NCBI GenBank assembly: GCA_028598975.1
Contig: JAQRMU010000078.1
Location: 1-45,128 of the forward strand
Length of the DNA stretch: 45,128 bases
Origin: Gammaproteobacteria bacterium
GTDB taxonomy: Bacteria; Pseudomonadota; Gammaproteobacteria; Nitrosococcales; Methylophagaceae
Direction of reading: 5' to 3'
Positions within the stretch are counted from its first letter, which is position 1; every line of letters begins with the position of its first letter. Both the position numbers and the translations under genes were made by a program. Below are positions 1 to 45,128 of the stretch, piece by piece. The notes beneath the pieces are model-generated. The model was not told where the DNA came from and made no database searches. It worked only from the letters and a program-made list of their open reading frames with translations.

Positions 1-43
1 GATCGTTGATCTTTGAAAAATGAGTAATGAAGTTGTTTGTCAT
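1..43 (-). CDS. Transposase N-terminus, ISAs1-like (partial)
   Basis: Fourteen codons are visible before the edge, reading MTNNFITHFSKIND. ISAs1-family transposases often begin with a similar short segment in which a phrase like HFSxIxDPR precedes the DDE-associated N-terminal domain. The start is supported by AAGGAG about ten bases upstream. The gene runs leftward out of the window, so its integrity cannot be judged. Confidence 0.45.
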   Translation of the reverse strand, partial: MTNNFITHFSKIND

Positions 44-120
44 GTCAGTAAATCTCCTTTGATTTACTGATCTGATCCTTATTTACTCAATTAGTTCCCT
101 GTTTTAATGATCTTGCCCTG
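1..120 (-). mobile_element. Left-edge insertion sequence end, ISAs1-like (partial)
   Basis: The first 120 bases look like one end of an insertion sequence that continues off the left edge. Seen on the minus strand: a strong RBS (AAGGAG) followed by an ATG at 43. The outermost bases read CAGGGCAAGATCATTAAAAC inward from position 120, which would suit a terminal inverted repeat. The partial product resembles the N-terminus of ISAs1-family transposases. The other end and the target duplication are outside the window, so the family and the exact border at 120 are inference. Confidence 0.5.
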
Positions 121-161
121 CCTACGGTTGGCTTGTTATCCCCATTCGTAGCAGATTAACG

Positions 162-167
162 TATAAT
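162..167 (+). promoter_or_regulatory. Candidate -10 element for yfgM-bamB-der
   Basis: A perfect TATAAT lies about 70 bases upstream of the yfgM start, just outside the IS border. No good -35 box is visible at 16-18 bp spacing. The 14-base context ATTAACGTATAATT recurs at 42759-42772 upstream of the GGDEF/EAL gene. Confidence 0.4.
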
Positions 168-234
168 TAGCGGTTTCCTAATTAATATACATATTTCAGC
201 TCAATTGCAGCTACAAACGAGGAACGATAGTAAG

Positions 235-864
235 ATGGATATTTATGCATCAGATGAAGAGAAAGGCGAAGAGATAAAACAGTGGTGGCGTGATAATGGT
301 CGCTCAGTGATTTTAGGCTGTATTTTGGGTGCGGCAGTAATTTTTTCAGGCCGCTACTGGATCAGTTATCAGCATACTTCAGCTTCAAATGCATCACTTG
401 CTTATCAGCAAGTTGTTCTTGCAATTGGTGAAGATAATATATCGTTGGCAGAAGATAAAACGCAGCAATTATTTAGTGAGTTTTCTAGTACGCCTTATGC
501 TGTTTTTGCTGCGTTTGCAATGGCTGCTCAAGCAGTAGAAAACAAAGATACCGTGTCTGCAAAATCCTATTTAGAATGGGTTATGACAAATACAAACTTA
601 TCTGCTCATAAAGAATTAGCTCGATTACGATTAGCTCAACTTTTAATGGCTGAAGAAAACTTCACTTCATCTTTAGAATTAATCGAACAATCAGAGTCAA
701 CAGCTTTTGCATCATTATTATCAGAATTACAGGGTGATATCTTTGTCGCACAAGGTAAAGCTAGTGATGCTAGAACAGCATATCAGAGTGCAATGCTAGG
801 CTTGGCCCAAGGCGAACCAAGGAAGGGTATCTTACAATTTAAGCTAAATGATGTGGCTGAGTAA
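235..864 (+). CDS. yfgM: YfgM-like tetratricopeptide membrane protein
   Basis: YfgM/UPF0070 proteins are inner-membrane proteins with a periplasmic TPR-like domain. They associate with the SecYEG translocon and periplasmic chaperones. The 209-residue product starts MDIYASDEEKGEEIKQWW, the usual short cytoplasmic N-terminus. A single membrane helix follows at about residues 24-42, then an Ala/Leu-rich helical domain. ATG 235 was chosen over the in-frame TTG at 205 because it gives the normal family N-terminus and has GAGG upstream. The stop overlaps the bamB start (TAATG), and bamB and der follow, which is the standard gammaproteobacterial order. In relatives hisS usually lies upstream; here IS DNA lies there instead. 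Confidence 0.9.
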   Translation: MDIYASDEEKGEEIKQWWRDNGRSVILGCILGAAVIFSGRYWISYQHTSASNASLAYQQVVLAIGEDNISLAEDKTQQLFSEFSSTPYAVFAAFAMAAQAVENKDTVSAKSYLEWVMTNTNLSAHKELARLRLAQLLMAEENFTSSLELIEQSESTAFASLLSELQGDIFVAQGKASDARTAYQSAMLGLAQGEPRKGILQFKLNDVAE

Positions 865-2036
865 TGATGATAAGTAACCTTGTCCGCTTTGTTATAGGCT
901 TTTTATTTCTCCTGATACTGTCAGGATGTGGCACTGTAAGTAACTGGTTAGAAGAAGATGTATATGAAGCCCCACCAACTGAATTAACAGAGTTTGTTGC
1001 AGAGTTTGAACCCCAAGTTGTTTGGTCAACAGATACCGGATCGGGAGCGGGTAATGACTACAATGATTTAGCTGCTTGGGTTCAGGGTGATATGGTTATT
1101 GCCGTTGATTATGAAGGTGAGGTGGCTAGTTATAACATTCAGACAGGTAAACAATTGTGGCGCATTGATCTTGATGTTCCTGTCGTGTCAGGTGCGGGCG
1201 GAGGTAGTGGTCTTGTACTGGTAGGAACACAAGAAGGTGAGATTATTGCCCTTGATGAAGTACAGGGTGATGTGAAGTGGAAAAAGAAACTAAGCAGTGA
1301 AGTGCTTGCACCACCAAAAGCGGCAATGGGTATCGCTGTTGCTCGCACAGCCGATGGTCGAATCAGTGGCTTATCGATTGAAGATGGTCAAATCTTGTGG
1401 AGTTATCAGCGTGCAGTACCGTTACTTAGCCTACGTGGTGCGAGTGAACCTGTTATTGCCGATGATAAAGTGATTTCAGGTTATGCAAATGGAAAATTAG
1501 TCGCATTATCTATTCTTGACGGCAACGTTATTTGGGAAAAAAGTGTTGCTGTACCACGAGGAAGAACGGAGTTAGATCGACTTGTTGATATAGACTCCGC
1601 TCCAGTAATTAAAGATGGAATCGTATATGTGGTTGCTTATCACGGTCGTCTTGCTGCTTTATCTTTGGAAAGTGGCAGAATACTTTGGACACGAGATATG
1701 TCTTCTCGCTCAGGCTTAGATGTTGCTGGCGGTGATTCTGTTTATGTGAGTGATGATAGTGATTATGTGTGGGCGCTACAGGATGGTTCTGGCGATGCAC
1801 TTTGGCGACAAACTCGACTGTTGCGCCGCAAAGTAACTGCGCCGGTTATTGTAGGTAATCATATAATTGTGGGTGACTTTGAAGGCTATGTTCATTGGAT
1901 TTCCCGTGAAGATGGACATTTTGTTGCCCGCACTCGAGTTGCGAATAATGCTATTCGTAGTAAACCCGTAGTCAAAGATGATTTAGTATTCCTAACTGCT
2001 TCTGATGGCACATTAACCGCATTCCGGATCCAGTAA
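864..2036 (+). CDS. bamB: Outer membrane assembly lipoprotein BamB
   Basis: BamB is the beta-propeller lipoprotein of the BAM complex, which folds beta-barrel proteins into the outer membrane. The 390-residue product has a lipoprotein signal peptide with lipobox LSGC, giving the lipidated Cys at about residue 22. Repeated PQQ-like blades follow (GKQLWRIDL, GDVKWKKKL, GQILWSYQR, GNVIWEKSV, GRILWTRDM, GDALWRQTR). Length is normal for the family. Translation is probably coupled to yfgM by the one-base overlap; an alternative ATG lies one codon on. der follows after one base. Confidence 0.95.
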   Translation: MMISNLVRFVIGFLFLLILSGCGTVSNWLEEDVYEAPPTELTEFVAEFEPQVVWSTDTGSGAGNDYNDLAAWVQGDMVIAVDYEGEVASYNIQTGKQLWRIDLDVPVVSGAGGGSGLVLVGTQEGEIIALDEVQGDVKWKKKLSSEVLAPPKAAMGIAVARTADGRISGLSIEDGQILWSYQRAVPLLSLRGASEPVIADDKVISGYANGKLVALSILDGNVIWEKSVAVPRGRTELDRLVDIDSAPVIKDGIVYVVAYHGRLAALSLESGRILWTRDMSSRSGLDVAGGDSVYVSDDSDYVWALQDGSGDALWRQTRLLRRKVTAPVIVGNHIIVGDFEGYVHWISREDGHFVARTRVANNAIRSKPVVKDDLVFLTASDGTLTAFRIQ

Positions 2037-2037
2037 T

Positions 2038-3438
2038 ATGAAACCTGTCATCGCCTTAGTAGGTCGCCCAAATGTGGGGAAATCTACATTATTTAATCGT
2101 TTAACACGTAGCCGAGATGCACTTGTTGCGGATTTTTCTGGCCTGACAAGAGACAGGATTTATGGCACAGTAACGAGTAATGATTGTGACTTTATTGTTA
2201 TTGATACAGGTGGTTTGACAGCCCAGTCTGATGATATGTCTGATCTTATGAAGAAACAGGCTGATCTAGCGATTGAAGAAGCAGATTTAGTTTTTTTCTT
2301 AGTGGATGGCCGTGCAGGTTTGGTTGCTGATGATCAAGCCGTTGCTCAAAAGTTACGAACGATTGGTAAACCTACGATTCTGATTGTAAATAAATCAGAA
2401 GGTGAACAAAGAGAAATGATGGCTGCTGAGTTTTATTCAGTTGGCCTTGGAGAACCTCAAGTTATTTCTGCATCACAAGGTCGGGGGATTTCTCAGCTAT
2501 TATCACGACTACAAGATGAACTACCGACTGTTCTGGCCGCTGAACTCGATGATGATGAAGAGGAAAAACAATCTGATAACACGATTCGTTTAGCTGTCTT
2601 AGGCCGCCCAAATGTGGGTAAATCTACACTGATAAACCGAATTATGGGTGAAGATCGTGTAGTGGCTTTTGATGAGCCGGGTACAACACGAGATAGTATT
2701 CATATTCCTTTTGAAAAAGATGGTACTGAATATACATTAATCGATACAGCTGGTGTACGACGACGTTCAAAAGTATCAGAAATGTTGGAAAAATTCAGTA
2801 TTGTAAAAACATTACAGGCGCTAGAGGATGCCAATGTTGTGTTACTTGTTTTAGATGCACATGAAGGTATTGTGGAGCAAGATCTCCATCTTGCAGGCTT
2901 AATAATTCAAAGTGGTCGAGCAGTTGTTATTGCCGTTAACAAATGGGACGGCCTTGATAAAGAAGAACGAGAGTGGGTTACGTCAAATGTTGAACGCCGC
3001 TTACCATTTTTAAACTTTGCAAATACACACTTTATTTCTGCATTACATGGCAGTGGGGTTGGCTTGTTATTTAAATCTGTTAAACAAGCATATCAATCGG
3101 CAATGTCACAAATTCCAACGCCGAGACTAACCCGCGTATTAGAAGATGCTGTATCAGATCATCAGCCACCTTTAGTACATGGTCGACGAATTAAGTTCCG
3201 TTATGCGCATTTGGGAGGAAAAAACCCACCCCGCATTATTATTCATGGCAACCAGACAGATTCAACTCCAAATAGTTATAAGCGCTATTTAGAAAATACA
3301 TTTCGAGATGTTTTGAAGTTACATGGAACACCGATAGTAATAGAGTTTAAGAAGGGTGATAATCCATTTAAAGAGAAGAGAAAACGAACGGCGGGCCAAG
3401 GTACTAAGCACGTAAAAGATACTAAGCATAGAAAGTAA
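2038..3438 (+). CDS. der: Ribosome biogenesis GTPase Der (EngA)
   Basis: Der is an essential GTPase with two tandem G domains that acts in 50S ribosomal subunit maturation. The 466-residue product carries GRPNVGKS twice, near residues 8-15 and 189-196, each followed by DTxG and NKxD-type motifs (NKSE in the first, NKWD in the second). A C-terminal KH-like domain and a basic tail complete it. Length and order are normal. It is the last gene of the yfgM-bamB-der operon and meets the convergent small gene within a base or two, with no obvious separate terminator. Confidence 0.96.
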   Translation: MKPVIALVGRPNVGKSTLFNRLTRSRDALVADFSGLTRDRIYGTVTSNDCDFIVIDTGGLTAQSDDMSDLMKKQADLAIEEADLVFFLVDGRAGLVADDQAVAQKLRTIGKPTILIVNKSEGEQREMMAAEFYSVGLGEPQVISASQGRGISQLLSRLQDELPTVLAAELDDDEEEKQSDNTIRLAVLGRPNVGKSTLINRIMGEDRVVAFDEPGTTRDSIHIPFEKDGTEYTLIDTAGVRRRSKVSEMLEKFSIVKTLQALEDANVVLLVLDAHEGIVEQDLHLAGLIIQSGRAVVIAVNKWDGLDKEEREWVTSNVERRLPFLNFANTHFISALHGSGVGLLFKSVKQAYQSAMSQIPTPRLTRVLEDAVSDHQPPLVHGRRIKFRYAHLGGKNPPRIIIHGNQTDSTPNSYKRYLENTFRDVLKLHGTPIVIEFKKGDNPFKEKRKRTAGQGTKHVKDTKHRK

Positions 3439-3439
3439 C

Positions 3440-3778
3440 CTACAAAATACCGTCATCATCTCCCATTAAATTGTCGAGGGTTGTTAAGTGCCCTCGAATC
3501 TTTTCTCTTTCGGATAGTTTCTCACGTGCAGCAAGAGGAAGGTCTGTAAATAATATAACCTTTTGATCTACAAGTGTATTGATAAGATCCTCAAGTACAC
3601 GTATTAAAGCAACATCTGAGGCGGAAAGCGCTGTTTTAATTTCATCACTATTATTAGAATGTTTTAAATAGGTGATGAGTTCAACATTGTCTATAGGTAA
3701 ATATTCCTGCTCGTGTTCATTAGCTGTTTCAGATATTGAATCAATTTCGCCCAGAGTGTTTCGGTGAACGTAAGCCAT
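3440..3778 (-). CDS. Conserved small protein of unknown function
   Basis: A 112-residue acidic soluble protein without signal peptide or membrane helix. It begins MAYVHRNTLGEIDSI. Its central block RVLEDLINTLVDQKVILFTD followed by LPxAAREKL resembles a small conserved gammaproteobacterial family that databases often mislabel as a tryptophan synthase beta-like protein. No enzyme motif is visible, so that label should not be taken as function. It is convergent with der and is monocistronic as far as can be seen. Confidence 0.75.
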   Translation of the reverse strand: MAYVHRNTLGEIDSISETANEHEQEYLPIDNVELITYLKHSNNSDEIKTALSASDVALIRVLEDLINTLVDQKVILFTDLPLAAREKLSEREKIRGHLTTLDNLMGDDDGIL

Positions 3779-3861
3779 GTTATAACCTGTTATAAATACT
3801 TTATTCGCTAACTATATTACTAAATAGATATAAAATATAGATCTATTCTAGTGATAATTTA

Positions 3862-3869
3862 GGGGGGGG
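3862..3869. repeat. Homopolymer of eight G upstream of lapB
   Basis: Eight consecutive G in an otherwise AT-rich intergenic region, about 155 bases before the lapB-like start. It matches in length the G8 run that interrupts the lapC-like gene 2.6 kb downstream. Runs like this slip during replication and can change promoter spacing, but this one lies upstream of the candidate -10 element. Confidence 0.9.
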
Positions 3870-3943
3870 AGTGATATAAAAGAATACCGATCTGCATTGA
3901 GACTTAGCAAACTACGCGAATGATAGTATGATTACTGATTATT

Positions 3944-3949
3944 TATAAT
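3944..3949 (+). promoter_or_regulatory. Candidate -10 element for the type I secretion operon
   Basis: TATAAT about 75 bases upstream of the lapB-like start codon, in an AT-rich leader. The -35 region at normal spacing is weak, which may indicate an activated promoter. This is assignment by consensus only. Confidence 0.35.
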
Positions 3950-4024
3950 TGTAAACTTTGTGAACCGTATCGCATTTTGTAAGATAGATGTTAATTGCTG
4001 ACTATTTAGGACAAAGCTGTAAGT

Positions 4025-6223
4025 ATGGAACAAGATATAACATCATTAGAAGACAGCAAGGCATTAGAAGATAATCAGGTGCAGTGGACTGCCGAGAATA
4101 GTCAGCAGACGCTCGATGATCCATTACTAAGTTGCTTAACGATTCTTAGTAAACTTTTGCACAAACCTCATAGTTCTAAATCCTTAATAGCAGGGCTTCC
4201 ATTAGTTGATAATAAACTTACCCCTAAGTTATTTTCACGAGCAGCAGAACGAGCAGGATTATCATCAAAGGTTGTTAACCGTCCCATTAGGAAAATATCA
4301 AACCTAGTTTTACCCGCAGTATTGTTATTAGAAAATAGCATGGCGTGTATTGTCTTAGAATTCAAAAAAGACTCGGCAACCGTTATTTTTCCTGAGTCAG
4401 GTGAAGGTGAGTCTGAGATTTCATTAGATAAATTGAAAGAGCAATATACGGGCTTTGCTATTTTCATTAAAGCTGTTCACCAGTTTGATAATCGTACTGA
4501 AAAAACAACAATTCCTCGCACCAAGCACTGGTTTTGGGGAACTATATTACGATTTTGGCCGATTTATGGTGAAGTTTTCATAGCCTCGATTTTAGTAAAC
4601 TCATTTGCTTTGGCATCGCCCTTATTTATCATGAATGTTTACGACCGTGTCGTACCAAATCATGCGATAGAAACCTTATGGGTGCTTGCCATTGGTGTTG
4701 CAACCGTTTTTGTCTTTGACTTATTACTGAGGACGTTACGCGGCTATTTTATAGACATGGCGGGTAAGAAAGCAGATGTTATATTGTCTGCCACCATTTT
4801 CGAAAAGGTGCTGGGAATCAAAATGGCATCGCGTTCAAACTCGGTAGGCTCTTTTGCAAATAGCATGCAAGAGTTTGAGTCGTTTAGAAAGTTCTTTACC
4901 TCAACGACATTAACAACATTGATCGACTTGCCTTTCGCATTCTTATTTATATTTGTGATTTGGACTATTGCAGGTGAATTAGCTTATGTACCACTAGCAG
5001 CGATTCCATTAGCGATTATTGTTAGCCTTGTTATTCAAGTTCCGCTAGGGCGGACGATTCAACAGTTATTTCGTTATTCGGGCCAAAAAAGTGCGACTTT
5101 AATTGAAACCCTAACAGGCCTAGAAACGATTAAAAGTATTGGGGCAGAATCACCCATTCAGAGAAAATGGGAACAAACGATTGGTTTTATTTCTAAATAT
5201 AGTCAACGTTCTCGTATTTTATCGTCAACAGCTATCAACTTTACGGCATTTTTACAACAGATGGCATCTGTAAGTATTGTTGTATTCGGTGTTTATAAAA
5301 TATCGGAAGGTGATATTACGATGGGGGCACTTATTGCGAGTACGATTCTTACGGGACGAGCACTTGCACCATTGGGACAGGTTGCAGGGATTTTGACTCG
5401 TTATCATCAATCAAAAGCCGCCTTAAGTTCACTGAATCATTTAATGAGTCTGCCGGTTGAGCGGCCATCTGGTCGGGAGTTTTTACACCGCCCTGATTTT
5501 AAAGGCGGCATTACATTTAAAAATGTTTCATTCAGCTACCCAGAGCAACCAATGAATGCTTTATCTGATATTTCTTTTTCTATTAAGCCAGGGGAAAAGG
5601 TTGCCTTCATTGGCCGAATTGGTTCAGGAAAAAGTTCAATTGAAAAGTTGATCTTAGGTCTGTATGAGCCTACAGATGGAGCTATTTTGTTAGATGGCAC
5701 TGATATTCGCCAAATTGACCCTGTCGATTTACGCCGTAATGTGGGGTATGCACCACAAGATGTTGTACTGTTTTTTGGAAGTGTTCGAGATAATATTGCG
5801 ATGGGCGCTCCATTTGCTGATGATGCTGCTATTCTTAAGGCCGCAGAAGTTGCTGGTGTAACGGAGTTTGTTAACCGCCATCCTGCTGGCTTTGACTTAC
5901 CTGTTGGTGAACGCGGTGAGGGGTTATCTGGTGGACAGCGCCAAAGTGTTGCTGTGGCAAGAGCACTCTTACTTGAACCTCCAGTCCTTGTGTTAGATGA
6001 GCCTACTAACGCGATGGACAACAGTACGGAAGATCAATTCAAGGCAAAACTCGCCTCTGAACTAGGAGATAAAACATTACTCTTAGTGACACACAAAGCT
6101 TCTCTATTGAGTCTTGTAGACCGAATTATTGTTATGGACCAAGGGAACCTGCTTGCTGATGGACCTCGCGAACAGATATTAACTGCGCTTAAAAAAGGCC
6201 ATATCAAAGTGTCAAAAGGATAA
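4025..6223 (+). CDS. lapB: Type I secretion ABC transporter, LapB/LssB family
   Basis: An inner-membrane ABC exporter (permease fused to ATPase) that powers type I secretion, in this family typically of very large RTX adhesins. The 732-residue product has an N-terminal C39-like domain without a catalytic Cys at the expected place, so it should bind substrate rather than cleave it. A six-helix transmembrane domain follows at roughly residues 170-450. The ATPase has Walker A GRIGSGKS near residue 531, signature LSGGQ near 634 and Walker B VLVLDEP near 655. It is followed after six bases by the lapC-like adaptor, and a LuxR regulator and a TolC-like channel come next. The subfamily assignment rests on order and the degenerate C39 domain. 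No adhesin gene lies nearby. Confidence 0.88.
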   Translation: MEQDITSLEDSKALEDNQVQWTAENSQQTLDDPLLSCLTILSKLLHKPHSSKSLIAGLPLVDNKLTPKLFSRAAERAGLSSKVVNRPIRKISNLVLPAVLLLENSMACIVLEFKKDSATVIFPESGEGESEISLDKLKEQYTGFAIFIKAVHQFDNRTEKTTIPRTKHWFWGTILRFWPIYGEVFIASILVNSFALASPLFIMNVYDRVVPNHAIETLWVLAIGVATVFVFDLLLRTLRGYFIDMAGKKADVILSATIFEKVLGIKMASRSNSVGSFANSMQEFESFRKFFTSTTLTTLIDLPFAFLFIFVIWTIAGELAYVPLAAIPLAIIVSLVIQVPLGRTIQQLFRYSGQKSATLIETLTGLETIKSIGAESPIQRKWEQTIGFISKYSQRSRILSSTAINFTAFLQQMASVSIVVFGVYKISEGDITMGALIASTILTGRALAPLGQVAGILTRYHQSKAALSSLNHLMSLPVERPSGREFLHRPDFKGGITFKNVSFSYPEQPMNALSDISFSIKPGEKVAFIGRIGSGKSSIEKLILGLYEPTDGAILLDGTDIRQIDPVDLRRNVGYAPQDVVLFFGSVRDNIAMGAPFADDAAILKAAEVAGVTEFVNRHPAGFDLPVGERGEGLSGGQRQSVAVARALLLEPPVLVLDEPTNAMDNSTEDQFKAKLASELGDKTLLLVTHKASLLSLVDRIIVMDQGNLLADGPREQILTALKKGHIKVSKG

Positions 6224-6229
6224 AGTAAT

Positions 6230-7562
6230 ATGGCATGGTTAAAACGCACCCATCCAGATGATGCTGACTTTATGTCAGAAGTGAGTGCTGCCACTCTAGA
6301 GTCTGCACATCGGGTAGGACACTCTTTGCTTATCCTAACATTAGCATTCTTTCTTGCTGCTGGTTGGTGGGCCTATGAAACATCTTTAGATGAAGTTACT
6401 CGTGGTGATGGCAAAGTTGTGCCCTCGAGTAAAATCCAGGTTATTCAGAATTTGGAGGGGGGGGATTTTATCTGAGGTGCTTGTTGCAGAAGGGCAAACT
6501 GTTGAAAAAGATGAGATACTTTTAAAAATTGATGATACGCGTTTTTCCTCGTCATTTAGGGAAACAGAACTTAAATATTATGAGTTACTCATCCGAAGTA
6601 TTCGTCTAAAAGCAGAAAGTTTGGATAGTAGGGTTGTCATCCCAGCAGAAGTGACAGAAGCTGATCCAATATTAGCTGAAAATGAAATGACATTGTATAA
6701 AACACGGCAATTAGAATTAGAATCAGCTATTCGAGTATTACAGCAACAAAAAGCGCAACGCCAGCAAGAGTTAGTTGAGCGACGTGCACGACAGTCTCAA
6801 TTACAACAGAGTTATGAATTGAGTGATCAAGAACTCAAAATGTCTGAACCTTTAGTCGATGCAGGTGTAATGTCTGAAGTAGAAATTTTACGCTTAAAAC
6901 GTTCTGTTAATGACTTATTTGGAGAAAAGGAGGCAAATCGCTTAGCAATCCCAAGAATTCGTTCTGCCTTAGCGGAAGTCAACCAGAAAATTGAAGAGCA
7001 ACGCATTCAATTTAGAACCGATGCTGCAAGTCAATTTTCAGAAGTTAATGCAGAACTAGCTCGGAGAAAAGAAACTATCTTTTCACTCGGAGATCGAGTA
7101 ACACGTACACAAGTTAGATCACCAGTAAAAGGTACAATTAAACAATTAAAAATTAATACTGTTGGTGGTGTTATTCAACCAGGAATGGATTTGGTAGAAA
7201 TTGTTCCAATTGAAGATAATTTATTGATTGAAGCAAAAATAAGGCCCGCAGATATTGCTTTTTTACGCCCTGGACAAGAGGCAATGATCAAGCTTACTGC
7301 TTATGACTTTTCAATTTATGGTGGCTTACCGGCAAAGCTTGAACGAATTAGTGCTGATACAATTACAAATGAGAAAGATGAAAGTTTTTATTTAATTTAT
7401 TTAAGAACAGAAAAGAACTATATTGATAGTAATAAGGGAATGTTAAATATTATTCCTGGAATGACCACGAGCGTAGATATTTTGACCGGCAAGAAAACAG
7501 TGTTAGATTATTTACTAAAACCAATTCTTAAAGCTAAAAATGAGGCGTTAAGAGAAAGATGA
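6230..7562 (+). pseudogene. lapC: LapC-like membrane fusion protein, frameshifted at a G8 run
   Basis: The periplasmic adaptor (HlyD/LapC family) that joins the ABC exporter to the outer-membrane channel. The first frame, from ATG 6230, gives an N-terminal membrane helix and VTRGDGKVVPSSKIQVIQ, then stops at 6473-6475. The second frame continues as ILSEVLVAEGQTVEKDEILL, a lipoyl-like hairpin, a long coiled coil (about 6600-7080) and a beta-barrel domain ending at 7562. With seven G instead of eight at 6457-6464 the two join perfectly as NLEGGILSEV, the normal family motif, into one protein of about 443 residues. So the interruption is a +1 in a homopolymer. It overlaps the next gene by ATGA. 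Phase variation, true mutation or sequencing error cannot be separated here. Confidence 0.88.
6457..6464. repeat. Homopolymer of eight G inside the lapC-like gene
   Basis: Eight consecutive G over the Glu-Gly-Gly codons of the conserved adaptor motif. Removing one G restores the full reading frame; the eight-G state ends translation nine codons after the tract begins. It is therefore a possible on/off switch as well as a likely sequencing-error site. Confidence 0.95.
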
Positions 7563-8206
7563 CATCAATGGTTAAAGCCAACTTTCACATTATTGCCTCA
7601 GATAAGGATTTATCTCGGGCAATTAAATCTACGCTATTAAAGTCATTTAATATCCTTATAAGTAGAGGCTTACAAGATTATTTATCCTCATCTGTGGCTG
7701 AAGAAGTAAGCCTTATCATTTGCCAGAGTTCAATATTGGACAATGATGATGTGGCAGCAATAAAAGATATTAAGTCGCTTAATCCTAACGCACGGATTCT
7801 AATCGTTGGCCCAAGTTGTACCAGTGCTGAACAAATATCATTACTGAAACATGGTGCTCGCGGCTATTTTGATACGTCAGAGTCGTTGGATAAATTAAAT
7901 GAAGCTGTTCAATGCATTCTTCATGGAGAGGTCTGGATTGAGCGCTATGTGATTTCGGGCTTAATTGATGAGCTTGCACATGTGCCAGAAATAAATAAGG
8001 AGCAGCGACAAGCTGTATCGACATTGTCTCCAAAAGAGCTCGAAGTAGCTCAATTTGTGAGTCATGGTGCAACAAATAAGATGATTGCGAAAAATATGTC
8101 AATTACAGAACGTACTGTTAAAGCACATCTAACGACTATTTTTCAGAAAATGAGTCTTGCAGATCGTTTGTCTTTAGCAATATTTTTCCGTGATTTACGA
8201 GAATGA
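7559..8206 (+). CDS. LuxR/NarL-type regulator with degenerate receiver domain
   Basis: A 215-residue two-domain regulator. The N-terminal half (about residues 6-125) has a receiver fold: FHIIASDKD at the start, LIIC for the third strand, ILIVGPS and GARGYF further on. The C-terminal half (about 150-212) is a LuxR-type helix-turn-helix with LSPKELEVAQFVSHGATNKM and RTVKAHL. The phosphoacceptor Asp expected after the third strand is replaced (LIICQSS), and the usual Thr and Lys positions also differ. Phosphorylation is therefore unlikely, and control may be by another input. It overlaps the lapC-like stop (ATGA), so it is made with the secretion genes. Control of the secretion operon or its substrate is inference from position. 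Confidence 0.85.
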   Translation: MTSMVKANFHIIASDKDLSRAIKSTLLKSFNILISRGLQDYLSSSVAEEVSLIICQSSILDNDDVAAIKDIKSLNPNARILIVGPSCTSAEQISLLKHGARGYFDTSESLDKLNEAVQCILHGEVWIERYVISGLIDELAHVPEINKEQRQAVSTLSPKELEVAQFVSHGATNKMIAKNMSITERTVKAHLTTIFQKMSLADRLSLAIFFRDLRE

Positions 8207-8250
8207 TTACTGAATACAATAAGTTAAGAAGTATATGTAATAGGTTTCTT

Positions 8251-8256
8251 TATAAT
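8251..8256 (+). promoter_or_regulatory. Candidate -10 element for the lapE-like gene
   Basis: TATAAT in the 124-base gap between the LuxR-type gene and the lapE-like gene. The matching -35 is weak. It would give the outer-membrane channel gene a promoter independent of lapB-lapC. Confidence 0.3.
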
Positions 8257-8318
8257 AATGTGGTAAGGTGTATTTAGTATCGCGCTTTAATTTTTGAAAA
8301 TGGAACATAAGTTAAGTT

Positions 8319-8323
8319 GGGAG
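8319..8323 (+). promoter_or_regulatory. RBS that marks the original lapE-like start
   Basis: GGGAG seven bases before ATG 8331. That ATG is followed by only MKL and a stop in the present sequence. The in-frame downstream ATG at 8350 has no RBS. This site therefore argues that the real start is 8331 and that the reading frame has been shifted. Confidence 0.65.
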
Positions 8324-8330
8324 TAGTTAG

Positions 8331-9657
8331 ATGAAATTGTAAAAATACAATGATAGGGGTCTCAGTATGCTTAATTACTTCGACCACGGTATGGTCTGCT
8401 TCACTAGAGGAGGCCGTAGGCACCACGATCAAAACAAATCCTGATGTGTTAGCTGCTGGTAACGAGCGAAATGCTGTATCTAAAGAGATTGCACAAGCGC
8501 GTGCTGGTTATTTCCCTACCATTGATTTAGCGGTTGGTACGGGCTATGAGTCTACAGATAGCCCAACGACTCGAGTAGGCGACTTCCATGGGAATGTTCA
8601 TAAAAATCGTGACGAGGCAAGTCTTAATTTACGTCAAATGTTGTTTGATGGAATGCAAACAAAAAATGAAGTACTTCGTCATACAGCCCGTACAAACTCT
8701 CGTGCTTATACTGTCTTTGGTGCAGCTGAAAATACAGGCTTAGAAGCTGTTGATGCATACCTTAATGTCTTACGTAGACAACGGTTAGTTGAATTAACCA
8801 CGACTAATCTTGAAGCTCACGAGCGCACACACGATCAAATTCGTTTACGAAGTGAACGTGGTGTCGGGCGTAAAGCTGATATGGATCAGAGCCAAGGTCG
8901 TGTAGCACTTGCTAGAGCAAACCAAATAGCAGAACAAAGTAATCTTCGCGATGCAGAAACTAACTATTTACGTGTTGTCGGTGAGGTCGCAGAAGATTTA
9001 TCAGATCCTGCATCACCAAGAAGCTCAATACCTGAAACGCTTGATGAAGCTATTAGTTTAGCAATAGAAAATCACCCAACATTAAAATCTGCAAATGCTG
9101 ATATAGATTCGGCAAATTCACAACACGATACCGCTGCCGCTGTTTTTTACCCTCGAGTTGACTTTGAATTGGACACAACTGCAAACAATGATCTTGATGG
9201 CATAGATGGTCATAATAATGATGTAACAGCAATGTTTCGTTTACGTTACAACTTGTTAAATGGCGGTAAAGACAAAGCCCGTCGTGAAGAAACTGCTTAT
9301 TTGATTAATCAAGCATCAGAGATTCGTAACAATACATACCGTCAAGTTGAACAAAGTGTGCGCCTATCATGGAATGCATTAGAAACGGTTAATAATCAAA
9401 TGAGCTTTTTTCAGTTACATGTTGATTCAAGTGAAAACTCTCGAAATGCCTACCAGCAACAATTTAGTTTAGGGCAAAGAACATTACTTGATTTATTAGA
9501 TTCTGAAAATGAAGTGTTTGTCGCTCGCCAAGCATTAGTTAATGCTCAATACGATCAACTATTTGCTCTGTACCGAGTGTTAAATAGTACGGGGAGTTTA
9601 TTGCAAACTTTGCAAGTTGCATTACCTGAAGCGAGTGCAGTGGTTGATAATAAATAG
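8331..9657 (+). pseudogene. lapE: TolC/LapE-like outer membrane channel, frameshifted at codon 4
   Basis: Outer-membrane efflux protein completing the type I secretion channel. The body is intact from 8350 to 9657 (435 codons): SLEEAVGTTIKTNPDVLAA, two repeated coiled-coil units (about residues 15-215 and 220-425), and a C-terminus with RTLLDLLDSENEVF, typical of LapE/AggA-like TolC proteins. The well-spaced RBS serves ATG 8331, which reads MKL then TAA. Without the T at 8340 it becomes MKLKNTMIGVSVCLITST, a normal signal peptide with a basic n-region, and a 441-residue protein. Initiation at 8350 would still give a weak signal sequence, so activity may be reduced rather than lost. Termination is by the hairpin at 9684. 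Confidence 0.8.
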
Positions 9658-9683
9658 CACTGATTACAACGAGTAAAAAATTT

Positions 9684-9717
9684 AAAGCCATGAGCATTAA
9701 TCTCATGGCTTTTTTTT
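9684..9717 (+). terminator. Rho-independent terminator after the lapE-like gene
   Basis: AAAGCCATGAG pairs perfectly with CTCATGGCTTT across a seven-base loop and runs into a T tract. It separates the secretion operon from fabA. Confidence 0.92.
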
Positions 9718-9806
9718 ATCAGAAATATAGAAAGTTACTCATGATCTTTTCTTGTTTTTAGCAGGTCGTGATATTATGGACTATTGCAAACTTATAAGAA
9801 GAGCAC

Positions 9807-10322
9807 ATGAGTAATCAATCATCATATACATACGAAGAACTTTTGCAGTGCGGTCGTGGCGAGTTATTTGGCCCCGGTAATGCACAGTTACCTACCCCTA
9901 ACATGTTGATGATGGATCGCATCACTCACATTTCTAACGAAGGTGGTAAATACGGTAAAGGTGAAGTTATTGCTGAATTAGATATTACGCCAGATTTGTG
10001 GTTCTTTGATTGTCACTTCCCAGGTGACCCTGTTATGCCAGGTTGTCTAGGTTTAGATGCTATGTGGCAGTTAGTAGGCTTTTTCTTAGGCTGGGATGGT
10101 AATCCTGGGCGTGGTCGTGCTTTAGGATCTGGTGAAGTTAAATTCTCTGGACAAGTATTACCAACAGCTAAAAAAGTAACATATAAACTTGATTTGAAAC
10201 GTGTTATTGCACGCAAATTGGTTTTGGCGATTGCTGATGGTACCGTCTCTGTTGATGGTCGAGAGATCTATGCAGCAAAAGATCTACGAGTAGGTTTGTT
10301 TACATCTACAGATAATTTTTAG
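9807..10322 (+). CDS. fabA: 3-hydroxydecanoyl-ACP dehydratase/isomerase FabA
   Basis: FabA dehydrates 3-hydroxyacyl-ACP and isomerises trans-2- to cis-3-decenoyl-ACP. This is the branch point of anaerobic-type unsaturated fatty acid synthesis in the cytoplasm. The 171-residue product is of normal length. The catalytic His70 sits in [12 protein letters not shown] and Asp84 in GLDAMWQL, at the same numbers as in the E. coli enzyme. fabB follows nine bases downstream, so the two enzymes of the pathway are co-transcribed. I see no convincing FadR or FabR operator. Confidence 0.97.
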
Positions 10323-10331
10323 GAAATAGTC

Positions 10332-11549
10332 ATGAAACGCGTAGTTGTCACAGGTTTAGGTATTACCTCATGTTTGGGATTGGATGCTGAAACAGTTACA
10401 GAATCTTTACGTTTAGGTCGGTCAGGAATTCGGTTTAAACAAGAATATGCTGATATGGGTTTCCGTAGTCATCTTGCTGGTAGTGTTGATATTGACTTTA
10501 AAGAACATATTGATCGCAAAACATTGCGTTTTATGGGCGATGCAGCAGCATATGCTTACATCTCTATGAAACAAGCAATTGCCGATTCAGGTTTATCGGA
10601 TGAGCAAGTTTCTAACATTCGTACAGGCCTTGTTATGGGATCTGGCGGTGCTTCAGCGGCTAATCAAGTTGAAGCTGCTGATATTTTGCGTGAAAAAGGA
10701 ATTCGCCGAGTTGGCCCTTATCGCGTAACCCAAGTTATGGGTAGCACCACATCTGCTTGTTTAGCAACACCATTTAAGATTAAAGGTGTGAATTATTCAA
10801 TGTCATCTGCTTGTGCAACAAGTGCACATTGTATTGGTAACGCCATGGAACAAATTCAACTTGGTAAACAAGATATCGTATTTGCTGGTGGTGCTGAAGA
10901 AGAGCATTGGACAATGAGTTCATTATTCGATGCAATGGGTGCGTTATCAACAAAATATAACGATACACCTGATAAAGCTTCTCGTGCATATGATGCTGAT
11001 CGTGATGGTTTTGTTATTGCTGGTGGTGGTGGTGTCGTTGTATTAGAAGAATATGAGCATGCAAAAGCCCGTGGCGCAAAAATTTACGCTGAATTGACAG
11101 GATATGCTGCAACATCAGATGGCTATGACATGGTCGCACCATCGGGTGAAGGTGCTGTACGCTGTATGCAACTTGCAAGCGCTACCGTTGACGCGCCAAT
11201 CGATTACATCAATGCGCATGGTACAAGCACGCCAGTAGGTGATTTGGCTGAGCTAGGTGCGGTTAAGAAAGCATTTGGTGATAATGCGCCATTAGTAGGT
11301 TCTACTAAGTCATTATCTGGTCATTCATTAGGTGCAGCAGGTGTACAAGAAGCAATTTATTGTTTATTAATGATGGAAAATGATTTCATTGCTGCATCTG
11401 CCAATATTGAAAACTTAGATCCTGAGGCGGAAGGTGTGTCGATTATCCGTGAACGTAAAGATAATGCAGGTTTGAAGACAATCATGTCGAATAGCTTTGG
11501 CTTTGGCGGAACTAATGCAAGTTTAGTATTTGAGAAGTTAGTTGATTAG
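10332..11549 (+). CDS. fabB: 3-oxoacyl-ACP synthase I FabB
   Basis: KAS I elongates the cis-3-decenoyl-ACP made by FabA and is needed for unsaturated fatty acids. The 405-residue product shows the Cys-His-His triad: Cys161 in [10 protein letters not shown], His296 in [11 protein letters not shown] and His331 in GHSLGAAG. The glycine-rich C-terminal motif [11 protein letters not shown] is present. It is co-directional with fabA at nine bases and is followed by a strong terminator, so fabA-fabB is a closed two-gene operon. Confidence 0.97.
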
Positions 11550-11582
11550 TTTTTGAATTACTTTTCTAACAAGTAAAAAACT

Positions 11583-11610
11583 AGGCCACCTTAAAGAAGG
11601 TGGCCTTTTT
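11583..11610 (+). terminator. Rho-independent terminator after fabB
   Basis: AGGCCACCTT and AAGGTGGCCT form a perfect ten-base stem with loop AAAG, followed by a T run. Confidence 0.95.
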
Positions 11611-11662
11611 ATTTCTACATGTACGTCTCATTAACGCCATTATGACGTTTGTGAAAATAATC

Positions 11663-11836
11663 TTAATCTAGATCATCATCCGTTACCACACCACGCTTAC
11701 CAGAAAGTGATTCTTGGATTAGCGTAATCAATTTAGCTTTCTTTTCGGGATCATCCAAATGTTTTGAGCTAAAAGTAATGCCATGTTTTCCTGCATATTG
11801 TTGGACCAACATTACTAAAACAGTTTCATCTTCCAC
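11663..11836 (-). CDS. Small acidic protein of unknown function
   Basis: A 57-residue protein, DETVLVMLVQQYAGKHG near its start and ending GVVTDDDLD, with no membrane helix or known motif. The GTG at 11836 was chosen because TGGAG lies six bases before it; a longer ORF to 11869 has no better RBS. It is convergent with fabB across the terminator and divergent from the downstream hydrolase gene. The even spread of charged residues and the good RBS suggest a real gene. No function can be assigned. Confidence 0.6.
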   Translation of the reverse strand: MEDETVLVMLVQQYAGKHGITFSSKHLDDPEKKAKLITLIQESLSGKRGVVTDDDLD

Positions 11837-11902
11837 AAAAAATCTCCAGTTGTCATAAAATAAAGTCATTATAAACTTTCAAGACTATAAAATATTTATT
11901 TA

Positions 11903-12667
11903 ATGAAATTACATTATCAAATTGTAGGTTCAGGTCAGCCTGTAGTGATTTTACATGGCCTATTTGGTTCCTCAGATAATTGGCGTGGTTTGGCGAAAGA
12001 GTTATCGAACCATGCTCAAGTTATCACGGTTGATTTACGGAATCATGGTCGCTCACCACACAGCGCAGAACAGTCATACGAATTAATGGCTGATGATTTA
12101 GCTGAACTTATCCAAGAATTAAAGCTCAGTTCAGTCGATCTTATTGGTCACTCTGTAGGCGGTAAGGTTGCTATGACTTTCAGTCAGCACTACCCTGAGT
12201 TTCTACATAAATTAGTCGTGGTTGATATTGCTCCTCGCGCATATACTGATGAACATAGCACTATATTTGAAACCTTATTAGGCTTAGATCTATCACTATA
12301 TTTAAGTCGAAAGGAACTTGATCAGGAATTAAGTTTATCTTTACCCAACAAAGCTGTCCGGCAGTTTTTATTAATGAATTTGGATCTGACTAATGATAAA
12401 TTAACTTGGCGATTAAATTTGCATGCTTTGTTTGAATGTTATCCCAAGCTTCTTCAATCAGTATGTAATCATCAACAAATTGCTATTCCTAGCTATTTTA
12501 TACGTGGTGGTCGATCTAACTATATTGGTGATGATGATTTTGCTTTAATTAATGCTACTTTTCCTCACTCAGAGATAGTTACAATAGAGGAAGCTGGTCA
12601 CTGGGTTCATGCCGAGGCGCCAGATATATTCTTAACTAAAATAATAGAGTTTTTTGATTATGATTAA
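11903..12667 (+). CDS. ybfF: Alpha/beta hydrolase, YbfF-like esterase
   Basis: A 254-residue cytosolic alpha/beta hydrolase. The oxyanion motif HGLFGSSDNWRG is near residue 18, DLRNHGRS near 45, the nucleophile elbow GHSVGG has its Ser near residue 88, and the catalytic His is in GHWVHAE near 233. These match the YbfF acyl-CoA/short-chain ester hydrolase family, whose physiological substrate is not settled. It overlaps the MazG-like gene at its stop codon. Nothing unusual is seen. Confidence 0.85.
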   Translation: MKLHYQIVGSGQPVVILHGLFGSSDNWRGLAKELSNHAQVITVDLRNHGRSPHSAEQSYELMADDLAELIQELKLSSVDLIGHSVGGKVAMTFSQHYPEFLHKLVVVDIAPRAYTDEHSTIFETLLGLDLSLYLSRKELDQELSLSLPNKAVRQFLLMNLDLTNDKLTWRLNLHALFECYPKLLQSVCNHQQIAIPSYFIRGGRSNYIGDDDFALINATFPHSEIVTIEEAGHWVHAEAPDIFLTKIIEFFDYD

Positions 12668-13007
12668 AGCTGAACTAGTAGACCGTTTAATCAAGTTTCG
12701 CAGTGATCGTGACTGGGAACAGTTTCACTCGCCCAAAGAGCTCGCAATTTCATTATCTATTGAAGCCTCTGAACTATTAGAATGGTTTCAATGGAAAAAT
12801 GATGATGAGATTCAATTGAAACTAAACTCAGATAAGCGTGCAGCGCTAGAAGATGAAGTCGCTGATGTTGTCGCCTATTTAACTTACCTTTGCCATGATG
12901 TGGGTATTGATATAAATAAAGCTGTAGAAGCTAAAATCAATAAAAATGCCCAGAAATATCCCATTGAAAAAGTGAAGGGAAGGTCAGAGAAATATAATGA
13001 ATATTAA
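12660..13007 (+). CDS. MazG-like nucleotide pyrophosphohydrolase
   Basis: A 115-residue all-alpha NTP pyrophosphatase of the MazG-like/dCTPase group. Members of this group cleave (d)NTPs to monophosphate and pyrophosphate and clean the nucleotide pool. Metal-binding acidic motifs are EASELLEWFQW near residue 34 and EDEVADVVAYL near residue 66, the EExxE...ExxD pattern. ATG 12660 starts inside the stop region of the hydrolase gene; a second in-frame ATG lies at 12654. Overlap implies translational coupling, but no functional link is evident. Confidence 0.82.
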   Translation: MIKAELVDRLIKFRSDRDWEQFHSPKELAISLSIEASELLEWFQWKNDDEIQLKLNSDKRAALEDEVADVVAYLTYLCHDVGIDINKAVEAKINKNAQKYPIEKVKGRSEKYNEY

Positions 13008-13088
13008 TATTTCTAAGTTGTTTGTCTATCTAGGCTAAATTAGTGCTACAGTGCGAATACATAATATATTTAAGGTATTAATAATTTC

Positions 13089-13946
13089 ATGAATGCGATT
13101 GTTTTTCTTATTCAATGTCACGACCAAAAAGGCTTGGTCGCAGGAATTACTGGCTTCTTTTCGGAGCGTGACTTTAACATTTTACACTGCCAGCAATATA
13201 CCGATGTACAAGATGGCCAGTATTTCATGCGTATAAAATTAGAAGATAACGGTAGCCTAGATCGCCAATTATTGGAGCAACAATTTAATACGTTTGCACA
13301 GGGGCTATCACTAACGTGGTCGGTAAGGTATTCAGATAAACCTTATCGTGTAGCCTTGCTAGTAACACGAGCCTCACACTGTCCTTATGACCTTCTATCA
13401 CGTGAATTAGAAGGTGAATTAAAGTGTGACATTCCTGTTGTGATCGGCAACCATAATGATCTTGAAGGCATGGCAAAGCAGTTTAAAAAACCTTTTTATC
13501 ATTTACCCATCACAAAAGAGACTAAGCCACAGCAAGAAGCTCAAATCAATGCACTACTTGATGAGTATAAGATTGATCTTGTGGTCATGGCGCGTTACAT
13601 GCAAATCTTGTCAGAAGATTTTGTTGAGCAACATGCAGGACGAGTTATTAATATTCATCACGGTTTTTTACCCGCATTTCAAGGTGCAAGACCGTACCAT
13701 CAAGCCTATGATCGAGGTGTTAAGATTATTGGAGCAACGTCACATTATGCAACGGCTGATTTAGATGAAGGGCCTATTATTGAACAAGGTGTTGAACGAG
13801 TGATGCACGATAATAGTCCTGAAGATCTAGTGATGATTGGTAAAGATATTGAACGTCTAGTGTTAGCAAAAGCCGTTAAGGCGCACATTGAACACCGAAT
13901 TATCATATCTGGTCGTCGAACAATTGTATTCTCAGAAGGCGCTTAA
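13089..13946 (+). CDS. purU: Formyltetrahydrofolate deformylase PurU
   Basis: Hydrolyses 10-formyl-THF to THF and formate, balancing one-carbon pools and supplying formate for PurT. In methylotrophs it may also feed formate oxidation (inference). The 285-residue product has an N-terminal ACT regulatory domain (about residues 1-85, FLIQCHDQKGLVAGITGFF) and a formyltransferase-fold catalytic domain. The catalytic region shows INIHHGFLPAF with Asn and His, and SHYATADLDEGPII with the catalytic Asp. Length is normal. An 81-base gap upstream leaves room for its own promoter, and the HDOD gene follows 64 bases downstream. Confidence 0.95.
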   Translation: MNAIVFLIQCHDQKGLVAGITGFFSERDFNILHCQQYTDVQDGQYFMRIKLEDNGSLDRQLLEQQFNTFAQGLSLTWSVRYSDKPYRVALLVTRASHCPYDLLSRELEGELKCDIPVVIGNHNDLEGMAKQFKKPFYHLPITKETKPQQEAQINALLDEYKIDLVVMARYMQILSEDFVEQHAGRVINIHHGFLPAFQGARPYHQAYDRGVKIIGATSHYATADLDEGPIIEQGVERVMHDNSPEDLVMIGKDIERLVLAKAVKAHIEHRIIISGRRTIVFSEGA

Positions 13947-14010
13947 TAACGTCAAATATAGTGCCAGTTATATCACGGTTAAAAAAATTGTAAATAAAGA
14001 AGGATAATGC

Positions 14011-14853
14011 ATGTCAGGTCAGGACCAATCATTAGGTGACGAACTTAAACGCCTTATTAATACGGGTGGTATTGAAGTGCCGATGTTGCCAGAAATTGCT
14101 AATAAAGCACTGGTATTAGCTCAGAACCCCGATTCTGATGCTAGTGAAATGGCGGCATTAATACAGGGTGACCAATCACTTGCTGCTCATGTTATGCGAA
14201 TTGCTAACTCGGTTGCATTTACGCCATTATCCAACTTGGTTTCACTGCAACAAGCAATAGCACGGCTGGGTATGGCAACAATTAGTGAAATAGCTTTAAC
14301 GGCTGCTATTGGTGCCAAAATGTTTAATACGCCAGGTTATGAAGAGTATGTGGCTGGTATTTGGAAGCATGCATTAGCAACATCACTCTGGTCGAAAGAG
14401 ATTGCTCGCCATGGACGAAGTAATGTTGAAGTGGCTTTTCTTGCAGGACTATTGCATTCCATTGGCCGACCTGCGGTATTACAAGCTATCCTTGATTTAG
14501 CAAAGAAGCAGAATGTCAGCTTAAGTAAAGGTGAAGTTCAGCATTTAGAAAATAGCTATTGTCAGCAAGTGAGCCAAGCAGTAGTTCATTCATGGAAAAT
14601 GCCGACATTAGTGATTGAGGCAATTAGTGCATACACCGATCAAAATAGTGATTTACCATTAGGTTTGCAAGCCGCTCAAATTACTGTTGGGTCACGCTTT
14701 GCTACTCATATGCTGAAACCTGAAAATTTAGATAAAGAGATTTTGTTAATGTTACCGGCTTTAGATACATTGAACCTATATCAAGATGAAGTTGAAACCT
14801 TACTTGGCAAAACTGAAATGATAAAAGGACGTCTAGAAGGATTATCATCATGA
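14011..14853 (+). CDS. HDOD-domain signalling protein
   Basis: A 280-residue protein consisting of a single HDOD domain, a catalytically inactive relative of HD-GYP and HD phosphohydrolases used in signalling. Seen: VPMLPEIANKALVLAQNPDS near residue 22, LGMATISEIALTAAIG in the middle, and LAGLLHSIGRPAVL where active HD proteins would have HDIG. The missing Asp supports a non-enzymatic role. RBS AAGGA lies nine bases before the ATG. It overlaps sthA by ATGA, which is unusual company; a regulatory link to the transhydrogenase is only a guess. Confidence 0.85.
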   Translation: MSGQDQSLGDELKRLINTGGIEVPMLPEIANKALVLAQNPDSDASEMAALIQGDQSLAAHVMRIANSVAFTPLSNLVSLQQAIARLGMATISEIALTAAIGAKMFNTPGYEEYVAGIWKHALATSLWSKEIARHGRSNVEVAFLAGLLHSIGRPAVLQAILDLAKKQNVSLSKGEVQHLENSYCQQVSQAVVHSWKMPTLVIEAISAYTDQNSDLPLGLQAAQITVGSRFATHMLKPENLDKEILLMLPALDTLNLYQDEVETLLGKTEMIKGRLEGLSS

Positions 14854-16250
14854 GTAATGAGCAATTTGATTATGATGTGTTAGTGATTGGTAGCGGTCCA
14901 GCAGGTCAAAAATCAGCTATTCAGGCTGCTAAGGCTGGTCAGCGTGTTGGGATTGTAGAACGTGATAGCTTGTTTGGTGGTGCCTGTGTTCATCGAGGCA
15001 CTATTCCATCAAAAACATTGCGTGAAAATGCACTTCGAGTAAAGCATATGCGTCAAAATGCCGCATTGGCCGATTTTGAACTGGGTGAAGATACTGAAAT
15101 GCACACACTCATCAATCGACTTGATGAAGTGCTTAAATCACACGATGACTACATGCGTAAACAAATTGATCGTAATAATGTTCAACGCATTCATGGTCGA
15201 GCAAGTTTTGTTGATAATCACACGGTGAAAATAACTAAGGTCAGTGGTGAAACGGTTGATTTAAAGGTGAATACTGTGATTATTGCAGCGGGTTCATATC
15301 CACGTAATCCAGATAATATCCCAATTGATCATGAACACTTATTTGATAGTGATTCAATTTTATCAATGTTGTATTTACCATCGAGCTTAACGGTATTGGG
15401 TGGTGGTGTTATTGCCAGTGAATATGCGTCTATTTTCCAAGCACTGGGTGTTAAGGTGACAATGATAGATCGCTATCCGACACCGTTAGGTTTTTTAGAC
15501 AGTGATATGACAGATACCTTTGTTGGGGCCTTTAAGAACATGGGTGGAACATGGATGGGGAGTCAGAAGGTTGCTAAAGTCTACTGGGATGGTATTAGTG
15601 AAGTTGTGACTGAATGTGAAGATGGTACGGTCGTCCGAAGCCAGAAATTACTTTGTGCAGCAGGTCGCTTGGCTAATGTTAAAGAACTTCAACTTGAAAA
15701 TGCGGGTTTGGCTCTCAATGAGCGTGGCTTGATCAGTGTTGATGATAATTTATGTACAAACGTGTCTAATATCTATGCGGCAGGTGATGTGATTGGTCCG
15801 CCATCATTAGCATCAGCGTCAATGGAACAAGGTCGTCGTGCTGCTTGTAATGCATTAGGTGTAGAAATTGGATCAATGAGCCAACTCATACCTGCAGGCA
15901 TTTATTCGATTCCTGAATTATCATCAGTAGGGCTAACTGAGAAACAAGCGCGTGATCAGCATGTCAATGTTCTTGTGGGGACTGCTCAGTTTTCTGAAGT
16001 CGCACGAGGACAAATTTCAGGCAATACAGAAGGAATGCTGAAAATTGTTGCCGATGCTGAAGGAAAGAAAATCCTTGGTGTAATGCTCGTTGGTGAAGGC
16101 TCAACAGAAGTAGTACATATTGGTCATATGGCAATGTTATGTGATGCTGATGTTGATATATTTGTTGAAAGTACGTTTAACTTTCCAACACTAGCGGAAG
16201 CTTACCGGGTTGCAGCATTAGAGATTTTAGCTCAGCGTCCTGAGAGCTAA
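14850..16250 (+). CDS. sthA: Soluble pyridine nucleotide transhydrogenase SthA
   Basis: A flavoprotein that exchanges hydride between NADPH and NAD+, mainly to drain excess NADPH. The 466-residue product has the FAD-binding GSGPAGQKSAIQAAKAG at about residue 12 and the NAD(P)-binding GGGVIASEYASIF near 187. The redox-active CxxxxC of dihydrolipoamide dehydrogenases is replaced by CVHRGTIPSK with one Cys, which is the mark of SthA. A C-terminal dimerisation domain is present. An NADPH-spilling enzyme fits an organism with active G6P/6PG flux (pgl-glk at 37-38.7 kb). It ends 7 bases before the YdfG-like gene. Confidence 0.93.
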   Translation: MSNEQFDYDVLVIGSGPAGQKSAIQAAKAGQRVGIVERDSLFGGACVHRGTIPSKTLRENALRVKHMRQNAALADFELGEDTEMHTLINRLDEVLKSHDDYMRKQIDRNNVQRIHGRASFVDNHTVKITKVSGETVDLKVNTVIIAAGSYPRNPDNIPIDHEHLFDSDSILSMLYLPSSLTVLGGGVIASEYASIFQALGVKVTMIDRYPTPLGFLDSDMTDTFVGAFKNMGGTWMGSQKVAKVYWDGISEVVTECEDGTVVRSQKLLCAAGRLANVKELQLENAGLALNERGLISVDDNLCTNVSNIYAAGDVIGPPSLASASMEQGRRAACNALGVEIGSMSQLIPAGIYSIPELSSVGLTEKQARDQHVNVLVGTAQFSEVARGQISGNTEGMLKIVADAEGKKILGVMLVGEGSTEVVHIGHMAMLCDADVDIFVESTFNFPTLAEAYRVAALEILAQRPES

Positions 16251-16257
16251 GTGAATA

Positions 16258-17016
16258 ATGAAAACAGTGATGATAACAGGAGCAACCTCAGGCTTTGGTG
16301 AAGCATGTGCCCGTTTATTTTCTTCTAGTGGCTGGAAGGTCATTATTACTGGTCGTAGACAAGCACGGCTTGATTTATTGCAAAAGGAACTTGGAGGTGC
16401 AGACAAGGCATATAGTTGTTGCTTTGACATTACCAATCGTGATGCTGTTGCTAATGCATTCGATAATATGCCAGAAAAGTTTTCTGAGATCGATGTGCTA
16501 GTGAATAATGCCGGCTTGGCATTAGGATTGGAACCGGCTTATGAGACTGATCTTGATGATTGGGAAAAGATGGTTGATACCAACATTAAAGGTTTGATGT
16601 ATTGCACTCGCACAGTGCTACCTATGATGAAGCAGCGTGGGCAGGGTTATATTATCAATATAGGCTCTATAGCAGGTAACTGGCCATATCCAGGTGGCAA
16701 TGTATATTGTGCTACTAAAGCGTTTGTTAGACAGTTCTCATTAGCTTTGCGCGCTGACTTGTTAGGTACGGGTATTCGCATTACTAATATTGAACCAGGT
16801 AATGCAGAAACTGAATTTTCAATGGTTAGGTTTAAAGAAGATGAGCTGCGTGCGGATAATGTTTATCACAATACTAAAGCGTTAACTGCTGAGGATATCG
16901 CTGACACGGTGTTGTGGCTAGCTAACACCCCTGAACATGTGAATGTAACAACAATGGAAATTATGCCGACTGAACAGGCAACAGGCCCTCTGGCTACTTA
17001 TCGTAGAGACAAATAA
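16258..17016 (+). CDS. ydfG: Short-chain dehydrogenase, YdfG-like
   Basis: A 252-residue classical SDR. The cofactor motif TGATSGFG is at residue 7, followed by GRRQARLD, which favours NADP(H). NNAG is near residue 83 and the catalytic Ser-Tyr-Lys in GSIAGNWPYPGGNVYCATK near 138-155. The overall pattern, including EPGNAETEFS and the C-terminal EIMPTEQ, matches YdfG, which oxidises L-allo-threonine/serine and reduces malonic semialdehyde. The in vivo substrate is not certain. It is the last gene of the run from purU or the HDOD gene and is closed by a bidirectional terminator. Confidence 0.88.
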   Translation: MKTVMITGATSGFGEACARLFSSSGWKVIITGRRQARLDLLQKELGGADKAYSCCFDITNRDAVANAFDNMPEKFSEIDVLVNNAGLALGLEPAYETDLDDWEKMVDTNIKGLMYCTRTVLPMMKQRGQGYIINIGSIAGNWPYPGGNVYCATKAFVRQFSLALRADLLGTGIRITNIEPGNAETEFSMVRFKEDELRADNVYHNTKALTAEDIADTVLWLANTPEHVNVTTMEIMPTEQATGPLATYRRDK

Positions 17017-17047
17017 AAAAACCGTGCTTTAAGCACGGTTTTTTTGT
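17017..17047. terminator. Bidirectional rho-independent terminator
   Basis: AAAACCGTGCTT and AAGCACGGTTTT form a near-perfect palindrome with A and T tracts on both sides. It serves the converging ydfG-like and DUF4870-like genes. Confidence 0.93.
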
Positions 17048-17068
17048 TTTGAAAGAAGCGAACTTTAT

Positions 17069-17410
17069 TTAAGAAAACATCCAACCGGTTGGGTTTGGAT
17101 GTGCTTCTTGGTCATCTAACGCTTTCATGCCTTTAATACAACGCACGACGATCCATACAATTGTAAATAGGATAATAAACCAGCCAATTATGATGATTGA
17201 TAGTAGAGCACCAACAAATACATAAAGTAAGCCAATCCAGAATGTACGAATTTGAAATTGATAATGAGTTTGTAACCATTCAGGCGCATCATCTTTATTG
17301 ACATAAGCCATAACAACACCAATTAAACCAAGCAGTGGAACAATAATATTGGCTAAGACTAAGATGTATATTATTTTTGGCGTTGTGGTATTTGCCTGTA
17401 TTTCTGACAT
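17069..17410 (-). CDS. DUF4870-like small membrane protein
   Basis: A 113-residue protein with about three hydrophobic segments (residues 12-36, 50-72, 72-92). It ends in the family-like RCIKGMKALDDQEAHPNPTG before a terminal WMFS. Similar proteins are common in gammaproteobacteria but have no established function. It probably sits in the inner membrane. It lies downstream of dapE on the same strand, with a 66-base gap that could hold its own promoter. Confidence 0.8.
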   Translation of the reverse strand: MSEIQANTTTPKIIYILVLANIIVPLLGLIGVVMAYVNKDDAPEWLQTHYQFQIRTFWIGLLYVFVGALLSIIIIGWFIILFTIVWIVVRCIKGMKALDDQEAHPNPTGWMFS

Positions 17411-17476
17411 GAAAAGTCCTTTATTAGATTGAACAAAAAAGCTACTTTAGCAGAATTCTATTAACCGAACTAAGCT

Positions 17477-18965
<1,489 letters not shown>

Positions 18966-18999
18966 AATGATGCCTTGCTAATGCTGGTCTACAGCGTTT

Positions 19000-20196
19000 T
19001 TATATGTTTTCAATTAGATCTGAAATTCGATGTGCCGCATTGATACAGTCTTCTATCGGTGCAACTAATGCCATGCGAATACGATTTGAACCTGGGTTAC
19101 TATTATCATTATCTCGGGCTAAGAAACTGCCAGGTAATACAGTCACGTTCTTTTCATCAAAAAGGCGACGAGCAAACTCTGTATCAGAAATAGGTGTTTC
19201 AGCCCAAAGGTAAAAACCAGCGTCGGGCAAGCTAACATTCATCACGGGGGATAGAATGGCTAAGACCGCTTTAAACTTATCACGATACAGCGAGCGGTTG
19301 TATGTAACATGATCCTCATCATTCCATGCAACAATTGATGCTGATTGCGTTGCAGGTGGCATCGCACAACCATGATAGGTACGGTAGCGTAGGAAGCCTT
19401 TTAATACGATAGCATCACCAGCGACAAAGCCAGAACGTAAGCCGGGCGCATTAGAGCGTTTTGACAAGCTATGGAAGACAACACATCGACTTAAATTGGT
19501 ATAACCTGCTGTAATAGCAGCTTGTAATAATCCAACTGGTGGCTTGTCATCATCAAAATAGATTTCGGAATAACATTCATCTGACGCGATGATAAAGTCA
19601 TGCTTATGAGCTAATTTGATAAGGAGTGTTAATGTCGCTTGATCAATAACTGCACCTGTTGGGTTGCCAGGGCTACATAAATAAAGCAGTTGGCAACGAT
19701 CCCACACATCCGTACTAACTGATGAAAAGTCAGGCACAAAATTAGTGTCGGCAGTGCAGTTTAAGAAATAAGGGTGTGCTCCCGCTAAGATTGCTGCACC
19801 TTCATAGATTTGATAGAAGGGATTAGGCATAACAACAAGTGGGGCAGAAGCTGAACGGTCAACGATTGCTTGAGCAAATGCAAATAAGGCTTCACGTGTT
19901 CCATTAACGGGCAATACTTGAGTGCTAGCATCAAGGTGACCTTCTAATTTAAAACGATTATCTAACCAGTTAGCGATAGCGTAACGTAGTTCGATAGAGC
20001 CCGCAGTTGTTGGATAATTAGATAAACCATGCAGATGTTCAATAACCGCTTCGGTAATAAATCCAGGCGTAGGATGCTTTGGTTCACCAATAGATAATGC
20101 AATATGCTGCATGTTATCCGGTGGTGTACACCCTGCCTTAAGTTGGGCAAGCTTTTCAAATGGATAGGGATGCAAGTGAGCCAGATCAGGATTCAT
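19000..20196 (-). CDS. dapC: Succinyldiaminopimelate transaminase DapC
   Basis: A fold-type I PLP aminotransferase converting N-succinyl-2-amino-6-ketopimelate to N-succinyl-LL-DAP, the step before DapE. The 398-residue product has LSIGEPKHPTP near residue 34, PGNPTGAV near 176, ASDECYSEIY near 204 and the PLP Lys246 in SLSKRSNAPGLRSG. Together with the ArsC-like gene and dapE it forms a three-gene minus-strand operon. A 108-base divergent region to the DMT gene would hold both promoters. Confidence 0.93.
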   Translation of the reverse strand: MNPDLAHLHPYPFEKLAQLKAGCTPPDNMQHIALSIGEPKHPTPGFITEAVIEHLHGLSNYPTTAGSIELRYAIANWLDNRFKLEGHLDASTQVLPVNGTREALFAFAQAIVDRSASAPLVVMPNPFYQIYEGAAILAGAHPYFLNCTADTNFVPDFSSVSTDVWDRCQLLYLCSPGNPTGAVIDQATLTLLIKLAHKHDFIIASDECYSEIYFDDDKPPVGLLQAAITAGYTNLSRCVVFHSLSKRSNAPGLRSGFVAGDAIVLKGFLRYRTYHGCAMPPATQSASIVAWNDEDHVTYNRSLYRDKFKAVLAILSPVMNVSLPDAGFYLWAETPISDTEFARRLFDEKNVTVLPGSFLARDNDNSNPGSNRIRMALVAPIEDCINAAHRISDLIENI

Positions 20197-20304
20197 AACA
20201 AAGTAACTGTGTAAAGAAATTCGACCATTATAGCGGGTTATTATGGCGGAACAAAAGCATCATAAATTAATCGATACAGTCATAACATGGTATAAGATTC
20301 TGCT

Positions 20305-21210
20305 ATGAATAACTCTAACTCTAATCACAACCGCCTAGCCATTACCTGTTTGTTATTTTCAGCCAGTATGTGGGGCTTAATTTGGTACCCCATTCGCTTA
20401 TTGGAAGATGCCGGACTCTCCGCTGTATGGAGCTCATTGGTCATGTATTTTGCTGCCGGTTTATTGGTTATTCCTGTTTTATGGCGCGAATATCACCTGA
20501 TCACTAAGCATTTTTCAGATCTGTTAATACTTGCCATTGCCGCCGGTATCACTAACGTCACCTTTTTGGTTGCATTAACCGAAGGGGAGGTTATGCGAGT
20601 GATGTTACTTTTTTATCTATCGCCTTTGTGGACTGTTTTATTAGGTCGTTGGTGGTTGAAAGAAAAATTATCTTTTGCCGCTATCATTATGTTACTTATT
20701 GCTATGTCTGGATCAATGGTGATGTTATGGAATAAAGAAATGGGTTGGCCTTGGCCTCATAGCCTTGCAGATTGGTTGGCATTGACTGCTGGTTTTGCCT
20801 TTTCTATAAACAATGTTCAGGCGAGAAAACTAGGCTCTGTTTCGATGAAAGTGAAAACCAGCATTATCTGGTGGGGCGTAGTACTTACCTCATTGATTGT
20901 TTTATGGGGACAACACTCACCTATTCCCGATGTCTCTCTTAGTGCATGGCTCGGTGCTTGGGCTTTAGGTTGGTTAGGCATTGTTGCGATGACAGTTGCG
21001 GTACTCTATGGCGTAGCAAGCATGCCGGTATACCGATCATCCGTTATTATGCTATTTGAATTAATTGTTGCCGCTATTGCAGCATGGGCCTTAACAAATG
21101 AAGCCATGTCAATACAAGAATGGTTAGGTGGTGGATTAATATTAATAGCAGCCTATGGTGTTGCTAGAGCAGAAAATAATACAGAAACTTTAAGGGTGAA
21201 AAACTTATGA
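20305..21210 (+). CDS. EamA-family (DMT) transporter
   Basis: A 301-residue inner-membrane protein with about ten hydrophobic helices arranged as two EamA repeats (residues 12-140 and 150-290). SASMWGLIWYPIRLLEDAG near the start is typical of the first helix pair, and a short basic tail ends the protein. Members export amino acids, nucleobases or other small metabolites. The substrate cannot be read from sequence. It overlaps the VOC gene by four bases, so the two are coupled. Confidence 0.88.
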   Translation: MNNSNSNHNRLAITCLLFSASMWGLIWYPIRLLEDAGLSAVWSSLVMYFAAGLLVIPVLWREYHLITKHFSDLLILAIAAGITNVTFLVALTEGEVMRVMLLFYLSPLWTVLLGRWWLKEKLSFAAIIMLLIAMSGSMVMLWNKEMGWPWPHSLADWLALTAGFAFSINNVQARKLGSVSMKVKTSIIWWGVVLTSLIVLWGQHSPIPDVSLSAWLGAWALGWLGIVAMTVAVLYGVASMPVYRSSVIMLFELIVAAIAAWALTNEAMSIQEWLGGGLILIAAYGVARAENNTETLRVKNL

Positions 21211-21596
21211 TTAAATCAATAGCACATGCCAGCTTTTTGGTCGCTGACCTTCAACGTTCTTTAGACTTCTATTGTGGTATTTTAGGTATTCACCACAGCA
21301 CTGAGCGACCTAATTTTCCTTTCGATGGCGCATGGTTGGATTTAAGCGAAGGTGGCCAGCAATTACATTTGATGAGGTTACCCAATCCAGATTCAATGGA
21401 AGGGAGACCGGAACACGGTGGAAAAGATCGTCATGTCGCACTTGTCGTTGATAATTTAGATGACCTTGCAGAAAAATTAGAAAAAGCAGGTGTTGAAGTC
21501 TCGCGAAGCAAGTCGGGTAGGGCTGCATTCTTTTGCCGAGATCCGGATGGAAATGCATTGGAATTTGCAGAAGATTTTAAACCCGTAAAACGTTAA
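21207..21596 (+). CDS. VOC/glyoxalase-family protein
   Basis: A 129-residue single VOC unit. HASFLVADLQRSLDFYCGIL at residue 7 begins the first beta-alpha-beta-beta-beta module, and RHVALVVDNLDDLAEKLEKA near 74 begins the second. ACFCRDP-like text (FFCRDPDGNALEF) closes it, with the usual His/Glu metal ligands at His7, His75 and Glu near 121. The family covers glyoxalases, dioxygenases and resistance proteins, so the substrate is unknown. It is coupled to the DMT gene. Confidence 0.82.
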   Translation: MIKSIAHASFLVADLQRSLDFYCGILGIHHSTERPNFPFDGAWLDLSEGGQQLHLMRLPNPDSMEGRPEHGGKDRHVALVVDNLDDLAEKLEKAGVEVSRSKSGRAAFFCRDPDGNALEFAEDFKPVKR

Positions 21597-21630
21597 ATAA
21601 AACACTTGAAAATAGACTATCAACAACTTA

Positions 21631-21663
21631 CAGAGTTACCCACATTTCCTGTGGATAACTCTG
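21631..21663. promoter_or_regulatory. Inverted pair of DnaA-box-like sites
   Basis: CAGAGTTACCCACA and TGTGGATAACTCTG form an inverted repeat with 13 of 14 bases paired and a five-base spacer. The right arm contains TGTGGATAA, the complement of the strong box TTATCCACA. The left arm contains TTACCCACA, one base off. Confidence 0.6.
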
Positions 21664-21890
21664 TTTATAACTGTTGTGAAAATCGCTAAGTCATTATTCT
21701 GTAACATTCCGACACGAATTGGTTAAAAAACAACCATATCAATAAAACCAATAAATATCAATGGCTTACGTCTAAATTAAGCAGTATCAATAACTTAGCG
21801 AGGGTTGTTGTTACAGTTTAATAACAAGCGGTAGTAAAAGTGAATAACTCTCGGGAGATGACAGCTAAAAGTGGTGTTAATTTGTTTATT

Positions 21891-21920
21891 TCGCTATAGC
21901 TAAAAGCTTAGCTATAGCGA
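21891..21920. repeat. Perfect 13-bp-arm hairpin
   Basis: TCGCTATAGCTAA and TTAGCTATAGCGA are exact inverse complements around the loop AAGC. No T tract follows on either side, so it is not a standard terminator. It may be a protein-binding dyad or a structural hairpin. Confidence 0.85.
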
Positions 21921-22019
21921 TAGATTCAGTTGAATTACATCGAGTAAACAGGGTGGCTAGTTAACAATATAGGAACAGAAAATATCATCAGTAGTTTACA
22001 CATATGTACTGTGGCAGAG

Positions 22020-22028
22020 TGTGAATAA
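22020..22028 (-). promoter_or_regulatory. Perfect DnaA-box consensus
   Basis: The complement reads TTATTCACA, matching TTATNCACA. It lies about 360 bases from the inverted pair, in the same gene-free region. Single boxes occur by chance, so the weight comes from clustering. Confidence 0.45.
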
Positions 22029-22070
22029 TAGGGTGAGGACTGGCAAGTGCTATTCACGAAAGAAGTCAGC

Positions 22071-22595
22071 CTATTTTTGCCTTACTTGCCATGTTGATTG
22101 TTGCTGCTGATCAATAACGCCGTGCTTAATTAGCCATTGCTTCGCATCGTCAGCATCGTGTTCAAACCAAGCCTCGGCGCTCCCTAGTCGAAAGGTGTAG
22201 CCCCAACTGTCCATATCATCCATCATACGTTTGCTTCCCATTCCGACTAGATGTTCAGCTAATAGGATTTGTAGATAACACACGCCATTTTCTTCGTCAT
22301 AGTCGCCTTCTGCATCGGTGTCGAGTTTTGCTCGTCTTATCGGATCCATACAGATATAGTGCCCTGACTCATGCAGGGCTGAGTGAATAGGGGTGTCATG
22401 ACGTAATAGTAGCTTATTTCCTATTAAACCTGCTTCACGCTCACCAAAGAAGCTTCCTGGAATGGTGTCATTATCAGCAATGTGAACAACCTCAATGCCA
22501 TAAGGTTTAAGTAATGTAGCTAATTCTTGCTGTCGTTGCGGGTTACAATTTAAAACATTAGTTGGATCGGTTTCAGACACGGCGTGCATCACCAA
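22071..22595 (-). CDS. Conserved protein with HExxH zincin-like motif, function unknown
   Basis: A 174-residue soluble protein. HSALHESGHYICMD places His75, Glu76 and His79 in an HExxH arrangement, which suggests a metal-dependent hydrolase. Acidic and aromatic blocks EGDYDEENGVCYLQILLAE and DMDSWGYTFRLGSAEAWFE follow and are likely family signatures. I recall similar uncharacterised proteins in gammaproteobacteria but no established role. The start overlaps the end of tcdA by about 20 bases (a second in-frame ATG lies two codons on), so the two genes are co-translated. It has no signal peptide. Confidence 0.78.
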   Translation of the reverse strand: MVMHAVSETDPTNVLNCNPQRQQELATLLKPYGIEVVHIADNDTIPGSFFGEREAGLIGNKLLLRHDTPIHSALHESGHYICMDPIRRAKLDTDAEGDYDEENGVCYLQILLAEHLVGMGSKRMMDDMDSWGYTFRLGSAEAWFEHDADDAKQWLIKHGVIDQQQQSTWQVRQK

Positions 22596-23310
22596 TAATA
22601 TGATTAGTGACCATCCCAGCCAATGTTAGTCCAAAGATTGAAGGCATATAGCTTACCGTGCCATTAACAGCACGTGCTCGGCCATGTGCTACCGCTTCTG
22701 GCGGGAGGGGGAGTAATGGTGGTTCAAGTGAATAGACAGTTTGCACACCTCTTCCAACGTCTCGCCTACGTAGGTGACGGCGGAGCTGTTTAGCAAGCTT
22801 ACATATTGATGTATCCATAATATCACCCGTACGAATCATACTGGGATTGAGCTTTCCACCTGCACCCATACTAGCGAATATAGGTATTTTCTTTTTCCAT
22901 GCGGCTTCAATTAATGCCGCTTTACTACTCATGCTATCAATGGCATCAACAACGACATCAAATTCAGGAGTGAGAATTTCAAACACACTGTCAGGGGTGA
23001 GAAACTCTTTAATTAATGTTACTTGGCAATCAGAATTAATATCTTGAATGCGTTGCTTCATTACTTCGCCTTTTGATAAGCCAATTGTTGAGTTGAGGGC
23101 CACTAATTGTCTGTTGATATTGGAGCCAGAGACAACATCATGATCTGCTAGTGTAATTTTTCCAACGCCCATTCTGGCAAGTGCTTCAGCAGTGAAAGAG
23201 CCAACACCACCTACACCGGCAATAAAAACATGAGCCTGTTGTAGAAGTTTGATACCTTCATCACCGATTAATATATGGGTACGTTCAAATAATAGGTTTG
23301 AGTTAGTCAT
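22573..23310 (-). CDS. tcdA: tRNA cyclic t6A37 synthase TcdA
   Basis: An E1-like/ThiF-family ATP-dependent dehydratase that cyclises N6-threonylcarbamoyladenosine at tRNA position 37. The 245-residue product has the nucleotide-binding GVGGVGSFTAEALARMG near residue 32, DHDVVSGSNINRQLVAL near 56 and VVDAIDSMSSK near 115. The C-terminal block YMPSIFGLTLAGMV is typical of the TcdA/CsdL group rather than of ThiF or MoeB. The HExxH gene overlaps its end. The DksA-like gene lies 28 bases upstream on the same strand. Confidence 0.93.
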   Translation of the reverse strand: MTNSNLLFERTHILIGDEGIKLLQQAHVFIAGVGGVGSFTAEALARMGVGKITLADHDVVSGSNINRQLVALNSTIGLSKGEVMKQRIQDINSDCQVTLIKEFLTPDSVFEILTPEFDVVVDAIDSMSSKAALIEAAWKKKIPIFASMGAGGKLNPSMIRTGDIMDTSICKLAKQLRRHLRRRDVGRGVQTVYSLEPPLLPLPPEAVAHGRARAVNGTVSYMPSIFGLTLAGMVTNHIIGDARRV

Positions 23311-23338
23311 GAGGAGAACACCGAAAACAGAATAAACT

Positions 23339-23683
23339 CTATTTTACCTTAGACGCACAGGGAACACATAGGGTTGATGCTGGTTCAATCTCTAATCGAC
23401 GTGGATCAATTTCAGAATCACAGACACTACAGTAGCCATAATCACCCGAGGCAACCAGTGCAAGTGCCGTGGAAACTTGTCGTAACTGCTGCTGGCGAAG
23501 ACGTGTGGCTTCAATGGCCATTGATTGCGCTTGTAAGGCATCAGCTCGTGATACACGACCAACACTTGATTGATCTAGGTTGACCGTTTTGATTGAGCTT
23601 TTAGCCAATTCTTGGGCGGACATCAACACATCTCTTTTCTTTTCGAGCATGTGTTTGAATTTTTGTAGATCAATTTCGTTCAT
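23339..23683 (-). CDS. DksA/TraR-type C4 zinc-finger protein
   Basis: A 114-residue protein with an N-terminal helical region (residues 1-75) and a C-terminal zinc finger: GYCSVCDSEIDPRRL near residue 80 and STLCVPCASK at the end, giving CxxC and CxxC. DksA proper is longer and has the coiled coil that enters the RNA polymerase secondary channel. This shorter protein is closer to the YbiI/TraR-like group, whose roles are diverse. The upstream RBS is only moderate. It lies directly upstream of tcdA. Confidence 0.85.
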   Translation of the reverse strand: MNEIDLQKFKHMLEKKRDVLMSAQELAKSSIKTVNLDQSSVGRVSRADALQAQSMAIEATRLRQQQLRQVSTALALVASGDYGYCSVCDSEIDPRRLEIEPASTLCVPCASKVK

Positions 23684-23750
23684 AATTTTTGAAACCTAAA
23701 CTGTCTGATCGTGTGACCTAGTTTATCTATTGATGCACAATTCATATACT

Positions 23751-24254
23751 CTAATATAATTTGCCGACCTGTTCCACATACGTTAAATAAACACGCATAT
23801 CAAACTCTAACTGGTGGTATTCGGGTTCCATATAAGTACACAATTTATAAAAAGCTTTATTGTGATCTTTCTCTTTTAAATGAGCGAGCTCATGCACAGT
23901 AATCATCCTTAAAAATTCAATGGGCACTTTTTTAAATATGGAGCCAATACGGATTTCATTCTTTGCTTTTAGTTTACCGCCTTGAACTCTAGAGACAAAT
24001 GAGTGAAGTCCTAAGGCGTGATGCAGTACATCCAGTTTATCGTCATAAATAACTTTACTGAGTGGATTGGATTTTCGTAGAAACTGAGACTTCAAATCCA
24101 TCACATAGGAATAAAGGGCCTTATTACTGTTTATATCATGTGCGATAGGATATTTATTGAGAATAAAGGTACTTAGTTTCTTGTTTTCTATAAGGGTAAT
24201 AATCTGATTTTGAACGGCATCAGGGTAGCCCGTTAAATATTTTAGTTGGCTCAT
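23751..24254 (-). CDS. YgjP-like M48-type metallopeptidase-domain protein
   Basis: A 167-residue protein with HELAHLKEKDH at His121-Glu122-His125 and a further His131, in the YgjP/DUF45 arrangement. The block FYKLCTYMEPEYHQLEFDM follows, which matches that family closely. YgjP of E. coli has been reported to hydrolyse UTP, so a zincin fold does not prove protease activity. It overlaps the tatD stop region by four bases and is coupled to it. Confidence 0.85.
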   Translation of the reverse strand: MSQLKYLTGYPDAVQNQIITLIENKKLSTFILNKYPIAHDINSNKALYSYVMDLKSQFLRKSNPLSKVIYDDKLDVLHHALGLHSFVSRVQGGKLKAKNEIRIGSIFKKVPIEFLRMITVHELAHLKEKDHNKAFYKLCTYMEPEYHQLEFDMRVYLTYVEQVGKLY

Positions 24255-25015
24255 AGCTTTAATACCTGACGACTATTATGTGTTGTTGCTAAGGCCAATT
24301 CTTGATAACTCTCATCACGAATATCTGCTAGGCACGTTAATATTTTAGGGATATTTTCAGGACTGTTTCTTTGACCCTGCATCTCTGACAAGGGCATGTC
24401 GGGCGCATCGGTTTCTAACACAATACTGGATAGAGGGAGTGTGCTAAATAATGATCTTAACCGTGTCGCTCGATGATGCGTAATGGCACCCCCAACACCT
24501 AGTGCAAACCCTAATTGTTGATAGTGTTCCGCTTGTTGAAGGCTACCGTTAAAGGCATGGACAATACCTCCTAGTACGGGATACTGTTTTAGCAAATGAA
24601 TGGTGTGATCGTGTGCCTTTCTGACATGGAGCAATACCGGTAGTTCGGCCGTTTGAGCCATTTTTAATTGCTCGGTGAAAAGCTCAATTTGATCTTCTTT
24701 ATTATGGTCAGGAATGTAAAAATCCAAGCCGATTTCACCAATAGCAATAATGTGATTATCCGCAATATAGTCAGCCAACTGGTGAAGGTGTTCAAGTCGG
24801 TGTTGATGCATACACATAGGGTGCAAGCCTAATGCTGGGTGGAGCATAGTTGATGATTGGCAAATCGTTAATAATTGTTGCCAACTATTAGCGGTGACTC
24901 CGGGAATAACAATGTCTTTAACACCTAATTTTTGGCAGTGTAAAAGTATATCGTCACGATCGCGATTAAATTCATCGAAATCAAGGTGGCAATGGCTATC
25001 AATTAAGTGCATCAT
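24251..25015 (-). CDS. tatD: TatD-family metal-dependent hydrolase
   Basis: A 254-residue TIM-barrel hydrolase. IDSHCHLDF near residue 4 gives the first two metal-binding His. IGEIGLDFY near 90 supplies Glu/Asp, VLLHVRKAHD near 127 and VHAFNGS near 152 the remaining His, and LETDAPDMP near 203 the last Asp. TatD proteins are 3'-5' exonuclease/DNases. The alternative YcfH/TatD subgroup cannot be separated by eye, so the symbol is used broadly. The ATG pair at the start leaves one codon of doubt. Confidence 0.9.
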   Translation of the reverse strand: MMHLIDSHCHLDFDEFNRDRDDILLHCQKLGVKDIVIPGVTANSWQQLLTICQSSTMLHPALGLHPMCMHQHRLEHLHQLADYIADNHIIAIGEIGLDFYIPDHNKEDQIELFTEQLKMAQTAELPVLLHVRKAHDHTIHLLKQYPVLGGIVHAFNGSLQQAEHYQQLGFALGVGGAITHHRATRLRSLFSTLPLSSIVLETDAPDMPLSEMQGQRNSPENIPKILTCLADIRDESYQELALATTHNSRQVLKL

Positions 25016-25049
25016 TAAACTCTAATGTTGATAGTGATTGGATGTAGTG

Positions 25050-25496
25050 ATGAAAGGTGAACAAGCTAGGGCGGGTTTTGCTCATGAAATGGTGATGATG
25101 AATTTGGCTATTTTTCATTTATTATTGCCTGTCGCAGCATTAAGTAGTGGGTATATTAGTACCTTTCTCAGCTTAGCATTAATTGGTTCAGCCGTAATGA
25201 TATTCTTAGTTGCTCGCAAAGCTCGCCAAACAAGTGATGTTGAGTTAGTGAATGCACATAGACAATTAGCATGGCGGCGGTGTCGTTTATTACTGATTGC
25301 TTACGCTATCTCTACGATCATTATGCTTTTGGGCTGGCTGTTAGCATCCATTCAAGTTGATCAAAATAGGGTTAATATCATGCTGGTGGTGTTTAGTCGT
25401 ATTGCTGCTGTCCCCATTGTGTTGGCTGTTTTGATTTTATTGGTAATGGAAACAACTGCCTTATCACAAGCAAGGCAAGGAATTATTTCTAATTGA
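25050..25496 (+). CDS. Four-helix inner membrane protein, function unknown
   Basis: A 148-residue protein with about four hydrophobic segments (roughly residues 15-35, 35-55, 80-103, 112-135) separated by short basic loops such as VARKARQ and RRCR. ATG 25050 was chosen over the upstream TTG at 25038. The RBS is weak either way. It is divergent from tatD and convergent with ggt. I do not recognise the family and see no catalytic motif. Confidence 0.6.
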   Translation: MKGEQARAGFAHEMVMMNLAIFHLLLPVAALSSGYISTFLSLALIGSAVMIFLVARKARQTSDVELVNAHRQLAWRRCRLLLIAYAISTIIMLLGWLLASIQVDQNRVNIMLVVFSRIAAVPIVLAVLILLVMETTALSQARQGIISN

Positions 25497-25580
25497 GTTC
25501 TGAAGTCACTGTATGGCTGAGAGGTATATTCGTTGCCATACCTTGTGCTGGGTATGTGAATAAATATCATACTTAAAGTC

Positions 25581-27230
25581 TTATTGAACATCACTCATAC
25601 CTTCGCCACGAGGATCGCTTGCAGCGGTAAGCTGATGTTCAATTTTAGTTATGACCTGCATATTGCCATATTGGCGGTTAAGTAAGTGAATCTTGTGACC
25701 ATAGTGTTCTAATTGTTCAATCTCTTGAGTACTAAAACCAGTAGATTCAAGTTGAATTTTATTCGGTAAGTATTGGTGGTGAAAACGAGGTTGTGAAACG
25801 ATGGTTTTAGCATCTTTACCATCAATAAAATCTAAAATCCCGAGAAGTACCATCGTAATAATCCGGCTCCCCCCCGGTGTGCCAATGATCATTAAACGGT
25901 TGTCATTTTCAATAAAAGTAGGTGTCATGCTGGATAAAGGCCGTTTGTTTGGCTCTATAGCATTGGCATGGTTACCTGTTAGTCCATAGGCATTCGCAGA
26001 GCCAATAAATGCGGAGAAATCATCCATTTCATCGTTAAGTAATACGCCTGTACCTTTAGCGACAAACCCTGAGCCGAAGGGGTAGTTAATACTTAAGGTT
26101 GCCGAAACACGGTTGCCGTCTTTATCGATGATTGAAAAGTGAGTGGTATCTTCTCCTTTCAAGGTGTCAATTTCTGTTAGGTGCTTGTTAGGCGATGCAG
26201 AGTGAATATCAATACTACTGGCTAGGCTTTTAGCATAGGGTTTAGAGGTAAGTTGACCAGTTGGAACGGTCACAAAATCAGTATCACCCATATAACGACT
26301 GCGATCAAAATAGGCGCGACGCATGGCTTCTACAATGAGGTGTCTACGCTGAGTTGAGTTTGCTGAATCAAGTGGTAAATGCTCAAGCTGGTTTAGTATT
26401 GAGGTTAATACAATACCGCCAGATGATGGCAAGGCGGCGGAAGTGATTTTATAACCCCGATAAGAACTGATGATAGGGGAACGTTCTTTAAGCTGATAAT
26501 TCTTTAAGTCATCAAGCGTCCAAATACCGCCATGTTTTTGAACATCGAGTACTAACTTTTCTGCAACCTTACCTTGATAGAACCCTGCACGACCCTGTTT
26601 GGCGAGTTGTTCTAGTGTGTGGGCTAAATCATGTTGAATGATGAGCGAGTCGAGTTTAGGTACGTGACCATTTTTGAGAAATATTGCTTTGGCTTCTGCT
26701 GATGTATTTAATGTATTAAGCCGAAACCCTGCTAATTTTTGATAATGCTGAGACACTTTAAAACCGTGTTTCGCATAACGGATAGCAGGAGCAAGTGTTT
26801 GTTGTAATGTTAAACGGCCATAGTTCTGGCTAAGGTGATCGAGTGCGGCAGGTACACCGGGTATGGCGGCTGACAAAGGTCCATTCAACGATAACGATGA
26901 GTTTACTTTTCCATCTTGATTAAGATACATATCCTTATGGGCGGCACTGGGAGCCATTTCCCGCCCATCGATCATGGTCTTAAAACCATCGCTGGCTCGA
27001 TGTAATAACCAAAAACCGCCACCACCGAGGCCTGACCCAGCGGGTTCAACAACGGCTAATGCGGCACTGACTGCAACGGCCGCATCGAAGGCATTGCCAC
27101 CTTGTTCTAATATCTCAAAGCCCGCTTGTGTTGCTAAAGGGTGGGCGCTCGCAATTGCCGAATGCTTAACTTCGCTCGCTACCGTGTTATAGCTAAACAA
27201 TAAGCAGAAGAGAGATAAAGCTACTTTCAC
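25581..27230 (-). CDS. ggt: Gamma-glutamyltransferase
   Basis: A periplasmic N-terminal-nucleophile hydrolase that cleaves glutathione and other gamma-glutamyl compounds. The 549-residue product has a signal peptide (cleavage near residue 18), GGNAFDAAVAVSAALAVVEP and GSGLGGGGF in the large subunit. The autoprocessing site is GEDTTHFS, where Thr362 should be the nucleophile. GVLLNDEMDDFS and GTPGGSRI follow in the small subunit. A C7/G7 homopolymer at 25869-25875 falls over GlyGly codons of that last motif and is in frame. It starts one base after trhO ends, so the two are probably one transcript. Confidence 0.93.
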   Translation of the reverse strand: MKVALSLFCLLFSYNTVASEVKHSAIASAHPLATQAGFEILEQGGNAFDAAVAVSAALAVVEPAGSGLGGGGFWLLHRASDGFKTMIDGREMAPSAAHKDMYLNQDGKVNSSLSLNGPLSAAIPGVPAALDHLSQNYGRLTLQQTLAPAIRYAKHGFKVSQHYQKLAGFRLNTLNTSAEAKAIFLKNGHVPKLDSLIIQHDLAHTLEQLAKQGRAGFYQGKVAEKLVLDVQKHGGIWTLDDLKNYQLKERSPIISSYRGYKITSAALPSSGGIVLTSILNQLEHLPLDSANSTQRRHLIVEAMRRAYFDRSRYMGDTDFVTVPTGQLTSKPYAKSLASSIDIHSASPNKHLTEIDTLKGEDTTHFSIIDKDGNRVSATLSINYPFGSGFVAKGTGVLLNDEMDDFSAFIGSANAYGLTGNHANAIEPNKRPLSSMTPTFIENDNRLMIIGTPGGSRIITMVLLGILDFIDGKDAKTIVSQPRFHHQYLPNKIQLESTGFSTQEIEQLEHYGHKIHLLNRQYGNMQVITKIEHQLTAASDPRGEGMSDVQ

Positions 27231-27231
27231 G

Positions 27232-28230
27232 TTAGCGGTGTTGTTTTTGCAAAGAGGCTTGGCGCTGGTTTTCTTTTAATTGTTGTTTTTCTGCTCGATG
27301 GGTAGCAATCGTTTTAGCCGAGTCTGAACCAATATGTGCCTCACCACGTGCTTCTGATAATTTCATTTGTTTTTCACGTTCAGTAAACCGTGCTTTTTGT
27401 TCCTCCGTTGTTTTATCAAAACAATGAGGGCAACTGACACCATGAATATAATGTTCACTTTGTTTATCTTCTTCAGTAATAGGAAGGCGGCAGGCATTAC
27501 ACTGATCATAAATACCTTTTTCTAACTGATGATTAACGGTAATACGCTCATCAAATACATAACACTCACCTTCCCATAAGGTCTCTTCTTCTGGCACATC
27601 TTCAAGGTATTTCAAAATACCGCCTTCAAGATGGTAAACCTCTTCAAAACCTTGCTCTTTCATATACGCTGTTGATTTTTCACAACGTATGCCACCAGTA
27701 CAATACATCGCTACTTTTTTATGTTTGGCGGGATCGAAGTGTTCCTTCACATAATCAGGAAATTCACGAAAACTGTCTGTTAGTGGATTAATGGCATCTT
27801 TAAAAGTACCAACTTGAACTTCATAATCATTACGGGTATCGACGAGTAATACCTCAGGATCACTAATCAATGCATTCCAATCTTTTGGTTTAACGTATGT
27901 ACCCACCACATGTTTAGGATCGATACCTTCAACTCCCATGGTGACAATCTCTTTTTTCAATTTCACCCGTGTGCGTAAAAAAGGCATATTTTCGGTAAAG
28001 GATTCTTTATAACTGATCTCAGCAAGACGTTCATCATTACGAAGGTATTCTAACAAGGCATTAATTTCGTCACGAGAGCCTGCGACTGTGCCATTAATTC
28101 CTTCTTTGGCAAGTAATAATGTGCCTCGAATATTATGTGATTGCATGAAATCAAGTAAGGGTGGCTTTAGCTCGACATAATTATCTAGTGTGACAAATTT
28201 ATACATAGCACAGACAACGATTTGGGACAT
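27232..28230 (-). CDS. trhO: tRNA uridine(34) hydroxylase TrhO (YceA)
   Basis: A rhodanese-family enzyme that hydroxylates U34 of certain tRNAs, a step toward cmo5U/mo5U, using oxygen. The 332-residue product has an acylphosphatase-like N-terminal domain, a rhodanese domain (about 110-215) with catalytic Cys177 in [12 protein letters not shown], and a C-terminal Cys-rich segment [12 protein letters not shown] and GVSCPHCF. That order matches the YceA family exactly. It lies between the truncated L,D-transpeptidase gene (24 bases upstream) and ggt. Confidence 0.95.
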
Positions 28231-28254
28231 GGTTTTTCCAGAGATGATAGTAAG

Positions 28255-29556
28255 TTAGCTATATTTTACGTTGAATTTAGTATCTTGTCCTGTAACAAGT
28301 TCGATTGTTACCTGTCCGAAAATATTATAGTTGTTAACGTGATCTTGTCGAAAGGTATATGGAAAGTTAGAACGGCTCACTGATTGCCAATCTATAGAGT
28401 AAGGATCGTGCTCCACTTTTTGACCATTATGTTTACTAAAGACGCGAATATCATGAAGATAAAAATAGTTTAAATTCTCCTGCTGTTTTGGTAATAAATC
28501 TAACCTTGCTAGCTTTTTGGTCACATTCCAATAAGGGTTAAAAACAAGGTGGTTTACTTGAGAAAAAAAGCTAGGAGTAGGGCGACTCTTTCGACCGACA
28601 ATAACTTTCATCTTAAGTGCTTTATTACCATCATTTATAGCGTGTAATTGGTAATTTGCTGCATTGATAAGGAGATAGCGTTGGCCCAATTCTCGAGGCA
28701 TCCAACGATGGCGCTCTAATGTTACTTTTATTTGCTGTAATCGTTCTATTGCTGAAACATTCATCGCTCTGCGTGTTTCAGAACCAATAATGCCATCGAC
28801 TTTTAAGCCATATTTTCTTTGAAAATCTCGTACGGCTTGTTCTAAAAAAGGATCATAATGATGAGCTCGTTTTTTTGAACTGAGCACGAGATCCTTATTT
28901 TCAAAATGTAATCTATCTCTAATTAAAGGAATGTTTTTCTGCCGATCACCAGGGTGAATTAAGGGCATTGATGGTATAGCTAACCAGCCACCTCGACTCA
29001 CGTAGCTTTGGTAACGAGATAATGCTACCAACAGTTGATAATATTCAGCAGTATTGGGGGAAAGTGAATTTAGTTGCGTTTTAAGGTGGGGTTTTAATAA
29101 CGCATCGTGTAAAAACGCAACAGCATTAAACTTAGCCTGAGGAATAAACCAGTTAGGATCCGCACTATTTGCTTGCAAGCGACCAACAGCAATATCGTGA
29201 ATTAATGTTAATAAACCATCTGTTAATAAAATATCAAATTGTTGAGCAGAAAGATTATCGTGTAAGGGATTAAGTTGGGTGAGGGCTGATAGGTGATAAT
29301 GTTCTGGATTTAAACCATGTTTAGATGAGCCGGAAATAAAGTCAAGCGCATCATGGGCCTGGCTACTGAGTTGCTGATTATTCAGCCAAATAAATGTCGA
29401 TTGACTATACATCGTGCTTAGTGATGCTGTATCAAGCGTTATTGCATTATCAATTTGAGCTTGTTCGAGCCACTGTACTGTCATTGCCCGCGTTATGGAG
29501 CAAAAACTGCTAAGCAACAGCATGCTTATCCAAGCAAGTTTTCTAACGGTATCCAC
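28255..29556 (-). pseudogene. YcbB/LdtD-like L,D-transpeptidase, catalytic domain lost
   Basis: LdtD-type enzymes cross-link peptidoglycan through 3-3 bonds. The 433-residue product has a signal peptide (about residues 1-24), the YcbB scaffold domain, and a peptidoglycan-binding domain (DFQRKYGLKVDGIIGSETRR near 258). The beginning of the YkuD domain follows (VIVGRKSRPTPSF, FNPYWNVTKKLARLDLLPK). It follows the family down to FPYTFRQD, where relatives continue with the catalytic SxGCxR region. Here that region is absent and replaced by an unrelated 27-residue tail (GQVTIELVTGQDTKFNVKYS at the end). The active-site Cys is therefore missing. A 3' deletion or recombination is the likely cause, and the product, if made, could only bind wall material. 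Confidence 0.82.
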
Positions 29557-29614
29557 AATAGTGATGCTCTTTTAGATTCCTTTTGAGCATCATCACACTT
29601 TGGGCAATAGTGGG

Positions 29615-29666
29615 TCAAGCAGTGTGCGATCTAGATTTAATTAATAACCATAAAAAGAAGGGGCCA
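29615..29666. repeat. 52-bp direct repeat, copy A (displaced btuC 3' end)
   Basis: Identical over 52 bases to 31552-31603. On the minus strand it carries the last 16 codons and the stop of btuC, but here it is separated from the rest of that gene by phoA. Homology ends sharply on both sides. Confidence 0.95.
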
Positions 29667-29734
29667 TCCTTTATTCCCGAATATGCGGTAGTCTGACACC
29701 CTGTTAAAGGTAAATTAAGTTTATGCCTATCGTG

Positions 29735-31276
29735 TTATTTAAGCTGTAGAGCATGTTTCATTACATGGTAAATGTAATTTTGTTCATAAACGCCCGTGAA
29801 TAAATGTGCCCAAGGGCCCGCTGCGAAAATAGCCACATCTTCCCCACTATGTGTTTCCGAACTGAGTGGTATCAAGCTTTCATGTACATGATCTCGGTGT
29901 TCAGTATCAACCATCGTTAAGTCTGAACGATGGGGAGCAACTTTACAGCTAGGTGAAAAGCATTTTGTTGTATGCTCAGGCAAGCGTTTACCACCATTAG
30001 CATAACTTAATGTGGTATAAGGCAAACCATCTTTAGCCAAAGCATATTCCGACACTGCATTATCTTGCACAGGGTGATTTGATTTTACTTTACCTAAAAT
30101 AGGGTTACCTCGTTTTGGGTAACCTGCCATCGTAAAGACGTGGCTATGATCAGCGGTAACAATCAGCAGTGTATCGTCTAAATTGACCATTTCAAGTATC
30201 CGCTTGACCGTATTATCTAAAGCAATTGTGTCATTTAAAGCCAGATGCGGATTCGCAGCATGATGACCATGATCAATCCGGCCTGCTTCAACCATCAGAA
30301 AAAAACCTGTATTACTTTTTTGCAATATCTGGATTGCTTTATCCGTCATTTCAGCTAAGGTTGGTTCACCTGCGCCATCAAGCGGGCGATCAACATGATA
30401 CCGCATATGACTGGGCTCAAATAAGCCTAGTAATTTGTCAGTAGTCACCGGATTAATTTGTTCAAACTGCTTGGCATTCCAAACATATTGACCACTGGCA
30501 TATTTATGTTGCCATTCATTGATAAGGTTTCTGCCATCTTCACGAATACCGGTAGCTAATTGAGGATATTCAGGATCATTTTCCTCTAAAGGCAAAAAAT
30601 TGCGCCGCCCACCACCTAACACAACTTCAATACCATCACCGTGATTGAAATTAACCATTTGACTGGCAATATCTTCACAGCCCTGTTTTTGTTCGACCGA
30701 GGGGATTTTACTATCGGCTTCCCAGTCACGTTCTGGAGCATGAGCATAAGTTGCCGCTGGCGTGGCATGTGTGATGCGGGCAGTACTCACAATACCTGTC
30801 GCATAGCCAAGATCTTCCATTTGTTCTAGCAAGGTTTCAGTGCCATTCTCTTTACTACTTAAACAGTTCGAGCGAATAGCATGTTGATTAACCGAAATAA
30901 CACCTGCACGCGTTTTGATGCCCGTCATCATCGCTGTCATCGTGCCTGCCGAATCAGGAACTTGTTGATCAACATTGTATGTTTTAGCTAGTGCAACATA
31001 AGGCAATTGTTCAAACGTCAGTTTATTTTCTTCCCCCATCTGCCCCATCTTTTGCCCTTGAAAGATTCGAGTGGCAGTGATGGTAGAAATACTCATGCCG
31101 TCACCTACCAGCAAGATCACATTTTTAGCTTGATTAGTGTTGACCGTGTTAGCTAGCGCTTGTTGCAGTGCTTGTTGGCCATCTTGATACCATTGTTTAG
31201 GTGATTCAGCTTGTACTACGGCACATGAAAACAAGCTTAGTGCTAATAAAAAACTTCGTAGCTTATTCATTTTCAT
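29735..31276 (-). CDS. phoA: Alkaline phosphatase PhoA-like
   Basis: A periplasmic metal-dependent phosphomonoesterase that releases phosphate from organic esters. The 513-residue product has a signal peptide (cleavage near AVVQAES), ILLVGDGMS near residue 54 and the nucleophile Ser109 in VPDSAGT. The zinc/magnesium ligands are in EAGRIDHGHHAANP near 330 and TADHSHVF near 376, and the late His in ETHSGEDV near 481. Pho-box-like sites in the 275-base upstream region (31277-31551) are not convincing, although CTGTAACA occurs there. The gene is flanked by the 52-bp direct repeat, so it may have been acquired as a unit at the end of btuC. Confidence 0.93.
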   Translation of the reverse strand: MKMNKLRSFLLALSLFSCAVVQAESPKQWYQDGQQALQQALANTVNTNQAKNVILLVGDGMSISTITATRIFQGQKMGQMGEENKLTFEQLPYVALAKTYNVDQQVPDSAGTMTAMMTGIKTRAGVISVNQHAIRSNCLSSKENGTETLLEQMEDLGYATGIVSTARITHATPAATYAHAPERDWEADSKIPSVEQKQGCEDIASQMVNFNHGDGIEVVLGGGRRNFLPLEENDPEYPQLATGIREDGRNLINEWQHKYASGQYVWNAKQFEQINPVTTDKLLGLFEPSHMRYHVDRPLDGAGEPTLAEMTDKAIQILQKSNTGFFLMVEAGRIDHGHHAANPHLALNDTIALDNTVKRILEMVNLDDTLLIVTADHSHVFTMAGYPKRGNPILGKVKSNHPVQDNAVSEYALAKDGLPYTTLSYANGGKRLPEHTTKCFSPSCKVAPHRSDLTMVDTEHRDHVHESLIPLSSETHSGEDVAIFAAGPWAHLFTGVYEQNYIYHVMKHALQLK

Positions 31277-31551
31277 AACGTAATAACCTGATTAGATACC
31301 TGTGTTTAACAAGAAGTAGTATATTAAAAATATATATAATTTTTGTTACAGTCTATTGGTATAACATGCATGGGTCAGGGAGAACGCATACTAACCTCTC
31401 AGCCCAAACACAAGCTGACTTCTCATTGTATCACTTCATCCAGCTTGTTTTAACTTACCCCGCGTACTGTTTTTTGAGGATGCAATCGTGCTAAATTGAG
31501 TGCAAAACGCCTAATTACAGCCACGTTCTCCGCACCATCACCTTATTGCAT

Positions 31552-31603
31552 TCAAGCAGTGTGCGATCTAGATTTAATTAATAACCATAAAAAGAAGGGG
31601 CCA
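31552..31603. repeat. 52-bp direct repeat, copy B (3' end of intact btuC)
   Basis: The other copy of the repeat at 29615-29666. It forms the last 16 codons and stop of the btuC-like gene. The two copies are 1937 bp apart, start to start, and enclose phoA. Confidence 0.95.
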
Positions 31604-32514
31604 CCCAGTAAGGTGGTGATAACGCCAACAGGAATTTCAGCGGGTGCAATGATAAGCCGTGATATGGTGTCACAGACAATTAAAAAAGACCCACCAAAAA
31701 GTAGGCTGGCAGGCGTTAGCCAGCGGTGATCACTGCCAATTAATAGACGGCAAATATGAGGAACCATCATGCCGACAAAGCCAATAGGACCACATAAAGC
31801 GACGATAGCACCGACACACAATGAGGTGACAAAAAAGAGTGTATAGCGAATATATTGAACCGATACACCGCGGCTGAGGGCGATATCATCACCTGCCATT
31901 AAAAGGTTGAGCTCACGTCGTAACCATAATATAACCGCAGTACAAAGCGCCACAAAAGGCAGTAATTGTAAAATATCACGATAACCGACTGTCGTTAAAC
32001 TACCCATTAACCAACGTAGAATTTGGAATGAATCTGTTAGATCGCTAAGGTATTGGGTGAATAGAATAAGACTGGAAAAGAAGAAGCTAATCGCAACACC
32101 GGTTAACAGCAATGTCTCAGGAGAGAAACCACTTTGATAGCGACTAATGCTGTAGACAAAACTAATGGCGATTAAGGAACCTAAAAATGCAGCAAAGGTG
32201 CCACCATCAAAACCGAACAGGGTAAAACTAAAACCAAGGTAAACATAAATGGCGGCACCTAGTGAGCCACCGCTAGCAACTCCGAGAGTGAAAGGGGTTG
32301 CAAGTGGGTTATGGAACATTGCTTGAAACACCATGCCACATAAGGCTAAACCTGCGCCTGCGATAAAAGCGAACAAGACTCTAGGGATGCGTAATTGAGT
32401 CAAAATATGATGCTGAATATCAGCATTACCAATTGATAAGCCAAGATAAGGGCTCGCCACTAAGATAAGTAGTGTTGCTAGGGCAATGAGGATTAATGTA
32501 TTTCTTGCTGTCAT
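31552..32514 (-). CDS. btuC: FecCD/BtuC-type ABC importer permease
   Basis: A 320-residue permease with about ten membrane helices, the inner-membrane channel for cobalamin, haem or ferric siderophores. Family motifs are RIPRVLFAFIAGAGLALCG near residue 43, FHNPLATPFTLGVASGGSLG near 67 and CGPIGFVGMMVPHICRLLIG near 240. The stop lies in copy B of the 52-bp repeat. It overlaps the ATPase gene by four bases. The symbol follows the operon's resemblance to BtuCDF; a siderophore or haem substrate is equally possible from sequence. Confidence 0.85.
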   Translation of the reverse strand: MTARNTLILIALATLLILVASPYLGLSIGNADIQHHILTQLRIPRVLFAFIAGAGLALCGMVFQAMFHNPLATPFTLGVASGGSLGAAIYVYLGFSFTLFGFDGGTFAAFLGSLIAISFVYSISRYQSGFSPETLLLTGVAISFFFSSLILFTQYLSDLTDSFQILRWLMGSLTTVGYRDILQLLPFVALCTAVILWLRRELNLLMAGDDIALSRGVSVQYIRYTLFFVTSLCVGAIVALCGPIGFVGMMVPHICRLLIGSDHRWLTPASLLFGGSFLIVCDTISRLIIAPAEIPVGVITTLLGGPFFLWLLIKSRSHTA

Positions 32515-33299
32515 TGTGTCATCTCACTGGGCAAAGCAACTAAGGCCCCAGTCTGCGGGTGGGTGGCAAAGACAAATTGTTGGTCATAAAGTGCGTGTAA
32601 ATGAGACGCTTGTAATAATTCTGATGACGGACCATGCCAAAGTACTTTTCCGTGTTTAAGTGCCAAAATATGATGACTGTGTTGTGCGGCATGATTCAAA
32701 TCATGACTTACTTCAATAATACTAATGCCATGGTGTTGATTGAGGTTTTGAATAAGTTGATGCACTTCAACTTGATGATGAGGATCGAGAAAACTCGTTG
32801 GTTCATCTAAAAGTAATAAGGGCGATTGTTGACATACTGCTGCGGCAATCATAACGCGTTGTGCCTCACCACCACTTAATGTCGTCATCTGGCGATAAAG
32901 AAAGTCTTCCGTATTGGTAATGTTTATCGCGTGCTCTAGTGCATTTTGATCTTCTTTTGACCAGTCAGAAAAAGCAAAATGGTGGGCATAGCGAGCCATC
33001 TTGATGAAGTCGATAACACTAAAGTTAAGTTGATGACCATGTGCTTGAGGCACATAACTTATCTGACGAGCCAGTTCTTTTTGAGACAAGGATGCTAAGG
33101 GCTGTTGATTTAGCTTTATCTCACCAGCGCTTGAACTCACAATACCCATTAATACTTTTAACAGTGTACTTTTACCCGCACCATTAGGGCCTAAAACACA
33201 GAGGTAATCCCCCTGTTGAAATTGAACACTAATTGAAGATAAAAGAGATTTGTTCCCTATCTCAACAGAGAGTTCTTGGACATCTAATAATAGTGTCAT
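32511..33299 (-). CDS. btuD: ABC importer ATPase, BtuD/FecE type
   Basis: A 262-residue ATPase with Walker A GPNGAGKST near residue 38, the Q-loop in SYVPQAHG, signature LSGGEAQRVMIA near 141 and Walker B LLLLDEPTSFLDP near 160. The H-loop is EVSHDLNHAA. It is translationally coupled to the permease downstream and the binding protein upstream by four-base overlaps. Confidence 0.9.
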   Translation of the reverse strand: MTLLLDVQELSVEIGNKSLLSSISVQFQQGDYLCVLGPNGAGKSTLLKVLMGIVSSSAGEIKLNQQPLASLSQKELARQISYVPQAHGHQLNFSVIDFIKMARYAHHFAFSDWSKEDQNALEHAINITNTEDFLYRQMTTLSGGEAQRVMIAAAVCQQSPLLLLDEPTSFLDPHHQVEVHQLIQNLNQHHGISIIEVSHDLNHAAQHSHHILALKHGKVLWHGPSSELLQASHLHALYDQQFVFATHPQTGALVALPSEMTQ

Positions 33300-34207
33300 G
33301 GTGAGGGTTCATCCCACTCTAACTCAGGGTGAATTAACCGAGCCATTTTGTTTAAAAGTTTGAAAATTCTTGGCCCCGGAATCGTGGCATAGTTTTCTTC
33401 AATAATATGAAAGCGATTATCTTTGATAGCGTTCACATGGACGAGAGATTGCCATTGTCGTTTTACCTGAGAAAGATCGGCACCGTGATCAGATGCTTCA
33501 GGGAAAATATCAAGAATCACATCAGGGTTAAGCTGCATAATGCCTTCGATAGATAATGAGGGTACTTTTAAATGTTTACCTTGATAGGCATTCTGCCCAC
33601 CGGCAAGAAGAATAAGATCATTATAAAAATCATGTTGGCCTGCGATATAGATATTTTTCACATGCTCACTCCCCATACTGTGTCCCATTGTCACCATTAC
33701 TTTAGGGCGAGTGAGGGCACCTACTTTATCTGTAACATAGCTTATTTGTTGATTAATATGGGCTAATAAGGTGTGCGCTTGCTGTTGGTGCTGAGTGACA
33801 TCACCAATGATTTTAATACTGTCTTTTATGTCGGATAAGCTGGTGGTATGAACCGTTAGCGTGGGAATGTTAAGTTGCTGAAGTTGATCGACGGTGTACT
33901 GTCGCGTTGCACCTAAAATAACTAAGTCAGGTTGTAGGGCGACAATCGCTTCAATGTTCGGATCAATGAATCCACCGACTTTAGGCAAACTAGTTACCTT
34001 GGCAGGGTAGTCACAATAACGAGTAACAGCGACAACCTCGTTATCAAGCCCTAAAGCAAAGGCAATTTCAGTGATGCTAGGTGAAAGTGTAATAATACGT
34101 TGTGGTGTTACAGATGGTGTTTTTTCAGTCATCGGTGCTTTATTTAGACCAAAGAGTGCCACTAAAAAAATAAGCAAAAATAAGATGAGTGGCCAAAACT
34201 GACGCAT
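33296..34207 (-). CDS. btuF: Periplasmic binding protein, BtuF/siderophore type
   Basis: A 303-residue class III substrate-binding protein with an uncleaved-looking N-terminal hydrophobic segment (residues 4-21) and no lipobox. RIITLSPSITEIAFALGL near residue 38, VTRYCDYPAKVTSLPKVGG near 60 and DPNIEAIVALQPDLVILG near 82 are typical of BtuF and related proteins. It is the first gene of the btuF-btuD-btuC operon. I see no cobalamin riboswitch between it and the divergent hpt gene, so B12 specificity is unproven. Confidence 0.85.
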   Translation of the reverse strand: MRQFWPLILFLLIFLVALFGLNKAPMTEKTPSVTPQRIITLSPSITEIAFALGLDNEVVAVTRYCDYPAKVTSLPKVGGFIDPNIEAIVALQPDLVILGATRQYTVDQLQQLNIPTLTVHTTSLSDIKDSIKIIGDVTQHQQQAHTLLAHINQQISYVTDKVGALTRPKVMVTMGHSMGSEHVKNIYIAGQHDFYNDLILLAGGQNAYQGKHLKVPSLSIEGIMQLNPDVILDIFPEASDHGADLSQVKRQWQSLVHVNAIKDNRFHIIEENYATIPGPRIFKLLNKMARLIHPELEWDEPSP

Positions 34208-34239
34208 TTAGTTTGAACCTTAAAGAAAAACAAACATTA

Positions 34240-34574
34240 TATACCCATGTCACTTCAAGCTTCATGGCTCAAGTGAGGTTTATACCCAAGTTGTTTGAGT
34301 TTTGTGCAGATTAATTTTGATTTGAGGGTGTCACCCTCATCCCAACCTTCTCCCTTCAAGGGAGAAGGGGCTAAAGCTCCCTCTCCTGTTGGAGAGGGCT
34401 GGGGTGAGGAGATAAAATTAAAGATTAATAGGAAAAATTCTGCATCTTGAATGATCACCAGTATATAAAGATGCTTATGCGGTTTGATAAGGGAGCCATT
34501 ATCAGTAATTAATACCTTGCCTAAAACATGTTTAAATCCCACTGAAGCACGCAGATTGAAGTGTCATGGGTATA
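34240..34574. mobile_element. MITE-like element with 19-bp terminal inverted repeats
   Basis: Terminal inverted repeats TATACCCATGTCACTTCAA (34240-34258) and TTGAAGTGTCATGGGTATA (34556-34574) match at 18 of 19 bases. They enclose about 335 bases with no coding capacity for a transposase. A second TATACCCAAG start lies at 34281, and the interior holds a REP-like unit. It fills the intergenic space between the divergent btuF and hpt genes and so supplies part of both promoter regions. Confidence 0.75.
34331..34409. repeat. REP-like palindromic unit nested in the MITE
   Basis: A GC-rich dyad array of the CCCTCATCCCAACC...GGCTGGGGTGAGG type seen in many proteobacterial genomes. It contains inner hairpins CTTCTCCCTT/AAGGGAGAAG and CCCTCTCC/GGAGAGGG. 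No protein is encoded. Nested insertion in a MITE is inference. Confidence 0.75.
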
Positions 34575-34606
34575 ATGAACAATTACACTTCAATCAGGAG
34601 AAAAAA

Positions 34607-35155
34607 GTGAAACATTTACAACATATTTTTGATTCAGCAGATAAATTGTACTCAATGGATGATATTGATAAGGCCTTGACTCAGGTAGCCGAATCATTGA
34701 GCCAAACTTTTTCTCAGTCAAACCCACTTTTATTATGTGTCATGAATGGCTCGGTATTAACAACGGGACACTTATTGCCCAAGTTAAATTTCCCTCTAGA
34801 ATTAGATTATATTCATGTCAGTCGTTATGGTGACAAAACCGTGGGAGGGGAGCTAAATTGGTTTCATAAACCCGCCACTGAATTAAAAGGTCGTACCGTT
34901 ATTCTTGTTGAAGATATTTTTGATGAAGGCGTTACTGTTCAAGCACTACGAGGCCATTGTGAACAAGCTGGTGCCAAATCAGTCAGTTGTGTAACGCTGA
35001 TTGATAAATTGCATAACAATAAAGTGGGTGTGTTGCCAGAATATGTAGGTTTAACCGTTCCTGACCGCTATGTGTTTGGTTTTGGTATGGACTATCAAGG
35101 GTATTGGCGTAACGCGCCCGGCATTTATGCTGTGAGAGAGGAAGACGAAGCATGA
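34607..35155 (+). CDS. hpt: Hypoxanthine(-guanine) phosphoribosyltransferase
   Basis: Salvages hypoxanthine/guanine with PRPP to IMP/GMP. The 182-residue product has the PRPP-binding signature VILVEDIFDEGVT near residue 98 and RYGDKTVGGE near 71. GTG 34607 was chosen because CAGGAG lies six bases upstream and the longer ORF from 34484 would start inside the MITE. It overlaps the methylthioinosine phosphorylase gene by four bases (ATGA). That pairing, also seen in Pseudomonas-type gammaproteobacteria, suits salvage of the hypoxanthine released by its neighbour. Confidence 0.88.
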   Translation: MKHLQHIFDSADKLYSMDDIDKALTQVAESLSQTFSQSNPLLLCVMNGSVLTTGHLLPKLNFPLELDYIHVSRYGDKTVGGELNWFHKPATELKGRTVILVEDIFDEGVTVQALRGHCEQAGAKSVSCVTLIDKLHNNKVGVLPEYVGLTVPDRYVFGFGMDYQGYWRNAPGIYAVREEDEA

Positions 35156-35889
35156 CCATAGCGATTATTGGCGGAACGGGCTTAAGTTCATTAGCTGGGC
35201 TAGATATTATGGAACAACGCAATGTCGATACGCCCTTTGGCAAGCCTTCCTGTGTGTTATCAATAGGAGAGCTACAAGGTCAATCCGTTGTATTTCTACC
35301 TCGGCATGGTAATGGGCATACCGTACCACCGCACAAGGTGAACTACCGAGCAAATATCTGGGCATTACATGCGATGGGTGTTGATAAGATTATTGCTGTC
35401 GCTGCCGTTGGCGGGATCCGTGATGATATGTCACCGAGTGTATTAGCAGTACCTGATCAGATTATTGACTATACCTATGGGCGTGAGCAGAGCTTCTTTA
35501 GTGATGATTTCACAGCAGATAAACATATCGACTTTAGTTACCCTTATGATGAAACACTCAGACAAGCGATCTTACAGGCAGGTAAAGATACATCAGTAAA
35601 TATGGTTGATGGTGGGTGTTACGGGGCAACACAAGGCCCACGATTAGAAACTGCGGCAGAAATTAAACGTATGGCACAAGATGGTTGTGCAATGGTCGGC
35701 ATGACAGGAATGCCAGAAGCGTATTTAGCGCGAGAGTTAAATATCGCCTATGCAACATGTGCATTAATGGTGAATTGGGCGGCTGGGCTGACGAGTGGCA
35801 CCATCACAATGGCACAAATTGAACATACCCTAGCAGAGGGAATGGAACAGGTTAAACAGGTTTTAGCTGAACTTATTCAGACGCAGTAG
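35152..35889 (+). CDS. S-methyl-5'-thioinosine phosphorylase (MTAP family)
   Basis: A 245-residue purine nucleoside phosphorylase of the MTA/MTI phosphorylase family. AIIGGTGLSSLAGL at the start, FLPRHGNGHTVPPHKVNYRA near residue 45 and GCYGATQGPRLETAAEI near 160 are family motifs. VGMTGMPEAYLARELNIAYA near 182 shapes the methylthioribose site. Coupling to the hypoxanthine phosphoribosyltransferase suggests the methylthioinosine rather than methylthioadenosine enzyme. MTA deaminase, which would complete the route, is not in the window. Its 3' end overlaps the convergent CsiV-like gene by 17 bases. Confidence 0.85.
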   Translation: MTIAIIGGTGLSSLAGLDIMEQRNVDTPFGKPSCVLSIGELQGQSVVFLPRHGNGHTVPPHKVNYRANIWALHAMGVDKIIAVAAVGGIRDDMSPSVLAVPDQIIDYTYGREQSFFSDDFTADKHIDFSYPYDETLRQAILQAGKDTSVNMVDGGCYGATQGPRLETAAEIKRMAQDGCAMVGMTGMPEAYLARELNIAYATCALMVNWAAGLTSGTITMAQIEHTLAEGMEQVKQVLAELIQTQ

Positions 35890-36613
35890 GGGCCGCTTCA
35901 GTCGGCAATGAAAAAGATTCTAAAGACTCTTCGAGTTGAATGATTTCTGGCGTATCAATAGGTGTTAACTGTAACAGAGCGCCTAGTTTCGGATGATCAA
36001 AGAAGTGCAGCTTCTTGCTTCGAATCCGGCGAGACTCTTTTAAATTTGGGTTGCGAGATAGAACAACAATATCGCTATCTAAATACAGAATAGGAGATAG
36101 CTCAATAATATCTTCATCTAATTGTGCGCTAGGAGATAGAACGACAATATCCTCCTCAATTGAATCACCTGACAACGCTGTGACAGGGGGAAGGTTTTCT
36201 ACTAACCATAGGTCGAGTGCGGCATGCAAATAAGTAGACTTATAAAGTCGAATTGAACCGGAAACTTTTCCCTCTTCAGAACTGATTTCTACAGCCTCTG
36301 CATGACGTTTCTTCATAATAGGCTGTTGCCAAGCTTGATGATACTGTACTTGATAAGATGAAGAACGTTCTAAGCGAGCCGCGGCCTTAATGAGTGTTTC
36401 AACCTCAGCGGGTTGCATACTTTGTGACACTGTTTGAGGTGTTAACTCCAAAGGGGCGGTCTCTGCCATTTCAGGCCACTGTTCATCCGTGATCGTATCG
36501 AGTTGCTCAAATACGATAAGCTCCACGTGATACCACTGCTCAGCATAACTACTGATACTGAAAGTTAATAGTGAAACGACAAGAGTAAACTGTGTAAAAG
36601 AATGTGATTTCAT
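35873..36613 (-). CDS. CsiV-like periplasmic protein
   Basis: A 246-residue protein with a cleavable signal peptide (residues 1-24). It is followed by EQWYHVELIVFEQ, the typical opening of the CsiV (DUF2803-type) family, described as a peptidoglycan-binding protein in a related genus. The rest is acidic with repeated short blocks (DSIEEDIVVLSPSAQ, DEDIIELSPILY, DSDIVVLSRN). That repetition is unusual and resembles internal duplication of a 13-16 residue unit. RRIRSKKLHFFDHPKLGALL near the C-terminus is the other conserved block. Confidence 0.78.
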   Translation of the reverse strand: MKSHSFTQFTLVVSLLTFSISSYAEQWYHVELIVFEQLDTITDEQWPEMAETAPLELTPQTVSQSMQPAEVETLIKAAARLERSSSYQVQYHQAWQQPIMKKRHAEAVEISSEEGKVSGSIRLYKSTYLHAALDLWLVENLPPVTALSGDSIEEDIVVLSPSAQLDEDIIELSPILYLDSDIVVLSRNPNLKESRRIRSKKLHFFDHPKLGALLQLTPIDTPEIIQLEESLESFSLPTEAAPTASE

Positions 36614-37013
36614 GAAGGTGATTTATAAATTAAGTTGGCACCTATTGTCTAACGTCACTAGAAAAATGTCCAAGTTTTATCTTCTATATAGGTGTCAGTT
36701 AACTTTATGCCTAATAATTATGGCTATGACTTATCATGTAGATTTTCTTAAAGTGAAGAATTGTTAGACTTCTAATTTGAACCCATTTACCTGAGTGAAA
36801 GTGGCGATGTGTTTGTCCAGAACAAAAATAATATAGGCTATGCGGATGTAAAAGTAACGGAGATTTATATACATGTATTACAGGAAAACGGGACTGTGGT
36901 TGTGAGCTTATTAGAAAAGGTTCAAACACAATTAAAATAAGGTTAGGACTTTTAGCCCTGTGGCATTATCATTCTTACTTTTCATTATATTGAACTAGAT
37001 ACCGAGGAATAAG
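36614..37013. other. 400-base intergenic region with a decayed ORF
   Basis: Upstream of pgl on the plus strand and of the CsiV-like gene on the minus strand. It contains the ORF remnant described separately, promoters for both neighbours presumably, and the pgl RBS GAGGAATAAG just before 37014. I see no terminator or RNA gene. Confidence 0.5.
36776..36940 (+). pseudogene. Decayed ORF fragment, C-terminal part of an unknown protein
   Basis: Fifty-four codons open from after a TAA at 36773 to a TAA at 36938 with no good start. The text (YLSESGDVFVQNKNNIGYAD, then QENGTVVVSLLEKVQTQLK) has the strand-rich, valine-rich look of a beta-barrel end domain of periplasmic adaptor proteins. That resemblance is loose. 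It is more likely a remnant than a functional gene. Confidence 0.35.
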
Positions 37014-37724
37014 ATGAAAGCTGAACAAAAAGTGATGCCTGATGCACAGAGTTTGATCGAGGCAGCAACAGAGCAATTCGTAGCATCTGCACGTAATGCA
37101 ATTGCAAAGCGTGGCGTGTTTCATGTCGCATTGGCTGGCGGTTCAACACCTAAAGGTTTGTATCAGAAATTAGCAACATCACCTTATGTTGAGCAGATTG
37201 ACTGGTCTCGTGTGCATTTGTTTTTTGGTGATGAGCGCTGTGTGTTGCCGACGCATGATGATAGCAACTTCAAAATGGCACGTGAGGCGATGATTGATCA
37301 TGTTCCTATCCCTCAAGAGAATGTTCATCGCATGCCAACAGAAGAGGGTGTTGCTCCTGAAGTGGCGATTCGATATGGCCGAACGTTAGCTGATACCTTG
37401 GATGGTGCGCCATTAGATTTAGTGTTGTTGGGCTTAGGCCCAGATGGTCATATTGCCTCATTATTTCCTGACACTGAGGCCTTAGATGTGACCGATAGAA
37501 TGGTAACAAGCCTTTATGTTGAGAAGTTTGAATCGTGGCGTGCAACCATGACTTACCCTACGATTAATGCAGCGCGTCAAGTGATTGTATTTATTGGTGG
37601 TGAGGCTAAAGCGGCAATTGTAAAAGATATTACAACGGATGCTGTTGAAGGTTTGCCTGTGCAGCGTTTAGCACCTCAAGGTGAATATTATTGGTATATG
37701 GATAAAGCGGCTGCTGGTCAATAA
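37014..37724 (+). CDS. pgl: 6-phosphogluconolactonase
   Basis: Hydrolyses 6-phosphogluconolactone to 6-phosphogluconate in the oxidative pentose phosphate/Entner-Doudoroff entry. The 236-residue product is of the NagB-fold DevB type: LAGGSTPKGLYQKLA near residue 40, VHLFFGDERCVLPTHDDSN near 67 and LLGLGPDGHIASLFPDT near 141. The RBS is strong. glk follows after two bases. zwf and edd/eda are not in the window. In RuMP-cycle methylotrophs the G6P-to-6PG branch is part of formaldehyde oxidation, which fits the suggested host. Confidence 0.95.
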   Translation: MKAEQKVMPDAQSLIEAATEQFVASARNAIAKRGVFHVALAGGSTPKGLYQKLATSPYVEQIDWSRVHLFFGDERCVLPTHDDSNFKMAREAMIDHVPIPQENVHRMPTEEGVAPEVAIRYGRTLADTLDGAPLDLVLLGLGPDGHIASLFPDTEALDVTDRMVTSLYVEKFESWRATMTYPTINAARQVIVFIGGEAKAAIVKDITTDAVEGLPVQRLAPQGEYYWYMDKAAAGQ

Positions 37725-37726
37725 GA

Positions 37727-38713
37727 ATGAATTGCATTCTGGCGGCTGATATCGGTGGAACAAAGACCTTGTTTCAGTTAAGTACTGAACAAGGTGATGT
37801 TGTTCTTGAAACAGAATATGTCAGTCAGCAGTATGCTAGTTTTGATTTGGTCTTGGCGGATTTCTTAGCTCAAGACCAAGTTAAAGAATACCGTGTTAGC
37901 AGTGCCTGTTTTGCCGTGGCTGGGCCAGTGTCAGGCCGCGATGCTAATGTTACAAATCTGCCATGGGCTTTAAATGCAGATGCGTTAGAAAGTCAGTTTT
38001 CTCTTCAAAGAGTACAGCTATGCAATGACTTTGAAGCGGTTGCCCATGGCATTTCATGTTTGAGTGATGATGATGTGTTCACCTTGCAAGAAGGTAAAGA
38101 AGACATGCATGCACCGAGAGCGATTATTGGTGCTGGGACAGGGTTGGGGCAAGCACTATTATTTCCTAATGGTGATGCGTGGACAGTGGTTGCAACAGAA
38201 GGTGGACATACTGATTTTGCACCAACAGATAGAGTGCAAACAGTATTGTTAGAGCGCCTTATCGAACGTTTTGGTCATGTCTCTTATGAGCGTGTTGTCT
38301 CAGGTGCGGGATTAGTCACTATTTATGAATTCTTACGAGCCTATCAGCAATATGATGAGGATGAAGCGCTTCGTCAAGCAATGATAAATGCGGATGCTGC
38401 TTCTGCAATTAGCCTATTTTCCAGTGAACATAATGAGCCTTTAGCAGTGCAAGCCTTGGATTTATTTATTCAAATTTATGGTGCACAGGCAGGGAATTTA
38501 GCATTAACGGTTTCGCCACGAGGTGGGCTTTACCTTGCTGGTGGTATTGCTGCTAAAAATTTAGAACGTTTTAAGCAGGGTGGGTTTATGAAAGCCTTTC
38601 AAGATAAGGGGCGAATGAAGCCTTTGATGGAAGATATTCCTGTTCGAATTGTATTACAGCCTAAAGTAGGCTTACTAGGTGCGCGGTTATTAGCACGTAG
38701 ATTCACTGTATAA
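37727..38713 (+). CDS. glk: Glucokinase
   Basis: Phosphorylates glucose to glucose-6-phosphate. The 328-residue ROK/Glk-fold product has the ATP-binding AADIGGTKT near residue 5. Sugar-binding and catalytic segments are FAVAGPVSG near 62, LPWALNAD, NDFEAVAHG near 100 and GAGTGLGQA near 138. EGGHTDFAP near 156 and LAGGIAAKN near 267 follow. Co-transcription with pgl links glucose or glycogen-derived carbon to 6-phosphogluconate. It ends 8 bases before apaG, so apaG may be read through. Confidence 0.93.
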   Translation: MNCILAADIGGTKTLFQLSTEQGDVVLETEYVSQQYASFDLVLADFLAQDQVKEYRVSSACFAVAGPVSGRDANVTNLPWALNADALESQFSLQRVQLCNDFEAVAHGISCLSDDDVFTLQEGKEDMHAPRAIIGAGTGLGQALLFPNGDAWTVVATEGGHTDFAPTDRVQTVLLERLIERFGHVSYERVVSGAGLVTIYEFLRAYQQYDEDEALRQAMINADAASAISLFSSEHNEPLAVQALDLFIQIYGAQAGNLALTVSPRGGLYLAGGIAAKNLERFKQGGFMKAFQDKGRMKPLMEDIPVRIVLQPKVGLLGARLLARRFTV

Positions 38714-38721
38714 TCATACAA

Positions 38722-39105
38722 ATGAATATTGAAAATACTAAAAACATTGCTGTTGATGTTGAAGCAACATACCTGGCACATGAATCTGACCCAGAAAAAG
38801 GGCGTTATCTTTTTTCTTATACCATTACGATAAAAAATATTGGTACAGGATCTGCTCGATTATTATCACGTTATTGGAAGATTACACGATCTGATGGTCA
38901 TGAGCAGGAAGTAGAAGGTGACGGTGTGATTGGTCTGCACCCCTATTTAGGACCTGAACAAGAGTTTACCTATACCAGTGCAGCAATGTTGGATACGCCT
39001 GTGGGTATGATGGAAGGCCATTATATGATGGTTGATGATGAGGGTGAACGCTTTGAAGTGGACATTCCTGCATTTAGTTTAGCTGTTCCTCAAACGTTGC
39101 ATTAG
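38722..39105 (+). CDS. apaG: ApaG protein
   Basis: A 127-residue immunoglobulin-like beta-sandwich protein found in most gammaproteobacteria; its biochemical role is not settled. Seen: FSYTITIKNIGTGSARLLSR near residue 30, WKITRSDGHEQEVEGDGVIG near 52 and GMMEGHYMMVDDEGERFEVD near 94, the standard ApaG pattern. In enteric bacteria it lies with ksgA and apaH; here it follows glk instead. Confidence 0.95.
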   Translation: MNIENTKNIAVDVEATYLAHESDPEKGRYLFSYTITIKNIGTGSARLLSRYWKITRSDGHEQEVEGDGVIGLHPYLGPEQEFTYTSAAMLDTPVGMMEGHYMMVDDEGERFEVDIPAFSLAVPQTLH

Positions 39106-39109
39106 AATA

Positions 39110-39724
39110 ATGACTCAGAGAATAGAACAAAAAGTATGGTTTTATTTTCTGTTAATTAGCCTGATAGTGTCGGGCATTTCACCGGTAACAGATCGCCTGA
39201 CATGGTTGTTGGAAACTGTTCCAGTCATGATTGCTTTACCAGTCTTATGGTATTTCTCTTCGCGATTTCCATTAACCTTAATGAGCTACCGATTATTAGC
39301 ACTCTTTGGTGTTATTCTGATCGTGGGAGGCTATTATAGTTATGCTGAAAATCCACTCTTTAATTGGATTCAAACCGAGTTTGATTTAGCGCGTAATCAT
39401 TACGATCGATTGGGGCATTTTTTACAAGGTGTCATACCTGCAATAGTAGGACGAGAGTTGCTATTACGAACCTCACCATTGCAACGTGGAAAGTGGTTGT
39501 TCGCTATTGTATGTGCAATTAGCCTATCTATTAGTGCTTTTTATGAGCTAATAGAGTGGTGGGTTGCCGTGCTTAATGAGCAAGCTGCTGAGGCATTTCT
39601 GGGCACACAAGGCGACAACTGGGATAGTCAGTGGGATATGTTTTTAGCTTTGATAGGCAGTATATTAGCGCAGTTATTTTTGCGAAAACAGCATGATATT
39701 CAGCTTAAGGCCTTTGAGCGTTAG
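39110..39724 (+). CDS. YjdF/DUF2238 inner membrane protein
   Basis: A 204-residue protein with about six membrane helices. HYDRLGHFLQGVIPAIVGRE near residue 97, SAFYELIEWW near 143 and GTQGDNWDSQWDMFLALIGS near 161 are the conserved DUF2238 motifs, with buried His, Glu and Asp residues. Function is unknown. It starts 4 bases after apaG and its end overlaps the convergent pentapeptide gene by 20 bases. Confidence 0.88.
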   Translation: MTQRIEQKVWFYFLLISLIVSGISPVTDRLTWLLETVPVMIALPVLWYFSSRFPLTLMSYRLLALFGVILIVGGYYSYAENPLFNWIQTEFDLARNHYDRLGHFLQGVIPAIVGRELLLRTSPLQRGKWLFAIVCAISLSISAFYELIEWWVAVLNEQAAEAFLGTQGDNWDSQWDMFLALIGSILAQLFLRKQHDIQLKAFER

Positions 39725-40247
39725 AAAAAACACATTCACCGATTGAGTTCGGAGCACACACTTGGCCATCAATCCAAATCGCATGATCAAAACGTACATT
39801 GTTGAGATTGCTTCCTCCTAAGTTTGCATTGCTCAGGTTGGCATACGAAAGATCTGCATTACTTAAATCAGCATAGCTCAAATCCGTATCTTTCAGGTTG
39901 GCACCGAGTAAGTTGACATCAACCAGTTGGCTGTAACTGAGATTGGCAAAGCGTAAATCAGCATAGGCAAGGTCGGTACCTGATAAGTTGGCATTCATTA
40001 AGTTAGCTCCGACTAATTGACTATTACGTAGCTGTGCGCCGTTGAGTACTACATTCTCTAAATCTACTTGTGGTTTTAGACAGTTACTCCAATTGACACC
40101 TGATGAAGGTGGCAACTCACAGTTTGATTGTGATGTTGGGAAAGGTTTTGCATAGGAAAGGGCCAAGATAAATAAGATTGCGAGGAGGGAAAATATAGCA
40201 ACTAAAGGCCAGAAAGTATGTTCCTCTTGATGCCTAAACTTATGCAT
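39705..40247 (-). CDS. Pentapeptide-repeat membrane protein (likely C-terminal part of a split gene)
   Basis: A 180-residue segment with one membrane helix (about residues 14-31) and about 17 A(D/N)LXX repeats, LVGANLMNANLSGTDLAYAD being one stretch, which fold as a right-handed quadrilateral helix. The frame stays open upstream of ATG 40247 to a TAA at 40395-40397. It encodes a charged, Arg-rich linker (DERDGFDRRQ, GERRRNEDEHDIERRQ). That linker is a natural extension of this family and joins in frame to the upstream 72-codon ORF if one TTTAG unit is removed. The real gene is thus probably 39705-40603, about 297 residues. Translation from 40247 alone lacks a clear RBS. Confidence 0.75.
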   Translation of the reverse strand: MHKFRHQEEHTFWPLVAIFSLLAILFILALSYAKPFPTSQSNCELPPSSGVNWSNCLKPQVDLENVVLNGAQLRNSQLVGANLMNANLSGTDLAYADLRFANLSYSQLVDVNLLGANLKDTDLSYADLSNADLSYANLSNANLGGSNLNNVRFDHAIWIDGQVCAPNSIGECVFSNAQRP

Positions 40248-40383
40248 GAGTAAAGTACGAAATTGACGACGTTCAATATCATGTTCATCTTCATTTCTCC
40301 TGCGTTCACCGGTGCGGTTGTGAGGTGTTACGTGCGTGTCAGAAAGAGACTGTCTGCGATCAAAACCATCACGCTCATCAAGG

Positions 40384-40401
40384 TTTAGTTTAGTTTAGTT
40401 T
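40384..40401. repeat. Pentanucleotide tandem repeat TTTAG at a reading-frame break
   Basis: Three TTTAG units plus TTT. The upstream frame ends in a TAA made by this tract, and the downstream frame begins in the same tract. Loss of one five-base unit fuses the two ORFs as VQTKLNLDERDGF. Slippage could therefore switch the gene. Confidence 0.88.
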
Positions 40402-40603
40402 GCACTGCTACTTCTGAATTGTAGTCAGTGTAAAGCTGATCTTGGCTATTAATTAGGTACCAGTGCCGCTGATCAACGCTTACTTTATCTTTTTGAGGAT
40501 CAAGTCTACCAAGCAAGGCGTTATTTCTGATTACGGAGTCCGTAAAAGGGCCTCTAACAGTACCGTTAGAACGAGTAAACCATAATGTTGGCTGTTTATT
40601 CAT
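40385..40603 (-). CDS. Small WFxR-GPF domain ORF (likely N-terminal part of the pentapeptide gene)
   Basis: A 72-residue ORF beginning MNKQPTLWFTRSNGTVRGPF, with LGRLDPQKDKVSVDQRHW further on. This is like GYF_2/DUF4339-type modules that start W(F/Y) and contain RGPF. The start ATG 40603 is preceded by no strong RBS. A longer reading from 40726 would overlap the divergent fliK-like gene, so I prefer 40603. It ends in the TTTAG tract and reads as the missing N-terminal domain of the adjacent pentapeptide protein. Confidence 0.65.
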   Translation of the reverse strand: MNKQPTLWFTRSNGTVRGPFTDSVIRNNALLGRLDPQKDKVSVDQRHWYLINSQDQLYTDYNSEVAVQTKLN

Positions 40604-40609
40604 AGGTAA

Positions 40610-40648
40610 TATACCCAAACAACTCGAAGACGCATAGGTATATACTAG
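40610..40648. repeat. Short MITE-like inverted repeat remnant
   Basis: TATACCCAAACAACTCGAAG near 40611 and GGTATAT near 40638 give a small inverted repeat with the same TATACCC ends as the element at 34240. It sits between the divergent 40603 and 40664 starts. It is too short to classify firmly. Confidence 0.4.
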
Positions 40649-40663
40649 CACTGTGTTAAACAA

Positions 40664-42328
40664 ATGTGGGCTGATGCTATAGTGCTTGTTCAGCAATCGA
40701 TACAAACTCAAGTTGGAACAATTCAAGATCTACCAAAGAATCTACTTGCTAACGTAGTGATCGGTCAGCGGCTAGAGGCCGTGGTGATGACTTCTTCTTT
40801 GAGCGCTGAATTAGCCTCTATTAAGGTAGCTGATAGCCTATTAGAAATGCGTAGCCCTGTAGCATTGCAAGCCGGACAAAAAGTACAGCTTGAGGTGGTA
40901 TTAAAAAACGGTGAAGCTACCTTAACGCTTTTACCCCCGGTTAATAAAACTGAGCCAGTAGCGTTAAAGCTTGGTCAACAGCTAGCTGTAGAAGTGATTA
41001 AGGTGCTTGCTGAGAATAGAGTACTTGTTCAAGTACAAACACTAGCAAGTAATGAAATTAATAAGTCAGCTACTCATGCTAATGTAAGCAATAAACCGGC
41101 AACTGCCCCTATTATTCCACCGCAAACATTTGATATTGATGTTTCGAAGTTGAGTCAGGGTTATACAGTAGGTGAAAAATTGGTGCTGGATGTGGTGAGT
41201 TTAAAACCACTTAATGTTCAACTACGACCTGAACCTGCAATGCCACGAGAACAAATTATTCTGGAGCGAATACGTCAGTTATTACCACAACAATTGACGA
41301 GCCCTAGCTTAGATAAAGTGGTGGCCTCTTTTCAAAACCAAAAGTTACCAGATGTTATACAAAAATCTGTTCAGCAACTTATTCAGAATTCTGTTGATAA
41401 ATCTGACTTAACAAAGGGAAGCGGACAGGTATTTAAGCAAGCTGTCGCGTCATCAGGCATTGTAATGGAGCGGCAACTATTAGCTCAGCCTAACCAGAAG
41501 ACACAGGATTTTAAAGCCAATTTATTAAATGTATTAAAAGCGGTTGAAACTGTTATTTCTGATAATAAAGGAAAAATCAGTAATCAGGCGATTAATAAAT
41601 TGCCTGCACAAGTGCAAGAAGCTTTGGCTACTCATGGTAAAACACCCACTCAGTTGCTCAATGTTTTATTGTCAGGAAAAAGCGTACCGAGCTCATTATC
41701 AAGCCTTACTACTCAAACAACGCCCCCTTCTATTATTAGTCAGCAGCAAGCAACATCATTAGTGACCTTACTTACCAAACCTTTTATCCCTAGTCAGCAG
41801 AGTGTTAGTCAACAGGTTGTTAGTCGACATGTTCCAATGGATCTTATCGAGTTGATGCAGTTATTTAAAGAGGTGGAAGGGGTTCATAATAAACTTCAGT
41901 TAAATCAATTGAATATGCTGAAAGAAGCAGAACCAAGCTCGACGGTAGCAAGTTGGTTATTTGATATTCCAATTAAAGATAAACAGACGTTAGACTTATT
42001 GCAGGTGCAAATTGACCAGCACAAACAGACATCAGAAGACGATGATGACACTTGGAATGTAAAACTCCGCTTAGACACTCAGAATTTAGGTCCTGTGCAA
42101 GCAACGGTGACGCTTCAGAATGATGATGTAAAAGTGATTATCCGTGCTGAAAGGCAAGAAAGTGCAAATTTATTGGCAGACAATCTCGTTTTGTTGAATG
42201 AGGCCATGGCAAAGTTAGGCGTATCAATAAGCCATAGTAGCTGTTGCTGTGGTGCGGTGGATAAAGCGATTAATCTTGGCGTGGAGCCTAATAATGTAAC
42301 TGACTCTTTATTGGATGTATCTGTATGA
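40664..42328 (+). CDS. FliK-like flagellar hook-length control protein
   Basis: A 554-residue protein with a long, low-complexity Gln/Ser/Val-rich middle and a C-terminal Flg_hook-type domain (about residues 455-535): WNVKLRLDTQNLGPVQATV and VIIRAERQESANLLADNL. It should measure hook length and switch export specificity, or be a paralogue of FliK, since full flagellar genes are not nearby. A triple Cys (HSSCCCGAVDKA) follows the domain and is unusual. The start is uncertain; ATG 40664 has no clear RBS. It overlaps the FlhB-like gene by four bases, an arrangement common for this pair. Confidence 0.78.
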   Translation: MWADAIVLVQQSIQTQVGTIQDLPKNLLANVVIGQRLEAVVMTSSLSAELASIKVADSLLEMRSPVALQAGQKVQLEVVLKNGEATLTLLPPVNKTEPVALKLGQQLAVEVIKVLAENRVLVQVQTLASNEINKSATHANVSNKPATAPIIPPQTFDIDVSKLSQGYTVGEKLVLDVVSLKPLNVQLRPEPAMPREQIILERIRQLLPQQLTSPSLDKVVASFQNQKLPDVIQKSVQQLIQNSVDKSDLTKGSGQVFKQAVASSGIVMERQLLAQPNQKTQDFKANLLNVLKAVETVISDNKGKISNQAINKLPAQVQEALATHGKTPTQLLNVLLSGKSVPSSLSSLTTQTTPPSIISQQQATSLVTLLTKPFIPSQQSVSQQVVSRHVPMDLIELMQLFKEVEGVHNKLQLNQLNMLKEAEPSSTVASWLFDIPIKDKQTLDLLQVQIDQHKQTSEDDDDTWNVKLRLDTQNLGPVQATVTLQNDDVKVIIRAERQESANLLADNLVLLNEAMAKLGVSISHSSCCCGAVDKAINLGVEPNNVTDSLLDVSV

Positions 42329-42612
42329 GTGAGAACGAAACGCTTCGTGCTATCGCCTTACAGTATGATGGTGAAAATGCACCTATTGTGACGGCATCTG
42401 GTGAAGGGGCGATTGCTGAAGAGATTATTCGTGTTGCACGAGAACATGGCGTGCCCTTACGTGAAGATGTCATGTTAGCCGCGTTATTAAGCGAGCTTGA
42501 ACTCGGAGAAGACATTCCTCCATTACTCTACCGAGTCATTGCCGAAGTGATTGCATATACCTACATTATTTCAGGAAAAATGCCTGTTGCAAAAGATAAT
42601 TCAGCAGCTTAA
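42325..42612 (+). CDS. FlhB C-terminal-like (FhlB-type) protein
   Basis: A 95-residue soluble protein resembling the cytoplasmic domain of FlhB, without the membrane part. YDGENAPIVTASGEGAIAEE near residue 14 and GVPLREDVMLAALLSEL near 42 match. The NPTH autocleavage motif of full FlhB is absent. Such proteins can act in the flagellar export switch. It is coupled by ATGA overlap to the FliK-like gene. Confidence 0.87.
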   Translation: MSENETLRAIALQYDGENAPIVTASGEGAIAEEIIRVAREHGVPLREDVMLAALLSELELGEDIPPLLYRVIAEVIAYTYIISGKMPVAKDNSAA

Positions 42613-42667
42613 TTCAAAAAAAATAAAAAATTTCAGCGTAGTCTCATATTTACCAATATTGGCATGA

Positions 42668-42685
42668 CCCCCCTATAAACGGGGG
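42668..42685. other. C/G-rich hairpin after the FlhB-like gene
   Basis: CCCCCC TATAAAC GGGGG can form a five-base stem. No T tract follows, so it is a poor terminator. The C6 and G5 runs are striking in AT-rich DNA. It lies in the 246-base gap before the GGDEF/EAL gene. A GEMM c-di-GMP riboswitch was considered and not supported. Confidence 0.5.
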
Positions 42686-42765
42686 AGGCGATGTGGATTC
42701 TTAGTCATGAGGATCTATTTTGCCACTGCTTTTTAATGAAAAGTTATAAAATTGATGCATTAACG

Positions 42766-42771
42766 TATAAT
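42766..42771 (+). promoter_or_regulatory. Candidate -10 element for the GGDEF/EAL gene
   Basis: TATAAT about 90 bases upstream of the TTG 42859 start, in the context ATTAACGTATAATT identical to that at 155-168. No good -35 is visible. Confidence 0.35.
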
Positions 42772-42858
42772 TTGCATTACAATGAAGTCATTAACTCATG
42801 ATTTTATTAGATAAATGGATATTGTCGAATAGTCTTCTACAGGGTTGTAGATTAGGTA

Positions 42859-44700
42859 TTGCTGGCAATATTGGCCGAGAAAATTTTAGAGCATCGCTCA
42901 GGAGTATCCAGAAATCAGCAAGCTGATCCGATTATCGGTTCAGATGTCGATGTTCTGATCGACTCTAAAATTGTCATTGCCGGCGCCAAAGAATCTGACG
43001 TCGCATTTATGAAAACAATGCTCGAAATCAGTGGTTTTTCCAATATCATCACTACCTATAACGGTAATGGCGTTATGGATTGTCTTCGTCAAGGCATTCA
43101 AGATGATATTTGTAATATCGACTTGTTAGTTATAGATAGTAATCTTCCAGGCATGACCGTTTCTGAATTGCGAACTATGATGGATGAGTTTGATGAGTGG
43201 CGATTAATTCCTATTATTTCACTTACACAAGAATCTGAGTGGGATCATGCACAACTTCTCACTGATTTAGGCCATAGTGTAACGTCACTGTTTTATCATC
43301 CTCTTACGGCAGAGTCTTTCCCCCCATCTGTTATGACCGCGCTGGCTGTTAAGAAAGAGCGAGATGAAGTTGCTCAGCGACACATTGAATTAGTTGATGA
43401 GTTAGATAAGTTAAAAGTAATGGAAGCGCGATTGCAGTTTTCTGTCGGGCATGATGACTTAACAGGGTTATTAAACCGCCGTCGCTTAGAGCAAGTGCTT
43501 GATTTAACCCTTACACATATTAGAAACTTCAAGGCAACAAGCGCTTTATTATATTTGGATGTAGATAGATTTAAGGTGTTAAACGATGCCGAAGGGCATG
43601 AAGCAGGAGATAGTTTATTAGTACAAGTTGCTAATGAGTTACGAGGTCAATTTTCTGTTAGTGAAACATTGGTACGCATAGGCTCCGATGAATTTGCAAT
43701 TCTTGTTGATAATGTCACTGATGAAAAAGCAATGGGGTTAGCCGAAGAGTTACGCTTACTTTTTGACGGCTATATTTTTGAGCATAGACATAGTCAATAT
43801 CATTTATCTGTAAGTATTGGCATTAAGTTCATTGAGAGCGATGAAGTATTAACCGCTGGTGATGTGCTCGCCCAAGCTAACCAAGCATGTTATACAGCTA
43901 AAAAACGTGGTCGTAACCGAGTGCACCTATATTGCCCTCAAGATACGGAAATGCACACACTACGACACAATGTTGAGTGGGCACCACGTATTAGAGAGGC
44001 ACTGCAACAAGAAAGGTTCTTATTAGAGTACCAACCTATTTATTCGATTGGCACGGGCCAAATTAGTCACTATGAGTGTTTAATTAGAATGAAAGGTGAT
44101 GATCATGTTATTTACTATCCAAATGACTTTATTCCTGTTGCTGAAACGATGGGATTAATTCATCAGATTGATTTATGGGTTGTGCACCATGCGTTTAATT
44201 TAATACGAACACTACCCGAAGATATTTCACTCACAATCAACTTATCTGGAAATATTTTCTTGGATCAAAACCTGTTCCCTCTTATTAAGCAAAAATTAGC
44301 GGAAACGGGAGTAAATCCTAGTCGAGTCATTTTTGAAATTACCGAAACGGCAGCTATATCTAACTTTGAACAAACAAAAGAGATGGTGATACGGTTACGG
44401 TCATTGGGATGTTTGTTTGCCTTAGATGACTTTGGTGCAGGCTTTAATTCGTATAGCTACCTTAAGCAATTTCCTGTTGAAATTCTTAAAATTGATGGTA
44501 GTTTTATTACAAATTTAGATTCTGATCCTGTTGATCAATTATTAGTGAAATCTATGATTGATATTGCTCATGGCTTAGGAAAGAAAACCGTAGCAGAATT
44601 TGTTGAACACCAAAGTACGATGGATTTACTCAAAGAGCATGGCGTTGATTATATTCAAGGCTTCTTAGTGGGTAAGCCCAGAGGCACGCTAATCTCTTAG
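42859..44700 (+). CDS. Receiver-like GGDEF/EAL cyclic-di-GMP protein
   Basis: A 613-residue protein with a receiver-like N-terminal domain (about residues 35-165; DLLVIDSNLPG has the Asp), a GGDEF domain (about 195-365) and an EAL domain (about 375-610). The diguanylate cyclase signature reads GSDEF instead of GGDEF. The EAL motif is ECLIR, but other EAL residues are kept: FEITET, LDDFGAG, LKIDGSF and VDYIQGF. So phosphodiesterase activity is plausible and cyclase activity uncertain. The start is doubtful: TTG 42859 follows an in-frame stop and no strong RBS is visible. A role in motility or adhesion is suggested by the flagellar neighbours. Confidence 0.82.
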   Translation: MLAILAEKILEHRSGVSRNQQADPIIGSDVDVLIDSKIVIAGAKESDVAFMKTMLEISGFSNIITTYNGNGVMDCLRQGIQDDICNIDLLVIDSNLPGMTVSELRTMMDEFDEWRLIPIISLTQESEWDHAQLLTDLGHSVTSLFYHPLTAESFPPSVMTALAVKKERDEVAQRHIELVDELDKLKVMEARLQFSVGHDDLTGLLNRRRLEQVLDLTLTHIRNFKATSALLYLDVDRFKVLNDAEGHEAGDSLLVQVANELRGQFSVSETLVRIGSDEFAILVDNVTDEKAMGLAEELRLLFDGYIFEHRHSQYHLSVSIGIKFIESDEVLTAGDVLAQANQACYTAKKRGRNRVHLYCPQDTEMHTLRHNVEWAPRIREALQQERFLLEYQPIYSIGTGQISHYECLIRMKGDDHVIYYPNDFIPVAETMGLIHQIDLWVVHHAFNLIRTLPEDISLTINLSGNIFLDQNLFPLIKQKLAETGVNPSRVIFEITETAAISNFEQTKEMVIRLRSLGCLFALDDFGAGFNSYSYLKQFPVEILKIDGSFITNLDSDPVDQLLVKSMIDIAHGLGKKTVAEFVEHQSTMDLLKEHGVDYIQGFLVGKPRGTLIS

Positions 44701-44927
44701 TGTAGCTCTTGTCTGAAGTCAGTATGGTCACTACCGTTACCATGTAAGCGGTTAATTAAGTGGGCTTCTTCATCACTTAAATTACAGCTATCAATTAACT
44801 GGCTCATACCCACACCTTTACGTGCTAGACGAATGGCATGATCATAATTATGTTGTTGTGAACTCATGCCTAGATCAAGCGTGTTTTGGTGTTCTTTTAG
44901 TTGATTTAATGTTTGCTCAAACTTCAT
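44697..44927 (-). pseudogene. DUF2802-like protein, 5' end truncated
   Basis: The C-terminal 76 residues of a DUF2802-type protein: a coiled-coil (MKFEQTLNQLKEHQNTLDLG) and the conserved DHAIRLARKGVGMSQLIDSC followed by NLSDEEAHLINRLHGN. The frame stays open upstream of ATG 44927 as AGLQDQLSVLCAGAIGSDKK, typical coiled coil, up to a TGA at 45015-45017, where transposase sequence begins. The normal N-terminal membrane anchor is missing. Relatives usually sit next to the FliK/FlhB-like pair, as here. It overlaps the end of the GGDEF/EAL gene by four bases (convergent). Confidence 0.75.
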
Positions 44928-45014
44928 TATTTTTTTATCTGAACCGATAGCACCTGCACATAAGACGGATAACTGATCCTGTAAACCGGCAATTTTTGCT
45001 GTTTGGTGTTGGAA

Positions 45015-45128
45015 TCACCCATTTTACGCAGCCACGCGCCTAAGGTGCTGGCAGACGGAATGGTGGTTAGGCCCAATACTTCGGTGAGCGCAGCGTCTTC
45101 GTTAAGGTGCCTTACCTCATCTAAATGG
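45015..45128 (-). mobile_element. IS1380-like transposase fragment at the right edge
   Basis: The minus strand encodes LDEVRHLNEDAALTEVLGL and then TIPSASTLGAWLRKMGDS, which resembles the N-terminal part of IS1380-family transposases. The reading then passes straight into the DUF2802 coding strand (out of frame, stopping at 44927-44929) without an IS terminal repeat. It is therefore an internal transposase fragment, not an intact end. Real rearrangement and contig-end assembly artefact are both possible. Confidence 0.6.

Follow-up and report, generated by a model that had tools for sequence, protein, structure and literature searches.

Homopolymer contingency loci that affect secretion components are known from the ESX-1 system of Mycobacterium tuberculosis, at the espK and espR tracts (PMC11898584), and a short-tract switch in fliP of Helicobacter pylori is cited in the same source (Josenhans 2000, as cited in PMC11898584). 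Homopolymers of at least eight bases are a class found to be variable within Neisseria colonies (PMC5084427). Our literature search found no paper on lapB or lapC with a homopolymer frameshift, or on phase variation by homopolymer frameshifts in metagenome-assembled genomes. The locus analyzed here resembles the Lap-type type I secretion system of Pseudomonas (LapEBC with LapG), and its adaptor gene changes frame at a run of eight G.

The window, the whole 45,128-nucleotide stretch of DNA that was analyzed, is contig C76 of a 94-contig, 1.88-Mb assembly (G000). Most of the closest named relatives are Methylophaga sp., Piscirickettsiaceae, and Gammaproteobacteria metagenome-assembled genomes, and the source itself was most likely also assembled from a metagenome and represents a Methylophaga-like, probably marine, species of the Methylophagaceae. 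The nearest species compared, G028 (= L039, WTAY01000190.1), is 88% identical across 9 kb; a search of viral contigs for conspecific sequence returned no match. The secretion locus comprises the following features.

3862 to 3869, plus strand: second G8 run, with no evidence of function; the exporter gene starts about 155 bases downstream.
4025 to 6223, plus strand: LapB/LssB-class type I secretion permease/ATPase with a C39-like domain, intact (TIGR03375, 1012 bits).
6230 to 6475, plus strand: 5' portion of the LapC/HlyD-type adaptor gene, encoding 81 residues up to TGA 6473-6475; one membrane segment is predicted, and 78 residues align with L010 at 97% identity.
6457 to 6464, plus strand: G8 run within the conserved Glu-Gly-Gly codons, the site of the adaptor frame change.
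6390 to 7562, plus strand: 390-residue open reading frame in the next frame, with the rest of the adaptor (TIGR01843, HlyD_3; 88% identical to L010).
7559 to 8206, plus strand: LuxR-type regulator whose receiver domain is VpsT-like (by domain match) and whose ATG overlaps the adaptor stop; it keeps this position after the adaptor in related loci.
8350 to 9657, plus strand: TolC-family outer-membrane channel, intact (TIGR01844, 319 bits).

The genes are thus ordered exporter, adaptor, LuxR/VpsT-like regulator, and TolC channel, with the adaptor ATG (6230) just past the exporter end (6223). The scores of the exporter against TIGR03375 and of the channel against TIGR01844 are above the cut-offs. 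As in the Lap-type system of Pseudomonas, an LssB/LapB-class exporter and a TolC-family channel occur here, with a candidate LapG homologue in the genome, and the HlyD-family adaptor is ~50% identical to Pseudomonas proteins. The LapG homologue is encoded elsewhere in the genome (G000:C6) and scores above the cut-off for Peptidase_C93 and below that for NF045674 LapG (235 bits, cut-off 320); LapD is not encoded next to this gene. Of the related Methylophagaceae loci examined (L039-L053), all but L050, whose adaptor is broken, likewise have a LuxR-type reading frame behind the adaptor; none is seen in the Pseudomonas-like loci checked. In some of L039-L053, the stop of the adaptor and the start of the regulator overlap as well.

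The system would be expected to export an adhesin. The type I secretion target domain TIGR03661, a single model for genes that often lie at contig ends, is found in five of 12 relatives vs none in the source genome. The proposal of an earlier, sequence-only reading, that the break turns adhesin secretion on and off, is unsupported, and this one model detects no type I secretion adhesin in the genome.

Frame 1 from the ATG at 6230 reads MAWLKRTHPDD...SSKIQVIQNLEGGDFI, ends in ...VIQNLEGGDFI, and terminates at TGA 6473-6475. The remainder of the adaptor (GGILSEV...) lies entirely in the next frame and continues to TGA 7560-7562. The start of the 390-residue frame at 6390 is spurious, its first residues being out-of-frame noise; the true coding begins at ~6465. 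In profile searches, this frame scores 331.7 bits against TIGR01843 (type_I_hlyD), above the cut-off, and it also matches solved structures of type I HlyD-class adaptors. Both pieces match single intact genes of relatives, with open frames mostly of 443-475 residues, and the coordinates are consistent with the rejoined protein of 443 residues that had been proposed. The split does fall exactly at the G8 run (6457-6464), as the sequence-only reading stated, and the protein is indeed a LapC/HlyD-class adaptor of a type I secretion system, adjoining a LapB/LssB-class ABC exporter and TolC. The gene therefore contains a homopolymer at which a one-base change shifts the frame, as a contingency locus does.

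The claim that the gene is otherwise undamaged also stands. No further stop or frame change is seen in the adaptor gene beyond the G8 run, and dN/dS against the nearest species is low on both sides of the run, at 0.048 before it and 0.081 after it. The corresponding values are 0.028 for the exporter, 0.066 for the channel, 0.085 for the regulator, and ~0.03 for fabA and fabB, with dS in these genes of about 0.4-0.6. By this measure, the coding part past the frameshift has not decayed. Since there is no other damage and the dN/dS of the adaptor is like that of its neighbours, the break either happened very recently, is polymorphic, or does not exist in the organism.

The G run sits on the invariant Glu-Gly-Gly of the HlyD/LapC adaptor family, and the adaptor is intact and in a single frame in nearly all relatives of the genus and family that have the gene. 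Of 71 homologous motifs, 63 have no G run longer than 2-3, four reach 5-6, and four reach 7. The nearest species is one of those with G7, in frame, and the run in the window is one base longer. The homologue alignment that had been suggested as a check, with lack of the run in homologues named beforehand as refuting the switch, goes against a conserved run, which is missing from almost all relatives, and a conserved switch is ruled out (G7 in 4/71, G8 in 0/71). Judged from these alignments, the G run is a coincidence of codon choice in a conserved motif. The gene is absent from some small genomes of the genus (G012 and G018). In G008 (isolate NORP33; L033 ~1396-1520, and L050), the adaptor is broken by a one-base change ~100 bases past the Glu-Gly-Gly, at a site that is not a homopolymer.

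The 1.88 Mb contain 31 G/C runs of exactly 7, ten of 8, seven of 9, and none longer. A G8 tract is therefore unremarkable by itself; what stands out is that frame changes cluster at G/C runs of at least 8. With seven exact G9 runs, this genome has more than any other of the 25 genus genomes searched, which have 0-4. The neighbourhoods of all G/C runs of at least 8 were examined with ORF maps and codon-usage scoring. A frame change is found at four of the nine coding runs of 8-9, and the other five are in frame, including those in gpmI and a cytochrome c gene, where the differences from the nearest species are synonymous glycine codons. Besides the adaptor, the genes that change frame at such runs are as follows.

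L132:5702-7016 (G000:C16): hipA-like gene, split between Couple_hipA and HipA_C.
L129:1980-3675 (G000:C3): DUF1631 gene, intact in the nearest species.
L137:5603-6854 (G000:C46): Peripla_BP_6 substrate-binding protein gene, intact in the nearest species.

These other genes have unrelated functions, and the genes with broken frames look dispensable. All of ~16 coding G7 runs (Fisher p 0.01 vs the four of nine) and all 40 coding A/T runs of at least 7 (p 0.0006) are free of frame changes, and net indels relative to the nearest species occur at 5/12 G/C runs of at least 8 vs 0/25 G/C runs of 5-7 (p 0.002); the tract classes were set after looking at the data, and the p-values are indicative only. 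At A/T runs of at least 6, net indels number 4/122. In other genomes of the genus, the frame is lost at only one, perhaps two, of ~17-18 coding G9 runs; the excess therefore seems peculiar to this assembly. The tract class is indel-rich here, and a length-dependent consensus error would give the same picture; the pattern favours length-dependent slippage or such an error.

Three other origins of the pattern were considered and rejected. Loss of mismatch repair is ruled out because mutS and mutL are intact, and a mutator state is thus not the reason for the indels. A platform-wide homopolymer error is contradicted by the coding G7 and A/T runs of at least 7, which are all in frame, although, with only five coding A/T runs of at least 8, an error that sets in at a threshold length could have gone unseen. 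An artefact in which sequence is overwritten with G was suggested by the nearest species, which often has at least three non-G bases at the positions of G8-9 runs, yet the per-site mismatch is similar at G5-G7 runs (0.23-0.29, compared with 0.29-0.36 at G8-9 runs). Two further observations concern other parts of the genome: close to an intergenic G8, L136 carries at ~5898-6010 (G000:C36) a dispersed repeat of ~75-110 bases that G028 matches in at least 25 places, and an apparent EAL-domain gene has a probable frame change at L137 ~4285-4290 (minus strand), at a site that is not a G/C run.

The reading we favour, with a probability of about 0.5, is an incidental one-base slip in a short, unstable G run, which either happened very recently or is still polymorphic and which shows no sign of selection. 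Slippage without selection ranks first, followed by a consensus error, a selected switch, and a fixed pseudogene. Slippage is favoured because the break lies exactly at the run and the run exceeds the G7 of the nearest species by one base, because net indels are concentrated at the longer G/C runs, because downstream selection on the adaptor is not relaxed, and because A/T and G7 runs are clean, shortened runs are absent, and genes such as gpmI remain in frame. The confinement of the excess of broken runs to this assembly, with the G9 runs of other genus genomes mostly in frame, argues against it.

The G run would have arisen because G-rich codons happen to encode the invariant Glu-Gly-Gly of HlyD/LapC adaptors both in this genome and in that of the nearest species. 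A one-base slip at the run, the presumed mechanism of the length change, would then terminate the adaptor at residue 81. A protein so truncated should fail to link the exporter to the channel, and the sequenced genotype should thus be without a working type I secretion adaptor. Translation of the overlapping LuxR gene, or its expression, would probably be reduced after the slip, and ribosomes that slip at a low level on the run could still make some full-length adaptor. As the G8 would still be slippery, reversion presumably occurs at some rate. There is no sign that the tract is kept or selected as a switch.

It is also possible, at a lower probability, that the run has been called one base too long through an error of sequencing, amplification, or assembly consensus, and that the gene is intact in the organism. 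Such an error would account for the low dN/dS past the frameshift and for the adaptors of the relatives, every one of which reads through the G-run site intact. It would also explain why four unrelated genes are broken at similar runs in one fragmented assembly when the G9 runs of relatives are mostly in frame, and it is consistent with the intact mutS and mutL. However, no coding G7 run (0/~16) or A/T run of at least 7 (0/40) is broken, and five G/C runs of at least 8, including that of gpmI, are in frame. Platforms that handle homopolymers poorly mostly shorten runs, and shortened runs are not seen here.

A phase-variable switch under selection, in which slippage toggles the secretion adaptor and hence a surface adhesin in the population, is possible but unsupported, and we regard it as unlikely. 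Its attractions are a run length within the range known to vary (PMC5084427), the homopolymer switches of secretion components known elsewhere (PMC11898584), the indel-rich G/C runs of at least 8 in this genome, and the in-frame G7 of the nearest species. The run is not conserved, however, with only 2-3 G in 63 of the 71 motifs and G8 in none, the other broken genes are functionally unrelated, and the TIGR03661 target domain is not found in the genome. The second G8 run (3862-3869), considered as a transcriptional switch, is not conserved in 14 upstream regions and lies outside every predicted promoter. The slipped-strand switch proposed by the sequence-only reading therefore survives in part: the break coincides with the run, the gene is otherwise undamaged, and length shifts are unusually frequent at G/C runs of 8-9 in this genome, but hardly any homologue has the run and the company of unrelated broken genes speaks against a dedicated switch. 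With a run that is not conserved and a single consensus sequence, the locus should not be filed as phase-variable. A broader version, in which G/C runs of 8-9 are genome-wide contingency loci of a free-living marine methylotroph (affecting the adhesin exporter, the HipA-family protein, the DUF1631 protein, and the substrate-binding protein) with tracts arising anew in each species, is improbable. A fixed pseudogene, with the adaptor lost in the lineage and the operon starting to decay, is the least credible, since the exporter, channel, and regulator all remain whole and show low dN/dS, the candidate LapG homologue is retained, and a break placed precisely on the adaptor's longest G run is more like slippage than random decay, even though the adaptor of G008 is broken by one base at a different, non-homopolymer site, G012 and G018 lack the gene, and the genome yields no TIGR03661 domain.

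A switch, if real, would be a further case of the known homopolymer secretion switches, in a new host and system. If the tract is polymorphic, an environmental methylotroph would have a switchable type I adaptor, and bet-hedging between attached and planktonic life could be tested from metagenome reads. If the run is a consensus error, G/C runs of at least 8 in such assemblies yield false pseudogenes and false switches.

Compared with the known homopolymer loci, the adaptor is most like espK and fliP, where a one-base homopolymer change likewise puts a gene of a secretion apparatus out of frame; at espR, the length change alters expression. The ESX-1 and fliP tracts are documented to vary in length from isolate to isolate and to be reversible, whereas the present locus is represented by one consensus sequence and its run is not conserved in relatives. 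Compared with Pseudomonas LapEBC, the locus differs in two respects: its adaptor is broken, and a VpsT/LuxR-type regulator stands between adaptor and channel, as it also does in the relatives.

What the first reader, a model, noticed from the sequence alone, without database searches (positions are those of the whole stretch)
29615..31603. phoA enclosed by a perfect 52-bp direct repeat of the btuC 3' end
The last 16 codons and stop of btuC are duplicated on the far side of phoA with no mismatch. A gene-end duplication is the typical scar of site-specific integration or of a replication-based capture, but no integrase is present. Recombination between the copies would excise phoA as a 1937-bp circle or delete it.
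Basis: seen in the sequence. Interest (0 to 1): 0.6.

Follow-up and report, generated by a model that had tools for sequence, protein, structure and literature searches.

The report
Captured phoA flanked by 52-bp duplication
An alkaline phosphatase gene taken up from another bacterium sits just behind a vitamin B12 transport gene, and its insertion duplicated 52 bases of that gene's end; this resembles a known but little-studied kind of insertion scar and is not a new kind of element.

Summary
29615-29666 and 31552-31603 are identical over 52 bp (16 codons, the stop and one base of btuC), start-to-start 1937 bp, the only two copies in the held genome. It is very unlikely to be a simple assembly fold: the window has no N, and two scaffold gaps elsewhere suggest a 121-bp k-mer assembly.

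The nearest relative, G028, has the empty site with one copy. In 25 of 25 relatives with btuC and the L,D-transpeptidase gene (ldt) matched on one contig, 49-248 bp separate the matches. PhoA groups with a distant gammaproteobacterium, not with 15 same-family PhoAs, so it was acquired horizontally.

Both copies are identical, while all 19 relatives compared differ at 6 or more of 52 positions, so the duplication was probably made in this lineage. Best reading: recent, homology-poor capture of foreign DNA with a long target duplication, the pattern described in Helicobacter pylori (Nobusato 2000, known here through citing papers). Integrase-type integration is not supported. New member of a known kind; interest modest.

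The parts
29615..29666 (-). Repeat copy R1: distal copy of the btuC 3' end, joined to the original leader of the ldt gene
31552..31603 (-). Repeat copy R2: btuC 3' end in place, last 16 codons plus stop plus one base
29667..31551 (.). 1885-bp insert absent from relatives at this site
   Evidence: empty site in G028; 25 of 25 other genomes with btuC and ldt matched on one contig have a match-to-match gap of 49-248 bp
29735..31276 (-). phoA, 513-aa alkaline phosphatase, intact ORF, horizontally acquired
   Evidence: Pfam PF00245 E 2.5e-138; tree with BB4 100/100, outside 15 same-family PhoAs
31376..31551 (-). 3' relic of an ISAs1-family insertion sequence: transposase C-terminal piece (31456-31542) next to R2, then right terminal inverted repeat TTAGTATGCGTTCTCCCTG (31376-31394)
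   Evidence: tblastn 83% and 67% to plasmid ISAs1-type sequences; 71% DNA identity over 115 bp; terminal repeats of two related elements
29667..29734 (.). 68-bp 3' end of the insert between phoA stop and R1, origin unknown
   Evidence: only its own locus matches at low E in the family; plasmid search gives one 24-base match, E 0.6
31552..32514 (-). btuC, B12/siderophore-type ABC permease, left intact
32511..33299 (-). btuD-like ATPase
33296..34207 (-). btuF-like binding protein
28255..29556 (-). ldt, L,D-transpeptidase gene truncated by a separate ~1.85-kb deletion; ancestral downstream neighbour of btuC

Best explanation
A foreign DNA piece of 1885 bp, carrying phoA and the dead 3' end of an ISAs1-family element, was captured between btuC and the ldt gene in this lineage. 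SHOWN: the site is empty in relatives, PhoA is foreign to the family, the 52 bp that are single in the empty site now flank the insert on both sides, and both neighbours' borders (btuC stop and ldt leader) are kept. INFERRED: the duplication was made in place from the resident sequence. The likely route is homology-poor capture: either a break or nick pair staggered by 52 nt with fill-in of both ends, or a polymerase that copied past the btuC end, switched to foreign template, and returned 52 nt upstream. This is the pattern called 'insertion with long target duplication'. phoA then came to lie behind btuC, probably with its own promoter (not tested). Recombination between the copies could restore the empty site (inferred).
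For: Exact 52-bp repeat. Single-copy empty site in G028, where window 29562-29666 and 31552-31660 match overlapping stretches of one contig. 25 of 25 other genomes with both genes matched on one contig have a 49-248 bp gap. phoA in 16 of 57 family genomes including this one, not found at btuC in the other 15. PhoA sister to BB4 at 71% identity, 100/100 support. R1 = R2 exactly, while the btuC end differs from R at 6 to 43 of 52 positions in 19 of 19 relatives, ungapped, so an imported copy from any sampled species would show differences. The IS relic has frame-breaking changes but the repeats have none, so the IS was probably dead before capture.
Against: No donor locus was found, so junction microhomology cannot be examined. 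R1 identity could also be kept by gene conversion. One edge of the duplication falls exactly on the last base of the btuC stop codon, which random break points give only now and then and which is typical of integrase sites in gene ends (recalled). Only one insertion of this type is known here; no second such scar turned up in the ~20% of the genome sampled.
Confidence: 0.6

Rival explanations
1. Single crossover (Campbell-type) integration of a small circle that already carried phoA and 52 bp of a btuC end from the same or a near-identical strain. RecA recombination in the 52 bp gives the flanking repeats.
For: Yields exactly this structure and perfect identity if the circle came from a conspecific. 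52 bp exceeds the ~30-bp RecA threshold quoted in PMC2884548 (passages).
Against: Needs an earlier event that linked phoA to the btuC end. No plasmid phoA at 60% identity or more, no phage phoA at 60% or more, and no exact match to 39 bases of the repeat in viral contigs.
Confidence: 0.15
2. Site-specific integration of a tiny non-autonomous element at the btuC 3' end by an integrase acting in trans; the repeats are attL and attR.
For: Gene-3'-end duplication that restores btuC, with one repeat edge at the last base of the stop codon.
Against: No recombinase in phoA, ldt, btuCDF or 20 neighbours. No other element at this site in 25 relatives with a matched btuC-ldt pair. Perfect match to the resident btuC although relatives differ at 6 or more of 52 positions. 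Integrases elsewhere in the genome were not searched.
Confidence: 0.12
3. Transposition driven by the ISAs1-family element, for example a composite transposon carrying phoA.
For: An ISAs1-family right end lies immediately upstream of phoA, and other ISAs1 pieces lie on C12, C47 and C48 of the same genome.
Against: The IS is broken at the R2 junction and frame-damaged. The other border of the insert has no convincing IS end: a CAGGG...GCAT motif at 29703 (minus) has 12 bases between its halves against 5 and 7 in related elements, and such motifs occur 6 times in the window. ISAs1 target duplications are 8-10 bp (recalled), not 52.
Confidence: 0.06
4. Assembly artefact: the second copy or the insert is a misjoin.
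For: Draft genome of 94 contigs; other contigs contain 100-N joins, 2 of the 8 seen flanked by an identical 121 bp.
Against: No N in the 45,128-bp window. The 121-bp overlaps suggest k=121, so a 52-bp repeat is shorter than k and each junction needs reads through it. Both outer flanks match the empty site exactly where expected.
Confidence: 0.04

Closest known systems
Insertion with long target duplication (Nobusato et al. 2000, Gene 259:99; H. pylori), seen only through citing papers PMC1643837, PMC3031569, PMC3874152, PMC3154945
   Same: Comparison of related genomes shows a gene present in one and absent in the other, with a long direct repeat of the target flanking the insert and no classical mobile element; PMC3874152 gives target duplications 'in the order of 100 bp'.
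   Different: Cases cited there are restriction-modification genes, mostly in H. pylori; here a metabolic gene (phoA) with a dead IS fragment, in a different bacterial class, 52 bp.
Homology-facilitated illegitimate recombination and other illegitimate capture of foreign DNA (discussed in PMC2884548 and cited in PMC3784515; passages read)
   Same: Non-homologous foreign DNA joined into a chromosome without transposase or integrase.
   Different: The discussed route uses one homologous anchor; here no homologous arm beyond the 52 bp is evident and target sequence is duplicated.
Integrase-type islands in gene 3' ends (recalled)
   Same: Duplicated gene 3' end flanks the insert; gene stays intact.
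   Different: No integrase, 1.9 kb only, no second element at this site, repeat identical to resident sequence.
ISAs1-family insertion sequences
   Same: Relic of transposase C-terminus and right terminal repeat inside the insert.
   Different: Truncated and frame-damaged; the insert's outer borders are not IS ends.

Membership tests
Insertion with long target duplication | Related genome has the empty site with a single copy of the repeated sequence | tested here: met
   G028 C226 single copy
Insertion with long target duplication | Direct repeat far longer than a transposon target duplication, matching the target | tested here: met
   52 bp exact
Insertion with long target duplication | No transposon or integrase borders at the insert ends | tested here: met
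   IS relic is internal and truncated; no recombinase found in the proteins scanned
Insertion with long target duplication | Usual cargo in the cited cases: restriction-modification genes (a tendency, not treated here as defining) | tested here: not met
   cargo is phoA
Integrase-type integrative element | Integrase gene in the element | tested here: not met
   insert contains phoA and an IS relic only
Integrase-type integrative element | Same attachment site used by other elements | tested here: not met
   25 of 25 relatives with a same-contig btuC-ldt pair are empty there
Integrase-type integrative element | Recombinase elsewhere in the genome acting in trans | not tested
ISAs1-family transposon / composite transposon | Both terminal repeats at the insert borders and 8-10 bp target duplication (size recalled) | tested here: not met
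   one right end, internal; repeat is 52 bp
ISAs1 family (for the relic) | Transposase similarity | tested here: met
   (83%, 67%; second hit annotated ISAs1 family transposase); but no Pfam match to the 28- and 34-aa pieces, the NCBIfam model did not list this place, and plasmid DNA search found nothing

The most novel reading that the evidence does not exclude
The btuC 3' end is the target of an undescribed integrase-less or trans-mobilised cassette mechanism that moves single metabolic genes such as phoA with ~50-bp gene-end duplications, and phoA still excises as a 1937-bp circle, giving reversible phosphatase gain.
Probability: 0.06. Interest if true: 0.65.

Novelty: new member of a known kind. 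Interest (0 to 1): 0.3.

Why it matters
It is a clean, recent example, with an empty-site comparison, of a single metabolic gene acquired without a recognisable mobile element, and it extends the long-target-duplication pattern beyond the restriction-modification genes for which it is cited. It gives defined junctions and a predicted deletion product that can be tested. It does not reveal a new system.

Tried and rejected
Integrase att site: rejected as lead reading for want of an integrase, a hotspot, or any divergence between copies. ISAs1 transposition: the relic is internal, truncated and decayed. I suspected that the 68-bp tail (CAGGG...GCAT, 29703 minus) might be the IS left end; spacing does not fit related elements and the motif is common in the window, so left as unexplained. 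Ancestral phoA lost in relatives: rejected by the tree and by the fresh repeat. Close donor: none found. Best is BB4, 72% protein identity, with DNA similarity confined to the coding region; class search and plasmid and phage searches gave nothing nearer. Match of the 275 bp upstream of phoA in 59 genomes: own only. Paper searches listed nothing on phoA capture with direct repeats.

Dropped or faulty: one search's R, 374-bp and leader comparisons were off by one base and are replaced; the fourfold-site figures stand. L036 (25% identity) was left out of the tree, which used 13 of the 14 loci. The family tables hold 57 genomes, several incomplete; genomes with btuC and ldt on different contigs (e.g. 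G001, G007) could not be scored for adjacency. In one search seven relatives with shorter or shifted btuC ends (G010, G014, G027, G008, G013, G017, G023) show large ungapped differences that are partly misalignment.

Full report
OBSERVATION. The window is one whole contig (G000:C76, 45,128 bp) of a 1.88-Mb draft genome in 94 contigs. A perfect 52-bp direct repeat lies at 29615-29666 and 31552-31603, 1937 bp apart. The right copy is the end of btuC (minus strand): 16 codons, the stop and one base. About 4e-22 such repeats are expected by chance. An 81-bp probe finds only these two places in the genome. In 384,398 bp sampled, the window included, the other exact direct repeats of 24 bp or more are one 27-mer and two 121-bp repeats. 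Both 121-bp repeats flank a 100-N gap, so they are scaffold joins and suggest assembly at k=121. The window has no N. A 52-bp repeat is shorter than that k, so both junctions should be supported by reads. This is an inference; reads were not available.

WHAT WAS THERE BEFORE. In G028, the nearest relative by this locus (btuC protein 96-97%), one contig runs from the btuC end straight into the ldt leader with a single copy of the 52 bp. Its copy differs from R at 6 of 52 bases; the 374 bp of btuC before it differ at 38, and the 58-bp leader at 2. Among 57 family genomes, btuC is found in 53 and ldt in 34 (this genome included). In the 25 other genomes with both matched on one contig, 49-248 bp separate the matches, too little for phoA. 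phoA itself occurs in 16 of 57 including this one. In the other 15 it is on a different contig from btuC (13) or more than 400 kb away (2).

WHAT CAME IN. The insert is 1885 bp (29667-31551). It holds an intact phoA (PF00245, E 2.5e-138). In a 37-row tree PhoA pairs with that of 'Gammaproteobacteria bacterium isolate BB4' (100/100; 71% identity) and then with L032 (100/99), away from all 15 same-family PhoAs. It is therefore a horizontal acquisition from an unsampled donor. GC of phoA, 42.3%, is not unusual for the window, 40.4%. Between R2 and phoA lies a relic of an ISAs1-family element: a reading frame matching a transposase C-terminus (83% to an unannotated Yersinia ruckeri plasmid stretch, 67% to an annotated ISAs1 family transposase), 71% DNA identity over 115 bp to the former, and a right end TTAGTATGCGTTCTCCCTG like those of the two related elements. 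Against this: Pfam gives no match to the short pieces, the NCBIfam ISAs1 model lists three other places in this genome but not this one, and a plasmid DNA search found nothing. The relic is cut at the R2 junction and frame-damaged. The pattern of its right end occurs once, here, in 59 genomes. The last 68 bp of the insert have no convincing relative.

MECHANISM. The two copies are identical, while in 19 of 19 relatives the btuC end differs at 6 or more of 52 positions. A copy carried in from another sampled species would show differences, so the second copy was most likely made from the resident sequence, recently. Fourfold sites of btuC and ldt against G028 differ at 33%. Had the repeat been as old as that split, several changes between R1 and R2 would be expected: about 6 by the R-region difference itself, so a chance of roughly exp(-6) of none, unless gene conversion kept them alike. 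The IS relic was probably dead before capture, and the insert's borders are not IS ends, so the IS is a passenger. This leaves capture of foreign DNA with a 52-bp target duplication, by a wide-stagger break filled in at both ends or by template switching. The exact enzyme path cannot be told. A single crossover with a conspecific circle gives the same product and is the main rival. An integrase acting in trans is less likely; the one feature in its favour is that the repeat ends exactly at the stop codon.

COMPARISON. The pattern is that of 'insertion with long target duplication' (Nobusato et al. 2000). I did not see that paper, only passages in PMC1643837, PMC3031569, PMC3154945 and PMC3874152, the last giving duplications in the order of 100 bp. 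Illegitimate recombination as a common source of bacterial gene-content variation, with 10-18% of variable segments flanked by repeats mostly under 30 bp, is in PMC2884548 (passages). The present case has different cargo from the cited restriction-modification genes but is the same kind of event.

NEIGHBOURHOOD. The ancestral order btuC-ldt-DUF882-like gene-small opposite ORF-trhO is kept in many relatives (the names DUF882 and trhO are mine, recalled). In the window a deletion of about 1.85 kb between 28329 and 28341 has removed the ldt C-terminus and the next two genes, and Pfam finds only the first part of the YkuD domain. In G027 btuC is followed directly by trhO. This interval therefore gains and loses DNA repeatedly in the genus; a link between the deletion and the phoA capture is not shown.

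VERDICT. Real, recent, horizontally acquired, ordinary in kind, with an unusually clear scar.

Noticed in passing
window 28255-29556 and junction 28329-28341: The L,D-transpeptidase gene lacks its C-terminal catalytic part through a ~1.85-kb deletion that also removed a DUF882-like gene and a small ORF present in G028; probably a pseudogene.
   Followed up: partly
interval between btuC and trhO in L055-L074: This interval differs widely in the genus: ldt complete, ldt missing (G025), or everything missing (G027). It looks like a small zone of gene loss and gain.
   Followed up: partly
G000:C12 start (L087), C48 start (L089), C47:2156-2263 (L088): Three further ISAs1-family fragments in the same genome, two at contig starts; C47 has its own right-end-like sequence and differs from the window relic.
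   Followed up: partly
L129:4053-4394 and L087:1501-1842: 100-N scaffold gaps flanked by identical 121-bp sequence on both sides, so real overlaps were left as duplicated ends; sequence there is falsely duplicated.
   Followed up: yes
window 31370-31380: The bases at and after the IS right end (TGACCCA) also occur at the btuC stop/ldt leader (TGACCCA); a short coincidence or a trace of the capture, not resolved.
   Followed up: no
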